NCBI GenBank assembly: GCA_017460885.1
Contig: JAFUAB010000046.1
Coordinates: 1 to 64,000 of the forward strand
Length of the DNA: 64,000 bases
Direction: 5' to 3'
DNA from: Lachnospiraceae bacterium
GTDB lineage: Bacteria > Bacillota > Clostridia > Lachnospirales > Lachnospiraceae
Under the pieces are notes generated by a model that was given only the letters and a program-made list of their open reading frames with translations, was not told the DNA's origin and made no database searches. Each line of letters begins with the position of its first letter. The first letter of the stretch is position 1. Shown here piece after piece: positions 1 to 64,000 of this stretch. A program made the translations under genes and the position numbers.

Positions 1-1
1 T

Positions 2-991
2 ACGAAGTTCAGCAAGGTGAGCATCTTCAGTGATCTGAACCAACTGAGGGATATCTCGTTATCAGCTGAATATGCGGAGGTTTGTGGGATAACAGAGACA
101 GAGATCAGGGAAAACTTTGAACCTGAGATTCAGGCTATGGCTACAGCTTGTGATATAGACGAGGATGAGTGTCTTTTAGAGCTTAAAAAAATGTATGACG
201 GATATCACTTTCATCAGGGAGCGCAAGGGGTTTACAATCCATTTAGCCTGCTGAATGCTCTTATTGAGAAGGAATTCGGCATGTACTGGTTTTCTACCGG
301 CACGCCCACATTCCTTATAGATAAGCTGAAAGAAACCGGATTTGACGCAAAAGAGTTTACAACAGATGATTACTATGAAGAGGAGTCTTCTCTGACGGAT
401 TATCGGATAGATAATGAGAATCCGGTGCCACTGTTTTATCAGACAGGGTATCTTACGATCAAGGGGTATGATGCCGAGTTTAGAAGCTATGCGTTAGGCT
501 ATCCCAATGAAGAGGTGCGGTACGGATTCTTAAAGAGCCTTGCACCGTATTACCTGTGTGCAGAGAAGACATCCAGACCATTGGATGTGAGAAATTTTGT
601 CAAGGATATAAGAAAAGGAGCCACTGACAGTCTGCGTGACCGCTTCACGGCTCTCTTTGCCAGACTTCCTTATCCAAATGATGAAAAGATAGTAGAACAG
701 AACTTCCAGAATGTTGTCTATATCGTATTTATGCTTTTGGGGCAATATACGCAGACAGAAGTCCACAGTGCGAAGGGCAGAGCGGACTGTATTGTGGAGA
801 CAGATGATTATGTATATGTCTTTGAGTTCAAGAGGGATTCCTCAGCTGACGAGGCCATAAAACAGATCGAAGATATGGGATATGCAAGCCCCTATGTGGC
901 AGACAAGAGGAAGCTTATCAAGATAGGTGCCAATTTCGATTCAAAAGAGAGGAATCTTGATGGTTGGAAGGTTGTTACGGGTGAAGAGTGA
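2..991 (+). CDS. DUF1703-type AAA-ATPase-like / PD-(D/E)XK nuclease protein, 5' truncated by window
   Basis: The reading frame is open from base 2, and TKFSKVSIFSDLN is typical internal sequence of the AAA-ATPase-like DUF1703 family, so the true start lies before the window and the GTG at 17 is only an internal codon. The N-terminal ATPase part is therefore missing here. The last 80 residues form the PD-(D/E)XK nuclease-like domain: GRADCIV supplies the Asp and VFEFK supplies the E-x-K pair. Members are abundant, often multicopy, in gut anaerobes; their physiological role is not established. It is the first item of a stretch full of gene remnants. This copy looks intact as far as it can be seen. 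Confidence 0.85.
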   Translation, partial: TKFSKVSIFSDLNQLRDISLSAEYAEVCGITETEIRENFEPEIQAMATACDIDEDECLLELKKMYDGYHFHQGAQGVYNPFSLLNALIEKEFGMYWFSTGTPTFLIDKLKETGFDAKEFTTDDYYEEESSLTDYRIDNENPVPLFYQTGYLTIKGYDAEFRSYALGYPNEEVRYGFLKSLAPYYLCAEKTSRPLDVRNFVKDIRKGATDSLRDRFTALFARLPYPNDEKIVEQNFQNVVYIVFMLLGQYTQTEVHSAKGRADCIVETDDYVYVFEFKRDSSADEAIKQIEDMGYASPYVADKRKLIKIGANFDSKERNLDGWKVVTGEE

Positions 992-1129
992 CCAAATTAA
1001 AGAGGACGGATGGATTTGCCGGTAATAGAGGAGTAAGATTGCGGCTATTATTACGGAGTTCATTTGAACATTTCTGTGCTTGTCTTAAGCGAAAAAGATA
1101 GGACATTGCTCGAGTTTGATACAAAATGT

Positions 1130-1417
1130 ACTCGTGTAGTAAAGTGTACCCCCATGTCAAGGACATTTTGAAATTGGAGTTGACCTAATTCCAGAAGGTC
1201 ATATGCCCTGGGGATTCTCTCCCTTATCTTCAACGGATTTCTCCGTATCAGTCTTTTTCTTCCCAAGCTTTTCAGGACTTTTCTCTATCACCGGAGGCTT
1301 AGGCGGATTCTTTACCGGAAGCGGATATACGCCGGTCGTAACAAAATCATAATACTCGTTCGGTGAAAGCTTGCATAACTCCCATACATATCTTTCGTTG
1401 TTATAGTAATCCATGTA
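1130..1417 (-). pseudogene. IS3-family transposase remnant (C-terminal tail and 3' end)
   Basis: The minus-strand frame 1414-1199 reads MDYYNNERYVWELCKLSPNEY, the catalytic-core end of an IS3/IS150-type OrfB transposase, where YYNNER and the L-S-P-x-E-Y pattern are family hallmarks. A charged Lys/Pro/Glu-rich tail of about 40 residues follows. Codons upstream of 1417 no longer match a transposase, so everything with the DDE residues is missing. Non-coding sequence down to about 1130 resembles the end of such an element by eye (a short motif around TGTCCTTGACATGGGG), which is a weak call. What is seen is a tail only; it cannot encode an active enzyme. Confidence 0.7.
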
Positions 1418-1879
1418 CAGGAGACATTTCCTGCTCCCCGGTAACTGGATAGACGTATGCAGACAGAACGATATAGATGTTATACTCCCGGTACCGCTGT
1501 ATGTGAATCCCAGCGTAGCAGAGAACTACCGTGAAAGACACACGGCATCGGACTGGGATTATCTGATGGAGTATTTTAAGAATAACCTGCCGGATGAGTA
1601 TGATGATATCGTAAGGATTCTTGGAGGCAACCTTTACAGCCCTGTAACATGATCATCGCCAGGCATGAGGTTCTGGATGAACTGTGCAGCTGGATGTTTC
1701 CTATTATCTTTGATGTCTATAAGCATGGTGAGGAAATCGGACTTGAGCGCACTCCATACCAGAGCAGATACCCCGGTTTCATCTCAGAACGGCTTATAAC
1801 CTATTATTTCGAGAGCCGGAGGGACAGGTATAAGGTGGTGTACTGTAATAAGATTTTTCTGAAGCGAAGGATCGAGTGA
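1413..1879 (+). pseudogene. DUF4422 glycosyltransferase fragment, truncated and frameshifted
   Basis: Two adjoining frames (1413-1652 and 1649-1879) together give a continuous DUF4422-like protein end: YRRHF at the start, then YDIILP-like, MIIARHEVLDELCSWMF and a C-terminal GFISERLITYYFE block. DUF4422 proteins are found in capsule and exopolysaccharide loci, probably as glycosyltransferases. The frame changes around 1641-1643, between NLYSP and CNMIIA. The N-terminal part before the conserved His-Tyr-Arg-Arg motif is missing, and the sequence there abuts the IS3 tail on the other strand. Truncation plus frameshift make this a pseudogene. The family call rests on motif recall and not on a search. 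Confidence 0.65.
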
Positions 1880-1934
1880 TCCTTGACTCTTGTGTGGCAA
1901 AATGCTATCATTTTGCTAACAGGAGGTGAAACAC

Positions 1935-2168
1935 ATGAAGCAAGCGGTAACAAGAGTAGAAGATAAAGAGTATGATTTGTTTCAGGAAACAGCTGCGAAT
2001 ATAGGAACGACCACGGCAGATGCTCTCCGTATGTTTATTTACGCCTTTAATGATCATCACGGATTCCCTTATCCGGTTCAGAGCCGCAGGATGCAGGTAG
2101 AACCTTTTGAGACCGAGAAAGAGGCTACAGACTTTGCAACAAATCTGGCGATGGAGACGATAAAATGA
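1935..2168 (+). CDS. RelB/DinJ-family antitoxin-like ribbon-helix-helix protein
   Basis: A 77-residue protein starts at ATG 1935, eight bases after a strong AGGAGG site (1921-1926); the GTG at 1926 overlaps that site and is not the start. DKEYDLFQETAANIGTTTADALRMFIYAF is the DinJ/RelB pattern: a short beta strand, then two helices of a ribbon-helix-helix dimer, with the usual T-x-x-D-A-L-R-M-F core, followed by FPYPV. DinJ proteins repress their own operon and neutralise a YafQ/RelE RNase. No YafQ/RelE-like toxin follows. The next gene begins 13 bases downstream and encodes an unrelated acidic protein. Confidence 0.72.
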   Translation: MKQAVTRVEDKEYDLFQETAANIGTTTADALRMFIYAFNDHHGFPYPVQSRRMQVEPFETEKEATDFATNLAMETIK

Positions 2169-2181
2169 AGCGTGGAGAGAT

Positions 2182-2907
2182 ATGGACAATATGAACGATG
2201 TGGTTGAATTCCTGAAAGATTATATTTGGAAGAACGGATTTGAAAAGCTTTCTGATGATCCATTTACTGTTTATAAGGCTATGGTAAAGAGCAGTGATGG
2301 TGACATTGATTTTAAGACTGCACGGCTTGTGTTGGTTACCTTGATGTCAAAAACACATGAGATGGCAAGGAAGGGAGCTTCGACCGATGAGATAGTTTCT
2401 CATATCCAGTCCGAGCATTGCCTGAATAAGAAGACCGCAAAAGATATAGCCTCCATGTATATGGGACTTTTTAATGATGAGAACAAGAAGTCATGGAAGG
2501 AAGCAAAAGATGCTGGATTCGAGAAATTCTGTGAATTCGAGTGGACTATAGAGTGGGATGGAAGATGTGATTGGCATACAAAGCATGGAGGAAGCTATCC
2601 CTGTATTGCCGATGCAAGTCTCACTTTTGCTGTAGGGGATAAACAGAAGCTGCATAGCCATCTGAAATCAGAATTAAAAGCGAACCCCTTTTTGTCAGAA
2701 GATGACATATACGGAATTCTTTTGAAACAGATTGAAGACGATTTAGATAGGGATATGCAAGAGTATTGTGACGCAGATGATTACTATGAGCCATATTGGG
2801 AAGAATTTGTTGGCAATGGAACATACGAATCAGAAGCCAAATGGAAGTCATGGGGATTGGAGATAGTTGAATTTACCGGCTCAGGGGATATAGATTTTGA
2901 ACCGTAA
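2182..2907 (+). CDS. Unknown 241-aa acidic protein next to DinJ-like antitoxin
   Basis: The protein is not recognised. It starts at ATG 2182 behind a GGAGAG site. The first 110 residues look all-helical (NDVVEFLKDYIWKNG, KTHEMARKGAS, KKTAKDIASMYMGLF). The middle has EWTIEWDGRCDWHTKHGG and a His/Lys-rich patch, and the C-terminal part is strongly acidic with many aromatic residues (DADDYYEPYWEEF). There is no signal peptide or membrane segment. Placement 13 bases after an antitoxin-like gene suggests co-transcription. It could be the partner of that antitoxin or an unrelated cargo gene; the sequence does not decide. Confidence 0.6.
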   Translation: MDNMNDVVEFLKDYIWKNGFEKLSDDPFTVYKAMVKSSDGDIDFKTARLVLVTLMSKTHEMARKGASTDEIVSHIQSEHCLNKKTAKDIASMYMGLFNDENKKSWKEAKDAGFEKFCEFEWTIEWDGRCDWHTKHGGSYPCIADASLTFAVGDKQKLHSHLKSELKANPFLSEDDIYGILLKQIEDDLDRDMQEYCDADDYYEPYWEEFVGNGTYESEAKWKSWGLEIVEFTGSGDIDFEP

Positions 2908-3063
2908 TTTTACAAACTGCGGTTATACATCAAACGTTGTCTGCCGATGACATTAAGATAGAAATAGTAGGACTACATCAGAGATGAAGGCAGGGCGTGA
3001 CAGAATGATGTGATTAGATCATAGCGTCCTATCATGATATTTGGCATTTTGGGAGGTGATAGC

Positions 3064-3237
3064 ATGATTACCTATGAAGATAAGAAATTCGACACATGGG
3101 ATGATGTTGTTAGGCAGTACCCTGCCATGTGGGTGGTTTTTGATAAGGCGAATCTCGCACCCTCCTGCCGAACAGTGAGGCTCGGAGGCAATCCATGTTT
3201 GACATCACCGACATTTTGCCATATCATTAGAGCATGA
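3064..3237 (+). pseudogene. Small unknown protein, probably truncated
   Basis: ATG 3064 follows a GGGAGGTGAT site. The first 35 residues (ITYEDKKFDTWDDVVRQYPAM then WVVFDKANL) read like a normal small soluble protein. From about residue 38 the sequence becomes Cys/Arg/Pro-rich and low in coding character (APSCRTVRLGGNPC), which suggests a deletion or frameshift has replaced the original end. I do not know the family. It overlaps the next gene's start by four bases. Confidence 0.35.
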
Positions 3238-3431
3238 AATTGACATATGATCCTTTGTGGAACACATTAAAAAGCAGAGAAATGAAGAAAACAGACCTGT
3301 GTGATATGGCTGGACTTTCAAGAAGTACATTGGCCAAGATGGGTAAGGAAGAGTATGTGGCTCTGGAAGTAGTGGAAAGAATTTGCAATGGCTTATCCTG
3401 CCGTATACAGGATGTGGTTGAGGTCAGGTAG
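3234..3431 (+). CDS. Small XRE/Cro-type HTH regulator (YozG-like)
   Basis: This 65-residue protein is essentially one Cro/C1-type helix-turn-helix. The order MKLTYDPLWNTLKSREMKKTD, then LCDMAGLSRSTLAKMGK, then VVERICNGLSCRIQDVVEV matches the stand-alone HTH family common in Lachnospiraceae accessory DNA, where the final helix ends in D-I/V-x-E. There is no additional sensing domain. Such proteins usually regulate a nearby mobile or toxin gene, but no target can be named here. Length and ends match the family, so it looks intact among decayed neighbours. Confidence 0.75.
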   Translation: MKLTYDPLWNTLKSREMKKTDLCDMAGLSRSTLAKMGKEEYVALEVVERICNGLSCRIQDVVEVR

Positions 3432-3446
3432 TGAAAGATAAGCGGC

Positions 3447-3659
3447 ATGAAGAGTTTAAAAATTTCAAAGAAAGAGGCTGCAAAAGTGACGCATGACATC
3501 AACAATGTGTGGCATGAGAGGTTTCGGAATGTAGAGATCGGTTATATCGATACCCACTCTCACAAAGTAAACAGCCCATCGTATATGTATGTTTTCCGAA
3601 ACTACGGATTTAACAAATACGAATTCATCGGCAAGTACCCGACTGCTGATAGGAGGTAA
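3447..3659 (+). CDS. Unknown 70-aa protein
   Basis: A short basic protein begins 15 bases after the XRE gene. It has a helical start (KSLKISKKEAAKVTHDINN), then a His/Tyr-rich segment (EIGYIDTHSHKVNS) and an aromatic end (YVFRNYGFNKYEFIGKY). No family is recognised. Its stop codon overlaps the AGGAGG site of the next gene, which supports co-transcription. It could be a real small gene or the tail of a decayed longer one. Confidence 0.4.
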   Translation: MKSLKISKKEAAKVTHDINNVWHERFRNVEIGYIDTHSHKVNSPSYMYVFRNYGFNKYEFIGKYPTADRR

Positions 3660-3663
3660 TGAA

Positions 3664-3948
3664 ATGAATATGAAAGAAAAGCTGGCATCTTTGCCTTACA
3701 GTTATGATGATTTCGTAAGATTTACAATGCAGTGCATTGAGCAGGAGGATGGAGTTAGGGAAGCGATTGATAATCAATTTCGAATGAAGCCGGATTCTGA
3801 CACAAATGATATTACTAAGGTGTTGGTGAATTTTCTTGGTTTGGGTGAACCACTTGAACTTGTGGATGACGATGAAGAAGGAATGTCTTATGCAGAGCCT
3901 GTGAGAAGTGTTGCGATGTCAGGAGGTGCGACCAGAGTAGCATACTAA
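3664..3948 (+). CDS. Unknown 94-aa acidic protein
   Basis: The start is ATG 3664, set by a strong AGGAGGT site at 3652-3658; in-frame codons further upstream belong to the preceding gene's region. The protein starts MNMKEKLASLPYSYDDFVRFTM, has a predicted helical first half and a very acidic centre (LELVDDDEEGMSY), and ends in a flexible Gly/Ser stretch. No family is recognised. It is the last plus-strand gene of a small cluster (3234-3948) and converges on the minus-strand ORF ending at 3950. Confidence 0.5.
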   Translation: MNMKEKLASLPYSYDDFVRFTMQCIEQEDGVREAIDNQFRMKPDSDTNDITKVLVNFLGLGEPLELVDDDEEGMSYAEPVRSVAMSGGATRVAY

Positions 3949-3949
3949 A

Positions 3950-4207
3950 TCACTTCCTCCTCTTCTTACTCTCCCAGTAAGCTTCCTGCAGAGCCTGCAT
4001 GACGGAGTCCATCTCGTTTTCGTCCATCTCATCGCTGCTCCACATGGCTTTCAACTCATATACGATGAGCATCGCCTGACCTGGACCGCTGTGTTTGTAG
4101 TGCCCGGTGGGGCGTAAGATGAAGGTGGCGCTGGCGTCTGTCAGCACTTCTTCACTGATGCCGAGAGCGGTGGATAAAGATTTGTAGGTGGATCTCTTTT
4201 TCGGCAT
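3950..4207 (-). CDS. Unknown 85-aa protein
   Basis: The minus-strand ORF begins MPKKRSTYKSLSTALGISEEV and ends in a basic ESKKRRK tail. An in-frame stop lies 15 bases before the ATG, so it is not an obvious 3' remnant, but there is no good ribosome binding site. The centre (FILRPTGHYKHSGPGQAMLIVYEL) and an acidic helix (SSDEMDENEMDSVMQALQEAYW) look protein-like. No family is recognised. It is convergent with the gene ending at 3948. Confidence 0.35.
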   Translation of the reverse strand: MPKKRSTYKSLSTALGISEEVLTDASATFILRPTGHYKHSGPGQAMLIVYELKAMWSSDEMDENEMDSVMQALQEAYWESKKRRK

Positions 4208-4264
4208 CCGATAGCCGAGTCAACATCTGCCGGTTGAAACCCGGGCATGTGTCTATCCTCTGTT

Positions 4265-4694
4265 GAGTTATACAAGGCACTGCATTCGGAAGACCAGGAC
4301 ATCAGGCGTGAAGATATTATACTGATGACACTTCATAAGCCAGTATGTCCGCTTCTGCCGTGTGTTCGATGAACAGGTAAAGATTCACGGGAAGACGCTG
4401 AAGGCAGTGGAAGAAACCATACGTATCTGCAAGGATGAGAAAGTTCTTGAAGAATATCTTGAAAGACAGAGAGAGGAGGTCATAGATATTATGACGACTT
4501 TGTTTGATCAGGAAACAATAATGAAAAACCATGATTCTACGGTCAGGAGAGAAGAGCGGAAAGATGTGACTGGTCTGATGAACTATTTATTAAGTAACGG
4601 CAGGAACGATGATGCATTGAAAGCCTCAACGGACGAGACCTTCTTAAATAAGCTCCTCGCAGAATTCCGTGGCGGGGTGATGGTTGCGAAGTAA
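4265..4694 (+). pseudogene. Rpn/PD-(D/E)XK putative transposase-nuclease, internally deleted
   Basis: The first frame (4265-about 4350) gives ELYKALHSEDQDIRREDIIL, like the N-terminal region of the Rpn family (recombination-promoting nuclease / putative transposase). After about 4356 a different frame gives VFDEQVKIHGKTLKAVEETI followed by CKDEKVLEEYLERQREEVIDI, the usual C-terminal region. The catalytic PD-(D/E)XK core of roughly 150 residues between these parts is absent. The change of frame at the junction confirms that this is a dead copy created by internal deletion. The family identification is from motif memory. Confidence 0.55.
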
Positions 4695-4781
4695 AGACAC
4701 AAATCTGCATAATGAGGAATGGACAGCCCGATGGTGACCACAAAAGCGGTTTGTGGCTATCTGCGGGTTGTTGTTTGTTGA

Positions 4782-4907
4782 GGTAGACAAAATCTTGAGG
4801 CACTTAAATCCTTACTCCCAGAATATGAGGGCAAGGTTCGCTGCATTTATATCGATCCGCCGTATAACACAGGGAATGAGGGATGGGTTTATAACGATAA
4901 TGTGAAT
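4782..4907 (+). pseudogene. Adenine-specific DNA methyltransferase shard (type III Mod-like)
   Basis: After an in-frame stop at 4779, 42 codons read RQNLEALKSLLPEYEG, then KVRCIYIDPPYNTGNEGWVY. N-L-E-A-L and D-P-P-Y-N-T-G are the adjacent motifs of N6-adenine methyltransferases of the beta class, as in type III Mod subunits; DPPY is the catalytic motif IV. The next expected residues (N-S-P-E-I and onward) are lost after NDNVN at about 4907, where the frame runs on into an unrelated ORF. This shard cannot be functional on its own. It shows that a restriction-modification gene once existed here. Confidence 0.7.
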
Positions 4908-5177
4908 GACTCAATAGAGGATGATTACGGCGAAGTTGAGTACAAAGGATTGAATCTTCCGTACTATCCAGGAACTGATTTTTACTACTGTGATTATGAT
5001 GGTTTCATGGGAAGGTGGGAGATCTTTGAGGAATATTACACATATGTTTTCTTTGATATGAATGGCGAGGTCAGTGTCGGTGATGGGGATAGTGAATGCA
5101 CAATGATAGGAAAGCATGTTGATCCCTGTTTTGATACACCGAGGAAGGCAAGGGCATATGTAAGGTCACAGTCGTAA
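4902..5177 (+). CDS. Unknown acidic ORF fused in frame to the methyltransferase shard
   Basis: From about 4905 the same open frame continues for 90 residues of acidic, aromatic-rich sequence (YYPGTDFYYCDYDGFMGRWE and YYTYVFFDMNGEVSVGDGDS) ending ARAYVRSQS. Composition and alternating hydrophobic pattern look like a small beta-rich protein. There is no ribosome binding site at the GTG 4902, so it may be the 3' part of a gene whose beginning was replaced by the methyltransferase piece. No family is recognised. Confidence 0.35.
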   Translation: MNDSIEDDYGEVEYKGLNLPYYPGTDFYYCDYDGFMGRWEIFEEYYTYVFFDMNGEVSVGDGDSECTMIGKHVDPCFDTPRKARAYVRSQS

Positions 5178-5468
5178 CCTTCTATAATGAAACGCTTGTA
5201 GCAGCGGATCTGCCGATCATAGAATACAGACAGAAAACATCGGCATGGAGACCTTTGACTTCGACGAATACATCCGTAAGAACAACGGCAACAATAACCT
5301 GGACAACTATTGGGTGAGATTCGACGGCTTCGGAGCGAGGGAGTTTAAGGAATTGTGATATACTGTTTTTTGTGGCGCTATTGACACCGGTTCACGGATG
5401 CGATCAGTTAACGTATAGTGCCGTAAAATGAGGATTGATCAATATTTCCTTATAGTTATGATTTGATT
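5171..5468. other. Intergenic remnant region before pseG
   Basis: This stretch carries short coding-like remnants but no supportable gene. One frame gives NETLVAADLPIIEYRQ; a shifted frame at 5245-5358 gives a 37-residue ORF starting METFDFDEYIRKNNG and ending REFKEL. The frame change at about 5233 suggests a decayed gene end. From 5359 to 5468 no terminator is evident, and no promoter with good spacing was found (TTGACA at 5381 has no -10 at 16-18 bp). Confidence 0.4.
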
Positions 5469-6620
5469 ATGGTAAAAAAGATCGCGATTCGCGTAGATAC
5501 AAATGAAAAGATAGCGACGGGTCACGTACAAAGGTGTATGGTCGTGGCAAACAGCATTATCCGGATGGGCGCAGAGGCTGTGCTTGTATCAGCGGATGAG
5601 GGCGTTGTGCCTTTCGCGCACGGACATAAGATCCGTGTTCATGTTCTGGGCACTGACTGGTCCGATATGCGATCCGAGATTGACGTACTGATCGAATATC
5701 TGAGATCGGAAGGCATAGTTGCCATGCTGGTGGACAGCTATAGTGTGACTGTCGGGTATTTTGACAGGCTGAGGAAGGCCGGGATTCGTGTGGCATACAT
5801 GGATGATCTCTGCGAAAAGGCTTATCCTGTGGATGCGGTGATCAACTATTGTCCGGCTGCAATTTCGATGGGATACGAGCGCCTGTATGGGCAAAATCCA
5901 ACAGTAGGTGACTTTAATTGCTCTGCCGAGGCTCCGGACGGAACCGAGCTATATCTTGGATCGGCATATATTCCTATCAGGGAGCAGTTTATCAAACACC
6001 GTATCGAAACAGATCGTGATGAGAGCGATAATTCCGGTCCATATAAAGGCATACTGGTGACAACAGGCGGTTCGGACAGCCTTGGACTGACAGAAATCAT
6101 AGTTCGCAGTATAGTGGATACTCCGGGATTTGATAAGGTGCACATCCTTGCCGGCAGATATTATAATCCATCCGAATATATATTAAATGCAGTGGAGTCC
6201 GGACGTGTCCTGCTTCATCAGAATGTTTCGGATGTGGCTTATGTGATGTCATTATGCCGTGTGGCGGTTTCTTCTGCGGGCAGCACGCTGTATGAGCTCA
6301 GCGCCATGGGCATTCCGACGATCACATTTACAATTGCGGATAATCAGATGTCCAACGCAAGGTTTTTCGCAGGCATTTCGTCTGATGGGGATCCGGCAGC
6401 TGCCGGGGCAGGGACAGCCTTGCAAAGTGAAGCATGCTTAATGCCCTACGCCGGAGATTTCAGGACGAACTGTGACGGATGTTTGCGAAAGATTACCGCT
6501 TTTCTGCAGGAAATTTCGGCAATGACTGATGAGGAGCCGGACGAACGAAGCAGCATGCTTCGTTCGCTTGTGGACGGACACGGCGCGGATCGTATAGCGG
6601 AAGTGTTGCTGACCCTTTAA
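5469..6620 (+). CDS. pseG: PseG/SpsG-like UDP-sugar hydrolase (nucleotide-sugar cleaving GT-B enzyme)
   Basis: PseG removes UDP from UDP-2,4-diacetamido-trideoxy-L-altropyranose in CMP-pseudaminic acid synthesis. The 383-residue protein has the N-terminal GT-B motif RVDTNEKIATGHVQRC, in which the His of GHVQRC is the expected catalytic base. It has a central TTGGSDSLGLT loop and a C-terminal SSAGSTLYELSAMGIPTITF block that binds the nucleotide. I start at ATG 5469; the TTG at 5463 is an alternative and no strong ribosome site is seen. The next sugar gene of this pathway, pseF, lies 8.6 kb away. A role in legionaminic acid or another sugar is possible. Confidence 0.75.
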   Translation: MVKKIAIRVDTNEKIATGHVQRCMVVANSIIRMGAEAVLVSADEGVVPFAHGHKIRVHVLGTDWSDMRSEIDVLIEYLRSEGIVAMLVDSYSVTVGYFDRLRKAGIRVAYMDDLCEKAYPVDAVINYCPAAISMGYERLYGQNPTVGDFNCSAEAPDGTELYLGSAYIPIREQFIKHRIETDRDESDNSGPYKGILVTTGGSDSLGLTEIIVRSIVDTPGFDKVHILAGRYYNPSEYILNAVESGRVLLHQNVSDVAYVMSLCRVAVSSAGSTLYELSAMGIPTITFTIADNQMSNARFFAGISSDGDPAAAGAGTALQSEACLMPYAGDFRTNCDGCLRKITAFLQEISAMTDEEPDERSSMLRSLVDGHGADRIAEVLLTL

Positions 6621-6660
6621 TTGTTTTACCCTTTTCTGATAGGATAAAATAGTATATACT
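6621..6660 (+). promoter_or_regulatory. Putative dapF promoter(s) with very short leader
   Basis: TTGTTT (6621-6626) and TAAAAT (6645-6650) are separated by 18 bp. A second -10-like TATACT lies at 6655-6660, only nine bases before the dapF ATG at 6670. Either choice gives a leader of about 0-13 bases with no Shine-Dalgarno sequence. Confidence 0.4.
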
Positions 6661-6669
6661 TTTAATGTT

Positions 6670-7629
6670 ATGAACTTCACCAAGATGCATGGCTGCGGCA
6701 ATGACTATGTCTACATAGACGGCACCCGGATCCACATGGAGCCGGAGGATAAACCTGATTTCGTCAGGTTTGTTTCCGACAGGCATTTCGGGATCGGTGG
6801 CGATGGGGCGATTTTTATCAATCCTTCCGACGAAGCCGACTTCGAGATGGAGATGTGGAATGCGGACGGCACCAGATCCGAAATGTGCGGCAACGGCATC
6901 CGGTGTGTGGCTAAATATGTATATGACCATGGCCTGACCGACCGGACTGACGTCAGGATCATTTCCGGCGGCAGCGTAAAGGAGCTTCAGCTGACTCCGG
7001 GTGCTGACGGCCGGGTTGTAAAGGTTCGCGTAGATATGAGTGAGGCGATGCTGACGCCCTCTGAAGTGCCGGTGAGCATACCGGGATTTGAAGGGGACAG
7101 GGTCGTGTCGGTGCCGATCGGCGTGGATGCAGGTAAATTAAACGGACGCCCGGAGGGCATTGAGCCGGGAAAGTATGATCTGGCATTTGAGTCAGCAACA
7201 GAAAAGAAGAACAAATTAAGCATATCGATAACCGCCGTCTCAATGGGCAACCCCCACGCGGTCACCTACGTCAACGACGTATGGTCGGCTGACGTGCATG
7301 GATTGGGCCCCTTGATCGAGAACCATCCGGCTTTTCCTAATCGGGTGAATGCGGAATTTGTGCATGTGATTGACCGTTCTCATATAGATATGCGGGTATG
7401 GGAGCGTGGAACCGGAGAGACTCTGGCATGCGGAACGGGAGCCTGCGCCAGCGCTGTTGCTTCTATATTAAATGGTTATTGTGATGATGTGGTGGATGTT
7501 AAGCTGCCCGGTGGGGTTTTGACCATTGAGTGGGCCGGCGAGGGCTCGCACGTGTTCATGACCGGCCCCGCAACCGAAGTTTTTACCGGCTCCATCGATT
7601 ATGTCGGCAAATCAGAGAGGAAATATTGA
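6670..7629 (+). CDS. dapF: Diaminopimelate epimerase
   Basis: DapF interconverts LL- and meso-diaminopimelate for lysine and peptidoglycan synthesis. Both active-site cysteines are visible, in EMCGNGIRC and in TLACGTGACA, each at the start of a helix in the two mirror-image domains. FTKMHGCGNDYVYID at the start and MGNPHAVTYV in the centre are also conserved. At 319 residues it is somewhat longer than the usual 275, owing to an insert of about 40 residues (roughly 150-190, GDRVVSVPIGVDAGKLNGRP). It heads the run dapF-dapL-aspS-gatCAB. There is no visible ribosome binding site before ATG 6670. Confidence 0.95.
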   Translation: MNFTKMHGCGNDYVYIDGTRIHMEPEDKPDFVRFVSDRHFGIGGDGAIFINPSDEADFEMEMWNADGTRSEMCGNGIRCVAKYVYDHGLTDRTDVRIISGGSVKELQLTPGADGRVVKVRVDMSEAMLTPSEVPVSIPGFEGDRVVSVPIGVDAGKLNGRPEGIEPGKYDLAFESATEKKNKLSISITAVSMGNPHAVTYVNDVWSADVHGLGPLIENHPAFPNRVNAEFVHVIDRSHIDMRVWERGTGETLACGTGACASAVASILNGYCDDVVDVKLPGGVLTIEWAGEGSHVFMTGPATEVFTGSIDYVGKSERKY

Positions 7630-7661
7630 TATACAGGTTTAGTGAGAAGTGAGAAGAGTAT

Positions 7662-8882
7662 ATGGCAAAGATAAATGACAATTACCTGAAGCTGCCGGGC
7701 AGCTATCTTTTTTCCACGATAGCAAAGAAGGTGGCGGCTTACGCTGAAGCCAACCCGGACAAAAAAGACGAGATCATAAGGCTTGGCATAGGAGACGTGA
7801 CGAGGCCTCTGACCCCGACGATCATAGCCGCGATGCATAAGGCGGTGGACGAGATGGCGGATGAGGCAACATTCCGCGGATATGCGCCGGACCTGGGATA
7901 TGAGTTCCTCAGAAAGGCCATAGCCGACAACGACTACAAGGCCAGAGGCTGCGAGGTTGAAGCTGACGAGATATTTGTTTCAGACGGCGCCAAGTGTGAT
8001 TCCGGCAACATTCAGGAGATTTTTGGCACGGATAATAAGATTGCCGTCTGTGATCCGGTTTATCCGGTGTATGTGGACACCAACGTCATGGCAGGCCGTG
8101 CCGGCACGTATGATGAAAAGACCGGCACGTGGAGCGACGTGATCTATATGCCATGCACGGCGGAGAATGGTTTTGCCCCGGAATTACCTGAGGAAAAGCC
8201 GGATCTGATCTATCTTTGCTTCCCTAATAATCCGACGGGAGCGACTATTACAAAGGATGCACTGCAGAAGTGGGTTGACTACGCCAACTCTAACTCCTGT
8301 GTTATAATATATGACGCAGCTTATGAGGCATATATTTCAGAGGACAACGTGCCGCACAGCATTTATGAGTGCGAAGGCGCAAGAAAGTGCGCGATAGAGC
8401 TTCGCTCATTCAGCAAAAATGCAGGATTTACAGGCGTCAGACTGGGCTTTACGGTGATTCCAAAGGACCTGACGGTCGAGGGAACAAGACTGCATGCCCT
8501 GTGGGCCAGGCGCCACGGAACCAAATACAACGGAGCACCATACATCATTCAGAGAGCCGGCGAGGCGGTTTATTCCGAGAGCGGCAAGGCCGAGATCCGC
8601 GGACTGGTCGGATATTACATGAAGAATGCGGCTTACATCCTGAATGGACTTAAAGATGCAGGCTTCGAGGTTTCCGGCGGAGTGAACGCGCCCTACATCT
8701 GGCTGAAGGCGCCTGACGGTATGTCCAGCTGGGATTTTTTTGATTATCTGTTGAATAAGGTTCAGATAGTGGGCACTCCCGGTTCGGGCTTTGGCCCCAG
8801 CGGCGAGACATACTTCAGGCTGACTGCCTTTGGATCGTATGAAAACACCGTGAGGGCGGTCGACAGGCTGAAGGGATTATGA
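7662..8882 (+). CDS. dapL: LL-diaminopimelate aminotransferase
   Basis: DapL is a PLP enzyme that makes LL-diaminopimelate directly from tetrahydrodipicolinate, bypassing the succinylase and acetylase routes. At 406 residues it has family length. The PLP lysine lies in [16 protein letters not shown]; other class I/II aminotransferase landmarks are [34 protein letters not shown] and YDAAYEAYI. The frame starts [17 protein letters not shown] at ATG 7662. It follows dapF by 32 bases, giving two consecutive steps (DapL product, DapF substrate) in one transcription unit. Confidence 0.95.
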
Positions 8883-8991
8883 TGATCCTCAGACCGGGAT
8901 TCTGACAAACGGGATTAGATCCCCGGGCCGGAATTTCCGTCAAAAGGAAGAAAACCGGATCCGAACAAATACATAAAACATGGAGAGACAT

Positions 8992-10746
8992 ATGATGACA
9001 CCAAATAATCGATATCGCAACACTACAATAGGAGAGCTTACGGAGGCTAACATCGGCGAGACAAAGAGGGTTGCCGGCTGGGTTGAAAATATTCGTGACC
9101 ATGGCGGTGTTTCATTCCTGGACGTGCGCGACATGTACGGCGTGCTGCAGGTGGTTCTTCGCGACACTTCGCTGCTGGATGGCATAACCCGTGAGATGAG
9201 CATTTCCGTGGAGGGGCCGATCGAAAAGAGGGACGAGGAAACCTACAATCCCAGGATCCCTACGGGAACCATTGAGATGGAAGCTAAGACGATAGACGTA
9301 CTCGGCAAGGTTTACAAGCAGTTGCCTTTTGAGATACAGACTTCCAAAGAGACCAGAGAAGATGTGCGTCTCAAATACAGATATCTCGACCTGCGTAATC
9401 CCAAGGTCAAGGACAATATACTTTTCAGGTCACAGGTTATCGCCTTTTTGCGTGAAAAAATGACAGAAATGGGATTCGTGGAGATACAGACTCCGATCCT
9501 GTGCGCATCCAGTCCCGAGGGCGCACGCGATTACATTGTGCCTTCACGCCGTTTTAAGGGCAAATTTTATGCACTTCCCCAGGCACCCCAGCAGTACAAG
9601 CAGCTGCTCATGGTGTCCGGCTTTGATAAATATTTCCAGATAGCTCCCTGCTTCCGCGATGAGGATGCAAGGGCTGACAGATCCCCAGGAGAGTTCTATC
9701 AGCTTGACTTTGAGATGAGCTATGCTACCCAGGAGGATGTTTTTGCGGTAGGTGAGCAGGTGCTTACCGCTGCATTTAAGAAATTTGCCCCTGAGGGCAG
9801 TGTGATCACCGAGGCACCTTATCCGATATACAGCTACAAGCAGGCGATGCTTGAATTCGGAACCGATAAGCCGGATCTTCGCAATCCCCTGCGTATAATA
9901 GATGTGACTGATTTCTTCCAGAAGTGTACGTTTAAGCCTTTTACAGGCAAGACAGTGCGCGCGATCAAGGTTCATGCCGATATGTCCAAGGGCTTCCATG
10001 AGAAGCTGCTCAAATTCGCTCAGGAGATCGGCATGGGAGGTCTGGGATATCTGGAGGTTGCCGAGGATCTTTCCTATAAGGGTCCTATCGACAAGTTCAT
10101 TCCCGATGAGTTAAAGGGCGAGATCAGAGAGATCGCAGGGCTTGAATCCGGCGACACCATCTTTTTCATAGCTGATAAAGAGCAGAGGGCAAATCTTTTT
10201 GCCGGACAGATCAGACAGGAACTTGGCATAAGGCTTGACCTTCTCGAAAAGAATGCATACAGATTCTGCTATATCAATGATTTCCCCATGTATGAGATGG
10301 ATGAGGAGACTAAGCAGATCGGATTTACACACAATCCTTTCTCAATGCCCCAGGGAGGCCTGAAGGCGCTTAAAGAAGAAGATCCGCTGACAATACTGGC
10401 ATATCAGTATGACATAGTATGTAACGGCGTTGAGCTTTCGAGCGGTGCTGTCAGAAATCACGACATGGAGATCATGGTGGAAGCGTTTAAGATCGCCGGT
10501 TATGATGAAGAGGTGCTGCAGACCAGGTTCGGAGCCCTTTATCAGGCATTCCAGTTCGGCGCACCGCCGCATGCAGGTATGGCTCCCGGTGTGGATCGTA
10601 TGATCATGCTCCTCAGAAATGAGGAAAATATCAGGGAAATCATCGCATTCCCTATGAGCGGATCCGGACAGGATCTGATGTGCAATGCACCAAATGAGGT
10701 TACGGAGCTACAGCTTCGTGAGGTTCATATCAAGGTCAGGGATTGA
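8992..10746 (+). CDS. aspS: Aspartyl-tRNA synthetase, probably non-discriminating
   Basis: This is a bacterial-type class II AspRS of about 584 residues: N-terminal OB-fold anticodon domain, catalytic core with motif 2 (FRDEDARADRSPGEFYQLDF), the bacterial GAD insert, and motif 3 (APGVDRMIMLL). The GGAGAG at 8982-8987 fits a start at ATG 8992 or 8995 better than the upstream ATG 8980. In the anticodon domain RDHGG has His where discriminating enzymes usually have Leu. From known AspRS work this favours charging both tRNA-Asp and tRNA-Asn, which fits the gatCAB genes directly downstream. No T-box is visible in the 109 bases upstream. Confidence 0.95.
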   Translation: MMTPNNRYRNTTIGELTEANIGETKRVAGWVENIRDHGGVSFLDVRDMYGVLQVVLRDTSLLDGITREMSISVEGPIEKRDEETYNPRIPTGTIEMEAKTIDVLGKVYKQLPFEIQTSKETREDVRLKYRYLDLRNPKVKDNILFRSQVIAFLREKMTEMGFVEIQTPILCASSPEGARDYIVPSRRFKGKFYALPQAPQQYKQLLMVSGFDKYFQIAPCFRDEDARADRSPGEFYQLDFEMSYATQEDVFAVGEQVLTAAFKKFAPEGSVITEAPYPIYSYKQAMLEFGTDKPDLRNPLRIIDVTDFFQKCTFKPFTGKTVRAIKVHADMSKGFHEKLLKFAQEIGMGGLGYLEVAEDLSYKGPIDKFIPDELKGEIREIAGLESGDTIFFIADKEQRANLFAGQIRQELGIRLDLLEKNAYRFCYINDFPMYEMDEETKQIGFTHNPFSMPQGGLKALKEEDPLTILAYQYDIVCNGVELSSGAVRNHDMEIMVEAFKIAGYDEEVLQTRFGALYQAFQFGAPPHAGMAPGVDRMIMLLRNEENIREIIAFPMSGSGQDLMCNAPNEVTELQLREVHIKVRD

Positions 10747-10814
10747 CAGGCGGCATCGCATAGCCGGTTCGGCTGCCGGACCTGTGTGACGGATGGAGCG
10801 ATCGGAGAGAAATT

Positions 10815-11108
10815 ATGAACAACGTCATTAGTGATGAGACAATTGAATACGTAGGCATCCTGGCTAAGCTTGAGCTTAGCGATGAGGAAAAGGAAGCCGC
10901 CAAGTCCGATATGGGACGCATGCTCGACTACATAGACATGCTGGGCGAGCTGGACACGGACGGCGTGGAGCCGATGAGCCACGCATTCCCCGTGCAGAAC
11001 GTGTTCCGCGAGGATGAGGTGACCGGCATTGACATGCGTGACAAGATACTGGCCAATGCTCCCGAGGAGCAGGACGGCATGTTTGTGGTGCCTAAGACTT
11101 TTGATTAA
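10815..11108 (+). CDS. gatC: Asp-tRNA(Asn)/Glu-tRNA(Gln) amidotransferase subunit C
   Basis: This 97-residue protein has the typical GatC layout: [20 protein letters not shown] at the N-terminus, then a helix with [20 protein letters not shown] and [18 protein letters not shown]. GatC wraps around the GatA-GatB interface and stabilises the complex. It lies 68 bases after aspS and 21 before gatA, so expression with AspRS is likely. Confidence 0.95.
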
Positions 11109-11129
11109 TATATTAAAGGATTTTTTAAT

Positions 11130-12566
11130 ATGAGAGATATCTTGAAAATGTCTGCCCTTGAACTGGGACGGAAAATATCCGCCGGTGAGATGACCTCCGT
11201 CGAGGCCACTACCGGATATCTGCAGTCCATCAGGGATTCGGACGAAAAGTACAACTGCTATGTGACCGTGGACGAGGAAGGAGCCATGAAGGCAGCGAAG
11301 GAGGCCGATACAGAGATACAGGCCGGAAGACTTAAGTCTCCTTTGGCAGGAGTTCCCGTAGCTATAAAGGATAACATGTGTACCGAGAACCTGTTGACCA
11401 CATGTTCATCCCGGATCTTGTATAATTTCGTTCCTACATATGAGTCGTCTGCGGTCAGCAAGCTTCGTGAAGCCGGTGCGGTTATCCTTGGCAAGACCAA
11501 TATGGATGAGTTTGCGATGGGATCCACTACGGAAACATCCTATTTCGGTCCTACGCGTAATCCCGCGAATCCGGATCATGTCCCCGGGGGATCTTCGGGC
11601 GGTTCGGCAGCGGCAGTGGCAGCAGGCGAGTGTGCATATGCTCTCGGCTCCGATACCGGAGGTTCTATCAGACAGCCTGCTTCGTATTGCGGTGTTGTGG
11701 GACTTAAGCCTACCTATGGCACGGTGTCCAGATACGGACTTATCGCCTACGGTTCGTCGCTCGACCAGATCGGTCCCATTACGCGCGATGTGTCTGACGC
11801 AGCAGCCGCGCTTACCGCTATCGCAGGTCATGATTTCAGGGATTCGACCTCTGTTGACCGTGACAGTCAGGATTATACAAAGTATCTGAATAAAGATGTA
11901 AAGGACATCAAAGTCGGGATTCCGCGTGATTATTTCGGTGATGGTCTGGATCCGGAGGTTGCGGCTTCTGTCCGGGGAGCTGCCGATGTTTTGAAGAATG
12001 CCGGCGCGCAGGTAGAAGAGTTTGATCTGAGTCTTGTCAACTATGCGATCCCTGCATACTACACGATCGCGGCGGCCGAGGCCAGCTCGAACCTGGAGAG
12101 ATTTGACGGAATTAAATACGGTTATCGCACCGAGGAATATAACAGTTTACATAATATGTACAAGAAGAGCCGTTCCGAGGGATTTGGTGCGGAGGTCAAG
12201 AGGCGTATCATGCTTGGAAGCTTTGTATTAAGCTCCGGTTACTATGACGCATATTATCTTAAGGCATTGAAGGTAAAGGCACTGATAAAGAAAGCGTTCG
12301 ATGATGCCTTTTCAAAATACGATATAATCCTTGGACCGGTGGCACCCACCACAGCGCCGAAGCTTGGCGAGTCCCTTTCGGATCCGATACAGATGTATCT
12401 CGGAGATATCTATACGATTTCCGTGAATCTGGCCGGACTTCCGGGCATCAGTGTTCCGTGCGGAACTTCCGCTGCAGGACTTCCGATCGGTGTCCAGCTG
12501 CTTGCGGACTGCTTCTGTGAGGATAAACTGCTGAGGACTGCGTATACTTATGAACAGTGCCGGTGA
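11130..12566 (+). CDS. gatA: Asp-tRNA(Asn)/Glu-tRNA(Gln) amidotransferase subunit A
   Basis: GatA is the amidase that frees ammonia from glutamine for transfer to Asp-tRNA or Glu-tRNA. The amidase-signature triad is visible: Lys in VAIKDNMC, the cis-Ser in [12 protein letters not shown] and the nucleophile Ser in [16 protein letters not shown]. At 478 residues it has normal length. It is preceded by gatC and followed by gatB; the 76-base gap to gatB carries two copies of a short GAACCGT(T/C)CC repeat. Confidence 0.96.
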
Positions 12567-12622
12567 TCTGGGAGAACCGTTCCACTGATCCGTTTGGATC
12601 AAAAGAACCGTCCCACTGATCC
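12564..12622. repeat. GAACCGTCCC element, two copies (gatA-gatB gap)
   Basis: Copy 2 (12596-12622) has arms GGATCA and TGATCC around AAGAACCGTCCCAC; copy 1 (12564-12591) is degenerate. TGATCC (12586-12591) and GGATCA (12596-12601) can also pair across the junction with a four-base loop. The arms differ from those of the other copies in the window while the core is the same. Confidence 0.7.
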
Positions 12623-12642
12623 ATAGAATAACGAGGAATATA

Positions 12643-14076
12643 ATGAGTACAAATTACGAAACAGTCATAGGTCTGGAAGTTCACGTAGAGCTTGCCACCA
12701 AAACCAAGATCTTCTGCGGATGCTCGACCGGGTTCGGAGGAGAGCCGAACACACATACTTGTCCCGTATGCACCGGTATGCCGGGATCGCTTCCGGTTTT
12801 GAACAAAAAGGTGCTCGAATATGCATGTGCAGTCGGACTTGCCACTAATTGCGATATCACACGGTATTGCAAGTTTGACCGCAAAAATTATTTTTATCCC
12901 GATAATCCGCAGAACTATCAGATCTCACAGCTCTATCTGCCTATCTGCCGTAACGGGCATGTGGATATCGAGACCGAAAGCGGTGTCAAAAAAGCGGTCA
13001 GGATTCATGAGATCCATATGGAAGAGGATGCGGGCAAGCTGATTCATGATGATTGGGGCGAGAATTCGCTGGTCGATTATAACAGATCGGGAGTTCCGCT
13101 CATCGAGATAGTGTCAGAGCCTGATATGCGTTCCGCCGAGGAGGTTATCGCATATCTGGAAAAGCTGCGTATGACCATCTCCTATCTGGGTGCCAGCGAC
13201 TGTAAGCTGCAGGAAGGGAGCATGCGTGCGGATGTAAACTTAAGTGTCCGCCCGATCGGAAGCGAGGAATTCGGTACCCGTACCGAGATGAAAAATCTCA
13301 ATTCCTTCAGATCCATAGCCCGTGCGATCGCCGGAGAGACCGAGAGACAGATAGACCTTATAGAATCCGGTGAAAAGGTTATTCAGGAGACCAGACGCTG
13401 GGATGATGATAAAGAGTGTTCTTATGCGATGCGAAGCAAGGAAGACGCTCAGGATTACCGTTATTTCCCCGATCCGGATCTGGTTCCCATCAGTGTTTCC
13501 GAGGGGATGCTGGATGAGATCCGCTCCAGACAGCCGGAATTCCGTGATGCCAAGATCGTCAGGTATAAAGAGGAATATGGCATTCCCGAGAAGGATATCC
13601 TGTTGATCACCGAGAATAAGCATCTTGCTGATATATTTGAAGAAACGGTTTCAAAGGGGGCGCCTGCCAAGAAGGTTTCCAACTGGCTGATGGTTGAGAC
13701 CATGCGGCTTTTGAAGGAAAAGAATCTCGATCCCGAGGACATCCGCTTCAGTCCGGAGCATCTGGCAGCCCTTATTGATCTGGCTGAAAAGAGAACCGTT
13801 AATTCTACCGTGGCAAAAGAGGTCTTTGAAGACATGTTTGATACGGATTGTGACCCGGTCAAGTATGTTGAGGAACACGGACTTGCCACTCAGAATGATG
13901 AGGGTGCGCTTCGCGAAACTATTGCACGCGTTATCGCAGAGAATCCGCAGTCTGTTGAAGATTATCATAACGGCAAGGAAAAGGCGATCGGGTTCCTGGT
14001 TGGACAGACAATGAAGGCAATGCAGGGCAAGTGCGATCCCGGAAGCGTAAATCGGATTTTGAAGGAACTGTTGTGA
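12643..14076 (+). CDS. gatB: Asp-tRNA(Asn)/Glu-tRNA(Gln) amidotransferase subunit B
   Basis: GatB is the kinase/transamidase subunit that activates the carboxyl group on mischarged tRNA and adds ammonia. ETVIGLEVHVEL at the start, CPVCTGMPGSLPVLN with its Cys pair, FDRKNYFYPDNPQNYQISQ and YNRSGVPLIEIVSEPD are hallmark segments. The C-terminal YqeY-like domain that binds tRNA is complete (NPQSVEDYHNGKEKAIGFLV, PGSVNRILKELL). At 477 residues it has standard length. As glnS is also present in the window, the main product is likely Asn-tRNA(Asn). Confidence 0.96.
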   Translation: MSTNYETVIGLEVHVELATKTKIFCGCSTGFGGEPNTHTCPVCTGMPGSLPVLNKKVLEYACAVGLATNCDITRYCKFDRKNYFYPDNPQNYQISQLYLPICRNGHVDIETESGVKKAVRIHEIHMEEDAGKLIHDDWGENSLVDYNRSGVPLIEIVSEPDMRSAEEVIAYLEKLRMTISYLGASDCKLQEGSMRADVNLSVRPIGSEEFGTRTEMKNLNSFRSIARAIAGETERQIDLIESGEKVIQETRRWDDDKECSYAMRSKEDAQDYRYFPDPDLVPISVSEGMLDEIRSRQPEFRDAKIVRYKEEYGIPEKDILLITENKHLADIFEETVSKGAPAKKVSNWLMVETMRLLKEKNLDPEDIRFSPEHLAALIDLAEKRTVNSTVAKEVFEDMFDTDCDPVKYVEEHGLATQNDEGALRETIARVIAENPQSVEDYHNGKEKAIGFLVGQTMKAMQGKCDPGSVNRILKELL

Positions 14077-14098
14077 TTTCCTGATCAGTTCAGGAAAT
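14076..14098. terminator. Hairpin across the stops of convergent gatB and 14085 gene
   Basis: ATTTCCTGA (14076-14084) pairs perfectly with TCAGGAAAT (14090-14098) around a five-base loop. It begins at the last base of the gatB stop and includes the stop of the opposing gene. No T-run follows on either strand, so intrinsic termination is uncertain. Confidence 0.4.
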
Positions 14099-14888
14099 AA
14101 TCAATGCCGGTCACGGCCGCCGGGATTCGGGGACTGTTGGCGGGTATTCCGATGACCGCTTCGATGGGGTGACCCTGATAGGTATCATCGGCAGTGTAGT
14201 GTGAATAGACACCTGCATTGCCGATTTTTGTATTTCCCGAAGCGTAGATTCCTACCGGAACCGGATCTGCCATCGAAGACGGATCACGGTGATCAACGGT
14301 ATAGGATGCCTGAAGCGCGTTTATATCCACGTTGATATTGGCATCCGATTCATAATCTTTAAAGGTATTCCTGTCTGTATAGTATATCCGTCCCTCAAAC
14401 GCTTTCAGCTCGCTTTCCGAATAAACGGTCCTCAGATCGGCAAAGCTGTTATTCTGGGCATATCGCTCGAACTGTTCCGAGTCCGAAATGAGAATATCGA
14501 TAGAAGCTGAGCTGATGAGTGCAGCCATTTTCTGCTGACTGGCGTATTCTTCGTTGGCGGTGGCTCTATCAGAGCCGAGCATTATCGTACTGTCTATATA
14601 AACCTCGTATTTCTTCGGATCAAATTCAATAAGCTCGCTCAGATCGGATGTCCATTCATCGGTAACCTCGGTCATCGACGGAGCGAGGGAGTTTATCATA
14701 ACTACACTCAGAGCATAGTCTTTGGAGGTAGCAATAGCATGTATGATCGAGATGACTATAGCAAGAGCTCCTGCTCCGATCAGAACCTGTACGTGATAGT
14801 ATTCCCAGAAATAAGCGATTTTCTCTTTTAAAGGGCGATCCTTCATCTTGGAGCCCTGTTTTTTTGTTTCTTCCCAGATAGTTGACAT
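14085..14888 (-). CDS. Unknown membrane-anchored extracytoplasmic protein
   Basis: This 267-residue protein has a short charged cytoplasmic start (STIWEETKKQGSKMKDRPLK), one membrane helix at about residues 35-55 (VLIGAGALAIVISIIHAIAT) and a large outside domain. That domain contains the pattern S-x-D-I-L-I-S-D-S-E-Q-F and AVIGIPANSPR near the end, loosely reminiscent of solute-binding folds, but no family is recognised. It is monocistronic and convergent with gatB. Its upstream region (14914-15050) consists of 57-bp tandem repeats able to form hairpins, which may affect its mRNA. Confidence 0.7.
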   Translation of the reverse strand: MSTIWEETKKQGSKMKDRPLKEKIAYFWEYYHVQVLIGAGALAIVISIIHAIATSKDYALSVVMINSLAPSMTEVTDEWTSDLSELIEFDPKKYEVYIDSTIMLGSDRATANEEYASQQKMAALISSASIDILISDSEQFERYAQNNSFADLRTVYSESELKAFEGRIYYTDRNTFKDYESDANINVDINALQASYTVDHRDPSSMADPVPVGIYASGNTKIGNAGVYSHYTADDTYQGHPIEAVIGIPANSPRIPAAVTGIDYFLN

Positions 14889-14913
14889 TATGTAAACCTC
14901 GCTGGTGTATTCT

Positions 14914-15050
14914 GCATGGATGCATTTCTATGCCCCAGTACCACGGATGGGACAGGGCATGTTCAGAAATGCATGGATGCATTTCTATGCCCCAGTACCA
15001 CGGATGGGACAGGGCATGTTCAGAAATGCATGGATGCATTTCTATGCCCA
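14914..15050. repeat. 57-bp tandem repeat (2.4 copies)
   Basis: Copy 1 is 14914-14970, copy 2 is 14971-15027 and a partial third copy is 15028-15050; the full copies appear identical. Each junction contains GAAATGCAT, GG, ATGCATTTC, a 9-bp inverted repeat nested in GGGCAT...ATGCCC. As 57 is a multiple of three, all frames stay open through it. It lies just upstream of the minus-strand gene starting at 14888. Confidence 0.9.
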
Positions 15051-15155
15051 ATTTTACCACGCTTTCCTCCTCTGCATTATAAATTTTCAATAAAGTTAGA
15101 GGTTTTCTCATGTAAGGGCTTGACCATGCATTACCGGTTAAGGCAAAATTGAAGA

Positions 15156-15216
15156 TGTGTCGACAGAACCGTCCCGGCGACGCAAAATGTGTCGACAGAA
15201 CCGTCCCGGCGACACA
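15156..15216. repeat. 29-bp AGAACCGTCCC element, tandem pair (before pseF)
   Basis: Units 15156-15184 and 15188-15216 are separated by AAA. Each has left arm TGTGTCG, core ACAGAACCGTCCCGG, and right arm CGACGCA or CGACACA. The second unit ends four bases before the GGAGGAGG ribosome site of pseF. Confidence 0.85.
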
Positions 15217-15228
15217 AAAGGAGGAGGC

Positions 15229-15930
15229 ATGGCGAATTTAGCGATCATTACGGCCCGCGGCGGGTCAAAGAGAATACCCGAAAAAAATATAAAGGAGTTC
15301 TGCGGTAAACCTATCATCGCGTATAGTATAGAAGCGGCATTAAACAGCGGGCTTTTTGATGAGGTGATGGTGTCGACCGATTCGGTCAAGATAGCTGAGA
15401 TTGCCCGGGAATACGGGGCTGAAGTGCCTTTTATGAGATCGGAAACGACCTCCGGCGATTTTGCTACTACACGGGATGTGCTGATGGAGGTCATAACGAA
15501 GTACAGGGAGCTGGGAAAAACCTTTGACTATATGTGCTGCATTTATCCCACGGCCCCCTTTGTCACACCGGAGAAACTTAAGGAAGCTATGCGGACCATG
15601 AAAGATAACGGATATTATGAAATGGTTTCCGTGGTATCGTTTTCGTTTCCTCCGCAGCGTTCTTTCATTATAGAAGACGGAGAACTTAAGTGGAAATGGC
15701 CTGAATACAGAAACTCCCGCTCCCAGGATCTGGAGAAGTTTTATCACGATGCAGGTCAGTTTTATATTTATAACGCTTCGAAATATCTGGAGTGTGATGG
15801 TGTGATCGGCGATCGCCGGGCCCCCTTTATCCTGCCGGAAACGGAAGTTCAGGATATCGATAATTATGAGGATTGGGAGATCGCTGAGCTTAAGTATACT
15901 GCCATGATGAAAAAGGAAAGTATTTGGTAA
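15229..15930 (+). CDS. pseF: Pseudaminic acid cytidylyltransferase-like (CMP-sugar synthase)
   Basis: PseF joins CTP to pseudaminic acid, giving the CMP-activated donor used for flagellin or surface glycosylation. The 233-residue protein opens with the CMP-NeuAc synthetase motif IITARGGSKRIPEKNIKEF (nucleotide binding), followed by KPIIAYSIEAAL, VSTDSVKIAEIA and CCIYPTAPFVTP. The start at ATG 15229 is set by GGAGGAGG eight bases upstream. PseF, NeuA and LegF are close relatives, so the exact sugar is inferred; the presence of a PseG-like protein nearby favours pseudaminic acid. Confidence 0.8.
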   Translation: MANLAIITARGGSKRIPEKNIKEFCGKPIIAYSIEAALNSGLFDEVMVSTDSVKIAEIAREYGAEVPFMRSETTSGDFATTRDVLMEVITKYRELGKTFDYMCCIYPTAPFVTPEKLKEAMRTMKDNGYYEMVSVVSFSFPPQRSFIIEDGELKWKWPEYRNSRSQDLEKFYHDAGQFYIYNASKYLECDGVIGDRRAPFILPETEVQDIDNYEDWEIAELKYTAMMKKESIW

Positions 15931-16038
15931 AAATGTACTATCTTTTTCGTGTGCAAATGGTGTATTATTAATAAGATTATACTCGTTAGAACGGCGGATC
16001 TGAATTACCGGTCAATTTCGATTTTCTTGAGGTTATCT

Positions 16039-16539
16039 ATGAATAGTGAAACATATGTAGAGTGTCTGGTGCAGACTAAGGTATCTCCGGTCATGAAATT
16101 TTTTCGAATATTGTTGATCATGCTTTGCGCGGCATTCGCCTTTTTGGGGCTGATGGGCTATATCGTCGCACTTATCATGGCAATCGCCTGCGGAGCCGGA
16201 GCATATTTCGTTTCAATGCAATGCACCGTGGAGTATGAGTACCTTTATCTTGATCACGAGATCTCCATTGATCGTATTTTGGGCAGAAGCCGCAGAAAGC
16301 GAGTGGCTTCATATGAGGTTGACCGGATGGAGGTCATGGCTCCGATGAATTCATATCATCTGGATCCGTTCAAAAATCGCGATGTTAAGACAAAGGATTT
16401 TTCATCCAAAGTGATAAATCAACCGGATACCAGGTATGCAATGTACTACGAGGGCAATGAAATGATCGTTTTTGAGCCCAACGAGGATTTTGTAAAGGCT
16501 GTATATAATGTGGCTCCGAGAAAGACATTCAGGGATTGA
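16039..16539 (+). CDS. DUF6106 family membrane protein
   Basis: This 166-residue protein starts at ATG 16039 (MNSETYVECLVQTK), with GAGG about seven bases upstream; the longer frame from 15949 has no ribosome site. Two membrane helices occupy about residues 20-60 (FFRILLIMLCAAFAFLGLMG and YIVALIMAIACGAGAYF). A soluble domain follows with repeated charged beta-like segments (EYEYLYLDHEISIDRILGRS, RYAMYYEGNEMIVFEPNEDF). It resembles the DUF6106 family of Lachnospiraceae; function unknown. It lies 29 bases before guaB and may share its transcript. Confidence 0.7.
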   Translation: MNSETYVECLVQTKVSPVMKFFRILLIMLCAAFAFLGLMGYIVALIMAIACGAGAYFVSMQCTVEYEYLYLDHEISIDRILGRSRRKRVASYEVDRMEVMAPMNSYHLDPFKNRDVKTKDFSSKVINQPDTRYAMYYEGNEMIVFEPNEDFVKAVYNVAPRKTFRD

Positions 16540-16550
16540 ATCATAGTTAA

Positions 16551-18019
<1,469 letters not shown>

Positions 18020-18020
<1 letters not shown>

Positions 18021-20683
18021 TGCAGATTAACAGAGGCAGAGACAGATTAATTGATATAGAATACCTGAGCCAGCTGCAGGACAGCTTTTCGTCCGTGGCA
18101 GGCGTGTATTCCTATTGCCTTGATTCCGCAGGCGTACCGGTGACTGAGATCAGCGGTCCTAAGGACGAGGTTGAGAGGCTGGTCAATTATATCCCGGCCG
18201 AGACAGTTGCCGATGTTTTTTACAGATTGACACAGAGTTCACTGGAGGATCAGGTTATTGAGGATACCTCGGCTCCCAATATCAAACTGGGAGTGACGAC
18301 TGCCAGAGTAAACGGACAGCCTCTTTTGACCTGGGTCGTGATCGGAGTGCTGGAGGATGCCGATGAAACGGTATCTGCAGATCCCGGAATGACCGGCTTT
18401 TCAAGGACACTTACATACGAGCGGATGCAGGATGCATTGGATCTGATCAGGGAAACTACCGTGTATCAGGTGGGAGCTCGTATTTCCGCAGTCAATGCCG
18501 AGGCGGAGAACAGGCGGAGCAGGTATTCGGAGGCTGAGCTTGAAGAGGCGCTGAAACGTTCTGAGGTCATGACCCAGATCGTACAGCTGATGGGCAGGGA
18601 TGAGATCGCGGAGTCCCTTTCCTCCGCGGCGCTTAAGCTGATCGGCGAGTATCTGCATTTGAGCAGCGCTCACATTTATATAACCAATATGCAGGATAAC
18701 GGATTGATCGATATTCTGGCAGGATGGTATGTCCCCGGAGTTGTTCCGAGATTTGAGAGAAGCCGGGATCTTCCACGCTTTTCGTTCCTTTCCGGCAATA
18801 AATTACAGTCGATATCAACAGGCTCAAGCGTCATAAATCCCGACTGGGCACGTGAAATGTCTGAGCAGGATATCAAGGCCATGGTCATGGTGCCGATCAA
18901 GTCCTCCGACAGACCGGCCTATATGTATGCCTGTTATGACGAATGCAACGAAGAACGTTACTGGACGGTTGACGAGATCAATTTCCTTTCCGATGCGACG
19001 CGTATCATAGAGTCGATCATCGAGCGCAGGAGATACGAGATCAACATTGCCAGCTCTTTTGAAAGTGTCCGCAATTCCCTGGATAACGTCGGAACCTGTA
19101 TCTATGTCAGGGATCTGACCACGGGAGTCCTGCAGTTTACCAACAGGACGATGGTTGCGGCTTTTACTTCCGAGATCAAAGCCGATAAAGAGGAGAACAA
19201 GCCGCTGGTCAGCGTTTTTGAGTCGGCTATCCCGGAGGAAAGCGAGAGCGGATCGCTTGAGATATACTATGGTGAGCGTGACGCATATTACGAGCTGTAT
19301 TATGCAAGGGTAGTCTGGATGGGGCAGTCTACGTCCATTTTGTGTTCGATCCTGGATATAACCGAAAAGAAAAAGAATCAAAAGAGGATAGAGCAGCTTG
19401 CTTATACGGATTTCCTGACCGGACTGTTCAACCGTATGTGCTGTGAACGCGATCTGGCAAAATTTGTTGACAGCAGCGTTACGGATGGTACGAGAGGCTC
19501 CCTGCTATATCTGGATCTTGACGATTTTAAACATATCAACGACGGACTCGGACATCAGTACGGCGATATATTGCTTCAGTCCATCGCACACAGCTTTGCC
19601 CGGGTTTCAGGCGTGGAAAACACCTGTTACCGCATGGGCGGTGACGAGTTTGTCATCATAATTCCGCCCGAATCCTATCCTGATCTGGACAGGATCATTA
19701 CCGATATCAAGGCCATCTTTACGAGACCGTGGTTCCTCAAGGATGCGGATTATTACTGCACCATGAGTATGGGTGTGGTCACATTCCCCACTGAGGGCAC
19801 TCAGGTACAGGATCTGATCAAAAAGGCCGACATCACCATGTACGAAGCCAAAAAGAGCGGCAAGAACAAGGTTGCGGTCTACAACAGCGATATGGATTCC
19901 GAATCCAGCAGACGTCTTGATATGGAAAAGCATATGCGCGACGCTGCGAGCAGGGGCTATGAGGAATTTCTGGTTTATTTCCAGCCCATCATGGATATAC
20001 AGCTTGACGGCACTCCCTGTGTAGGCGCCGAGGCTCTGGTACGATGGGACAGTCCGGGACTTGGGTTTGTCTCGCCGGCTGATTTTATCCCTTTTGCAGA
20101 ATATCTCGGTCTGATCATACCTATCGGCGAGCATGTTCTCAAAAAAGCATGTATTGCCTGCAAGGCATGGAATGACAACGGTCATCCGAATTACAAGGTT
20201 AATGTGAATTTGAGCGTTGTTCAGCTGGTTCAGCCCGATATAGTGCAGATCGTACAGCGTGCCATCGACGAAAGCGGCATTAATCCGCACAACCTCACCC
20301 TGGAGGTTACGGAGAGTCTGGCTATCAACGATATGACCAAGATGAAGGAGGTGCTTGCCGCTATCAGAGGACTGGGCTGCAGGCTTGCCCTGGATGATTT
20401 CGGTACAGGTTATTCGTCGCTCAATCATATCAGGGAGCTTCCCATTGATGTTATCAAGGTGGATCAGAGCTTTATCAGGGAACTGGCAAGCGATTCTTAT
20501 TCACAGGCTTTTGTCAGATATATTGCGATGCTGGCCAAGATGATCGGCAAGTCGATCTGTGTCGAAGGTATAGAGACGGTCGAGCAGTTCGACGTGCTTT
20601 CCGATATGGATGTCCGTATGGTTCAGGGCTTCTATTTCAGCAGGCCGCTGCCGCAAGATCAGTTTGAGGAGAAATATTTATAA
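18020..20683 (+). CDS. GGDEF-EAL cyclic-di-GMP protein with N-terminal sensor domains
   Basis: This 887-residue cytoplasmic protein begins at ATG 18020, sharing the A of the guaB TGA. The order is a PocR-like ligand-binding region (about 10-150), a GAF-like domain (about 185-335), a PAS-like region (about 345-455), GGDEF with intact GGDEF near residue 540, and EAL from about 635. The EAL motifs are all present: EALVRW, the N of NVNLS, LEVTES, DDFGTGYSS, KVDQSFI and VEGIE, so phosphodiesterase activity is likely. No RxxD inhibitory site precedes GGDEF. Cyclase activity is also possible, as DFLTGLFNR and the DLDDFKHIND metal site are intact. Confidence 0.93.
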
Positions 20684-21393
20684 TGAAGAAGCAGAATCTG
20701 TATGACTATCTTTCAAGGAACACATATCCCGGACGGGGTGTATTGATGGGACTTTCAGCGGACGGAAGATTCGCTGTCAGCGCGTATTTCATAATGGGGC
20801 GGAGCGTGAACAGCCGTAACCGTGTATTCGTGGAAGACGGCGACGGTATCAGGACCGAAGCGCATGATCCGGCTCTTTTGTCCGACCCGAGCCTGATAAT
20901 CTATTCACCCGTCAGAGTGCTCGGCTCGGTCATGATAGTTACAAACGGTGATCAGACCGATACGATCTATGACGGTCTGACATCCGGAATGGATATGAAA
21001 ACAAGCCTTGAATCAAGGGAATTTGAGCCTGATGCGCCCAATTATACCCCCAGGATATCGGGCGTTATGAATGTGGCTGACGGTGGGCTTGGATTTGAGA
21101 TGTCTATTTTGAAGAGTAATTCCGATGCGTCCGGATGCGACAGATATACATATGTATACGATACTCCGGTTGCAGGAGAAGGCAGGATCATTCATACTTA
21201 TATCGGTGACGGGGATCCGCTGCCGAGCTTCGAGGGTGAGCCGGTCAGGGTTGAACTTAATGACGATATAGATGAAATGACAGAGAAGCTTTGGAATGCG
21301 TTGGATGATGACAACAAGGTTTCGCTGTTTGTGAGGTTTATCGATCTGACGGACGGAAGCTTTGAGACCCGGATCGTTAACGTGCATGAATGA
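20683..21393 (+). CDS. purO: IMP cyclohydrolase, archaeal-type (PurO family)
   Basis: PurO-type enzymes close the purine ring (FAICAR to IMP) and are unrelated to the N-terminal domain of bacterial PurH. The 236-residue protein has the family start with YPGRGVLMGLSADGRFAVSA, then YFIMGRSVNSRNRVF, the SLIIYSPVR segment and TNGDQTDTIYDGL. A beta-rich second half follows with TPRISGVMNVADG. It overlaps the GGDEF-EAL stop by one base and lies 87 bases before the AICAR transformylase gene. It replaces the cyclohydrolase half that the neighbour lacks. Confidence 0.85.
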   Translation: MKKQNLYDYLSRNTYPGRGVLMGLSADGRFAVSAYFIMGRSVNSRNRVFVEDGDGIRTEAHDPALLSDPSLIIYSPVRVLGSVMIVTNGDQTDTIYDGLTSGMDMKTSLESREFEPDAPNYTPRISGVMNVADGGLGFEMSILKSNSDASGCDRYTYVYDTPVAGEGRIIHTYIGDGDPLPSFEGEPVRVELNDDIDEMTEKLWNALDDDNKVSLFVRFIDLTDGSFETRIVNVHE

Positions 21394-21454
21394 TGTGTTG
21401 GCAGAACCGTCCCGACGACACATTTTGTGTTGGCAGAACCGTCCCGACGACACA
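21394..21454. repeat. 29-bp AGAACCGTCCC element, tandem pair (purO to AICAR transformylase)
   Basis: Units 21394-21422 and 21426-21454 are each 29 bp with left arm TGTGTTG, core GCAGAACCGTCCCGA and right arm CGACACA, separated by TTT. They lie immediately after the purO stop and 26 bases before the next start, so they are transcribed in the operon. Confidence 0.85.
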
Positions 21455-21480
21455 TTGACCATAGAAAGGTAACGTAAAAT

Positions 21481-22659
21481 ATGAACGAAATGGAATTGAA
21501 ATACGGGTGTAACCCCAATCAGAAGCCCTCGAGGGTATTTATGGAGGATGGCTCCGATCTGCCCGTGACCGTATTAAACGGCCGACCCGGGTACATCAAT
21601 CTGCTGGATGCTTTGAACGGCTGGCAGCTTGTCAGTGAGCTGAAGAAAGCAACCGGCCTTCCCGCCGCAACGAGCTTTAAGCATGTTTCTCCCGCGGGAG
21701 CCGCAGTGGGACAGCCGCTTTCGGATGTGGAGAGGCAGATATACTGGGTTAAGCCCGATGCCGAGCTGAGTCCGATGGCAAATGCCTATGCAAGGGCAAG
21801 GGGCGCGGACCGCATGAGTTCATTTGGCGATTTCATATCCCTTTCAGACGTGTGTGATCTGCCTACGGCCATGCTGATCAAGCCCGAGGTTTCCGACGGA
21901 GTCATAGCCCCCGGCTATACCGATGAAGCCCTTGAGATACTCAAGGCCAAGAAAAAGGGCAATTACTGTGTCCTTCAGATGGATGAGAGCTACAGACCCG
22001 CCCCGGTCGAACGTAAGCAGGTCTACGGAGTGACATTTGAACAGGGACGGAATGAGCTGGTGATCAATGACGAGCTCTTTTCCAATATAGTAACCGCTAA
22101 CAGGGAGATCACTGATCAGGCCCGTATAGATATGGCTGTCAGTATGATCACGCTGAAGTATACACAGTCCAATTCCGTATGCTATGTCAGGGACGGACAG
22201 GCCATCGGTATCGGAGCAGGACAGCAGTCCAGGATCCACTGCACCAGACTTGCGGGCAGCAAGGCAGATAACTGGTATCTGCGCCAGTCTCCGCAGGTAC
22301 TTGGTCTGCAGTTCGTGGATACCATAGGCAGAGCAGACCGCGACAATGCCATCGATCTGTATATCGGCGACGAATATATGGATGTCCTGGCCGACGGTGC
22401 TTGGCAGAGAACCTTTAAGGTGCGTCCCGACGTCTTTACTTTAGAGGAAAAGAGAGAGTGGCTGAACGGATTGACGGATGTAACGCTTGGATCAGATGCA
22501 TTTTTCCCTTTCGGAGACAATGTGGAAAGAGCGCATAAGAGCGGCGTTAAGTATATAGCACAGCCCGGCGGCTCCGTAAGGGATGACAATGTTATCGCCA
22601 CGGCCGATAAGTACGGCATGGTGATGTGCTTTACGGGCATCAGGCTTTTCCATCATTAA
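21481..22659 (+). CDS. Stand-alone AICAR transformylase
   Basis: This enzyme formylates AICAR using 10-formyl-tetrahydrofolate, the step before IMP cyclisation. The 392-residue protein matches only the C-terminal half of PurH: KYGCNPNQKPS at the start, the catalytic Lys-His of TSFKHVSPAGAAVG, AYARARGADRMSSFGDF and the IGIGAGQQSRIHCTRLAG block. The N-terminal MGS-like cyclohydrolase domain is absent and is supplied by PurO upstream. This split layout is known in several Clostridia. It forms, with guaB and purO, a short purine cluster interrupted by the cyclic-di-GMP gene. Confidence 0.93.
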   Translation: MNEMELKYGCNPNQKPSRVFMEDGSDLPVTVLNGRPGYINLLDALNGWQLVSELKKATGLPAATSFKHVSPAGAAVGQPLSDVERQIYWVKPDAELSPMANAYARARGADRMSSFGDFISLSDVCDLPTAMLIKPEVSDGVIAPGYTDEALEILKAKKKGNYCVLQMDESYRPAPVERKQVYGVTFEQGRNELVINDELFSNIVTANREITDQARIDMAVSMITLKYTQSNSVCYVRDGQAIGIGAGQQSRIHCTRLAGSKADNWYLRQSPQVLGLQFVDTIGRADRDNAIDLYIGDEYMDVLADGAWQRTFKVRPDVFTLEEKREWLNGLTDVTLGSDAFFPFGDNVERAHKSGVKYIAQPGGSVRDDNVIATADKYGMVMCFTGIRLFHH

Positions 22660-22722
22660 ATATCAGCTGTGATACAACCGGATATGGCCGGCCGATCACG
22701 GCAAAAGAACAGAGGTATAAAA

Positions 22723-24441
22723 ATGGCTGAAAACACAAATGAACCTGTAATCGAGGCGGAGGGCTCAAAAGACTCCGCTGACTCCAGAAATTTTATCGAG
22801 CGGATCATCGACGAGGACCTGAAGGACGGTGTCTATGATCATGTCATGACCCGTTTCCCCCCCGAACCCAACGGCTATCTGCATATCGGACACGCCAAGA
22901 GCATTCTTCTGAACTATGGTCTGGCACAGCAGTACGGCGGTAAATTCAATCTGAGATTTGATGATACGAATCCCACCAAGGAAAAAAATGAATTTGTCGA
23001 GTCGATCAAGGCAGACGTAAAATGGCTCGGAGCAGATTTCGAAGACAGGCTTTTCTTTGCTTCCGACTATTTTGACAAAATGTATGATGCGGCGATCACA
23101 CTTATCAAGGCCGGCAAGGCTTATGTTTCCGAGCTTACCGCCGATGAGATAAGGGAATACCGCGGTACCCTGACCGAGCCCGGACGTGATGATCCTTCGA
23201 GAGAAAGACCGGTGGAGGAGAACCTTCGTCTTTTTGAAGAAATGAAGGAAGGTAAATACGAGGACGGTACCAAGACTCTGCGTGCTAAGATCGATATGGC
23301 CAGTCCCAACATGAATATGAGAGATCCCGTTATCTACAGGGTAGCCCATATGACTCACCACAATACCGGGGATAAATGGTGTATATATCCGATGTATGAC
23401 TTTGCGCATCCTATTGAGGATGCCATCGAGGGTATCACCGACTCGATCTGTACTCTGGAATTTGAGGATCACAGGCCGCTTTATGACTGGGTTCTGATCG
23501 AGGCGGGCTTTAAATCCGAGCCCAGGCAGGCTCCGCGTCAGATAGAATTTGCCAAGATGTACCTGACCAACGTGGTCACAGGTAAAAGATATATCAAAAA
23601 GCTTGTGGAAGAGGGCATAGTTGACGGATGGGATGATCCGAGACTCGTGTCCATTGCAGCTCTGCGCCGCCGCGGCTTTACTCCCGGATCCATTAAGAAA
23701 TTCGTGGATCTCTGCGGTGTTTCCAAGGCTAATGCGTCGGCTGAGTATTCGATGCTGGAGTATTGCATCCGCGAAGACCTGAAGGTTTCACGTCCCCGTG
23801 TGATGGCTGTCCTCGATCCCGTTAAGCTGATCATTGACAATTATCCCGAGGGACAGACCGAGGAGCTTGATGTTGCCAACAATCTGGAAAACGAAAGCCT
23901 CGGCTCACGTAAGGTTCCTTTCAGCAGAGAACTGTACATAGACAGAGATGATTTTATGGAGGAGCCTCCGAAGAAGTATTTCAGGCTTTTTCCGGGAAAT
24001 GAAGTAAGACTGATGCATGCTTATTTTGTAACATGCGTTTCTTATGAAAAGGATGAATCGGGCAAAGTGACCTGTATTCATTGTACGTACGATCCGGAGA
24101 CCAGAGGCGGTGATTCGCCGGACGGTCGTAAGGTAAAGGGAACCATTCACTGGGTAAATGCTCCGACAGCCCTCAGAGCCAAAGTCAGACTGTATGAAAA
24201 CATAATCGATGAGGAAAAGGGAGTTTACAACGAGGATGGCAGTCTCAATCTCAACCCGAATTCACTGACGGAGCTTGAGGACTGCTGCCTGGAGCCTTCA
24301 CTGGCTTCTGCAAAGGCATACGACAGCTTCCAGTTTGTCAGACAGGGATTCTTTACGGTTGATTACAAGGATTCCAAAGAGGGAGCGCCTGTGTTTAACA
24401 GGATCGTTTCTCTGAAGAGCTCTTTTGTGTTGCCGAAATAA
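22723..24441 (+). CDS. glnS: Glutaminyl-tRNA synthetase
   Basis: GlnRS charges tRNA-Gln directly. The 572-residue class I enzyme shows [17 protein letters not shown] (HIGH motif), the substrate loop [15 protein letters not shown], and [17 protein letters not shown]. At the KMSKS position the sequence reads [10 protein letters not shown] rather than MSKRK, as in other clostridial GlnRS that I recall. The start at ATG 22723 follows AGAGGTA; the longer frame from 22669 lacks a ribosome site. Its presence beside gatCAB in the same window argues that GatCAB is needed mainly for asparagine. Confidence 0.95.
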
Positions 24442-24457
24442 GGAAATTTGATATAAT
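24430..24457 (+). promoter_or_regulatory. Putative promoter for the DUF2225 gene
   Basis: TTGCCG (24430-24435) and TATAAT (24452-24457) are separated by 16 bp at the end of glnS. A transcript from here would begin inside the 26-bp palindrome at 24458-24483. Confidence 0.45.
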
Positions 24458-24483
24458 TATAGTAAACGAATTCGTTGACTATA
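24458..24483. repeat. Short palindromic form of the TATAGT(C/A)AACGAAT element
   Basis: The 26 bases consist of TATAGTAAACGAAT joined to ATTCGTTGACTATA, sharing the central AATT, i.e. one right-type and one left-type terminus of the element at 57481-57582 fused with no interior. The two halves differ from perfect symmetry by one base pair. Confidence 0.75.
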
Positions 24484-24539
24484 TGTCTTGAAAGCATTTG
24501 TGCTTGTGAAGGCAATGTCAGGATTGGAGATTTTTTGAA

Positions 24540-25442
24540 ATGGGTTTATTATCGGGCTTAGGTAAATTGGGACTTGGCGGACTCGACAGTATGAAGCTTT
24601 ACGAGGATCCGGATCTGGAAGCGGAAGCTGAGAGTGCGGCTCAGGAAGAGGCAGAACCGGAGGTTCCCAAGGTAAGGGAAGAGGATTTCCTCTTGAAGAA
24701 GAGCTGCAAATGTCCCGCGTGTGACAGGGATTTCAAGACTCTGGCGGTAAGAGCGGGCAAAGCCAAGCTGATCGGTACCGACAGGGATCTTCGGCCTCAG
24801 TATGATGGGATCGAGCCTCTTAAATATGACGTGACGATGTGTCCTTATTGCGGTTGTGCTTCGCTTTCCAGAAACTGGGGAAGTCTGACAGACAATCAGC
24901 GCAGGACCATTAAAAAGGAGATTGCGCAGAATTTCCGTCCCGTTGAGGCTGACAAGGATACCTATACATATGATGAAGCTGTCAACCGATATCAGATGGC
25001 ACTGGCCAATGCCATCGTAAAGCAGGCCAAGAACTCCGAGAAGGCATATATATGTCTGAAGGCGGGCTGGCTGCTCAGAAGCAAATGGATGTCACTGGAT
25101 CATTCCGATCCGAACTATAATGTGGAAGTGGCAGAGACCATGAGCCTGGAGAGAGAATTCCTGGAAAATGCACTTGAGGGTCTCGTCAATGCAAGGGCTA
25201 CCGAGAATCCCCCGATCTGCGGTATGGATGATATGACAGTAGATTATCTGATCGCGGCACTTTCCGTCAGATTTGAAAAATATGATCAGGCCGCAAGGCT
25301 GGTTGCCAAGCTGTTAGGCTCCAAGGCTATCAATTCCAGGATGAAAGAAAAGGCCCTGGATCTCAAAGATGAGATACTCAAGGCCAGATCCAAGCCGGGA
25401 CAACCCCAGCTAAATGAACTTCCGGTTGGTCAGGCGGAGTGA
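24540..25442 (+). CDS. DUF2225 family cysteine-rich protein
   Basis: This 300-residue soluble protein has an acidic linker after a short Gly/Leu-rich start, then the DUF2225 zinc-ribbon-like region. CKCPACDRDF (about residue 57) and MCPYCGCASL (about residue 101) give two CxxC pairs likely to bind zinc. The remainder is helical and TPR-like (NRYQMALANAIVKQAKNSEK, ALSVRFEKYDQAARLVAKLL). Function is unknown; family members are common in Clostridia. It is convergent with the repeat protein ending at 25446, with three bases between them. Confidence 0.88.
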   Translation: MGLLSGLGKLGLGGLDSMKLYEDPDLEAEAESAAQEEAEPEVPKVREEDFLLKKSCKCPACDRDFKTLAVRAGKAKLIGTDRDLRPQYDGIEPLKYDVTMCPYCGCASLSRNWGSLTDNQRRTIKKEIAQNFRPVEADKDTYTYDEAVNRYQMALANAIVKQAKNSEKAYICLKAGWLLRSKWMSLDHSDPNYNVEVAETMSLEREFLENALEGLVNARATENPPICGMDDMTVDYLIAALSVRFEKYDQAARLVAKLLGSKAINSRMKEKALDLKDEILKARSKPGQPQLNELPVGQAE

Positions 25443-25445
25443 TGA

Positions 25446-26189
25446 TCACTCCTCGTCATTAAAGAAGTTTTCGCTTTCCGTGCTGCCGGCAGCCCTGTTG
25501 CCGGCGGCATTTATTTTGGGCGCATTCAGAAGTTCAAATCCGGATGCAGCATCCGAAACGGCTTCCTGTACGGATTCGCTTACATGAGCTGTAGCTTCTG
25601 CAGCGGCTTCACTTACCATCTCGTTGGCTTCAGCGACAGTCTCGGCTGCTTCAGCGATGGTTTCTTTAACGGGTTCGGCTGCATCTGCGGCTTTGGATAC
25701 GGTTTCTGTGACAGCTTCCTTAACCGGAGCTGCGGCTTCAGTTGCGGCTTCACTTACCGGCTCGTTGGCCTTTGCGACAGTCTCGGCTGCTTCAGCGATG
25801 GTTTCTTTAACGGGTTCGGCTGCATCTGCGGTCTTGGATACGGCCTCCGTGACAGCTTCCTTAACCGGAGCTGTCGCCTCTGCAGCTGCTTCCTTTGCGG
25901 CCTTTTTTGCTTCGGCTGCTCTCCTCGAAATGGATCTGACGGATTTCTCGGGTTTATCTCCCCTGGATGATTTTTCGGGTGGATTTACCGGACCCTCCAC
26001 ATCGCAGATATCCACATATGTACGTTCCTTCCCGAAACGTTCTGCAGCATCGGCACTGACCTTGTCGCGAAGATTTCTGGCGGAATTCTCATCTATCACG
26101 CCTTCCTTTCTGAGAAAAAGGTATGAGCCGACTGCCGCTCCTGCCAATATACTGCTGGTAAGTAATGCCTTTCCGAGTCCTTTTGCCAT
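25446..26189 (-). CDS. Membrane-anchored Ala/Glu/Val-rich repeat protein
   Basis: The 247-residue protein starts MAKGLGKALLTSSILAGAAV, giving one N-terminal membrane helix, then a charged region and a long low-complexity helix of Ala, Glu, Val and Lys. A 47-residue unit (APVKEAVTE...ADAAEPVKETIAEAAETVA...NE.VSEAA.EA) occurs twice and is a 141-bp direct repeat in the DNA. The heptad-like and 11-residue periodicity resembles apolipoprotein, perilipin or LEA-type amphipathic helices. It lies 25 bases after the TetR gene on the same strand, so it is probably regulated by it. Function unknown. Confidence 0.75.
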   Translation of the reverse strand: MAKGLGKALLTSSILAGAAVGSYLFLRKEGVIDENSARNLRDKVSADAAERFGKERTYVDICDVEGPVNPPEKSSRGDKPEKSVRSISRRAAEAKKAAKEAAAEATAPVKEAVTEAVSKTADAAEPVKETIAEAAETVAKANEPVSEAATEAAAPVKEAVTETVSKAADAAEPVKETIAEAAETVAEANEMVSEAAAEATAHVSESVQEAVSDAASGFELLNAPKINAAGNRAAGSTESENFFNDEE

Positions 26190-26214
26190 GATTAACTCCT
26201 TTCAGATCACAGAA

Positions 26215-26814
26215 TTAATAACAAACGTTTTGTAATAAATTGATATATTTGATGCCTTCTTTGTAGTAATGGTCGGGGTTGAAACTGACACGATGCAGCT
26301 GATCGGCCATAATTGAACCGAGTGTAGCCTGCAGCATGCTGTTGACCAGAGAAGGATCCACATCTTTTTTAAATCTTGAAGCATCGACCTGATTTAAAAA
26401 ACCATCGTAGATCGACTGCAGCTCGTCACGCAGGTCCGAAGTGATCTCGACTGCCATTTCGTCGTCTTCGGTACTGCTTCTGTCTATAAACATCTGAAGA
26501 TAGGGATAGCTCTTGAGAACGTTCTTTTTGGCCTGTTCCTGAGCTCTGATGATATTGAAATAATCGGTCTCGGAGTCGGAGACAGCGCTTTTGAGTTCCA
26601 GTGTCAGAAATCTCATGCAATAGTCATACAGGAATTCATAGAGTCTGATCTTGGAACCGAAATAGTGGAAAAGAAGCCCCTTGCTGATGCCGGCCTCCTT
26701 TACGATATCGTCGGTCGAACAGTGCTTATAGCCGTTTTCCGCAAATATCTTAAGGGCAGCGTTGATCATACGGTCCTGCTTTTCCTTTTTCAGGTCAAAA
26801 AATTTTTCATTCAT
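26215..26814 (-). CDS. TetR/AcrR family transcriptional regulator
   Basis: This 199-residue protein has the TetR N-terminal DNA-binding domain: RMINAALKIFAENGYKHCST, then the helix-turn-helix DDIVKEAGISKGLLFHYFGS and KIRLYEFLYDY. The C-terminal ligand domain is helical and does not identify a ligand. It is the first gene of a two-gene minus-strand unit with the Ala-rich membrane-anchored protein. TetR regulators often control the gene directly downstream; no clear palindromic operator was identified upstream of 26814. Confidence 0.92.
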   Translation of the reverse strand: MNEKFFDLKKEKQDRMINAALKIFAENGYKHCSTDDIVKEAGISKGLLFHYFGSKIRLYEFLYDYCMRFLTLELKSAVSDSETDYFNIIRAQEQAKKNVLKSYPYLQMFIDRSSTEDDEMAVEITSDLRDELQSIYDGFLNQVDASRFKKDVDPSLVNSMLQATLGSIMADQLHRVSFNPDHYYKEGIKYINLLQNVCY

Positions 26815-26919
26815 ACCTTTACCCCATACATTGACTAAATCGGTCGCTTTCCACTATAGCATAGTAAAATCCGCTCTTCAAGAGGGATTTTTCGGCCTGA
26901 TCCGGAGCTATACAAGATG

Positions 26920-26948
26920 TTGTGTTTCGCATCGAATCGGGGTACAAT
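26920..26948 (+). promoter_or_regulatory. Promoter for the DUF6062 gene
   Basis: TTGTGT (26920-26925) and TACAAT (26943-26948) have a 17-bp spacer. The leader to ATG 26993 is about 38 bases and contains GGAGAAG as ribosome site. Confidence 0.6.
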
Positions 26949-26992
26949 TGTGATAAATATTTTGGGTCACGGGGACGGATAGGAGAAGCAAA

Positions 26993-27757
26993 ATGGCAAA
27001 AGAAAAATTGTATACCATACCTTTGAATGACGCTGTCAATGCGCAGGATGAATGCCCGTTCTGCTATATCGAGCGTCGTCTGGAGCAGGATCTCATGGAT
27101 TTTGTGCTGGGCAGCGGCAGCTCGTATATGGAAGCCGATATCAGGGATATGACTGACCGCGCGGGATTCTGCAGGACTCATTTCAAAAAGATGTTTGATT
27201 ACGGCAATACGCTTGGCAATGCCTGGATCCTCAAAACACACTATATGAGGACGATCGGTGAGATGAAAAAGGAGTTTGGGTCCTACGCTCCCGCTAAGCT
27301 GTCTCTCAAGGATCGGTTCAAAAAACCGGAAGGCAGGACAAACTCAGTGAGTGCCTGGATAGCCGGACGTGAGAAAAGCTGCTATATCTGCAACAATTTT
27401 GAAAAGGAGTATGACAGATATCTGGATACCTTTATGACGATGTATGACCGGGATCCGGACTTCAGGGGAAGGATAATGTCGTCCAAGGGCTTCTGCCTGA
27501 GCCATTTCGGAGACCTCTGCGAATATGCGGAGCAGCATATGAAGGATTCGGACAAAAAGGACTTTTTTGCTGCGATGTTCAGGCTGATGGAGGAAAATAT
27601 GAACCGTCTAAGCGAGGATGTGAGCTGGATGGTTGAGAAGTTTGATTATCGGAATAAGGATGCCGATTGGAAGAATTCCAGGGATGCGATACAACGCGGC
27701 ATGCAGAAGCTGAAAGGGGGATATCCGGCGGATCCGGTGTATAAGCAGGCGAAATAA
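26993..27757 (+). CDS. DUF6062 family cysteine-rich protein
   Basis: The 254-residue soluble protein contains two copies of the same Cys/His arrangement. First are CPFCYIERRLEQDLMDF and GFCRTHFKKMFDYGNTLG (residues about 22-75); second are CYICNNFEKEYDRYLDTF and GFCLSHFGDLCEYAEQ (about 128-180). Each half could bind one metal ion through CxxC plus C-x2-H. This is the DUF6062 family of Clostridia, with no assigned function. It is monocistronic, read from the promoter at 26920, and is convergent with the GH13 gene. Confidence 0.82.
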   Translation: MAKEKLYTIPLNDAVNAQDECPFCYIERRLEQDLMDFVLGSGSSYMEADIRDMTDRAGFCRTHFKKMFDYGNTLGNAWILKTHYMRTIGEMKKEFGSYAPAKLSLKDRFKKPEGRTNSVSAWIAGREKSCYICNNFEKEYDRYLDTFMTMYDRDPDFRGRIMSSKGFCLSHFGDLCEYAEQHMKDSDKKDFFAAMFRLMEENMNRLSEDVSWMVEKFDYRNKDADWKNSRDAIQRGMQKLKGGYPADPVYKQAK

Positions 27758-27793
27758 CGCGTGTTTGATATCCCCCTCATCAAATATAGTCGG

Positions 27794-29107
27794 TTATCGT
27801 TCACATTTCCAGAAATAAGCGGAATAAGGAGGCAGCTCTGAACCACCGCCGAAGTCGTGGGCTTCTCCGGTGATCAGGTCTACGGCCATACCGCAGCCGG
27901 CGTCAAAGTGGGCGGTAAAAGGTGCCGCATCGGCGTTTATGGCGACGAGAACGCGATCATTGTCCGTTTTTCTCTCAAAGATGCACTGCCTGTTGGTCAG
28001 CAGCTTTGAGGTGAAGTTGCCGTAATTCAGGGCTTCGGAGTCTTTCTTTGCGGCAGCGAGTTTAGAGATAAAGTCTGTCAGTTCGTTCCATTCCGGAGCG
28101 TCAAAGGAAACTCGAAGAGCCGGATCGCCCTGTGATTTATCAGCCTTTGTGCCCCACTCGCTTCCGTAGTATACGCAGGGGATGCCCGGCATGCCGAATA
28201 CCATTGCATATATCAGGGGCAGATGCCGGGGTTCGCTGATGATGCTGGCGATCCTGCTCACATCATGATTGTCGCAAAAGCTTAAGAGATGTCTGCCTCT
28301 GGCTACCGTCCAGTCCTCGGGACCGAAAAGTCTGGCGAGGGAATGAATTATCTCAAACATATTCATTGAATTGAAAGCGGAATGAATGCCCTTGTAACAC
28401 TGATAGTTGGTTACCGAGTGGATATTCATTTCGTTCAGCATGCGGCCGTATTCGCCGTGAAGTACCTCACCGAGTATAAAAAAGTCGTTTTTGAGACCGT
28501 CGCAGTATTCACGCAGCCTGCTGCAGAAATGCGGCGGCAGACAGTAGGCTACATCAAGCCTGAGTCCGTCTATATCGAATTCATCGATCCAGCCCTTTAC
28601 GGCAGAAAAGATGTGCTGAACCACATCCTCGTTGCCGAGGTTCAGTTTGACCAGATCATAGTTGCCTTCCCAGCCCTCGTACCAGAGACCGTCGTTGTAA
28701 TTGGAGTTTCCCTCGAAGCTGATGTTGTTGAACCACCATCTGTAGGGTGAGTTCTCACGGTTTTTGAGTACATCCTGAAAAGCCCAGAATCCGCGTCCGA
28801 CATGGTTGAATACCCCGTCCAGGACTACCTTGATACCTTCGGCGTGAAGAGCATCGCAGACCTTCTTAAAATCTTCGTTCGTGCCCAGTCTGACATCGAT
28901 CTTTGTATAATCACGGGTGTTATATCCGTGTGTGTCCGACTCGAATACCGGGGAAAAATAGATGGCATTCATTCCCAGCTTCCGGATATGGGGTATCCAG
29001 TCAAGGACCTTCAGAATACGGGATTCCCGTACGCCGTCGTTTTCATACGGTGCTCCGCAGAATCCCAAAGGATATATCTGATAGAAACAGCTTTCATATG
29101 CCCACAT
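27794..29107 (-). CDS. GH13 alpha-amylase family glycosidase, intracellular
   Basis: This 437-residue enzyme has the complete GH13 motif set: DGVFNHVG (region I), DGLRLDVAYC with the nucleophile Asp (II), GEV with the acid/base Glu (III), and FCDNHDVSRI with the transition-state Asp (IV). It lacks a signal peptide and N-terminal starch-binding domains, so it probably hydrolyses imported maltodextrins. Compact GH13 enzymes of this kind (alpha-amylase, neopullulanase or maltodextrin glucosidase type) cannot be separated by motif alone. Upstream of its start (29107) there is one copy of the 29-bp repeat. Confidence 0.92.
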   Translation of the reverse strand: MWAYESCFYQIYPLGFCGAPYENDGVRESRILKVLDWIPHIRKLGMNAIYFSPVFESDTHGYNTRDYTKIDVRLGTNEDFKKVCDALHAEGIKVVLDGVFNHVGRGFWAFQDVLKNRENSPYRWWFNNISFEGNSNYNDGLWYEGWEGNYDLVKLNLGNEDVVQHIFSAVKGWIDEFDIDGLRLDVAYCLPPHFCSRLREYCDGLKNDFFILGEVLHGEYGRMLNEMNIHSVTNYQCYKGIHSAFNSMNMFEIIHSLARLFGPEDWTVARGRHLLSFCDNHDVSRIASIISEPRHLPLIYAMVFGMPGIPCVYYGSEWGTKADKSQGDPALRVSFDAPEWNELTDFISKLAAAKKDSEALNYGNFTSKLLTNRQCIFERKTDNDRVLVAINADAAPFTAHFDAGCGMAVDLITGEAHDFGGGSELPPYSAYFWKCER

Positions 29108-29160
29108 GTTTTGTCCTCCTGTTTATGTTTTGATTTTGTGTGTCGCCTGGTGTCGCCTGG

Positions 29161-29189
29161 TGTGTCAACAGAACCGTCCCGGCGACACA
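29161..29189. repeat. 29-bp AGAACCGTCCC element, single copy
   Basis: The unit has left arm TGTGTC, core AACAGAACCGTCCCGGC and right arm GACACA. Here the stem is extended outward (TCGCCTGG before, GGCGA after), and TGTCGCCTGG is duplicated directly upstream at 29141-29160. It lies between the lipoprotein stop (29195) and the GH13 start (29107). Confidence 0.8.
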
Positions 29190-29194
29190 GGCGA

Positions 29195-29806
29195 TCATAA
29201 CTCCGTGTTGTAATCGAGATAGTCGCCTTCAACATCGGTGACGATATCATCTTCTATGGTAAAAATGATGTATCTGAACATCACACTGTGCTCCGCGAGA
29301 TATTCCGGAGAGGTCAGGCGGTCGGATAATCCATCTGCCGTTGCTCCCGTTTCCGCCATTAGCTCCTCCACGGATTTCGGCTCATTATCTATATAGAAGG
29401 CCGAGATCATGTATTTCCCGGTATGTGGGATATATTCCTGATCAGCGGATCCGTCATCCGCCACCCCGGTCCTGTTTTCATCCGTCCCGGCCTCATTCGT
29501 CCTGTTTTCGTCCGTTACAGACTCACCCTCAGCCTCCCTATCTTCGACAGGTTTATCCGGCGTATAGGGTATCAGTCCGTCATCGGTGACCTTCTGGATA
29601 TGATAACCACCGTAGGCCAGAGCCCATTCATCATAGGTGGCTCCGATCCCGATCCCGGATCCGGAAGTATTTTCAAAGTCGACCGACAGAGTATGAGTAT
29701 CGGGTGTTATTTCTTCGGCACAGCCTGTCAGAAGACATGCCGTTACACCCAGCAAAACGGGGAAATATGCGAGTCGACGGACTCCGGTGGTAAATACGGA
29801 TTTCAT
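29195..29806 (-). CDS. Unknown small lipoprotein
   Basis: The start is taken at 29806, giving MKSVFTTGVRRLAYFPVLLG and a lipobox LLTGC at about residue 29, so this is an exported lipoprotein of about 203 residues. Two near-repeats DENRTNEAGT and DENRTGVADD form an acidic linker in the middle. The outer parts (TLSVDFENTSGSGIGIGATY, TGKYMISAFYID) look beta-rich. No family is recognised. The longer frame from 29833 would start inside the promoter and is unlikely. The transcript appears to have almost no leader. Confidence 0.65.
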   Translation of the reverse strand: MKSVFTTGVRRLAYFPVLLGVTACLLTGCAEEITPDTHTLSVDFENTSGSGIGIGATYDEWALAYGGYHIQKVTDDGLIPYTPDKPVEDREAEGESVTDENRTNEAGTDENRTGVADDGSADQEYIPHTGKYMISAFYIDNEPKSVEELMAETGATADGLSDRLTSPEYLAEHSVMFRYIIFTIEDDIVTDVEGDYLDYNTEL

Positions 29807-29813
29807 AGCAAAT

Positions 29814-29841
29814 ATCATACCATACGGGTTCACGGTGTCAA
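29814..29841 (-). promoter_or_regulatory. Promoter of the lipoprotein gene, near-leaderless
   Basis: On the minus strand TTGACA (29841-29836) and TATGAT (29819-29814) have a 16-bp spacer. The -10 ends seven bases before the ATG at 29806, so transcription would start at or next to the initiation codon. Confidence 0.6.
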
Positions 29842-29908
29842 AGTGGAGAAAATGACAGAAAAATGTGATACAATAATAAATATTTTATCAATCTTTTCGG
29901 AGGCGATC

Positions 29909-31882
29909 ATGGCAGCTAAATCCAAATCATCCGTTATACCCACTACCATAGAGGAGGTAGAACTCAAAGGAGAGGGAGGCTTAAGACGGGCATTCCTTTT
30001 CAGGACCATCACATCAATACTGCTGATGGGCATCGTATTTCTGATAGCGAGCCTGACGCTTTTTAACAGAGCGCTGCAAAGAGAGATCAGCCGGGAGCTT
30101 GCGGAAGTGGGGGATATGGTCATTACATATTATGATGAGCTGTATCCAGGCGAGTATAATCTGGTGGTGGATGAGGATGATGTTCCCGTTTATCTCAATA
30201 AGGGTGAGACACGGATCTCCGAAAACATGGATTTTGTCGAAAAGCTGGCCAGGGACACTTCCACCGAGATCACGATATTCTTCTATAATACCAGGATGAT
30301 GAGTACGATCCGCGACTCCGTTAACAAGCCCATTACCAACACGATCGCCAACAACAAGATCACCAAAGAGGTGCTCATCGACGGAAGGGAGAGCTTTTTT
30401 GACGATGTGGAGATCAACAAGATCAGATACTGCGCATCATACGTACCGGTCTCGGCCGATGACGGAACGGTCATCGGAATGGTTGGAGTTGCAAGACCTT
30501 ACAGCGAGACCTTCGTATTTGCCCACAGACTTGCCTATGCGTATGCCGCCATTATCCTGGCGATCGGCATACTGGCCGCAGTCTGGATGGTTGCCTATAC
30601 ATCTAAGCTTGTTCAGCATCTTGATAAGCTTAAGGATTTCCTCGGACGTATCGCAGGGGGATATCTGGATGATGAACTTGATCAGGCTGTCCTCAACCGT
30701 GAGGACGAGGTCGGGGATATGGGACGATGCGCGCTTTTCGTCAGAGGCTCGCTCAAGAAGCTGGTTGAAAAGGATCCTCTTACCAATCTGAACAACCGAA
30801 GGAGCGGTCAGATCAAGATGGACCAGGTGCGCAAAAAGGCCGCAAAATACGGAACCAAATACTCGGTGGCCATCGGAGACATCGACTTTTTCAAGAAGGT
30901 CAACGATACATACGGACATGATGCCGGTGATGCGGTGCTCCGTGAGGTCGCAAGGATCCTGATGGATAAGATGGCCGGCAAAGGAACTGTTATACGCTGG
31001 GGTGGCGAGGAATTTCTTTTTATATTTGAAGAATGCGATATGGAGACCGCGAGGGACCATCTCTGGGATATCCTGCAGACGATCAGGGCTACCCAGGTTG
31101 ACTATGACGGACAGATCATTAAATTTACCATGAGCTACGGTGTGGTCAGGGGCAATCCGGCGCGAAGCTCCGATGAGGATATAATGGCGGCCGATGAATT
31201 GCTGTATTATGCCAAAGAGCATGGCAGAAACCGTGTGGTCTCATCTAAGGATGAAAGCGACACCGAGCCTTCCGTAAGGTCTGATGGTTCTTCGATAACA
31301 TCCGCTATCAAACCTGAAAGGGAGCTAAGCGCCATGGAAATGATGGATGAGATCGTGGAAGCGGAAAAGGAAATGAATATGGAGCATTGGGATATATACG
31401 ACAGAAATAAGCAGGTGACCGGCAGAACCATGCTTAAGAACGATTTTACGATGGAAGCCGGTGAATACCATCTGACTGTACTCGGGGCTATAATGAAGCC
31501 TGCGGGTGAATTCCTGATCACCAGACGTGTCATGAGCAAATCGTGGGCTCCGGGCAGCTGGGAGATCTCCGGAGGCGCCGTTCAGGCGGGAGAAACCTCG
31601 TATCAGGCTATCGTGCGTGAGGTGAAGGAAGAGACCGGACTGGATGTGCGTGATGCGGACGGCGGATACATGTTTACCTATCGCCGGGAAAATCCCGAGG
31701 AGGGTGACAATTACTTTGTGGATGTATACAGATTTACCGTTGATTTTGATGACGGGGACATTAATCTCCAGTCGGAAGAGGTCGACGGGTATATGCTGGC
31801 AAAACCCGAGGATATCGAGGAACTCGGCAGGGACGGACTTTTCCTGCATTACAACAGTATAAAAGAGGTGTTCGGTCTGTGA
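29909..31882 (+). CDS. Membrane GGDEF diguanylate cyclase fused to a Nudix hydrolase
   Basis: The start is ATG 29909 behind CGGAGG; upstream codons overlap the divergent promoter region. The 657-residue protein has a membrane helix (about 28-52), an extracellular Cache-like sensor (about 55-200), a second helix (about 205-226) and a HAMP-like region. The GGDEF domain follows with DPLTNLNNRR, IGDIDFFKKVNDTYG and GGEEF at 365; no RxxD I-site precedes it. An acidic linker follows, then a Nudix domain (about 515-650) with the box GGAVQAGETSYQAIVREVKE beginning near residue 554. The Nudix part resembles the IPP-isomerase-like MutT group. The GGDEF looks active; the Nudix substrate is unknown. Confidence 0.9.
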   Translation: MAAKSKSSVIPTTIEEVELKGEGGLRRAFLFRTITSILLMGIVFLIASLTLFNRALQREISRELAEVGDMVITYYDELYPGEYNLVVDEDDVPVYLNKGETRISENMDFVEKLARDTSTEITIFFYNTRMMSTIRDSVNKPITNTIANNKITKEVLIDGRESFFDDVEINKIRYCASYVPVSADDGTVIGMVGVARPYSETFVFAHRLAYAYAAIILAIGILAAVWMVAYTSKLVQHLDKLKDFLGRIAGGYLDDELDQAVLNREDEVGDMGRCALFVRGSLKKLVEKDPLTNLNNRRSGQIKMDQVRKKAAKYGTKYSVAIGDIDFFKKVNDTYGHDAGDAVLREVARILMDKMAGKGTVIRWGGEEFLFIFEECDMETARDHLWDILQTIRATQVDYDGQIIKFTMSYGVVRGNPARSSDEDIMAADELLYYAKEHGRNRVVSSKDESDTEPSVRSDGSSITSAIKPERELSAMEMMDEIVEAEKEMNMEHWDIYDRNKQVTGRTMLKNDFTMEAGEYHLTVLGAIMKPAGEFLITRRVMSKSWAPGSWEISGGAVQAGETSYQAIVREVKEETGLDVRDADGGYMFTYRRENPEEGDNYFVDVYRFTVDFDDGDINLQSEEVDGYMLAKPEDIEELGRDGLFLHYNSIKEVFGL

Positions 31883-31916
31883 TCGCATACAGATTCCTAC
31901 GGGAGCGGTTCGTATA

Positions 31917-32948
31917 GTGAGTGAATACGGGTTTTATAAGAAAAAAAAGACGGATCCGCAGGCTGTGCTCAGGGTTCTTAACCGGACCATAGAGGAATCC
32001 GACTTCAAAAGGATCCATCTGCTCTGCGGTGAGGAGGATTATCTGCGTCTTCAGTTCAGAGACAAGCTGACATCCGCTATGGGCGGTGTCCCGGGGTCAT
32101 TGGCGTATAACCGATTCACGGGCAGGGATATTTCGGCGGCAGAGATCATCGACCTGGCCGAAACACTTCCTTTTATGGCCGAGAGAAGGGTGATCCTGAT
32201 CGAGGAGAGCGGATGGTACAAGGACGGCAACGATGAGATGGCGGATTATATCTCCTCCGGTATCTGCGAGAGTACCTGTATCGTTTTTTGCGAAAAAAGC
32301 GTGGATAAAATGCGGTCCATGTACAAGAGAACCGAAAAGGCCGGGATGGTATCCGAGTTTATCCGTATGGATGAAAACACCCTTGTCAGCTGGATCGGAA
32401 GCCTGATGAGAGAGCAGAAGCTAGTCATTTCGTCGGCCGATGCTTCATATATGGTAGAGCTTGTCGGAGACGATATGATGGCTCTTTCCGCCGAGATCAG
32501 TAAGCTATCGGCTTATTGTATGGATCGCGGCAGGGTCACACGTGAGGATATAGATATCATATGCTCGCGCAGGGTGGAGGACCGCATCTTTGAGATGTGC
32601 GAGGAGGTCGCGATGGGCCGCAAAACCCCTGCGATGCGTAAGTACTACGATCTGCTGGCGCTGAGGATCGATCAGATCAGGATACTGGCCATGGTGACCA
32701 GACATTTCAACACCCTTATGAAGATCAAGGAACTGGATAAATACAGACGAAGCGACAAGCTGATCGCAGAATCCGTGGGGCATCCGGAGTGGTCATTAAA
32801 AAAATACAGAGCGCAGAATACCAGGTACAGCTTCGAAGAACTGGTAAGGATCGTGGAAATGTGTGCTGAGACCGATTATGGGATCAAGAGCGGCAGAATA
32901 GACAAGGAGGTCGCTGTTGAGACCATGATGGTCAGGCTACTGGGGTAA
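31917..32948 (+). CDS. holA: DNA polymerase III subunit delta
   Basis: HolA is the clamp-loader wrench that opens the beta sliding clamp. The 343-residue protein has the Gram-positive HolA pattern: IHLLCGEEDYLRLQFRDKL near the start, LAETLPFMAERRVILIEESG in the degenerate AAA fold, and a C-terminal collar region (RIDQIRILAMVTRHFNTLMK, SVGHPEWSLKKY). Initiation is at GTG 31917 after a GGGAG site with long spacing. It follows the GGDEF-Nudix gene by 34 bases on the same strand. Confidence 0.88.
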   Translation: MSEYGFYKKKKTDPQAVLRVLNRTIEESDFKRIHLLCGEEDYLRLQFRDKLTSAMGGVPGSLAYNRFTGRDISAAEIIDLAETLPFMAERRVILIEESGWYKDGNDEMADYISSGICESTCIVFCEKSVDKMRSMYKRTEKAGMVSEFIRMDENTLVSWIGSLMREQKLVISSADASYMVELVGDDMMALSAEISKLSAYCMDRGRVTREDIDIICSRRVEDRIFEMCEEVAMGRKTPAMRKYYDLLALRIDQIRILAMVTRHFNTLMKIKELDKYRRSDKLIAESVGHPEWSLKKYRAQNTRYSFEELVRIVEMCAETDYGIKSGRIDKEVAVETMMVRLLG

Positions 32949-32958
32949 CCGCGGATAG

Positions 32959-32995
32959 GCCGGTATTTCACCGACAGGAATAACACCGGCTTTTT
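32959..32995. terminator. Candidate terminator between convergent holA and glf
   Basis: GCCGGT (32959-32964) pairs with ACCGGC (32985-32990), with additional ATT/AAT pairing inside, and TTTTT follows on the plus strand. The loop is long, so strength is uncertain. Confidence 0.45.
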
Positions 32996-33004
32996 AATGC
33001 CGGA

Positions 33005-34168
33005 TCAGGACTCGCGGGTCAGACTGTCGGTCAGTTCCAGGGCTCTTGCCACCGCGGTATCCATATCGTAATACTTATATTCACCGAGCCGGCCTCCGAT
33101 AAAGGATCTTTCTTCACGGCCGGCGAGCTCCCTGTATCTGTTATAAAGCGCCATATTGCGTTCGTCGCCTATAGGATAATAGGATTCGACGCCGGGCTTC
33201 CATTCCAGACTGTATTCTCTGGAGATAAGGGTGACCGGGATGCTCTGGCCAGATGCGTCGAGCCCGAATTCGAACCATTTGTGCTCGACGATACGGGTGT
33301 AGGGCGTATCGGCATCCGTATAATTGATCACGGCATTCCCCTGGTAGTTTTCCTTTTCGATCAGTTCCTCCTCGAATCTGAGGGAACGATATTCAAGATA
33401 ACCCAGTTTATAGTAATAAAAGGCGTCGATGGGACCGGTGTAGATTATCCTTTTGGCCTGCTTTTCCAATGCGATCCTTACCGGTGGATCCAGATAGTCG
33501 ACCCCTGTCCTGACCTCTATACCATCCAGCATACGCTCTGTCATCCGGGTATAGCCTCCGATGGGTATCCCCTGGTAAAGCGCGTTGAAATAGTTGTTGT
33601 CATAGGTAAGCCTGACGGGCAGCCTGCGTATTATGGAACTCGGCAGATCGGAGCAACGCCTGCCCCACTGCTTCTCGGTATAGCCCTTGATCAGGCGTTC
33701 GTAGATATCGGTTCCGACCAGGGATATTGCCTGTTCTTCAAGATTGGAGGGAACGAATTCCTCCGGAGCTATACCCATTTCGGATGCCCTGGATTCAATA
33801 TAGCTCTGACGCTGTCCGGCGATCCTTGCCTCAGCCTCGTCGGGCGTGATGACGCCCCACATCCGGTTGAAGGTATACATGTTAAAGGGCAGGGAGTAGA
33901 GCTCCCCTTTGTAATTGGCTACCGGAGAATTGGTATAGCGGTTGAAATCGGCAAATTGGTTTACATAATCCCAAACCCTCCTGTCATTTGTATGGAAGAT
34001 GTGGGCACCGTATTTGTGTACGTGTATCCCTTCGATGCATTCGGTATAGATGTTGCCCCCGATATGGTCTTTTTTCTCTACAACGAGCACACGGTACCCT
34101 CTTTTATGAAGTTCATGCGCACACACGGCACCGTAGATGCCTGCGCCCACTATCAGATAATCGTACAT
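33005..34168 (-). CDS. glf: UDP-galactopyranose mutase
   Basis: Glf converts UDP-galactopyranose to UDP-galactofuranose, the precursor of galactofuranose in surface polysaccharide. The 387-residue flavoprotein opens with the FAD motif YLIVGAGIYGAVCAHEL, then VVEKKDHIGGNIYTE and the GUM-specific KYGAHIFHTNDRRVWDYVNQ. Later EKQWGRRCSDLP and the C-terminal RLGEYKYYDMDTAVARAL flavin contact are present. The ribosome site AAGGGG precedes ATG 34168. No other polysaccharide genes adjoin it. Confidence 0.96.
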   Translation of the reverse strand: MYDYLIVGAGIYGAVCAHELHKRGYRVLVVEKKDHIGGNIYTECIEGIHVHKYGAHIFHTNDRRVWDYVNQFADFNRYTNSPVANYKGELYSLPFNMYTFNRMWGVITPDEAEARIAGQRQSYIESRASEMGIAPEEFVPSNLEEQAISLVGTDIYERLIKGYTEKQWGRRCSDLPSSIIRRLPVRLTYDNNYFNALYQGIPIGGYTRMTERMLDGIEVRTGVDYLDPPVRIALEKQAKRIIYTGPIDAFYYYKLGYLEYRSLRFEEELIEKENYQGNAVINYTDADTPYTRIVEHKWFEFGLDASGQSIPVTLISREYSLEWKPGVESYYPIGDERNMALYNRYRELAGREERSFIGGRLGEYKYYDMDTAVARALELTDSLTRES

Positions 34169-34253
34169 TTGAATCCCCTTGAAATCCTGTTAACATTACC
34201 GTGATATCAGTATATCAAAAAATGTGGTAGATAATCATATTTTATTGTAGAAT

Positions 34254-34284
34254 TATAGTCAACGAATTTAGTAATTGCCGTATG
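34254..34284. repeat. Left half of the TATAGTCAACGAAT element
   Basis: These 31 bases appear identical to the first 31 bases of the element at 57481-57582; no right terminus is found nearby. It lies 78 bases before the proposed start of the galactanase gene. Confidence 0.75.
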
Positions 34285-34309
34285 CATTCCTGTATTTCGG
34301 AACATATCC

Positions 34310-34329
34310 TGATCTCATCAATGAGATCA
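34310..34329. promoter_or_regulatory. Perfect inverted repeat upstream of the galactanase gene
   Basis: TGATCTCAT, CA, ATGAGATCA is a 9-bp perfect inverted repeat with a two-base centre, about 35 bases before the proposed translation start. It could be a regulator operator for the galactan locus or a mRNA hairpin; the regulator is not in the window. Confidence 0.4.
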
Positions 34330-34361
34330 GACCGGAACCGGCCGGATCGGGAGTAGGAGAT

Positions 34362-36491
34362 TTGATAAGACACACATACAAAACAAAAATAATAACATAC
34401 GTTACAACCGCACTTTTATGCATATCTCTTGCATCGGGATGCGGAACGTCGGGACAGATATCCGACGGAGAAGGAGGCGCTGAGATGCAATCCGAGGAGA
34501 TTCGGGAGACTGAGTCTGCAGGCATAGAGCAGACATATTTTCCCGAGCTTCCGACCGAAAAGGCGAATGACGGGATATATGTTACAGCCATCGATGGGAT
34601 AGCTGACGACTTCATCAGGGGCATGGACATATCAAGTCTGCCCGTGGAGGAAGCCAGCGGTGTGAAGTATTATCAGAGAGCTTCAAAAGGCGGGGATGAT
34701 GCTGGAACGGAGCAGGATCTGTTGAAGATCCTTGCGGATGCCGGAATCAACTGCATCCGCGTGAGAGTATGGAACGATCCGTTTGACGCCGAAGGCAACG
34801 GTTACGGCGGCGGAAACTGTACTGCCGATACCGCGGCCGAGCTCGGCAGGAGGGCGGCGGCTTACGGAATGGATCTGTGCGTTGACTTCCATTATTCCGA
34901 TTTCTGGGCGGATCCGAATAAGCAGATGCGGCCCAAGGCCTGGAACAATATGCGTGTCAATGATCAGAAGCAGGCGCTGTATGACTATACCTGCGAAAGC
35001 CTGCGAACCATTCTGGATGCGGGTGCCCGCGTCACGATGGTTCAGATCGGAAATGAGATAAACTACGGGCTTTCCGGCAGGACAGCCTTTAAGGACATCG
35101 CGGAGCTGCTGAAGTACGGCTCACAGGCAGTCAGAGATATCTCGTCCGAATACGGACGGGATATGGCCGTGACGGTGCACTATACCGGTATCGACGACAG
35201 CGACGGCATATACAGGATCGCCGACAGGCTCGACGAATATGAGATAGATTATGATGTTTTCGGTGTTTCCTATTATCCCTACTGGCACGGCGGGATGGAC
35301 AATCTGACTGCGGTATTAAAAAAGATAAGCGCGGATCACAATGTAAAAACATGCGTTATGGAAACCTCCTATATGTATACCGCAGATGACGGTGACGGCT
35401 CGGGAAACTCTGTGTCCGATGGAAATGCCGTGGAAGGCTACCCTGTCAGCGTACAGGGACAGGCATCATGCGTGCGCGATGTATGCGCGGCTGCAAGCGA
35501 GGCCGGTGCAATGGGCGTCTTTTACTGGGAGGGAGGCTGGATACCGGTCAATCCCGGATCAGGTACGAGAGAGCAGGACTGGGAAAAATACGGTTCGGGC
35601 TGGGCATCCAGCTACGCTGCCGAATACGACCCTGATGACGCCGGGAAATATTACGGAGGATGTTCGTGGGAGAATCAGGCGTTCTTTGATTTTGAAGGAC
35701 ATGAACTGCCTTCACTCAGTGTATTTAAGTACCTGAAGTACGGTGCGGCAGGCTTTTCCAATGAGGTTTTGCAGCTGGAGAGCGTGGAGATAGACATGAT
35801 GCCAGGAGACGAGCTTAAGCTTCCCGGGACCGTATCTGCCATCTGGACGGATCCCGACTGTACGGATAAGCTGACGGTTAAATGGGATGAGGACATAATC
35901 GGTTCCTTTGATACGGATAAGACAGGGAGCTATACTGTCCCCGGAAGGATCGAGCTTGCCGGAACCGGAGCCTCGGGAGATCTCAAATTTAATGAAGACG
36001 GTACATTGGCAGTGGAGGCTAAGGTTAACATCGCCAATAAGAACCTCGTGGCCGATCCGTCCTTTGAAGAGGAGGATCACAGCTGCTGGAAGGTTGAAAG
36101 CCTTGCCGGTACGGATCCCACCGATTATCAGAACAAATCCTCCGATGCCCACAGCGGTAGTTTCGCGTTCCATTTCTGGGATAAATCCGCTATGGAGTTT
36201 ACCCTGGAGCAGACGGTAAAGGTTGAAAAAGCCGGCAAATACAGACTGGATGCGTTTATGCAGGGCGGTGATTTCAGTGATGATTCCGAAATTTACATCT
36301 ATGCAGTAAACGCGGCGGGAAAGGAATACAGATCAGATCCGGTCATTCCTGACGGCTGGGTCAACTGGAAGAATCCCGAGATCACCGGATTAGAGCTGGC
36401 TGACGGGGAATCCGTTAAGATCGGGGCATATGTCAGATGTAATCCCGAAAGCTGGGCTACATTTGATGATTTCTCTCTGAAAATGGAGTGA
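34362..36491 (+). CDS. Lipoprotein GH53 endo-beta-1,4-galactanase with C-terminal binding modules
   Basis: The enzyme cuts beta-1,4-galactan of pectic arabinogalactan. The signal peptide TTALLCISLASGC ends in a lipobox, so it is anchored outside the cell. The GH53 barrel runs from FIRGMDISSL through NCIRVRVWNDPF, CVDFHYSDFWADPNKQ, QIGNEIN (acid/base Glu) and TCVMETSYM (nucleophile Glu). A bacterial Ig-like domain follows (about 490-590), then a jelly-roll domain (NLVADPSFEEE to the end) resembling galactan-binding CBM61. The start is uncertain: TTG 34362 precedes the signal peptide directly, while ATG 34275 lies within a repeat half. No transporter or regulator for galactan adjoins it. Confidence 0.88.
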   Translation: MIRHTYKTKIITYVTTALLCISLASGCGTSGQISDGEGGAEMQSEEIRETESAGIEQTYFPELPTEKANDGIYVTAIDGIADDFIRGMDISSLPVEEASGVKYYQRASKGGDDAGTEQDLLKILADAGINCIRVRVWNDPFDAEGNGYGGGNCTADTAAELGRRAAAYGMDLCVDFHYSDFWADPNKQMRPKAWNNMRVNDQKQALYDYTCESLRTILDAGARVTMVQIGNEINYGLSGRTAFKDIAELLKYGSQAVRDISSEYGRDMAVTVHYTGIDDSDGIYRIADRLDEYEIDYDVFGVSYYPYWHGGMDNLTAVLKKISADHNVKTCVMETSYMYTADDGDGSGNSVSDGNAVEGYPVSVQGQASCVRDVCAAASEAGAMGVFYWEGGWIPVNPGSGTREQDWEKYGSGWASSYAAEYDPDDAGKYYGGCSWENQAFFDFEGHELPSLSVFKYLKYGAAGFSNEVLQLESVEIDMMPGDELKLPGTVSAIWTDPDCTDKLTVKWDEDIIGSFDTDKTGSYTVPGRIELAGTGASGDLKFNEDGTLAVEAKVNIANKNLVADPSFEEEDHSCWKVESLAGTDPTDYQNKSSDAHSGSFAFHFWDKSAMEFTLEQTVKVEKAGKYRLDAFMQGGDFSDDSEIYIYAVNAAGKEYRSDPVIPDGWVNWKNPEITGLELADGESVKIGAYVRCNPESWATFDDFSLKME

Positions 36492-36492
36492 A

Positions 36493-36521
36493 TTGACAAA
36501 AACCTACAAATCCCGTATGAT
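36493..36521 (+). promoter_or_regulatory. Strong promoter for the ECF-metF-metH operon
   Basis: TTGACA (36493-36498) and TATGAT (36516-36521) have an ideal 17-bp spacer. A leader of about 42 bases contains AAGGAGGG before ATG 36570. No SAM or cobalamin riboswitch fits in this short leader. Confidence 0.75.
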
Positions 36522-36569
36522 ATAAGGAGTATTTGAGCGGGAAATGATATAAAAGTAAGGAGGGTTAAA

Positions 36570-37142
36570 ATGAAAAACAAGTTTACGATCCAACAGGTGG
36601 TAGCAGCCGGAATAGGCACAGCGTTGTTTGTGGTTCTGACGGAGGTTCAGATCCCCGCTGTTATAGTTCCGAATACTGCTTTGCAGGTAAGAGCGGGACT
36701 GCTTGCCTTTATCGCAGCCGTATACGGACCGGTTGTCGGAGGTATCGTCGGACTGCTCGGACATGCTCTCGGTGATGCGTTCTTCTATGGAAGCATCTGG
36801 TGGAGCTGGGTTATCCCCGATGCCCTTTTTGGAGTTGCCGTTGGATTCTTCTATAAGGAATATCTGATACGTGAGAGCGGTTTTGCGGCCAAACAGATCG
36901 CCATCTTCAACGTTATTCAGATCGTTGCCAATGGCATAGCGTGGATAGCATGTGCGCCGGTACTGGATATCCTGATATATGCGGAACCCGCCAATAAGGT
37001 GTTTATACAGGGCACGATCGCTTCGATAGCAAATATAGTAACAGTTGCTATCCTTGGTACGCTGCTGTGCATCATGTACTCCAGACTCAGCACCAAATCC
37101 TCCAGTCTGAAAGTTGAGGATGATGAAAAGACCGATAATTGA
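36570..37142 (+). CDS. ECF transporter S component (UPF0397-like)
   Basis: This 190-residue membrane protein has about five or six helices and the ECF-S pattern of UPF0397: VVAAGIGTALFVVLTEVQIP, LQVRAGLLAFIAAVYGPVVG, GLLGHALGDAFFYGSIWWSW and VIPDALFGVAVGFFY. It is the substrate-binding subunit of a vitamin or metabolite importer. The dedicated ATPase and T component follow in the same operon, so this is a group I module. The substrate is unknown; linkage to metF and metH hints at a methionine-pathway compound or a vitamin needed there, which is inference only. Confidence 0.85.
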   Translation: MKNKFTIQQVVAAGIGTALFVVLTEVQIPAVIVPNTALQVRAGLLAFIAAVYGPVVGGIVGLLGHALGDAFFYGSIWWSWVIPDALFGVAVGFFYKEYLIRESGFAAKQIAIFNVIQIVANGIAWIACAPVLDILIYAEPANKVFIQGTIASIANIVTVAILGTLLCIMYSRLSTKSSSLKVEDDEKTDN

Positions 37143-38850
37143 GTTCAAAAACTATACATTCAGATACCGCACTCAGGCTGAACCAACGTTAAATGATATC
37201 AGCCTTACCATATATGAGGGTGAGAAGGTGCTGATCGTGGGTCCTTCCGGATCCGGTAAGTCCACGATCGGGAACTGTATCAACGGACTGATCCCCCATG
37301 TTTACAGCGGGGAATCCGGTGGTGAGATAAGGATTAAAGGGAGGAGTCCGTCCGAGACTCCTCTTTTTGAGATTTCACAGATGGTCGGAACCGTTCTGCA
37401 GGACACGGATGGGCAGTTCATAGGGCTGACGGTCGGCGAGGATATTGCATTTGCAATGGAAAACGACTGTGTTCCCCAGGATGAAATGAGATCTACGGTC
37501 CGGAGGATCGCGGAGACTGTTGAAGTATCCGGGCTCCTCAGATCCTCGCCTTTCGCACTGTCGGGAGGACAGAAGCAGCGGGTTTCGATGGCGGGAGTAA
37601 TGGTCGATGACGTGGATATCCTGCTCTTTGACGAGCCTCTGGCCAATCTGGATCCCGCCACCGGCAAGAAGGCCATAGAGCTGATCGATGAGATACAGCA
37701 TGATACCGGAAAGACGGTTGTGATCATCGAGCACAGGCTGGAGGATGCGCTGTATCGTGATGCAGACAGGATAATCCTGATCGCGGGGGGATGCGTCGCC
37801 GCCGATATGACACCGGACGAGCTGCTGTGTACGGATATCCTTGAGAAGGAGGGGGTCAGAGAACCTCTGTATGTGACTGCTCTCAAATGCGCCGGCGTTA
37901 AGCTAAGGCCTGCCGACAGACCGGGAAGAATATCCGCAATGAAGCTTGACAGCTTTGCGGAAACGGTTAAAAGCTGGTATAGGGAGCAACCGGTGCCTGA
38001 TAAAGAAAAAACCGGCAAAGCGGTACTCTCCGTACAGAACGTTTCCTTTGGGTATGATCCCTCCAAACCGGTGCTGGAGGATGTCTCCTTTGATATACAT
38101 CAGGGCGAGATGATGGCCATAGTCGGTAAGAACGGTGCCGGCAAGACCACATTGTCATCGCTGATCTGCGGGTTCATAAGTCCCGATAAAGGCAGGATAC
38201 TGTTAAACGGTGAGGATATTTCGCCGCTTTCCGTCAAGGAAAGAGGTGAATCCATCGGACTTATCATGCAGAACCCGAATCAGATGATATCCAAGCCGAT
38301 GATCAGTGAAGAAGTATCACTGGGTCTCAGAACCAGAGGAGTCCCGGATGAGGAGATACAGACGCGGGTATCGGATATTCTCAGGGTGTGCGGACTCTAT
38401 CCCTATCGTAACTGGCCCGTTTCGGCTCTCAGCTTCGGGCAGAAAAAGAGAGTGACCATAGCCTCGATCCTGGTCATGAAACCCGACATCATCATACTTG
38501 ATGAGCCCACGGCCGGACAGGATTACAGACACTATACGGAGTTCATGGAGTTTATCCGGGACATCAACAGACAGTCCGGTACGACCGTGATCATGATAAC
38601 GCATGATATGCATCTGATGCTGGAATATACGACAAGAGCGGTAGTGATCTCGGACGGACATCTGCTTGCCGATGATACACCCGCGGCTGTCCTGACCGGG
38701 GAGGAGCTGGCCGACAGGGCGTATCTTAAGCGTACCTCGCTCTATGACCTGGCGGTCGGATGCGGTATAGATGATGCCGACGGATTTACCGAATGCTTTA
38801 TCAGATATGAGAGGACCCACAGAAATGGGACGAAAGCTTCTGACCTATGA
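37120..38850 (+). CDS. ECF transporter dual ATPase
   Basis: Two ABC ATPase domains are fused in one 576-residue chain. Domain 1 has Walker A GPSGSGKST, Q-loop GTVLQDTDGQF, signature LSGGQKQR and Walker B LLFDEPLANLD. Domain 2 (from about 310) has VGKNGAGKTT, IMQNPNQM, a variant signature ALSFGQKKRV and IILDEPTAGQD. It overlaps the S-component gene by 23 bases; ATG 37120 or 37123 are both possible. Fused ATPases of this kind power UPF0397-type ECF systems. Confidence 0.92.
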   Translation: MMKRPIIEFKNYTFRYRTQAEPTLNDISLTIYEGEKVLIVGPSGSGKSTIGNCINGLIPHVYSGESGGEIRIKGRSPSETPLFEISQMVGTVLQDTDGQFIGLTVGEDIAFAMENDCVPQDEMRSTVRRIAETVEVSGLLRSSPFALSGGQKQRVSMAGVMVDDVDILLFDEPLANLDPATGKKAIELIDEIQHDTGKTVVIIEHRLEDALYRDADRIILIAGGCVAADMTPDELLCTDILEKEGVREPLYVTALKCAGVKLRPADRPGRISAMKLDSFAETVKSWYREQPVPDKEKTGKAVLSVQNVSFGYDPSKPVLEDVSFDIHQGEMMAIVGKNGAGKTTLSSLICGFISPDKGRILLNGEDISPLSVKERGESIGLIMQNPNQMISKPMISEEVSLGLRTRGVPDEEIQTRVSDILRVCGLYPYRNWPVSALSFGQKKRVTIASILVMKPDIIILDEPTAGQDYRHYTEFMEFIRDINRQSGTTVIMITHDMHLMLEYTTRAVVISDGHLLADDTPAAVLTGEELADRAYLKRTSLYDLAVGCGIDDADGFTECFIRYERTHRNGTKASDL

Positions 38851-39652
38851 GGAAAAGAATACATGGATAGACAGATTGTGCGGTGTGACCAAGCTGGTTT
38901 TCTTTCTCTGCTGGTCGGTCACCTGTATGATGACCTATGATACCAGGATCCTTGCCGTAATGTTTGTAATGAGCCTGGTAATATTCCGGTTGAGCCGTAT
39001 CAGATGGGCGGAGGTCGGAGGCGTATTTAAGTTTATCCTGTTCTTCCTTGCAATTAATTTAATTGCGATTTATCTTTTTAGCCCTGGCGAGGGCACAAAG
39101 ATATACGGAACGGCAACGGTTCTTGCCGGAAGCGGCAGATATGCACTGACAAAGGAGCAGCTTTTTTATGAATTGAACATAATGCTGAAGTACTTCACTA
39201 TAGTGCCCAGCATCTTTATTTTTATCGTTACGACCAATCCGTCTGAGTTTGCGGCTTCGCTGAACCGCATAGGGGTAAGCTATAAGGTGGGATATTCCAT
39301 AGCCATTGCCCTCAGATACATTCCGGATATACAGGCCGACTTTGGCAGGATCAAAAATGCCCAGATGGCCCGGGGGATTGAGATGAGCAAAAAGGGCAGG
39401 CTTGTGGACAGAGTCAGATCGACGGCGGTTATCATCTTTCCTCTGATATTCACGAGTATGGACAGGATAGAAACAATATCAACCGCTATGGAACTCAGAA
39501 GCTTCGGTAAGAACAGAAAGAGGACCTGGTACATGGCCAGACCGATAGTACGAAATGACCTGATGGTAATAGCCGGTTCGGTCATATTTATGATCGCTGC
39601 CCTGATCATAACCTTCAGTGACGGGTCACGGTTCTATAATCCGTTCAGGTGA
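38825..39652 (+). CDS. ECF transporter T component
   Basis: EcfT is the membrane scaffold coupling ATPases to the S component. The start is ATG 38825, overlapping the ATPase gene by 26 bases. The protein has helices such as LVFFLCWSVTCMMTY and FKFILFFLAINLIAIYLF. It carries the cytoplasmic coupling motifs, recognisable in KNAQMARGIEM (A-R-G) and STAMELRSFGKN (second A/E-x-R-x-F-G-type motif). Length 275 residues is normal. Confidence 0.88.
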   Translation: MGRKLLTYEEKNTWIDRLCGVTKLVFFLCWSVTCMMTYDTRILAVMFVMSLVIFRLSRIRWAEVGGVFKFILFFLAINLIAIYLFSPGEGTKIYGTATVLAGSGRYALTKEQLFYELNIMLKYFTIVPSIFIFIVTTNPSEFAASLNRIGVSYKVGYSIAIALRYIPDIQADFGRIKNAQMARGIEMSKKGRLVDRVRSTAVIIFPLIFTSMDRIETISTAMELRSFGKNRKRTWYMARPIVRNDLMVIAGSVIFMIAALIITFSDGSRFYNPFR

Positions 39653-39732
39653 CAGCCCGGCCGACCGGTATTATATGAGGGCGTTTTATTCCGGAACCGC
39701 CGGATCAGGATATATGATAGAGAGGAGCATCC

Positions 39733-40626
39733 ATGAAGATCATTGATATCATCAAACAGGATAAGCTGTCGCTTTCCTTTGAGGTATTCCCTCCCAAGAA
39801 GGAAAGCTCTTATGATTCCGTCAGGATCGCGACGGAAGAGATCGCAGCGCTTAAACCCGCGTTCATGAGCGTAACATACGGCGCGGGCGGCGGGACCAGT
39901 AAATATACGCTGGATATCGCAAAAAATATAAAAGAGCGCTTCGGTATTCCGATGCTGGCCCATCTCACGTGTGTTTCGTCCGATCGCGAGACGGTACGGC
40001 AGAGGATAGAGGATATGAAGGAAGCCGGTATCGAAAACGTCATGGCTCTGCGTGGTGACCTGACTCCCGAACTTGAACAGAGTGACCGCAGCAAATGGGA
40101 TTACCGTTATGCCTGTGAGCTCATAAAGGATATCCGGTCTTCGGGAGCGGATTTCTGTATAGGAGCCGCATGTTATCCGGAGGTTCATCCCGAGAGTGCC
40201 ACACAGTGGGAGGATATAGACCGGCTCAGGGAAAAGGTGGAATGCGGAGTTGATTTCCTTACCACTCAGATGGTATTCGACAATTCGCTTTTTTTGAATT
40301 TCATGTACAAGATCAGGGAAGCCGGCATAACGGTACCGGTATTGCCCGGGATCATGCCCATCACCAGGGCAAACCAGGTGGAAAGAGCCATTAAGCTCTC
40401 CGGCTCATATATGCCATACAGATTTAAGAGTCTGGTGGACAAATTCGGCTCCGATCCCCGGGCCATGACGCAGGCCGGAATTATTTATGCTACCGACCAG
40501 ATCATCGACCTGTATGCCAATGGTATCACGAATGTTCACATCTATTCAATGAACAAGCCGGAGGTTGCAGCCGGTATACTCAGGAATCTGTCGGATATCC
40601 TGGGTAAGAATTTCGAGGGAAGATGA
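39733..40626 (+). CDS. metF: 5,10-methylenetetrahydrofolate reductase
   Basis: MetF makes 5-methyl-tetrahydrofolate, the methyl donor for MetH. The 297-residue flavoprotein starts KIIDIIKQDKLSLSFEVFPP, where the Glu is catalytic, and continues with SVTYGAGGGTSKYTLDIA, HLTCVSSDRE, NVMALRGDLTPE and FLTTQMVFDNSLFLNF. AGAGAGGAG precedes the ATG. It overlaps the activation-domain gene by four bases (ATGA), so the two are translationally coupled, and metH follows. Confidence 0.96.
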   Translation: MKIIDIIKQDKLSLSFEVFPPKKESSYDSVRIATEEIAALKPAFMSVTYGAGGGTSKYTLDIAKNIKERFGIPMLAHLTCVSSDRETVRQRIEDMKEAGIENVMALRGDLTPELEQSDRSKWDYRYACELIKDIRSSGADFCIGAACYPEVHPESATQWEDIDRLREKVECGVDFLTTQMVFDNSLFLNFMYKIREAGITVPVLPGIMPITRANQVERAIKLSGSYMPYRFKSLVDKFGSDPRAMTQAGIIYATDQIIDLYANGITNVHIYSMNKPEVAAGILRNLSDILGKNFEGR

Positions 40627-41291
40627 GCGGATCCGGACCTGTTTTGCTGAAGATATACGATCCCGCAGATCATGAATCCCTCCGAAATGTCGATCGCAGC
40701 GAAGTGATGAGGTACGGGGGCATGATGATGTCAAAGGCGCCGGTCCGTCCGGACGGACAACTTGAGGATGAGGCTGCCCGCATCGAGGGACTGATAGATG
40801 AGTGTGCCGCCGAGGCCCTGCCTAAGCTCAGCTACAGGGTCTGCTACCGATATATAAAGGTTGAACGCTCGGGAGGAGAGCCGGTGCTGCCTTTTGACAC
40901 ACACGGATCCGTTAATTTCGCCCGGATAATGGAGGGCTGTACGGAGGCTGTGATGATGGCTGCAACGATAGGCATGGAGATGGACAGGCTGATAGCCAGA
41001 TATAACCGGCTGTCTCCGACCAGAGCCCTGATAATGCAGGCCCTGGGGGCCGAGAGGGTGGAAGCGCTCTGTGACCTTTTTAATGACGGGATCCGGGAGG
41101 AGATGGCGGCCAGAGGGCTTGAGTGCAGACCCAGGTTTTCACCGGGGTACGGAGATCTGCCGCTTGAGGTACAGAAGGAATTTATGGTGCTGTTGGACTG
41201 CAGTCATCTGATAGGGATCACGCTGAATGAAAGCCTGATAATGAGTCCGTCAAAGTCAGTTACGGCTGTTATCGGATGCAGACCTGTCTGA
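40623..41291 (+). CDS. Stand-alone methionine synthase activation-domain protein
   Basis: In classical MetH the C-terminal domain binds SAM to reactivate oxidised cobalamin. Here a separate 222-residue protein carries the equivalent: the late ECRPRFSPGYGDLPLEVQKE contains the R-x3-G-Y SAM-binding motif, followed by IGITLNESLIMSPSKSVTAV. The first half (about 20-120) has the helical cap region. It overlaps metF by four bases and lies 13 bases before metH, which lacks this domain. Together they form a split MetH. Confidence 0.88.
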   Translation: MSGSGPVLLKIYDPADHESLRNVDRSEVMRYGGMMMSKAPVRPDGQLEDEAARIEGLIDECAAEALPKLSYRVCYRYIKVERSGGEPVLPFDTHGSVNFARIMEGCTEAVMMAATIGMEMDRLIARYNRLSPTRALIMQALGAERVEALCDLFNDGIREEMAARGLECRPRFSPGYGDLPLEVQKEFMVLLDCSHLIGITLNESLIMSPSKSVTAVIGCRPV

Positions 41292-41304
41292 GGAGAGGGA
41301 TAGT

Positions 41305-43803
41305 ATGATCAAGATAACCGATTATATGCAGGATCACCTGGTTTACCTTGACGGAGGCATGGGTACGCTGCTGCAGAAAAGGGGGTTAAAGCCCGGAGAA
41401 CTGCCGGAGAGATGGAATGTCTCGCATCCGGATATAATCACGGAGCTGCACAGAAATTATTACAACGCCGGCAGTAACGTGGTCTATGCCAACACCTTCG
41501 GGGCCAATGCTCTTAAATTCGATGATACGGAGCTGACAGCCCTGGTCCGTGCGGCAATAGATAACGTACGTTCTGCCAGAGAGACATCTACCGGAAGTCA
41601 GGAAAAATATGTGTCTTTGGATATAGGTCCGCTGGGCAGGCTTCTTAAGCCCTACGGTGATCTGGACTTTGAGGAGGCTGTTGCCCTCTATGCCAAAACC
41701 GTGCGCATCGGGACAGAGTACGGAGTGGATCTGATAACCATCGAGACCATGAATGACAGCTATGATACCAAGGCGGCACTGCTGGCGGCCAAAGAGAACT
41801 CGGATCTGCCGGTTTTTGTGACCAATGCATACGGCGATGACGGCAAACTGATGACCGGAGCCGATCCGTCGGCCATGACAGCCATGCTGGAGGGAATGGG
41901 GGCTGCGGCGATCGGAGCAAACTGCTCGCTCGGTCCCGCACAGCTGCGACCCGTTGTGGAACAGTTGACCCGGCTGGCATCCGTCCCTGTTATCCTGAAG
42001 CCCAATGCGGGACTTCCCAGAAGTGAGAACGGTGAAACCGTGTATGACGTATTTCCCGATGAATTCTCCGGACTAATGGCTGAGTATGCCCGCATGGGAG
42101 TACGTGTGCTGGGCGGCTGCTGCGGCACGACTCCGGATTATATCCGTGCGACCGTGGACGCGACCCTGCCTGATGAACACTCTATCCTCAAAGCTAACCC
42201 TTTGACAGACAAAAATATCACATGGATATCCTCGTATACACATGCGGTCAGGTTCGGAGGATCTCCGGTTCTGATAGGAGAGCGCATAAATCCCACGGGC
42301 AAGAAGAGATTCCAGCAGGCTCTGAGGGAGCATGATATAGGTTATATACTGCAGGTAGGACTGGATGAACAGGATAAAAAAGCACACGTTCTTGATGTGA
42401 ACGTCGGGCTTCCGGAGATAGACGAGCCGGCTCTGCTTACCGAGGTGACCGGAGAACTGCAGGCGATCATAGATCTGCCGCTGCAGATAGATACCACTGA
42501 TCCGGCAGCTATGGAGCAGGCGCTGAGGGTATATAACGGCAAGGCGATGATCAACTCCGTGAACGGTAAAAGGGAGGTAATGGACATTGTTTTTCCGCTG
42601 GCGGCCAAATATGGCGGACTGATAGTAGCCCTTACTCTGGATGAGGACGGTATACCCGATACAGCCGAGAAACGGGTGGAGATAGCCCGCAATATAATAA
42701 AAGAGGCAAAAAAGTACGGAATATCCCGAAAAGACCTGATCTTTGATACCCTGGCAATGACGATAAGTGCGGATACCAAAGCTGCCCTGGCTACCCTTGG
42801 TTCCCTGCATATCATCAGGACGGAGCTTGGCTGCAATACTTCACTCGGTGTCTCCAATATCTCGTTTGGACTGCCGGAAAGAGAACTGGTCACATCCACC
42901 TTCTTTGCACTGGCGTTGGAGGAGGGCTTAAGCGCAGCGATCATGAATCCCAATTCCGTGGAGATGATGAAGGTCTATTACGCATACAGGGCTCTGCACG
43001 ATATGGATGACAATTGCACCGATTACATAGGCTTTGCGACTGATTATGCCGAAAGAAAACAGGCGGTTGCAAGTTCGCCTGCATCTGCCGGCAATACAGG
43101 TTCCGGAGGCGCGGCTGCTCAGGGTGGGAGCGGAGACAAAGCCTCGTCAGTGTCGGGACAGACCGGAGGATACCCGGCACTTGCCAACGCCATAATCAAG
43201 GGATTAAAGGAGCAGGCAGCCACGATTACGGCGGAACTCATCAAGAATGGCCGGGAGAGTCTGGATATAGTAAATCAGGATATAATTCCTGCGCTTGACT
43301 ATGTTGGTCAAGGTTTTGAAGCCAAAAAAATGTATCTTCCGCAGCTTCTGATGAGCGCCGAGGCAAGTCAGTGCGCGTTTGAGGTGATCAAACAGGATCT
43401 TGCCGCACATCCCGAAAATGCCGGGGCCTCCCGCGGCAGGTTTGTGATCGCGACGGTACACGGTGATATTCATGATATAGGTAAGAATATTGTTAAGCTC
43501 ATCCTGGAGAACTATGGATTCGAAGTGCTGGATCTGGGTAAGGATGTACCGCCTGAGACGATCGTGGAGGAGGCGATCCGCTTCGATACCCCCATGGTAG
43601 GACTCTCGGCACTGATGACAACTACGGTCCCTGCAATGGCTGAGACCATCAGACAGCTGAGGGAGAAGGCTCCGCACATCAAGGTGGTTGTGGGAGGAGC
43701 AGTGCTTACACAGGAATACGCTGATTCCATCGGAGCCGATTTCTATGCCCCGGATGCCATGGCAACGGTCAGATGGGCAACAGAGGTTGTTGAAGGCAGG
43801 TAA
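41305..43803 (+). CDS. metH: Cobalamin-dependent methionine synthase, without activation domain
   Basis: The 832-residue enzyme moves a methyl group from methyl-THF through cobalamin to homocysteine. Homocysteine domain (1-290): GANCSLGP and GGCCGTTPDYI supply the three zinc cysteines. Pterin domain (about 320-570): LIGERINPTGKKRFQQAL and DVNVGLPEIDE. A Gly/Ser/Ala linker of about 40 residues (595-630) separates it from the cap domain and the B12 domain, where VHGDIHDIGKNI gives the D-x-H-x2-G cobalt ligand. The SAM activation domain is encoded separately upstream. No cobalamin riboswitch is seen in front of the operon. Confidence 0.95.
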   Translation: MIKITDYMQDHLVYLDGGMGTLLQKRGLKPGELPERWNVSHPDIITELHRNYYNAGSNVVYANTFGANALKFDDTELTALVRAAIDNVRSARETSTGSQEKYVSLDIGPLGRLLKPYGDLDFEEAVALYAKTVRIGTEYGVDLITIETMNDSYDTKAALLAAKENSDLPVFVTNAYGDDGKLMTGADPSAMTAMLEGMGAAAIGANCSLGPAQLRPVVEQLTRLASVPVILKPNAGLPRSENGETVYDVFPDEFSGLMAEYARMGVRVLGGCCGTTPDYIRATVDATLPDEHSILKANPLTDKNITWISSYTHAVRFGGSPVLIGERINPTGKKRFQQALREHDIGYILQVGLDEQDKKAHVLDVNVGLPEIDEPALLTEVTGELQAIIDLPLQIDTTDPAAMEQALRVYNGKAMINSVNGKREVMDIVFPLAAKYGGLIVALTLDEDGIPDTAEKRVEIARNIIKEAKKYGISRKDLIFDTLAMTISADTKAALATLGSLHIIRTELGCNTSLGVSNISFGLPERELVTSTFFALALEEGLSAAIMNPNSVEMMKVYYAYRALHDMDDNCTDYIGFATDYAERKQAVASSPASAGNTGSGGAAAQGGSGDKASSVSGQTGGYPALANAIIKGLKEQAATITAELIKNGRESLDIVNQDIIPALDYVGQGFEAKKMYLPQLLMSAEASQCAFEVIKQDLAAHPENAGASRGRFVIATVHGDIHDIGKNIVKLILENYGFEVLDLGKDVPPETIVEEAIRFDTPMVGLSALMTTTVPAMAETIRQLREKAPHIKVVVGGAVLTQEYADSIGADFYAPDAMATVRWATEVVEGR

Positions 43804-43854
43804 GCACCGGCAGGATTATCAGTTTATTTCGCTGCGGTCCCTGAGAGGTAGAAC

Positions 43855-46272
43855 ATGAACATAGAGGAATTCAGAGCAGGTCTGGACTATTTATTTGAAG
43901 AGAACAGGATACCGGAGGTGGAGCCTTATCTGGAGGGTGCGCTCCGGACGGCTATAGGTGAGAATGACGATGCGGCTGTTATTTTTATCCTTAATGAGAT
44001 GGTGGGATTCTACCGGGAGACCTGTGATTACGACAGATCGGTAATGTACGGTCAAAAGGCTCTTGAGATCCTCGAGAGTGCCGAGGAGTCGGGCTCTGTA
44101 CATTATGCGACGACTCTGCTCAATCTTGCAAATGCCCTGCGTGCGGCAGGCAGGCTTGAGGAATCTCTGGAGCATTACTCACGTGCTGAGGCTATCTACA
44201 ACAGTCTTCTGGTACCGGAGGCCTTTGATTTCGCCAGCCTCTATAATAATATGAGCCTCGTATTCCAGGAAGCGCATATGTATCCCCAGGCTATAGATTA
44301 TCTGAACAGAGCCATGGCCATCGTTCTGCTTTATCCCGAAAAGAGGTTTGAACTGGCTGTGACGCATGCCAACCTCGGCAACAGTCTGATCGGAGCATTG
44401 CGGGCCGATCCCGGGATCGAAAAGACCCATCCGGATATATACAGCGGGATTGAGACTCATCTGCTGACCGCGGTAGAGATCTTCCGTGAGAGAAATGAGA
44501 ACGGAGCGCATCTGGCAGCGGCGTTGAACGGTCTCGGCGATCTGTATTCCATGACCGGGGATCGGACGGCGGCCGTTGAATATTATACTCAGGCTCTGGA
44601 GGCTATAGAGCGCAATCTCGGCAGGATCGAATACTATTACAGGGTCCGGGATAATCTTGATGCGGCTTATGCACGTGTTAACGGCGACAGATCCGATCCG
44701 ATGCTTACGGGGCTTGAGCTTTCACGCCTGTATTATGAAGAGATCGTTCGTCCGGTGATAGATAAGGAGTTTCCGGAACTGGAGGGACATTACTGCGCGG
44801 GCCTCTTCGGAGAGGGCTCCGACGCATACGGCTACGACGATATCACATCCCGTGATCACGACTGGGGACCGGGTGTTATTTTACTTATAAATAACAGGAA
44901 ATTCTTTGACCAATACGGTCAAAAACTACAGTCGTTACTCTGCGAAATTGCCGATAAAACCGATACTTTCCACGGATATACACCTGACAGATCCACTCTT
45001 AAAAAGGGTCGCAGAGGAGTCTTCCTGACGGAGGACTACATAACGGGTGTAACGGGAGTTGACAGCTTCGGGGTGACTGAGGTTCTGACGGAAAAACCAT
45101 CTGCGGATTCAGGCCCAATTCCCGGGGAGATGGCAGAGGCTTTATTACAAAACGCTCCCGAATACGCTCTTGCAGCCATTGTTAACGGCGAGGTGTTCCA
45201 CGATCCCGAGGGGATCTTTACGGAGATCCGCAAAAAGCTGCAAAGCTACTATCCTCCGGAGAGGAGAAGGAGCATGCTGATGCAGTATGCTGCGCTGTAC
45301 TCTCAGAACGCACAGTACAATTATCTGAGGATGAAGCGTCGCAATGACAGTCTGACGGCGGATATGCTGCTGACGGAGGGACTGAAGACTGCTGCCCGCA
45401 TCAGGTATTGCCTGGCCGGCAGATATGTGCCTCACGATAAATGGCTTTTCAGAGGATTACGTGACATAGATGCTGACATATATAATAAGGTAGGAGAAAT
45501 TTATGACAAAGCCGGCGAGACCCCCGATAAGGATCCGACCGATGCCGCGATGCGCCCTGTGCTTGCAGCGATAGACGAGCTCAGTCTGATGCTGCAGGAT
45601 ATAATGGTATCCTCGGGACTGATCACGTCGCCCAAACGATACATGGAGGACATCATAATGGAAATGAACAGGCAGGAATTGGTAAAGAGAGTGGTCCGGG
45701 ACGAGTGGGAAGCCTTTGATAAGGTCATAAATGAGGGCGGACGCGCGGATTGCCAGGATAATTTTCCTACCTTTAATATAATGAGATCATCCCAGTATAT
45801 GACATGGGATACGGATATGCTGATCAGATATGCCGAGGATTTCGAGGCCGCGGTTGCGGCAGGCTGGAATCCCATCATGGAAAAATACGGCCGGATGGAG
45901 GAGAGTACCGCCCCGGATAAGTATGCGGAGATCAAGGATGATCTGCCTGTGGTCGACGACAGGAAAAGGGTGATAATAGAGGAGATAGTCAGGGTACAGG
46001 TAGGCTGGATGGAAGAATTCGCCGAAAAGTACCCGAAGATGGCAGGCAATGCCAGGTCCATACATACCTATGAGGACACTGAGTATGATACCTCCTACGA
46101 AACATATCTGAGAGGCGAACTGTCCACATATTCGGATGAAATGCTGGGTATGTACGGTGCCTTTATCGTCAGACTTGCGGGAGAAGGGCGCAATCTGGCT
46201 TATCTCACAATGGAAAACACTGCGAAACTGTACGGATACAAGTCTCTGGAGGATGCGGAGTCTGCCCTGTAA
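43855..46272 (+). CDS. TPR + DUF4037 nucleotidyltransferase + DUF4125 protein
   Basis: This 805-residue protein has three parts. Residues 1-280 are tetratricopeptide repeats (VMYGQKALEILESAEESG, LLNLANALRAAGRLEESLEH, AAALNGLGDLYSMTGDRTAA). The middle (about 285-580) is a DUF4037 nucleotidyltransferase-like domain: LFGEGSDAYGYDDITSRDHD provides the G-S-D and D-x-D pattern, and a helical part with PHDKWLFRGLRDIDADIYNK follows, like kanamycin-type nucleotidyltransferases. The end (about 605-800) is DUF4125 with NFPTFNIMRSSQYMTWDTDM. No substrate is known. It follows metH by 51 bases but is probably functionally separate. Confidence 0.82.
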   Translation: MNIEEFRAGLDYLFEENRIPEVEPYLEGALRTAIGENDDAAVIFILNEMVGFYRETCDYDRSVMYGQKALEILESAEESGSVHYATTLLNLANALRAAGRLEESLEHYSRAEAIYNSLLVPEAFDFASLYNNMSLVFQEAHMYPQAIDYLNRAMAIVLLYPEKRFELAVTHANLGNSLIGALRADPGIEKTHPDIYSGIETHLLTAVEIFRERNENGAHLAAALNGLGDLYSMTGDRTAAVEYYTQALEAIERNLGRIEYYYRVRDNLDAAYARVNGDRSDPMLTGLELSRLYYEEIVRPVIDKEFPELEGHYCAGLFGEGSDAYGYDDITSRDHDWGPGVILLINNRKFFDQYGQKLQSLLCEIADKTDTFHGYTPDRSTLKKGRRGVFLTEDYITGVTGVDSFGVTEVLTEKPSADSGPIPGEMAEALLQNAPEYALAAIVNGEVFHDPEGIFTEIRKKLQSYYPPERRRSMLMQYAALYSQNAQYNYLRMKRRNDSLTADMLLTEGLKTAARIRYCLAGRYVPHDKWLFRGLRDIDADIYNKVGEIYDKAGETPDKDPTDAAMRPVLAAIDELSLMLQDIMVSSGLITSPKRYMEDIIMEMNRQELVKRVVRDEWEAFDKVINEGGRADCQDNFPTFNIMRSSQYMTWDTDMLIRYAEDFEAAVAAGWNPIMEKYGRMEESTAPDKYAEIKDDLPVVDDRKRVIIEEIVRVQVGWMEEFAEKYPKMAGNARSIHTYEDTEYDTSYETYLRGELSTYSDEMLGMYGAFIVRLAGEGRNLAYLTMENTAKLYGYKSLEDAESAL

Positions 46273-46302
46273 GGAAAGTCCGGATCAATCAGTCTTTCCT
46301 TA
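46270..46302. terminator. Hairpin between convergent TPR-NTase and CYTH genes
   Basis: TAAGGAAAG (46270-46278) pairs perfectly with CTTTCCTTA (46294-46302). An alternative stem GTCCGG (46278-46283) with CCGGAC (46306-46311) overlaps it. No long T-run follows on the plus strand. Confidence 0.4.
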
Positions 46303-46330
46303 AACCCGGACAGACCTGCGGCTGAGTCCG

Positions 46331-46852
46331 TCAACGGCCCTTCGGATAATGATGTTCCGTCTTGCGGCTGTCGTCATATGCCATATTTACGTTATGATAC
46401 CGGGGATCTTCGGATACGTCTTCGTCAAACCAGTCCTCAGGGATGTATGAGTCGGCGGCCTCCATATCCGGAAATTCAACCTCCGCCATTATCAGGGGAG
46501 CTGACGGATCGTCGAAGATATCCAGCTCAACGGTCAGGCTGCAGCCGTCGGGCAGGGTATAGCCGTTTTTGAACTTCGGAGCATCGAGAGGTATCAGATA
46601 TCTGGTCTTTGAGATCACTTTTCCGTCCGCCTTGGTCAGCAGGTGTTCGAACGATTCCCGGCTGAGAGGCAGGTTGTATTCCTCTCTGGCAACCATTCCG
46701 CTGCCCTTATATGTCATATAGTATCTGTCGTTGGATCTGCGGACTCTGACCACGGGTTCCCTGCAAAGATAGGCCTGTACGATCTTTTTTGACTCAAACC
46801 GGGCAAGATCTCCCGGAATGCTCTTTACGGTATATTTTCTTTCTATTTCCAT
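46331..46852 (-). CDS. CYTH domain protein
   Basis: The 173-residue protein starts MEIERKYTVKSIPGDL, containing the E-x-E-x-K motif of the CYTH/triphosphate tunnel family. Further charged strands expected to line the tunnel are visible (PVVRVRRSNDRYYMTYKG, SLTVELDIF and MAEVEFPD). Such proteins hydrolyse inorganic or organic triphosphates, or act as adenylate cyclases in some bacteria. A short acidic and basic tail follows. It is transcribed away from tig and convergent with the TPR gene. Confidence 0.9.
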   Translation of the reverse strand: MEIERKYTVKSIPGDLARFESKKIVQAYLCREPVVRVRRSNDRYYMTYKGSGMVAREEYNLPLSRESFEHLLTKADGKVISKTRYLIPLDAPKFKNGYTLPDGCSLTVELDIFDDPSAPLIMAEVEFPDMEAADSYIPEDWFDEDVSEDPRYHNVNMAYDDSRKTEHHYPKGR

Positions 46853-46954
46853 TTTTGCTCCTTTGCTGCGGGCTTTGGCTATATACTGATATACGGATTG
46901 CTCCGTTTCGTAACTTTTGACCCTAATATCATATCATAAGAAACGGCTCTTTTC

Positions 46955-46983
46955 TTGTATTTGCTTTTTTTCTGTGATATAAT
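46955..46983 (+). promoter_or_regulatory. Promoter of the tig operon
   Basis: TTGTAT (46955-46960) and TATAAT (46978-46983) have a 17-bp spacer, with TG just before the -10. It gives a leader of about 160 bases that contains the repeat element at 47002-47051. No CtsR or CIRCE-type operator is visible. Confidence 0.65.
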
Positions 46984-47001
46984 CTTTAATCGCCTGCAAT
47001 A

Positions 47002-47051
47002 TATAGTCAGCGAATCCGGGAATTGTGTGATTTCTTAATCCGTTTACTGTA
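47002..47051. repeat. Short degenerate TATAGTCAACGAAT element in the tig leader
   Basis: The left end TATAGTCAGCGAATC and right end GATTTCTTAATCCGTTTACTG (without last TA) match the inverted termini of the longer element at 57481 with several changes. The whole copy is 50 bp and should fold as a hairpin in the tig leader RNA. Confidence 0.6.
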
Positions 47052-47149
47052 AATGCGGGAAATACATATAATAAGGAAGTTCTGCCGGCCCCATGGCCGG
47101 ATAAATCTTCGATTCATGGATTTCATGGAATTTTCCAGGAGGAATTATA

Positions 47150-48436
47150 ATGAAAGTATCTGTAGAGAAGCAGGAAGGCAGCATGGCGCTGCTCACCATC
47201 GAGGTTGAGGCTGAAAAACTTGAAAAGGCGATCGAGGAGGCATATCAGAAAGATAAATCCAAAATGAGTGTTCCAGGTTTCCGTAAGGGTAAAGTGCCGA
47301 GACAGATGATCGAGAAGATGTACGGCCCCGAGGTATTCTATGACCGTGCCAGCGATATCCTGATAAGAGAGACCATCGAGGAAGCCTGCGATGAGTCAGG
47401 TGAGGAGATCGTATCCTCTCCCGTAGTTGATATTGAACAGATCGAAAAGGGCAAGCCCTTTATCTATACTGCTTCGGTTGCTCTTAAGCCCCCGGTTGAG
47501 CTCGGTGAGTATAAGGGAGTAGTCATCGACAAGGTCAATACCGAAGTGACGGATGATGACGTTAACGAAGCGATCGAGAGAGAACGTAAGAACAACGCCA
47601 GACAGATCACCGTTACCGACAGACCCGTACAGGACGGCGATACCATCCTTCTTGATTTTGAGGGCTTCGTGGACGGAGTTCCTTTTGAAGGCGGAAAGGG
47701 CGGTGATTATTCGTTAAAGATAGGTTCGGGCAGCTTCATCCCCGGTTTCGAGGATCAGCTCATCGGACAGAATATAGGTGAGGAATGTGAAGTCAACGTT
47801 ACATTCCCCGAGGATTATCATGCCAAGGATCTTGCCGGCAAGGCCGCAGTATTCAAGTGCATGGTCAATGAGATCAAATATGACGAGCTTCCCGAGCTTG
47901 ATGACGATTATGCATCGGATATCTCCGAATTCGAGACATTTGACGAGTACAAGGCCGATGTACGTAAGAATCTTGAGGAGAGAAGGCAGAAGGAAGCACG
48001 TGAGGCAAAGGAAGATGCTGCCGTTGCAGCCGCAGTCGAGAACGCAAAGATCGATATTCCCGGTCCCATGCTGGATGCCCAGAAGGATCGTATGATTAGC
48101 GAGTTTGCACAGCAGCTCATGTATCAGGGCATGTCGTTTGATGAGTACACACAGTACAGCGGCGTGACCAGAGAGCAGATGAAGGATCAGATCGAGCCTC
48201 AGGCCGAGACACGGATCAGAAACAGACTGGTTCTGGAAGCTATAGCTGAGGCCGAGAAGCTGGAAGCCACGGAAGAGCAGTATCAGGAAGAACTCAAGAC
48301 CATGGCTGAAGCATACGGACAGGATGTGGATAAGATCAAAGAGGATATAACCGAAGATGTTGAAAAGATGATCCGTGATGATCTTAAAGTCCGCAATGCG
48401 GCCGAGTTCCTGGCAGACAATGCGGTAGAGAAGTGA
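47150..48436 (+). CDS. tig: Trigger factor chaperone
   Basis: Trigger factor binds the ribosome exit tunnel and new polypeptides. The ribosome-binding loop with the signature FRKG is visible in KMSVPGFRKGKVPRQMIEKM. The FKBP-type prolyl isomerase domain (about 155-245) has GDTILLDFEGFVDGVPFEGG and IGSGSFIPGFEDQLIG, and the C-terminal helical arms follow. At 428 residues it has normal length. CCAGGAGGAA precedes the ATG. tig-clpP-clpX is a common order and is seen here. Confidence 0.96.
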   Translation: MKVSVEKQEGSMALLTIEVEAEKLEKAIEEAYQKDKSKMSVPGFRKGKVPRQMIEKMYGPEVFYDRASDILIRETIEEACDESGEEIVSSPVVDIEQIEKGKPFIYTASVALKPPVELGEYKGVVIDKVNTEVTDDDVNEAIERERKNNARQITVTDRPVQDGDTILLDFEGFVDGVPFEGGKGGDYSLKIGSGSFIPGFEDQLIGQNIGEECEVNVTFPEDYHAKDLAGKAAVFKCMVNEIKYDELPELDDDYASDISEFETFDEYKADVRKNLEERRQKEAREAKEDAAVAAAVENAKIDIPGPMLDAQKDRMISEFAQQLMYQGMSFDEYTQYSGVTREQMKDQIEPQAETRIRNRLVLEAIAEAEKLEATEEQYQEELKTMAEAYGQDVDKIKEDITEDVEKMIRDDLKVRNAAEFLADNAVEK

Positions 48437-48462
48437 TTTATCAGAAGCGGGGGTAAAAAACA

Positions 48463-49074
48463 ATGCCTTTAATACCTTATGTAATAGAACGGACCTCAAG
48501 AGGAGAGCGTTCGTATGATATTTATTCGAGACTGGTTGAGGATCGTATAGTATTTCTCGGTGAGGAGGTCAATGACAGCGTAGCATCCGTTATCGTTGCG
48601 CAGCTTCTTTTTCTGGAAGCTCAGGACCCCGAGAAGGATATCCATCTGTATATCAACAGCCCCGGCGGTTCCGTAACTGCCGGAATGGCAATATACGATA
48701 CCATGCAGTATATCAAGTGTGACGTTTCCACGATCTGTATAGGAATGGCCGCCAGCATGGGCGCGTTCCTTCTGTCGGGAGGAGCAAAGGGCAAACGTAT
48801 GGCTCTGCCCAACGCAGAGATCATGATTCATCAGCCCTCAGGCGGTTCACAGGGTCAGGCTACGGAGATCGAGATCGCCGCTAAGCATATCCTGCGCACC
48901 AAGGAGAAGCTGAATAAGATCCTTGCGGAAAACACGGGACGTCCATTTGAGGAGATCGCAGAGGATACGGAACGTGATAACTGGATGACTGCAGAGGAGG
49001 CCAAAGAGTACGGACTCATCGATACGGTCATCACCAAACGGAGCGAAGAATCAGACAAGGATAATAAGAAATGA
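48463..49074 (+). CDS. clpP: ATP-dependent Clp protease proteolytic subunit
   Basis: ClpP forms the 14-mer serine peptidase chamber. The catalytic Ser is in [15 protein letters not shown], His in [15 protein letters not shown], and Asp in the following [16 protein letters not shown] region. [19 protein letters not shown] is the N-terminal axial-loop region. It ends with a four-base overlap with clpX, so the two subunits are translationally coupled. Confidence 0.97.
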
Positions 49075-50327
49075 GTCCAAAGATCGAAAAACAGGTAAAA
49101 TGCTCTTTCTGCGGCAAATCGCAGGATGCGGTCAGAAAGCTTATAGCCGGACCTACCGGAGTATATATTTGCGATGAATGCGTGGAGATATGCGTAGATA
49201 TCCTGGATGATCTGGAGGTGGAGGACGAACCGGAATTCAGCGGTAATATCGACATCAACCTGCTCAAACCCGTTCAGATCAAGGAGTTCCTGGATGAATA
49301 TGTCATAGGACAGGAGGACGCCAAAAAGGTGCTGTCCGTAGCGGTATATAACCACTATAAGAGGGTAATGTCCAAACAGCAGGACGATGAGGACGGAATA
49401 GAACTGCAGAAGTCCAATATACTGATGGTGGGGCCTACCGGCTCGGGTAAGACATACCTTGCGCAGACCCTGGCCAGGATCATCAACGTTCCCTTTGCGA
49501 TAGCGGATGCCACTACATTGACGGAGGCCGGGTATGTGGGTGAGGATGTTGAGAACATCCTGCTCAAGCTTATCCAGGCTGCCGATTATGATATTTCCAG
49601 AGCCGAGCTCGGAATAATCTATATCGATGAGGTTGACAAGATCACCAAAAAGAGTGAAAATGTCTCTATCACCAGAGATGTATCCGGCGAGGGTGTACAG
49701 CAGGCTCTGCTCAAGATCATAGAGGGAACGGATGCCAGTGTTCCTCCGCAGGGAGGCAGGAAACATCCGCATCAGGAGCTTATTCAGATCAATACTTCCA
49801 ATATATTATTTATATGCGGCGGCGCTTTTGACGGTCTTGAGAAGATCATCGAAGACAGACTCGACAGAGGTTCGATAGGCTTTGGCGGTGAAGTGACCGG
49901 CAAGAATTCCGCACAGGTGGACGAGCTGCTAAAGGAAGTGACCACTCAGGATCTGATCAAATTCGGACTTATTCCCGAGTTTGTCGGCAGAGTCCCGATA
50001 AATGTGGCATTGGAGGGTCTGGATGAGGATGCTCTCAAGAGGATACTTGTTGAACCCAAGAATGCTCTGGTCAAGCAGTACAGGAAGCTGTTTGACATGG
50101 ATGAGGTCAAGCTGACCTTTACCGACGAGGCTATCGACAGCATAGCACGTCAGGCTTTTGAAAAGAAAACAGGCGCAAGGGGCTTGCGCACCATCATGGA
50201 AAAGGCTATGATGGATGTAATGTATAAGATCCCTTCCGATGACGATATCTCGGAATGCGTTATGACCGCCGATGCGGTAGAGATGACAGGCGAACCAAGA
50301 CTGGTTTACAGGTCGGGAGTGGCGTAA
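49071..50327 (+). CDS. clpX: ATP-dependent Clp protease unfoldase subunit
   Basis: ClpX selects and unfolds substrates for ClpP. The N-terminal zinc domain has [18 protein letters not shown] and ICDECVEIC (four Cys). The AAA+ core shows Walker [13 protein letters not shown], Walker [11 protein letters not shown] and sensor residues. [11 protein letters not shown] holds the IGF loop that docks to ClpP. At 418 residues it is complete. A long hairpin overlaps its stop codon. Confidence 0.97.
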
Positions 50328-50376
50328 ACCACTTCCCGACTGCAGTTATCAATGATCACTGCGCCGCACTGCGGCG
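50312..50376. terminator. Two hairpins between clpX and lon
   Basis: Hairpin 1 (50312-50340) pairs GTCGGGAGTGG with CCACTTCCCGAC (one bulge) across the clpX stop. Hairpin 2 (50362-50376) is CGCCGC, ACT, GCGGCG. Neither is followed by a T-run, so partial termination or mRNA processing is as likely as full termination. Confidence 0.4.
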
Positions 50377-50431
50377 TATCTCAGTTCAAAGTATGTCAGG
50401 GTAATACCCGATCGTTACAAAGTACCTTTTT

Positions 50432-52780
50432 ATGGATCAACCGAATACCGAAAACAACATATCAATGCCCGCAGTTGCGCTGCGCGGTCTTACAATACTA
50501 CCGGACATGATCATACATTTTGATCTGAACCGGTCGAAATCCATTCAGGCGGTCGAAAAGGCCATGATGAATGAATCAGTGCTTTTTTGCGTGACACAGA
50601 AGGATGTGGATAAGGATGATCCCGCCATTGAGGATCTCTACAGTGTAGGCTGTGTGGTCAGGATCAATCAGCTGCTCAAAATGCCCGGAGGAGTGATACG
50701 CGTACTTGCCGAGGGCAGAAACAGGGCTTACCTGAGAGGTTTAAGTGAGGAAAACGGATATCTGCAGGCAGATCTGAGGATCGCGTCGGAGGATGACGAG
50801 AGGGAGCATATCACTCTGGAAACAGAGATCGCCATGGTCAGGGATATGGCGGACATCTTCAAGGAGTATGTGGCTGTTTTTCCAAAGGTCGGAAAAAGTC
50901 TGGAGGGTCATATCAACGAGGCTGCGGATCTGGGCAGGCTCATAGATCAGATCGCCATCAATCTGCCCGTGCAGTATACGCTGAAACAGCAGATCCTTGA
51001 GGCAGTTGATCTCAGGGAAAGATATACCTCACTCTGCGGGATAATGCAGAATGAGATCTCCGTGGCCCGTATAAGGGCCGATCTGGCCAAGGATGTCAGG
51101 GAGCGCGTCGATAAAAACCAGCAGGAGTATTTCCTGAGGGAGCAGATGCGTACGATAGAGGAAAAGCTTGGAGTAAGCGATGACAAGGCCGAGATAGACC
51201 AGATGCAGGATGCCTGTGATGAGCTGGAGGCTTCCGATGAGATCAAGGCAAAGATAACCAAGGAGATCGGCAGACTTCGCAAGATGAGCGGCTTCAGCTC
51301 CGAGGTGGCGGTTGAGCGCGGGTATATAGAAACCCTGCTCGAACTGCCCTGGGACAAGACATCCGGAGACAGAGCGGATATCAGGCTGGCGGAGGAGATC
51401 CTGGACAGAGATCACTACGGGCTCGTCAAGGTGAAGGAGAGGATACTCGAATTTCTGGCAGTCAGGGTGTTAAATGCTCACGGACAGAGTCCGATCATCT
51501 GCCTGGTAGGGCCGCCCGGGACGGGCAAGACCTCCATAGCCAGAAGCGTGGCCGAGGCCCTTGACAAGAAGTATGTGAGGATAAGCCTTGGCGGAGTACG
51601 GGACGAGGCCGAGATCAGAGGACACAGGCGGACATATGTTGGGGCGATGCCCGGACGCATAATCAACGGACTAAAACAGGCCGGAGTCAAGAATCCACTG
51701 ATGCTGATAGACGAAATAGACAAGGTCAGCTCCGATTATAAGGGCGATACCTCATCTGCACTGCTGGAGGTGCTCGATTCCGAGCAGAATAACCGCTTCC
51801 GGGATCACTATGTCGAGCTTCCCGTGGACTTAAGTCAGGTAATGTTCATCTGTACAGCCAACAATGCAGCGGATATTCCGAGACCTTTGCTTGACAGGAT
51901 GGAGATCATAGAGGTCAACAGCTATACGGCCAACGAAAAGTTCCATATTGCCAAAGAACACCTTGTTCCCAAATGCTTTGAAAAAAACGGTCTGACGGAG
52001 AAGGACCTGGTGATATCCGATGGAGCGCTTAAGAAACTTATAGACGGATATACCAGGGAAGCCGGTGTCAGGGGACTGGAGAGGACCATCGGGGAGCTGT
52101 GTCGCAAGGCTGCGCGTAAGATCCTTGAACGTCGCGAGGACGGTAAGGAGCCTGAGCTCATCAGGATCTCATCCTCCAATCTGAAGGATTATCTCGGTAA
52201 GGTCAAGTATCTGCGCGACAAAGCCGATAAAGCCGATCAGGTCGGTATCGTCCGCGGGCTGGCATGGACCAGCGTGGGCGGAGATACACTGGAGATAGAA
52301 GTTAATGTCTGTCCCGGACACGGTCAGGTGATACTGACCGGACAGATGGGTGATGTCATGAAGGAATCCGCGCAGGCCGGTCTGGGCTATGTCAGGTCGA
52401 TAGCGGGGCTCTACGGAGTTGATCAGAAGGTCTTTCAGAAGTCCGATATACATATGCATATACCCGAGGGAGCCGTACCCAAGGACGGACCTTCAGCCGG
52501 CATAACCATGGCAACGGCGATGCTTAGTGCACTTTCGGGAATTCCGGTGCGCGGCAGGCTGGCAATGACCGGTGAGATAACACTTCGCGGCAGGGTCCTG
52601 CCGATAGGAGGACTGAAGGAAAAGCTGCTGGCGGCTTCACAGGCCGGAATAACACGAGTCCTGATCCCCATGGAGAACGAAAAGGATCTGGAAGAGATAG
52701 ACAAGGAGATCACGGACGGCCTTAAGATAACACCCGTTAAGGATATGAAGGAAGTCCTTGATATCGCATTGGTAAAATAA
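50432..52780 (+). CDS. lon: ATP-dependent Lon protease
   Basis: Lon degrades damaged and regulatory proteins. The 782-residue protein has the substrate-binding N-domain ([19 protein letters not shown] at the start), the AAA+ module with Walker [19 protein letters not shown] and [17 protein letters not shown], and the Ser-Lys protease domain. The catalytic Ser is in [16 protein letters not shown] and the Lys in [16 protein letters not shown]. There is no clear ribosome site before ATG 50432. It is followed by engB after one base, the usual lon-engB pairing in Firmicutes. Confidence 0.96.
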
Positions 52781-52781
52781 T

Positions 52782-53369
52782 ATGGTAATAAAAAGCGTAA
52801 ATCTTGATCATGTCTGCGGCGTGACGAGCAAACTGCCGGAGAATACTCTGCCTGAAGTCGCTTTTGCGGGCAAGAGCAATGTCGGTAAGTCGTCACTGAT
52901 CAATGCCGTGATGAACAGAAAGTCCTTTGCCAGGACATCGCAGACCCCGGGAAAAACCCAGACGATAAATTACTATAATATAAATGACGCATTCTATCTG
53001 GTGGATCTGCCGGGATACGGATATGCAAAGGCCGGAAGGGAGCTTGCGGAGAGCTGGGGAAAGCTGATAGAAGATTATCTGTACAGCTCCGGGGTACTCA
53101 AACAGGTTTTTCTGCTCATAGATATCAGACATGAGCCCTCGGATAACGACAAGATGATGTATGACTGGATACGTTCAAGAGGATTTGATCCCGTCATCAT
53201 TCTAACCAAATCGGATAAGATCAAGAGAAGCCAATTGAACAAACAGACCGAAATGATAAGAAGGGCGCTTAAGCTTACGGACGATACGGTCGTCTTTACC
53301 TTTTCGGCGGTAAATAAAGAAGGAAGAGATCAAATAACTGATTATATAGAGGAGATATGCAGCCTATGA
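52782..53369 (+). CDS. engB: Ribosome biogenesis GTP-binding protein EngB/YsxC
   Basis: EngB is a small essential GTPase for assembly of the large ribosomal subunit. The 195-residue protein has all G motifs: AGKSNVGKSSLINAV (G1), the switch region FARTSQTPGKTQTINYYNIN, DLPGYGYAKAG (G3), ILTKSDKIK (G4) and FSAVNKEG (G5). Its start lies two bases after the lon stop and its end overlaps rho by 13 bases. Confidence 0.96.
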   Translation: MVIKSVNLDHVCGVTSKLPENTLPEVAFAGKSNVGKSSLINAVMNRKSFARTSQTPGKTQTINYYNINDAFYLVDLPGYGYAKAGRELAESWGKLIEDYLYSSGVLKQVFLLIDIRHEPSDNDKMMYDWIRSRGFDPVIILTKSDKIKRSQLNKQTEMIRRALKLTDDTVVFTFSAVNKEGRDQITDYIEEICSL

Positions 53370-54907
53370 CAAGAGAACAATACGAAACTCTCAAACTGAC
53401 AGACTTAAAGGCTCTGGCTAAGACCAGAGAGATCAGGATACCGACAGGAGCAAAAAAGGAGGACATAATCGGTCTGATGTTGGAAAAGGATCGCGAGGAG
53501 GGAGGAAGGACAGCAGGTGTTCCGACCGCATCTGCACCTGCCAGACAGGAATCCGGGCATTCTGCGCGTGAATCACAGCAGTCGAACGACGCTCGCCAGA
53601 CCGGTTCCGACAATCGCAGGGACAGAAGCGAAACCCGCCAGTCTGCGGAGTCTCAGCCTGCCAGAAGCGAAACCCGCCAGCCCGGAGGTGAAGCCGGACA
53701 GCAGGGAGGACGTCCTCAGGGCGAAAACAGATATTCCGCCAATCCGGAGAGGACGAGACCCGAGGAATTTGCTCCCGAGGAAGTCGGACAACGTGCACAC
53801 GGCATACTGGAGGTCATGCCCGACGGATTCGGGTTCATCAGATGTGAGAATTATCTGCCCGGTGAGAATGATGTGTACGTGGCTCCCGGCCAGATCAGAC
53901 GCTTTGGACTCAAGACCGGAGATATACTCGAGGGAATGACCAAGGTCAAGACCCAGAGTGAGAAATTCAGTGCGCTGCTTTATCTGCAGACCATCAACGG
54001 ATACGCTCCCGAGATCGCGATGCGCAGACCGAATTTTGAGGATCTGACACCCATTTTTCCCAACGAAAGGATCCAGCTTGAGTATCCCGGTGTCGCTTCG
54101 TCGATGAGGATAATGGATCTGATATGTCCCGTAGGAAAGGGACAGAGAGGAATGATCGTGTCTCCTCCCAAGGCAGGTAAGACCACTCTGCTTAAGGAGG
54201 TTGCGCGTTCTGTTAAACACAATAATCCTGATATCCACCTGATCATACTGCTCATAGATGAGCGTCCCGAGGAAGTAACGGATATCAAGGAGGCCATAGA
54301 GGGCAGGAATGTGGAGGTCATCTACTCCACCTTTGATGAGCTTCCGGAGCATCATAAGAGAGTATCCGAAATGGTCATAGAGAGAGCGAGGCGTCTGGTT
54401 GAACACGGAAAGGATGTAATGATCCTGTTAGACTCTATTACGAGACTTGCGAGGGCATACAACCTGACAGTTTCTCCCTCGGGCCGTACGCTTTCGGGTG
54501 GTCTGGATCCCGCGGCGCTGCATATGCCCAAGAGATTTTTCGGTGCGGCCAGAAATATGAGGGAGGGCGGAAGCCTGACGATACTGGCAACAGCCCTTGT
54601 GGAGACCGGATCCAAGATGGATGACGTTGTATACGAGGAATTCAAGGGAACCGGCAACATGGAAATGGTACTGGACCGCAAGCTGTCGGAAAAGAGGGTG
54701 TTCCCCGCGATAGATCTGCCCAAGTCGAGCACGAGGCGTGAGGATCTTCTGCTTTCGGACGAGGAGCTTGAGGCCATCAATATCATCCGCAAGTCGCTGA
54801 ATGCTTTAAAGCCCGATGAGGCGGTCGATCATATCCTTGATATGTTTGCCAAGACCAAGAATAACAATGAGTTTGTGCAGGTTGTGAAGAAACACAGAAT
54901 TATTTAG
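53357..54907 (+). CDS. rho: Transcription termination factor Rho with N-terminal insert
   Basis: Rho is the hexameric RNA helicase for factor-dependent termination. The 516-residue protein has the Rho N domain ([20 protein letters not shown]), then a disordered insert of about 100 residues rich in Arg, Gln, Ser and Glu with repeats ([19 protein letters not shown]). The RNA-binding CSD domain follows ([14 protein letters not shown]), then the ATPase with Walker [15 protein letters not shown] and [14 protein letters not shown]. Such inserts occur in several Clostridia and can alter RNA binding or condensation. The insert makes it about 100 residues longer than E. coli Rho. Its TAG stop overlaps the arsR stop on the other strand. 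Confidence 0.96.
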
Positions 54908-55185
54908 TGATCTTCTCTGATATGCTCCATTCCCATGGCGATGATCGTACGCACATGGTCATCGTCGAGGGAATAGATGATCTGCTTTCCGTTGCGGCTC
55001 GATTTCACCAGATGTGAATTCTTGAGATTCTTGAGCTGGTGTGAGATGGCCGACTGCGTCATCTTTAGTCTGTCGGCTATATCCTGTACACACAGTTCAT
55101 CATCCATCAGTGTCTGCATGATGCGCAGTCTGGTCGCATCACCGAATACTTTGAATATTTCAGCTAACATTTCCGTTTCATTCAT
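54904..55185 (-). CDS. ArsR/SmtB-family zinc-type metal-responsive repressor
   Basis: The start is ATG 55185 (MNETEMLAEIFKVFGDATRL); the long upstream frame belongs to the ATPase region. The 93-residue winged helix has DIADRLKMTQSAISHQLKNL as recognition helix. In the last helix [20 protein letters not shown] gives Asp, His, His and Glu at the spacing of the alpha-5 zinc site of SmtB, CadC and CzrA. In the alpha-3 region ELCVQD keeps only one of the two Cys of CadC, so a zinc sensor is favoured over cadmium/lead. It is the last gene of the efflux operon, a feedback layout. Confidence 0.9.
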   Translation of the reverse strand: MNETEMLAEIFKVFGDATRLRIMQTLMDDELCVQDIADRLKMTQSAISHQLKNLKNSHLVKSSRNGKQIIYSLDDDHVRTIIAMGMEHIREDH

Positions 55186-55190
55186 GATAA

Positions 55191-57101
55191 TCACCCTTTT
55201 TTGACCGAAAGCGCCCGGATCGCATTGAGGACCGCGATAACCATTACGCCCACATCCGCAAATATAGCCAGCCACATATTGGCTATGCCGATCGCACCGA
55301 GCAGGAGGCATATGAGCTTGACACCGATGGCAAAGTAGATGTTCTCATATACTATCCTCATGCATTTGCGGGAAATACGTATCGCTCTGCAGATCCCCAT
55401 GGGGTCGTCATCCATCAGCACGATATCGGCGGCTTCTATTGCCGCATCCGAACCCAGAGCTCCCATCGCGATACCTACGTCTGCAAGGGAGAGGACAGGA
55501 GCGTCGTTGATGCCGTCTCCGACGAATGTGAGTATCTTTCCCGACGGTTTTTCGGCAAGGAGTTTTTCGACATGAGACACCTTATCCTCCGGCATCAGAT
55601 TGGAGTAGTGATCCTTGATGCCAAGCTCGCCGGCGATCCTTGATGCCGTTTCATGGTTATCACCGGTAAGCATTACTATCCTGTTTATATTCATCCGTCT
55701 GAGAGTATTAATTGCATTGGCCGAACCGGGCTTCAGCGTATCGTTCATGACTATGCATCCGGCTAATACGCCGTCTATTGCCACATATACGCAGGTGCCG
55801 GGGGTTGAAGGAATGTCATATTTTATGGAATACTGATCCATGAGCTTATGATTGCCGGCATATACCCTGTGACCCGAGATATCTGCGGAAACTCCCATTC
55901 CGCCGTGCTCGGCGACGTTTTCGGCTGCAGGCAGGGGTTCTGTACTGAATTCCTCGTTATACCTCTCGCAGAGGCAGCGTGCTATCGGGTGAGTGGAGTT
56001 CTGTTCCGCTGCCGCAGCATACTTCAACAGCTCCCCGCTTTCTATCGAGTTACTGCTGATATCCGTAACCTTGAAACGTCCGAGGGTGAGAGTACCCGTC
56101 TTATCCATTACCACACAGGCAGTTTTGCTGAGCGCTTCGAGATAGTTGGAGCCCTTGACCAGGACTCCGGCTCTGGAGGCTCCTCCGATCCCCGCAAAAA
56201 AAGTGAGCGGTATGCTGATGACCAGTGCACAGGGACAACTGATGACCAGGAAGGTCAATGCCCTGTAGATCCATGTACTCCAGGTAAATCCGAGGTGAAG
56301 AAGCGTTCCGGATATGATAGGAGGTATTACGGCCAGAACTGCGGCGGTGATGCATACCGCAGGAGTATAGACTCTGGCGAATCTGGTGATGAAATTCTCG
56401 GATCTGGATTTGTTGGAGCTTGAGTTTTCTACAAGCTCGAGTATTTTGGAGGCAGTGGATTCGCCAAATTCACGTGTTGTCCTGACGGTGACCGTACCGG
56501 TCAGATTGATGCATCCGCTCAGAACAGTATCTCCCTCCGCGGCCTCTCTCGGCATACTTTCACCGGTCAGAGCTGCGGTATCCAACGTAGTACTGCCCTG
56601 TATGATAACACCGTCTATCGGAACCTTGTCACCGGCTCTGACGATTATCTCGCTTCCGGTCGCCACCTCATCCGGATCGACAGTGACCTGTTCACCATCC
56701 CTGAGGAGTATCGCCGTATCGGGGCGGATATCCATCAGATCCGATATGCTTCGGCGGCTTTTGCCGAGAGCGATACCCTGAAAGAGTTCGCCGATCTGAT
56801 AGAAGAGCATAACGGCTATGGCTTCCAGATAGTCGCCGCTTCGTGAATAGATCGCCAGCACGTAAGCCCCGACCGTCGCCACCGCCATCAGAAAGTTTTC
56901 ATCCAGCAGCTGACCGTTTTTGATACCCTTGAAGGCATTGATCAGGATGTCGTAGCCTATCTCGAGATATACTGCGGTGTAAAGTATAAATCTGGCTATT
57001 ACCCAGGGAAGAGAAGAGCCCCAGGGAATAAATGCAAGTATGATGAGCGCAGCCACCGCAATGATGATGCGCACGAGCATTTTTTTCTGTTTTTTATTCA
57101 T
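55191..57101 (-). CDS. Zinc/cadmium/lead P-type ATPase (ZntA/CadA-like) lacking the HMA domain
   Basis: The 636-residue exporter has the P1B motif set: TGES in the actuator domain, SCPCALVISIP in the membrane (CPC metal site), DKTGTLTLGRFK (phosphorylated Asp), STHPIARCL and GDGINDAPVLSLADVG. The last helices carry IFADVGVMVIAVLNAIRAL, where the Asp marks the zinc/cadmium/lead group. It starts directly with basic residues and the first membrane helix; the usual N-terminal metal-binding domain is missing and is encoded by the preceding gene, which overlaps it by four bases. The arsR gene follows after five bases. Confidence 0.93.
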   Translation of the reverse strand: MNKKQKKMLVRIIIAVAALIILAFIPWGSSLPWVIARFILYTAVYLEIGYDILINAFKGIKNGQLLDENFLMAVATVGAYVLAIYSRSGDYLEAIAVMLFYQIGELFQGIALGKSRRSISDLMDIRPDTAILLRDGEQVTVDPDEVATGSEIIVRAGDKVPIDGVIIQGSTTLDTAALTGESMPREAAEGDTVLSGCINLTGTVTVRTTREFGESTASKILELVENSSSNKSRSENFITRFARVYTPAVCITAAVLAVIPPIISGTLLHLGFTWSTWIYRALTFLVISCPCALVISIPLTFFAGIGGASRAGVLVKGSNYLEALSKTACVVMDKTGTLTLGRFKVTDISSNSIESGELLKYAAAAEQNSTHPIARCLCERYNEEFSTEPLPAAENVAEHGGMGVSADISGHRVYAGNHKLMDQYSIKYDIPSTPGTCVYVAIDGVLAGCIVMNDTLKPGSANAINTLRRMNINRIVMLTGDNHETASRIAGELGIKDHYSNLMPEDKVSHVEKLLAEKPSGKILTFVGDGINDAPVLSLADVGIAMGALGSDAAIEAADIVLMDDDPMGICRAIRISRKCMRIVYENIYFAIGVKLICLLLGAIGIANMWLAIFADVGVMVIAVLNAIRALSVKKG

Positions 57102-57316
57102 AGGAATATCTCACAGTCGTCTTCAACCTTTTTGCAGTTCTTCAGGACTTCCTTCATAACGGAATCGACATCTGCGCCGTCCTCGAATTCCACGTTCATC
57201 TTTAGTGCCATAAAGTTGACGGAGGCGGATTTAACACCTTGGGTTTTGGCTGCCGCCTGTTCCATTTTGTCGGCGCAGTTTGCACAGTCTACTTCGATCT
57301 TGTAAGTTTTTTTCAT
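57098..57316 (-). CDS. Stand-alone HMA metal-binding protein
   Basis: This 72-residue protein is a single heavy-metal-associated domain: KKTYKIEVDCANCADKMEQA has the C-x2-C site preceded by Asp, as in zinc-type HMA domains, followed by GVKSASVNFMALKMNVEFED. The end, KNCKKVEDDCEIFL, has two extra Cys and acidic residues that could bind metal. It overlaps the ATPase start by four bases and probably delivers metal to it as the missing N-terminal domain. AAAGGAGAAG precedes the ATG. Confidence 0.9.
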   Translation of the reverse strand: MKKTYKIEVDCANCADKMEQAAAKTQGVKSASVNFMALKMNVEFEDGADVDSVMKEVLKNCKKVEDDCEIFL

Positions 57317-57359
57317 TGAGCTTCTCCTTTGTTATGCTGATATGATTTTTGATATTGAA

Positions 57360-57381
57360 CATATGAACAAACGTTCATATG
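57360..57381. promoter_or_regulatory. ArsR/SmtB-type operator of the zinc efflux operon
   Basis: CATATGAAC, AAAC, GTTCATATG is a perfect 9-bp inverted repeat with four-base centre. ATATGAAC...GTTCATAT matches known SmtB/CzrA/CadC-type operators. It lies directly downstream of the predicted transcription start, where bound repressor would block the polymerase. Confidence 0.8.
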
Positions 57382-57389
57382 ATAAATTT

Positions 57390-57418
57390 AATATACTATG
57401 CGATGGCTATCGTGTCAA
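57390..57418 (-). promoter_or_regulatory. Promoter of the zinc efflux operon
   Basis: On the minus strand TTGACA (57418-57413) and TATATT (57395-57390) have a 17-bp spacer. The expected start near 57383 places the operator at about +2 to +23. Confidence 0.75.
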
Positions 57419-57480
57419 CAGATTCCGGAGATTTTTAGGAATATTCGGTGGATCCGGTGACATTAAGTCATTTGATGACA

Positions 57481-57582
57481 TATAGTCAACGAATTTAGTA
57501 ATTGCCGTATGACGAGCCATAATGCTGGAATTTATGGCAGTTATGGCTCGCCAAAGTGCAATTAATTAATTCGTTTACTATA
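57481..57582. repeat. MITE-like palindromic element, longest copy
   Basis: The 102-bp element has inverted termini of about 25 bp: TATAGTCAACGAATTTAGTA on the left and, read on the other strand, TATAGTAAACGAATTAATTA on the right, both followed by ATTGC. An inner 10-bp stem CGAGCCATAA/TTATGGCTCG completes a long hairpin. No coding capacity. Related copies are at 24458, 34254 and 47002. Confidence 0.8.
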
Positions 57583-57603
57583 ATTATACCGATATGATAT
57601 AAT
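57574..57603 (+). promoter_or_regulatory. Putative dctP promoter using the repeat end as -35
   Basis: TTTACT (57574-57579), inside the right terminus of the repeat, and TATAAT (57598-57603) have an 18-bp spacer. The leader to ATG 57652 is about 43 bases and contains GCGGAGG. Confidence 0.45.
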
Positions 57604-57651
57604 ATGCATATTCATTGATTTTTGCTGTATCAATCGTGCGGAGGAAACGGT

Positions 57652-58641
57652 ATGAAGAGAAGTATATTGATCTTGGTATCCGTGATGGCAGCGGGGATCA
57701 TTCTGACCGGTTGCGGTTCATCAGGAGACAGTGGCAATGAAGCGCTGATCCTTAAAGCCGGGTTTTCCACTTCGGCGTCGGATCCGAGAGTCGTTGCAAC
57801 GGAACTTTTTAAAGAAGAAGTCGAAAAAGCCACGGATGGAAGGATAACAATCGAGATCCATCCTGACGGCGAGCTGGGGTCGGATGCGGATCTGATCAGT
57901 GGGGTCGTCAACGGCGAGGTTGATATTACCGCGTCCAGTGCCGGTAACTTTGCCACCTATTCCACCAACGTCGGAATCTCGGCGTTTCCTTTTCTTTTTG
58001 ACAGTTTTGATCAGGCCTGGGAATTTGTGGACGGGGATATCGAGGTACAGGCCGAAAAGGATCTGAAGGATTATAACATCAATGTTCTGGCGCACTATGA
58101 TAACGGATTCAGGTGTGTTACCACATCCGAAAAGGTGGGACCGGTAAACTCCGTCAGTGACATGGAGGGGCTGATCATACGTACTCCCGAGAATCAGGTT
58201 GTCATGCAGACGATGCTGATGCTCGGAGCCGAACCCAGGATACTGGAGTTTACCAAGCTCTATGATGCGCTCCGGAAGGGTGATTTCGATGCCCAGGAGA
58301 ATCCCATTCCTGTCATATACAACAATAATCTGTATGAGGTGCAGTCAAATCTGGCGATCACAAACCACAGCTACGATGTTATGCTTTTTGTTATAAGGGA
58401 TGATATCTGGAGAACCCTTTCCGTGGAGGACCGGCAGATACTAAAGGATGCTGCCGCAAAAGCCCAGTCTAAGGACAGAGAACTGATCAGGACCCAGACG
58501 GAGGATTACATCCAGAAGCTTCAGGAGGCAGGTATGAATGTTACATACCCGGATCTGGAGGAATTTAAGAAAGCCACTGCTTCCGCAACAGAGTTATTTG
58601 CGGATACATACGATCAGAGTCTTTTGAGTCAGATCAAGTGA
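57652..58641 (+). CDS. Orphan TRAP-type solute-binding lipoprotein (DctP family)
   Basis: The start ATG 57652 follows CGGAGGAAA. The signal peptide ILILVSVMAAGIILTGC ends in a lipobox, so the protein is anchored outside. The DctP family features are present: LILKAGFSTSASDPRV, IEIHPDGELGSDADLI, the NSVSDMEGLIIRTPENQVV region with the conserved Arg for the carboxylate of the ligand, and FDAQENPIPVIYNN. The 329-residue length is typical. No DctQ or DctM permease genes follow; instead a seven-helix hybrid kinase starts 16 bases later. It may therefore serve as a ligand sensor for the kinase rather than for uptake. Confidence 0.88.
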   Translation: MKRSILILVSVMAAGIILTGCGSSGDSGNEALILKAGFSTSASDPRVVATELFKEEVEKATDGRITIEIHPDGELGSDADLISGVVNGEVDITASSAGNFATYSTNVGISAFPFLFDSFDQAWEFVDGDIEVQAEKDLKDYNINVLAHYDNGFRCVTTSEKVGPVNSVSDMEGLIIRTPENQVVMQTMLMLGAEPRILEFTKLYDALRKGDFDAQENPIPVIYNNNLYEVQSNLAITNHSYDVMLFVIRDDIWRTLSVEDRQILKDAAAKAQSKDRELIRTQTEDYIQKLQEAGMNVTYPDLEEFKKATASATELFADTYDQSLLSQIK

Positions 58642-58657
58642 CCGGATAGATTTTAAA

Positions 58658-61600
58658 ATGTTAGGTTTCAGGATCACATTTCTGATACTTGCCGCGGCGG
58701 TGTTTTCATTTCTGGTGGCGGGGATCAGATTTAAAAGAAGAAATACAGGCTTTATCATTACGGCAGCCCTTACGGTCTGCTGCGATATCGCCTGCTTTTT
58801 TCTGCTTGGAGCCGCAGGTATAGCGTCGGCCAGGAATGCCCTCGTGGCTTATTATATCTTTCATGCGTGGATCGGCGTTGGCCTGGTCTGGATGACGTCT
58901 TCCCTGGACAGATATAAGAGCTTCTATCTGTATATAGTTCCCGGAGCGCTGCTGAGTATTATGCAGACCGTACTGATGGTGATGCAGATGCTCGGAGTCA
59001 AGGTTATGTTCTTTCAGAAGCATATACTGCTTGGACGTAACTGGTGGATCGCATATGACAGCGCGGATACGGTGGCACTGATCAGCTTCAGGTCTTACAG
59101 AATACTGACATATGTCGGCTTTCTGCTCATTCTGATCAAAATCGTGATAGGAGTATTCAGATCACAGAGGATATTCAGAGGCAGATATCTGCTGTGGCTT
59201 TCTCTTATCCTTGTTCTTTCCGTTCTGGAGGGGTTATCCGCATCCTATCAGCTGCCGGTATGGGTGATGTGCCTGTCCGTGGATCTGACGGTTCTTGTCG
59301 GGTTTTATCTGGTCTATCTTTATCCGCATAACAAACTAAAAGACTGGTCCATGGATCTCTTCGCGAATGAAATGAGTGACGGGATGATCCTTTATGATGA
59401 GTACAGGGATCTTGTACACATGAATGATATCACCAGAGAGACTCTGCCCGCAGAGCTGCTCGAAAGCTTCAGCAGCATCGAAAAGATCGATGAATGGCTG
59501 TCCGATACCGTTGAAATAGAAAGTCTGGAGACGGTAAGACAGGTAAATGATGATAAGGAATATTTCTTTAAAGTAAAGAGAACGGAGCTGACGGAGAACG
59601 GCTCAAGTCTCGGTATAATGTATATCCTGCATGATACCACGGCTTCCATCAGGCAGATCCGGATCATGGAGGAGGCAAACAGGGAGCTCGAGCAGGCGGC
59701 CAGGATGAAGTCCGATTTCCTGGCGAATATGTCTCACGAGATCCGTACTCCCATGAATGCGGTCATAGGCATGGCCGAGATAGCACTCAGGGAGGAACTG
59801 CCGGACAATGTCACCGATTATCTTACACAGATACAGAGCTCGGGACGTAATCTTCTGAACATCATCAATGATATCCTGGATTTTTCCAAGATAGAAGCCG
59901 GCAAAATGGAGATCTTTGCCGAGAGATACGAGCCCTTTTCGGAGCTTAACGATATCGCCAACGTACTTGCTACAAGGATCGGTGATAAGGATCTGGAGCT
60001 TTTTGTCATAACCGGAGCAAACATACCGCACGCACTTAACGGTGATGCGATGCGCATACGTCAGATCCTTATCAATCTGGCCAACAATGCCATCAAATTT
60101 ACCCGTCAGGGTTTTGTTATGATCGAAGTTACCTGTGAGGATACCGATGAAGACCATACGGTTATGACATATCATGTCAGGGATACGGGATCGGGTATCA
60201 AAGCAGAGGATCTGAACAAGCTCTTTGTCAGCTTTCAACAGGTTGATTCCCGCAGAAACAGATCGGTCGAGGGGACGGGGCTCGGACTTGCGATCTCACA
60301 GAAGCTCGTGGAGGCAATGGGCGGCACCATCGGCGTGGAGAGCGAATACGGCAAAGGTTCGGACTTCTGGTTTTCCGTTCCGCAGGAGATACTGGATCAC
60401 AGCTACGATATAGTGGTTGAAAACGCAGGGAACAAAAAAGCCACTGTCATAAACGAGGATCCCGAAATGGTAGCCATGTTCGTTGAGGAAATGAAACGGC
60501 TTGGCCTCGAAGCTGAGGTTATCACATCGCCCGATGAATTTGTACCTTCCGGCAAACGTGACTATGTTTTCTTTGAAGAAAACATGTATAATGATAAAAT
60601 AAAAAAGCTTCTGGATGATGATCCGGAGTGCACCGGAGTGATCCTGGTATCGTTTGCTTCGGGTTTTGTACCCGCACAGCATAATCTGCGTGTGATGAGG
60701 CGGCCTGAAACGACGCTTGGCATGGTGGGCATTCTGAATGATGCCGATACGGATCATCTGATAGAAAGGACTGCCGATGTTTTCAGGATAGATTTCACGG
60801 CTCCCGATGCCAGGATACTGGTGGTGGACGATAACGTCATCAATCTGACGATAGCGGAGGGGCTTTTGAAACCGCTGAAATGCCGGATCGATTCGGCCAC
60901 AGGCGGTCAGGCCGCTATTGATATGGTAACCAAAACAGATTACGATATAGTTCTGATGGACCATATGATGCCCGAGATAGACGGGATCGACGCCACACGC
61001 ATCATACGCGAGATGCTGGGTAATACTGAGCTTGTCATTATCGCCCTTTCGGCCAATGCGATGGAAAGCTCCAAGGATATGTTCCTGAAGGCCGGAATGA
61101 ATGATTTTGTGGCGAAGCCGATCGAGGTCAGAGATCTGGTCTCCTGTATACGTAAGTGGCTGGATCCGTCTAAGGTCATAGAGGGAGAAACCGACGACGA
61201 GACCTGCGGATCCGGAGAGGAGGCAGCGGCAGCCGTTGAATATGACGGCCTTGATTGTGCACGGGCCATATCCTCGCTGGGGTCAGCGGAGCTGTATTCC
61301 AGGATAGTCGGTGAGTATTACAGATCCGGACAGGATAAATATGACGGTATCAAACTTGCATTTGCAAATGAGGACTGGAACGATTATACTATCAGAGTTC
61401 ACGCGTTGAAGAGCAGCTCAAGGCAGATCGGCGCAGAGGAACTCGGAAGTGCCGCGGAAAACCTTGAAAAGGCCGGCAAAGCCGGAGATATCGAATATAT
61501 ACGTGCCAATAACGACGCAGCGCTGGAAGCCTTCAGGACGCTTCTCGACGGACTGGAGAAATATTTTCCGACCGAAGAAAGAGATGAGTCTCAGCTTGAG

Positions 61601-61834
61601 CCTGTCGATACCGATACCCTTGTAAGCCTGCTGGATCAGCTTGATGAAAGATGCGAAGAGCTGGACATGGACGGTATGGAAGAGGTCAAAGACCGGATGA
61701 ACGGTTATGCATATCCGGAAGAAATACATGAATTCATCAAACCGTTGTTTGACGCAATAGCAAACATAGATACGGACGCATGCGGTGAGATCACCGCACG
61801 GATCCGGGAAAGAATGGGACTTGATAATGCTTAA
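58658..61834 (+). CDS. Seven-helix hybrid histidine kinase with pseudo-receiver, receiver and HPt
   Basis: The 1058-residue protein starts with seven membrane helices (residues 1-225, ending in FYLVYLYP), then a PAS-like region and a coiled linker. HisKA has SHEIRTPMNAVIGMA with the phospho-His near 359. The ATPase has NLANNAIKFT, DTGSGIKAEDL and GTGLGLAISQKLVEAMGG. A receiver-like domain without an acceptor Asp (about 600-705) follows, then a true receiver with VVDDNVINLTIAEGLL and LMDHMMPEIDG (Asp near 768), then an HPt domain with VHALKSSSRQIG (His near 915), then a helical tail. All phosphorelay residues are present in one chain. It overlaps the next gene by eight bases. Confidence 0.93.
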   Translation: MLGFRITFLILAAAVFSFLVAGIRFKRRNTGFIITAALTVCCDIACFFLLGAAGIASARNALVAYYIFHAWIGVGLVWMTSSLDRYKSFYLYIVPGALLSIMQTVLMVMQMLGVKVMFFQKHILLGRNWWIAYDSADTVALISFRSYRILTYVGFLLILIKIVIGVFRSQRIFRGRYLLWLSLILVLSVLEGLSASYQLPVWVMCLSVDLTVLVGFYLVYLYPHNKLKDWSMDLFANEMSDGMILYDEYRDLVHMNDITRETLPAELLESFSSIEKIDEWLSDTVEIESLETVRQVNDDKEYFFKVKRTELTENGSSLGIMYILHDTTASIRQIRIMEEANRELEQAARMKSDFLANMSHEIRTPMNAVIGMAEIALREELPDNVTDYLTQIQSSGRNLLNIINDILDFSKIEAGKMEIFAERYEPFSELNDIANVLATRIGDKDLELFVITGANIPHALNGDAMRIRQILINLANNAIKFTRQGFVMIEVTCEDTDEDHTVMTYHVRDTGSGIKAEDLNKLFVSFQQVDSRRNRSVEGTGLGLAISQKLVEAMGGTIGVESEYGKGSDFWFSVPQEILDHSYDIVVENAGNKKATVINEDPEMVAMFVEEMKRLGLEAEVITSPDEFVPSGKRDYVFFEENMYNDKIKKLLDDDPECTGVILVSFASGFVPAQHNLRVMRRPETTLGMVGILNDADTDHLIERTADVFRIDFTAPDARILVVDDNVINLTIAEGLLKPLKCRIDSATGGQAAIDMVTKTDYDIVLMDHMMPEIDGIDATRIIREMLGNTELVIIALSANAMESSKDMFLKAGMNDFVAKPIEVRDLVSCIRKWLDPSKVIEGETDDETCGSGEEAAAAVEYDGLDCARAISSLGSAELYSRIVGEYYRSGQDKYDGIKLAFANEDWNDYTIRVHALKSSSRQIGAEELGSAAENLEKAGKAGDIEYIRANNDAALEAFRTLLDGLEKYFPTEERDESQLEPVDTDTLVSLLDQLDERCEELDMDGMEEVKDRMNGYAYPEEIHEFIKPLFDAIANIDTDACGEITARIRERMGLDNA

Positions 61835-62399
61835 ATTTGAAGACCTTGAAGAAAAACAGCTTTCCACGGAAAAGATCTTTGACGGAGTGATACTGCATGT
61901 ATCCAAAGACAAGGTTCAGCTTCCCAACGGACATACCAGCGAGAGAGAATATATCTCACATATGGGTGCCGTAGGCATTGTACCGCTGACGGATGACGGG
62001 AAGATCATTTTGGAAAGGCAGTTCAGATATCCCCTGCATGATGTTATCACGGAGATCCCCGCGGGAAAACTGGACGGCCCCGATGAGCCGAGACTGGAGG
62101 CAGCCAGGAGAGAACTGCTGGAGGAAACGGGTATTACCGCGGATGAATGGATCGATCTCGGAGAGTATCATCCGGCGGCGGCATATTGCAGTGAAAAACT
62201 GACGCTCTATCTGGCCAGGGGACTTCATATGGGAGACCAGAAGCTGGATACGGACGAGTTTTTGAATATATTTACGGTTCCTTTTGAAGATGCGATAGAG
62301 GATGTGTATAACGGAACGATCACCGACGGCAAATCGATTTCGGCTATTATGAGAGCTGCCGTCTATACAGGATATCTTCGGAGAAAACAGAATGTTTGA
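61827..62399 (+). CDS. Nudix hydrolase, ADP-ribose pyrophosphatase type
   Basis: The start ATG 61827 overlaps the kinase gene by eight bases. The 190-residue protein resembles NudF/ADP-ribose pyrophosphatase: HVSKDKVQLPNGHTSEREYI in the N-terminal swap domain, ILERQFRYPLHDVITEIPAG, and the Nudix box in LEAARRELLEETGI with the catalytic Glu residues. GEYHPAAAYCSEKLTLYLA follows, as in enzymes of this group. Its position inside a phosphorelay operon is unusual. The substrate may be ADP-ribose or another nucleoside diphosphate compound; only assay can tell. Confidence 0.9.
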   Translation: MLKFEDLEEKQLSTEKIFDGVILHVSKDKVQLPNGHTSEREYISHMGAVGIVPLTDDGKIILERQFRYPLHDVITEIPAGKLDGPDEPRLEAARRELLEETGITADEWIDLGEYHPAAAYCSEKLTLYLARGLHMGDQKLDTDEFLNIFTVPFEDAIEDVYNGTITDGKSISAIMRAAVYTGYLRRKQNV

Positions 62400-63210
62400 G
62401 AATTACGGAAATTCGGGATACGGAGACGGTTCGGAGGGCCGCCATATGGCGCTGGTAAGCCGCGGAGGAGGTTATCTTTTTACCAATCTCCGGAACCAGC
62501 TGCTTCAGGATGGATATTCGGTCAGCGAAGTCAATAATCTCAGCTCGATGAATAAGATCAATGTTGATATCAGCGGCTGTATAATTTATCTGGATGAGGA
62601 ATACCTTTCCGATGATAAGCTGCAGATATTTATCAGGGACAAGGTAGCCGAGGAGGGCTTTCCGATCTTTCTGGTAGGAGATCCCACCGAGATCGAGGAG
62701 GCAAAAAAGGTGTTGCCCGAAAAGCTGGTCAGCAAGGTGTTTTTGCGTCCGATAAATGTCAAGGATGTCGTATCGGAGATCGACAGGTTTTATGAGTCCC
62801 ATAATACTTCAAACCGCAAAATGATCCTGGCTGTCGATGATTCCGGAGTTATGCTCAAGTCCATCAAGAACTGGCTCGGCGACAAATATGATATGACTCT
62901 GGCAGATTCCGCACTGGCTGCGATCAAGAGCATAACGGTCAACAGACCGGATCTGATCATACTTGACTATGAGATGCCGATCATTGACGGCAAAAAGACC
63001 ATCGCAATGATACGTGCGGAGAAGGACTTTGCCGAGATACCCGTGATCTTCCTGACGGGACGCCAGGATCGCGAAAGCATTGAGGAGGTTATGGAATATA
63101 AGCCTGACGGCTATCTGCTCAAATCCATGAAGCCTTACGCAGTGCGTAAATATGTCGATGACTTTTTTGAAAAGCTTGAAACCCAGAAGAAGATCAATTC
63201 GATCAAGTGA
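62392..63210 (+). CDS. Pseudo-receiver plus receiver response-regulator protein
   Basis: The 272-residue protein overlaps the Nudix gene by eight bases. Residues about 18-130 form a receiver-like domain without the acidic cluster (VSRGGGYLFTNLRNQLLQDG; KVFLRPINVKDVVSEID near the end). Residues about 140-260 form a complete receiver: LAVDDSGVMLKSIKNWL, the acceptor Asp in LIILDYEMPIIDG (near 191), LTGRQD and LLKSMKPYAVRKYV. There is no DNA-binding or enzymatic output domain, so it probably acts by protein binding or as a phosphate relay. The pseudo-receiver/receiver order mirrors that inside the hybrid kinase. Confidence 0.88.
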   Translation: MFENYGNSGYGDGSEGRHMALVSRGGGYLFTNLRNQLLQDGYSVSEVNNLSSMNKINVDISGCIIYLDEEYLSDDKLQIFIRDKVAEEGFPIFLVGDPTEIEEAKKVLPEKLVSKVFLRPINVKDVVSEIDRFYESHNTSNRKMILAVDDSGVMLKSIKNWLGDKYDMTLADSALAAIKSITVNRPDLIILDYEMPIIDGKKTIAMIRAEKDFAEIPVIFLTGRQDRESIEEVMEYKPDGYLLKSMKPYAVRKYVDDFFEKLETQKKINSIK

Positions 63211-63227
63211 GAAGAAGGGAGACCGGA

Positions 63228-63584
63228 ATGGCTGATTATGATACAAATGAACTGAATGTAAAAGAGGGTATGGAATACGCAATGGATGATCCCGAGCTGT
63301 ATGCGGATATCCTGAGGACTTATCTGGATGAAACCGCAGAGGAGCTGATTCGGATGGATCAGTATCTGGCGGATGATAACATGTCCGAATATGCGACGCT
63401 GGTACATGCAGTCAAATCAGGCTCCCGTCTGATCGGAGCCATGGATCTGGGAGATGAAGCCCTCGATCTCGAGCAGAAGTCAAAGGCCGGTGATACCGAA
63501 TACATACGTGCCCACCACGATCATCTGAAGGAGCATGTAAACAAGGTGTTCGAAGCGGTGAACGGATATTTGGCCGGTGCATAG
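63228..63584 (+). CDS. Stand-alone HPt phosphotransfer protein
   Basis: The start ATG 63228 follows AGAAGGGAGA. The 118-residue helical protein has LVHAVKSGSRLIGAMDLGDE with the phospho-acceptor His, then LDLEQKSKAGDTEYIRAHHD. This region closely resembles the HPt of the hybrid kinase (VHALKSSSRQIGAEELGS, KAGKAGDIEYIRANND), so the two look like paralogues. It lies 17 bases after the response-regulator gene and is the last of the signalling operon. Confidence 0.9.
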   Translation: MADYDTNELNVKEGMEYAMDDPELYADILRTYLDETAEELIRMDQYLADDNMSEYATLVHAVKSGSRLIGAMDLGDEALDLEQKSKAGDTEYIRAHHDHLKEHVNKVFEAVNGYLAGA

Positions 63585-63615
63585 GGACAAGGCAGATGCA
63601 CCGGGGACGGTTCCC
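63574..63615. terminator. Hairpin at the end of the signalling operon, with reversed GAACCGTCCC core
   Basis: CCGGTGCA (63574-63581) pairs with TGCACCGG (63597-63604) across the HPt stop codon. GGGGACGGTTCCC (63603-63615) is the core of the 29-bp element in reverse orientation. No T-run follows directly. Confidence 0.45.
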
Positions 63616-63648
63616 TACGTTTCGTTATGTAAGTCAAAATTTTTATAT

Positions 63649-63730
63649 GCGGTTGTGATGGAATTGGCAGACATGCAGGATTTAGGTTCCTGTGCAGCGA
63701 TGCGTGTGGGTTCGACTCCCATCAACCGCA
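63649..63730 (+). tRNA. tRNA-Leu (anticodon UAG)
   Basis: The acceptor stem GCGGTTG/CAACCGC, the D arm with TGGCAGACA, the anticodon stem CAGGA/TCCTG with loop TTTAGGT (anticodon TAG, reading CUA/CUN), a class II variable arm (TGCAGCGATGCG) and the T arm GTGGGTTCGACTCCCA are visible. CCA is not encoded. It is a single gene on the plus strand. Confidence 0.93.
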
Positions 63731-63838
63731 CTAGGCTGAAGATAAAAAATTTCCGTTCTACCCCTTTTTTGAGAGGGTATATCCTCGAATATATATAGTG
63801 TAAAACAAAAAGCACTATCGGAAGACGGGGATAAACAA

Positions 63839-64000
63839 ATGGGAATTTTTACAACTTTTTCAGCATACAGGGAGACAAGGGATGCGGTTGATCTGTTCAG
63901 GGAACTGGAGGATGCGAGAGACAGCGATAGAGAGCCGTCTTTTGATACACCCGAACCCGAGCACGAATGGTATACGCATACCAGCATCATTGATACTTTC
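63839..64000 (+). CDS. Start of an unknown gene, cut by window end
   Basis: An open frame begins at ATG 63839 eight bases after GGGG and runs to the window edge for 54 codons: MGIFTTFSAYRETRDAVDLF, then an acidic segment with EDARDSDREPSFDTPEPEHE. The segment ending HEWYTHTSII may precede a membrane helix, which is not seen here. No family can be named. Confidence 0.5.
   Translation, partial: MGIFTTFSAYRETRDAVDLFRELEDARDSDREPSFDTPEPEHEWYTHTSIIDTF

What the first reader, a model, noticed from the sequence alone, without database searches (positions are those of the whole stretch)
57652..63584. Candidate new signalling system: TRAP-type receptor, seven-helix hybrid kinase, Nudix enzyme, pseudo-receiver/receiver and HPt
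Five genes are joined by overlaps of eight bases or gaps of at most 17. The binding lipoprotein has no permease and sits directly before a kinase with a seven-helix membrane part, suggesting ligand sensing. A Nudix hydrolase is translationally coupled on both sides to phosphorelay proteins. No DNA-binding output exists in the operon, so the output may be the Nudix enzyme, a diguanylate cyclase elsewhere, or motility. I do not know this combination as a described system.
Basis: partly seen in the sequence, partly recalled or inferred. Interest (0 to 1): 0.75.

Follow-up and report, generated by a model that had tools for sequence, protein, structure and literature searches.

The report
Solute-binding receptor paired with seven-helix kinase
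Rumen bacteria appear to have turned a nutrient-capture protein into a sensor part that hands its signal to a seven-helix membrane kinase; the nearby Nudix enzyme looks like an accidental neighbour.

Summary
All five genes are present as described. Comparison splits them into a conserved core and local additions.

Core: dctP and the 7TM hybrid kinase. A genome-collection scan found 29 Lachnospiraceae/Clostridia loci with this dctP (67-79% identical). In 24 of the 27 whose contig continues, the kinase lies directly downstream. None of 34 loci, five Treponema included, showed DctQ or DctM in the DNA held. Strong DctM matches occur in 6 of the 29 genomes, weak ones in 5, none in 18. In three of five Treponema loci dctP overlaps a GGDEF gene instead. 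Related 7TM kinases sit beside other binding-protein classes.

Additions: the Nudix is a widespread NudF-like enzyme, beside dctP-kinase only here. The receiver type recurs beside hybrid kinases; the HPt gene was not seen to.

Most likely a binding lipoprotein recruited from TRAP transport is the ligand-sensing co-receptor of a divergent HisKA_7TM phosphorelay kinase. Contact, ligand and output are inferred. The 7TM model resembles class C GPCRs, but so does another bacterial 7TM kinase. New variant of a known kind; the Nudix claim is not supported.

The parts
57574..57603 (+). promoter-like site before dctP (TTTACT-18-TATAAT, TG before -10)
   Evidence: consensus scan; 22 sites found in the region against 12.0 +/- 3.4 in shuffles; no evidence of function
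57652..58641 (+). dctP: binding lipoprotein (lipobox Cys21, TRAP arginine Arg177), proposed ligand-binding co-receptor
   Evidence: Pfam DctP 1.3e-73; TIGR00787 215 bits over cut-off 175; Cys21, Arg154, Arg177 and Asn217 invariant in 7 receptor-clade rows
58658..61834 (+). 7TM-PAS-HisKA-HATPase-REC-HPt hybrid histidine kinase, 1058 aa
   Evidence: Pfam, AlphaFold2 of residues 1-345, motifs
58658..59362 (+). kinase residues 1-235: seven-helix membrane domain, divergent relative of HisKA_7TM
   Evidence: model pLDDT 86.7; profile comparison with HisKA_7TM-positive kinases 99.9%
59006..59059 (+). kinase residues 117-134: predicted outer beta-hairpin between helices 4 and 5, with G126/W129/W130; candidate docking site
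   Evidence: docking role is inference; the region is not more conserved than the helices
59378..59635 (+). kinase residues 241-326: PAS-like domain
   Evidence: fold in the model, PAS chains among Foldseek hits; no Pfam PAS match
59705..59902 (+). HisKA domain
   Evidence: residues 350-415
60041..60388 (+). HATPase_c domain
   Evidence: residues 462-577
60815..61150 (+). receiver domain of the hybrid kinase
   Evidence: residues 720-831
61307..61549 (+). HPt domain of the hybrid kinase
   Evidence: residues 884-964
61827..62399 (+). Nudix hydrolase, NudF/ADP-ribose pyrophosphatase type; most likely a passenger
62392..63210 (+). degenerate N-terminal domain + intact receiver (stand-alone phospho-acceptor)
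63207..63584 (+). stand-alone HPt protein (ATG at 63228 is an alternative start)

Best explanation
dctP and the kinase form a two-protein extracellular receptor. A TRAP-type binding protein lost its permease and became a lipid-anchored ligand-binding co-receptor. When it closes on a small carboxylate it is proposed to touch the outer face of the seven-helix domain, most likely the beta-hairpin between helices 4 and 5. The change passes through the PAS-like domain to the HisKA/HATPase core, then along the relay His to REC-Asp to HPt-His inside the kinase, and out to a separate receiver. In this genome the receiver protein and HPt encoded downstream are the nearest candidates; in most related loci the acceptor must lie in trans. 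The Nudix gene is an inserted housekeeping neighbour. Shown here: the domains, the intact motifs, the recurring pairing, the lack of a permease beside dctP. Inferred: lipid anchoring (from the lipobox), docking, ligand class, direction of control and output.
For: 29 Lachnospiraceae/Clostridia loci with this dctP at 67-79% identity; in 24 of the 27 evaluable ones the 7TM kinase follows on the same strand, -4 to +124 nt away. The 3 genomes without an adjacent kinase and the 2 whose dctP ends the contig still encode such a kinase somewhere (9 of 9 genomes tested, four of which were known to have the pair; in the L178 genome only a 268-aa frame). The kinase type is rare: 13 of 397 family genomes, 1 of 398 phylum genomes. 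DctQ/DctM beside dctP: 0 of 34 loci in the DNA held. DctM anywhere in the 29 genomes: strong (E below 1e-50) in 6, weak in 5, none in 18, the last including the isolate XBB2008, whose contig matches handle G152, listed 99% complete. Starting from the kinase, 15 of 23 matches in 13 genomes have a binding protein as immediate same-strand neighbour, of several classes (DctP, SBP_bac_1, Peripla_BP_3, SBP_bac_8). Of seven PF16927-positive kinases of another type, one (L235, which is also one of the 15) has a binding-protein neighbour among the genes checked. The TRAP arginine is retained, so a carboxylate ligand remains possible.
Against: No physical interaction, ligand or phosphotransfer was tested. 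The DctP-linked kinases are not one clade (AU p 0.012, quick tree of 30 of 38 kinase records). Three loci have dctP without an adjacent kinase (L160, L166, L178) and in G796:C51 the two are convergent. Treponema pairs its dctP with a different sensor. Four of the 23 kinases have no recognised binding-protein gene beside them (G112:C57, G000:C49, G717:C188, G152:C15:406592), and two genomes with the kinase (G112, G116) gave no dctP match at E 1e-20. The 7TM domain has no large outer domain of the kind reported for CuaS. In 11 of the 29 genomes a DctM match passes Pfam's cut-off (6 strong, 5 weak and partial), so an unlinked transport partner is not excluded there; most genomes are draft bins. 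DctP is far better conserved than the kinase's membrane part (67-79% against 31-45%).
Confidence: 0.66

Rival explanations
1. The 7TM domain binds its own ligand; DctP is a regulated or accessory binding protein that traps or presents nutrients but does not touch the kinase.
For: The 7TM family exists without a recognised binding-protein neighbour (4 of 23 loci) and with several binding-protein classes; 3 of 27 dctPs have no adjacent kinase; the outer loops are short.
Against: In the 18 genomes without any DctM match DctP has no evident TRAP use; the pairing recurs in 24 of 27 loci.
Confidence: 0.17
2. DctP is an ordinary transport subunit that delivers its ligand to a TRAP or other transporter encoded elsewhere; the kinase regulates that uptake.
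For: The window genome has one TRAP set on another contig; 11 of 29 related genomes have a DctM match over Pfam's cut-off; relatives at 50-52% identity sit with DctQM in 3 of 4 Lachnospiraceae loci opened.
Against: 18 of 29 genomes have no DctM match and 5 only weak partial ones; the own cognate DctP is only 28% identical over 282 aa; 22 positions fixed in the orphan clade differ from three TRAP-linked DctPs.
Confidence: 0.1
3. One reading: one five-gene signalling system whose output is the Nudix enzyme.
For: Overlapping genes in the window. In two same-genus genomes (G041, G152) a different Nudix gene precedes a Peripla_BP_3-7TM kinase pair.
Against: No other dctP-kinase locus read has a Nudix gene similar to the window's beside it (one 29% match six kb away in L162); NudF-like genes occur in 111 of 150 family genomes; the second Nudix aligns to the window's over 60 residues only and may be chance.
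Confidence: 0.06

Closest known systems
SBP-kinase three-component systems, e.g. CuaD-CuaS-CuaR of Ruminiclostridium cellulolyticum (PMC10384115, passages read)
   Same: A binding lipoprotein encoded next to a histidine kinase, separate from the transport binding protein; proposed to raise ligand sensitivity.
   Different: CuaS has two helices around a 267-residue outer domain, HAMP, and an AraC-type regulator in the operon; here the kinase has seven helices, only short outer loops, an internal REC-HPt relay and no DNA-binding partner. The binding protein class differs (CuaD family 1, here TRAP-type).
BctC-BctE (passages); XylFII-LytS (title and passing mention); TorT-TorS and LuxP-LuxQ (recalled)
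   Same: Binding proteins acting on histidine kinases; BctC belongs to the TTT class of carboxylate binding proteins.
   Different: BctE and, from memory, the others have outer sensor domains; BctC also serves a transporter. None of the passages read describes a TRAP DctP working with a kinase.
NspS-MbaA (search listing with abstract starts only; domain make-up of MbaA recalled)
   Same: Same logic as the Treponema loci: binding protein plus c-di-GMP enzyme.
   Different: NspS senses polyamines and MbaA is, from memory, a GGDEF-EAL protein; the Treponema sensors scanned are dCache-PAS-GGDEF.
HisKA_7TM kinases (Pfam PF16927)
   Same: Seven helices N-terminal to a PAS-like domain; both models have the helix 4-5 hairpin.
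   Different: The window domain gives no PF16927 match itself, is joined to a REC-HPt hybrid core, and its close family is usually beside a binding protein.
Class C GPCRs (mGlu, CaSR, GABA-B)
   Different: There the flytrap is fused to the 7TM and the output is a G protein; here two proteins and a phosphorelay. No homology shown.

Membership tests
TRAP transporter (DctPQM) | DctP-family binding protein | tested here: met
   Pfam DctP 248 bits, TIGR00787 over cut-off
TRAP transporter (DctPQM) | DctQ and DctM permease subunits beside it | tested here: not met
   None in the window locus nor, by BLAST to seven references, in 34 related loci
SBP-dependent histidine kinase system | binding-protein gene paired with a kinase gene across species | tested here: met
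   24 of 27 loci
SBP-dependent histidine kinase system | ligand-loaded binding protein contacts and activates the kinase | not testable with these tools
   no multimer prediction or bench assay available
SBP-dependent histidine kinase system | folded outer sensor domain between two helices (as in CuaS) | tested here: not met
   largest outer segment about 32 residues in the model
HisKA_7TM (PF16927) | direct Pfam match | tested here: not met
   no PF16927 hit listed for 9 family members, limit E 10, though HMMER's filters drop most matches above about 0.1
HisKA_7TM (PF16927) | profile relationship to PF16927-positive kinases | tested here: met
   A7: 7 of 7 match PF16927; A5 vs A7 probability 99.9, E 9e-31
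Hybrid phosphorelay kinase (BarA-like order) | HisKA, HATPase, REC and HPt with catalytic motifs | tested here: met
   NCBIfam BarA is the best match but below its cut-off
NudF / ADP-ribose pyrophosphatase | NUDIX domain with Nudix box, closest solved relatives NudF/ADPRase | tested here: met
NudF / ADP-ribose pyrophosphatase | ADP-ribose hydrolysis | not testable with these tools
   no assay; NCBIfam equivalogs such as NudE match below cut-off
Class C GPCR-like receptor | 7TM arrangement | tested here: inconclusive
Class C GPCR-like receptor | flytrap fused to the 7TM | tested here: not met
   20 of 23 open frames are 1047-1099 aa, the others 377, 501 and 764 aa, none long enough for an added flytrap before the 7TM

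The most novel reading that the evidence does not exclude
A bacterial counterpart of class C GPCR logic split over two genes: a detached Venus-flytrap protein rests on the outer hairpin of a 7TM domain with a class C GPCR-like arrangement and drives a phosphorelay. One 7TM kinase family has taken up binding proteins of at least three classes, and one DctP receptor clade, perhaps shared by Lachnospiraceae and Treponema, feeds two unrelated outputs, a phosphorelay and a diguanylate cyclase.
Probability: 0.2. Interest if true: 0.8.

Novelty: new variant of a known kind. Interest (0 to 1): 0.52.

Why it matters
No paper listed or 80 describes, in what was displayed, a TRAP-type DctP working as a kinase co-receptor; I did not search the literature for HisKA_7TM by name. 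If the pair is real it gives a concrete, testable ligand entry for a 7TM kinase, shows how a transport protein is recruited for sensing, and offers a natural series (same 7TM family, different binding proteins) for asking how a flytrap signals through seven helices.

Tried and rejected
Nudix as a conserved component: rejected. Conserved output gene beside the pair: none seen; in five of the 29 loci (L159, L164, L172, L175 downstream, L177 upstream) and in G667 (L230) a receiver protein of related build is the neighbour, otherwise the neighbours look unrelated, most of them judged by eye or by lack of a BLAST match. Ligand from operons of three TRAP-linked relatives: ten proteins scanned give GntR-type regulators, a cleavage enzyme of the 3-keto-5-aminohexanoate type (below cut-off), a class II aldolase-like protein (below cut-off) and a CoA-type aldehyde dehydrogenase (over cut-off), not all scanned in each operon; they point to no single substrate, and the receptor clade differs from these DctPs at 22 fixed positions. 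Single clade of DctP-linked kinases: rejected at p 0.012 on a quick tree. In the DctP tree outgroup branches run up to 10 changes per column, so the order of orphan, Treponema and TRAP-linked groups is not settled; Treponema rows share the orphan state at 15 of the 22 positions and the TRAP state at 6, yet sit with the TRAP-linked rows across a starred branch. GPCR resemblance as specific to this kinase: not supported, since the second 7TM model scores as high. A count over 88 fetched loci (29 of 37 family kinases with a same-strand binding-protein neighbour; 2 of 18 other kinases, both Peripla_BP_3-linked family members missed by the cut-off; 86 of 1037 genes) is biased, because the loci were fetched through those genes. 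Plasmid collection: no match to the 7TM part.

Limits of the counts. The scan finds only loci that match one of two short peptide patterns, so 29 is not a census. Loci under different ids are sometimes the same place (L153=L158, L154=L169, L155=L173, L026=L167, L027=L174, L132=L166; L228 and L180 look the same); counts of 29 and 27 use only L156-L184, and L156/L162 and L171/L183 are close relatives. Three of the 24 kinases are short frames: L170 and L181 end with the contig, L175 is 845 aa. ORFs were picked by a longest-non-overlapping rule with uncertain starts.

Papers: passages read in PMC9602780, PMC11113362, PMC10384115, PMC5812351, PMC8846402; listings with abstract starts only for all others; PMC8050422 was not held. 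TorT-TorS, LuxP-LuxQ, the domains of MbaA and details of XylFII-LytS are recalled.
Full report
What is there. Motifs of the kinase, receiver, HPt and Nudix proteins are intact. The window is the start of contig C24 of a 3.6-Mb draft genome with 99.06% completeness and 6.64% contamination. Upstream, genes that look like rho, a P-type ATPase and an ArsR-type regulator lie at 53357-57101 (names from reading the translations, not from a search); a tRNA-Leu at 63649-63731 follows the HPt gene. A promoter-like site lies before dctP.

The conserved unit is dctP plus kinase. A pattern-based scan of the species genome collection with an alignment of seven close DctPs returned 45 loci: 29 in Lachnospiraceae or Clostridia at 67-79% identity, 5 in Treponema at 51-58%, 11 distant proteobacterial ones. 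In the 29, the contig ends right after dctP in two (L168, L179). Of the other 27, 24 have the 7TM hybrid kinase directly downstream on the same strand, between -4 and +124 nt away; L160, L166 and L178 do not. Nine of the genomes were then searched for the kinase's N-terminal part: those three, the two with cut contigs, and four with the pair. All nine encode at least one such kinase (the L178 genome only a 268-aa frame). In 397 family genomes 13 have this kinase type, and in 398 phylum genomes only the window's own.

No permease beside it. No ORF in the 34 close loci matched four DctM or three DctQ references at E 1e-4 in the DNA held, up to 8 kb on each side where the contig allows. Across the 29 genomes, DctM matches at E below 1e-50 occur in 6, weak partial matches (E 6e-7 to 7e-4) in 5, none in 18. 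All 11 pass Pfam's cut-off as the tool counts it; I take the 5 weak ones for related transporters, which was not tested. All 5 Treponema genomes have DctM elsewhere. DctPs 50-52% identical were opened in four Lachnospiraceae genomes: three with DctQM (G054, G037, G149), one (G135) behind GGDEF and HD genes. The window genome's own TRAP set has a DctP only 28% identical. So the close clade probably left transport; this is inference from gene content in mostly draft bins.

Several binding-protein classes, one kinase family. Starting from the kinase (23 matches in 13 genomes), I read the neighbours. Immediate same-strand binding protein: 15 of 23 (DctP in G052, G674, G000, G152, G002, G667; SBP_bac_1 type in G041, G112, G152, G116, G667; Peripla_BP_3 type in G000, G041, G152; SBP_bac_8 in G796:C11). 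One more (G000:C14) has an SBP_bac_1 protein behind two other genes, the first a BPD_transp_1 permease; one (G796:C51) has dctP convergent; in four no binding protein was recognised, partly by eye (G112:C57, G000:C49, G717:C188, G152:C15:406592); two could not be judged (G634 contig end, G022 501-aa frame). A comparison set of seven kinases with a true HisKA_7TM match had a binding protein beside one, L235, among the neighbours checked; L235 is G796:C11 and so is also one of the 15, leaving 14 of 22 against 0 of 6 if it is set aside. For L035 and L037 only one neighbour was classified. The kinase tree places three kinases linked to SBP_bac_1 proteins (L024, L025, L029) and L030 beside the window kinase (SH-aLRT 99), while a fourth, L031, falls elsewhere; it rejects a single DctP-linked clade (AU p 0.012). 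It holds 30 of 38 kinase records - the window plus 37 - five left out as duplicates and three as short frames; quick method. I read this as partner exchange; other readings remain possible.

Treponema. In L186, L188 and L189 dctP overlaps the GGDEF gene before it by 8, 32 and 11 nt in the frames as picked. Pfam found dCache_1 and GGDEF, with PAS_3, in L186 (PAS below cut-off) and L188; L189 was not scanned and is GGDEF by BLAST. L185 begins at dctP, and L187 has a GGDEF-EAL gene 133 nt upstream. Of 22 positions fixed in 30 orphan DctPs (one exception allowed) but different in three TRAP-linked ones, the commonest Treponema residue is the orphan one at 15, the TRAP one at 6, neither at 1.

Nudix, receiver and HPt. 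The Nudix protein is closest in the PDB to NudF and ADP-ribose pyrophosphatases, and similar genes occur in 111 of 150 family genomes at one match each, the window genome included. Among the loci read it is next to dctP-kinase in the window alone. In G041 and G152 another Nudix gene lies before a Peripla_BP_3-kinase pair, in G041 behind an RNase E/G gene by Pfam; the G152 copy aligns with the window Nudix over 60 residues only. The receiver protein type is common beside hybrid kinases and follows the kinase in L159, L164, L172, L175 and L230.

Against my reading. Nothing here shows contact, ligand, or output. The DctP sequence is far better conserved than the kinase's membrane part (67-79% against 31-45%), which is not what tight co-evolution of an interface would most simply predict, though it fits a conserved ligand. 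The pairing is broken in three loci and convergent in one; two genomes (G112, G116) have the kinase but no dctP match at E 1e-20. Published knowledge: passages of PMC9602780 say that about ten cases of SBPs binding sensor kinases were characterised and that 13 of 22 SBP families are known to interact with receptors; PMC5812351 describes BctC signalling for the TTT class and discusses orphan TTT proteins; PMC10384115 describes CuaDSR; PMC8846402 says that of the PBP-clan families only SBP_bac_3 had been studied in c-di-GMP networks. Searches listed no paper that, in what was displayed, describes a TRAP DctP as a kinase co-receptor; most subscription papers are not in that library.

Verdict. I rate it a new variant of a known kind (binding-protein-dependent kinase) with interest 0.52.

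Noticed in passing
L154:1589-6579 (also L155): A 1257-aa protein with membrane helices, Reg_prop propeller repeats, Y_Y_Y and HD domain is followed by a Bmp/PnrA-like binding protein, shortly upstream of dctP-kinase: another possible binding-protein/sensor pair (Pfam on L154 only).
   Followed up: partly
L034:10314-12906 and L236:8420-11015: RNase E/G-like gene, Nudix, Peripla_BP_3 protein and 7TM kinase in a row in two genomes of the window's genus; in the window genome (L032) a 466-base gap lies where the Nudix would be.
   Followed up: partly
L133:7119-10267: GGDEF gene, HD-domain gene and a 49%-identical dctP in one row without DctQM (G135).
   Followed up: partly
L134, L135, L136: TRAP operons with GntR-type regulators, a keto-acid cleavage-type enzyme, class II aldolase-like protein and CoA-type aldehyde dehydrogenase: an unassigned carboxylate pathway.
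   Followed up: partly
L024:2248-9126 (window genome, C14): 7TM kinase followed by a BPD_transp_1 permease, a second gene of similar size and an SBP_bac_1 protein: perhaps the state before the binding protein was freed from its transporter.
   Followed up: no
window 54904-57101: P-type ATPase-like and ArsR-like genes reading away from dctP, upstream of the operon (identified by eye from translations).
   Followed up: no
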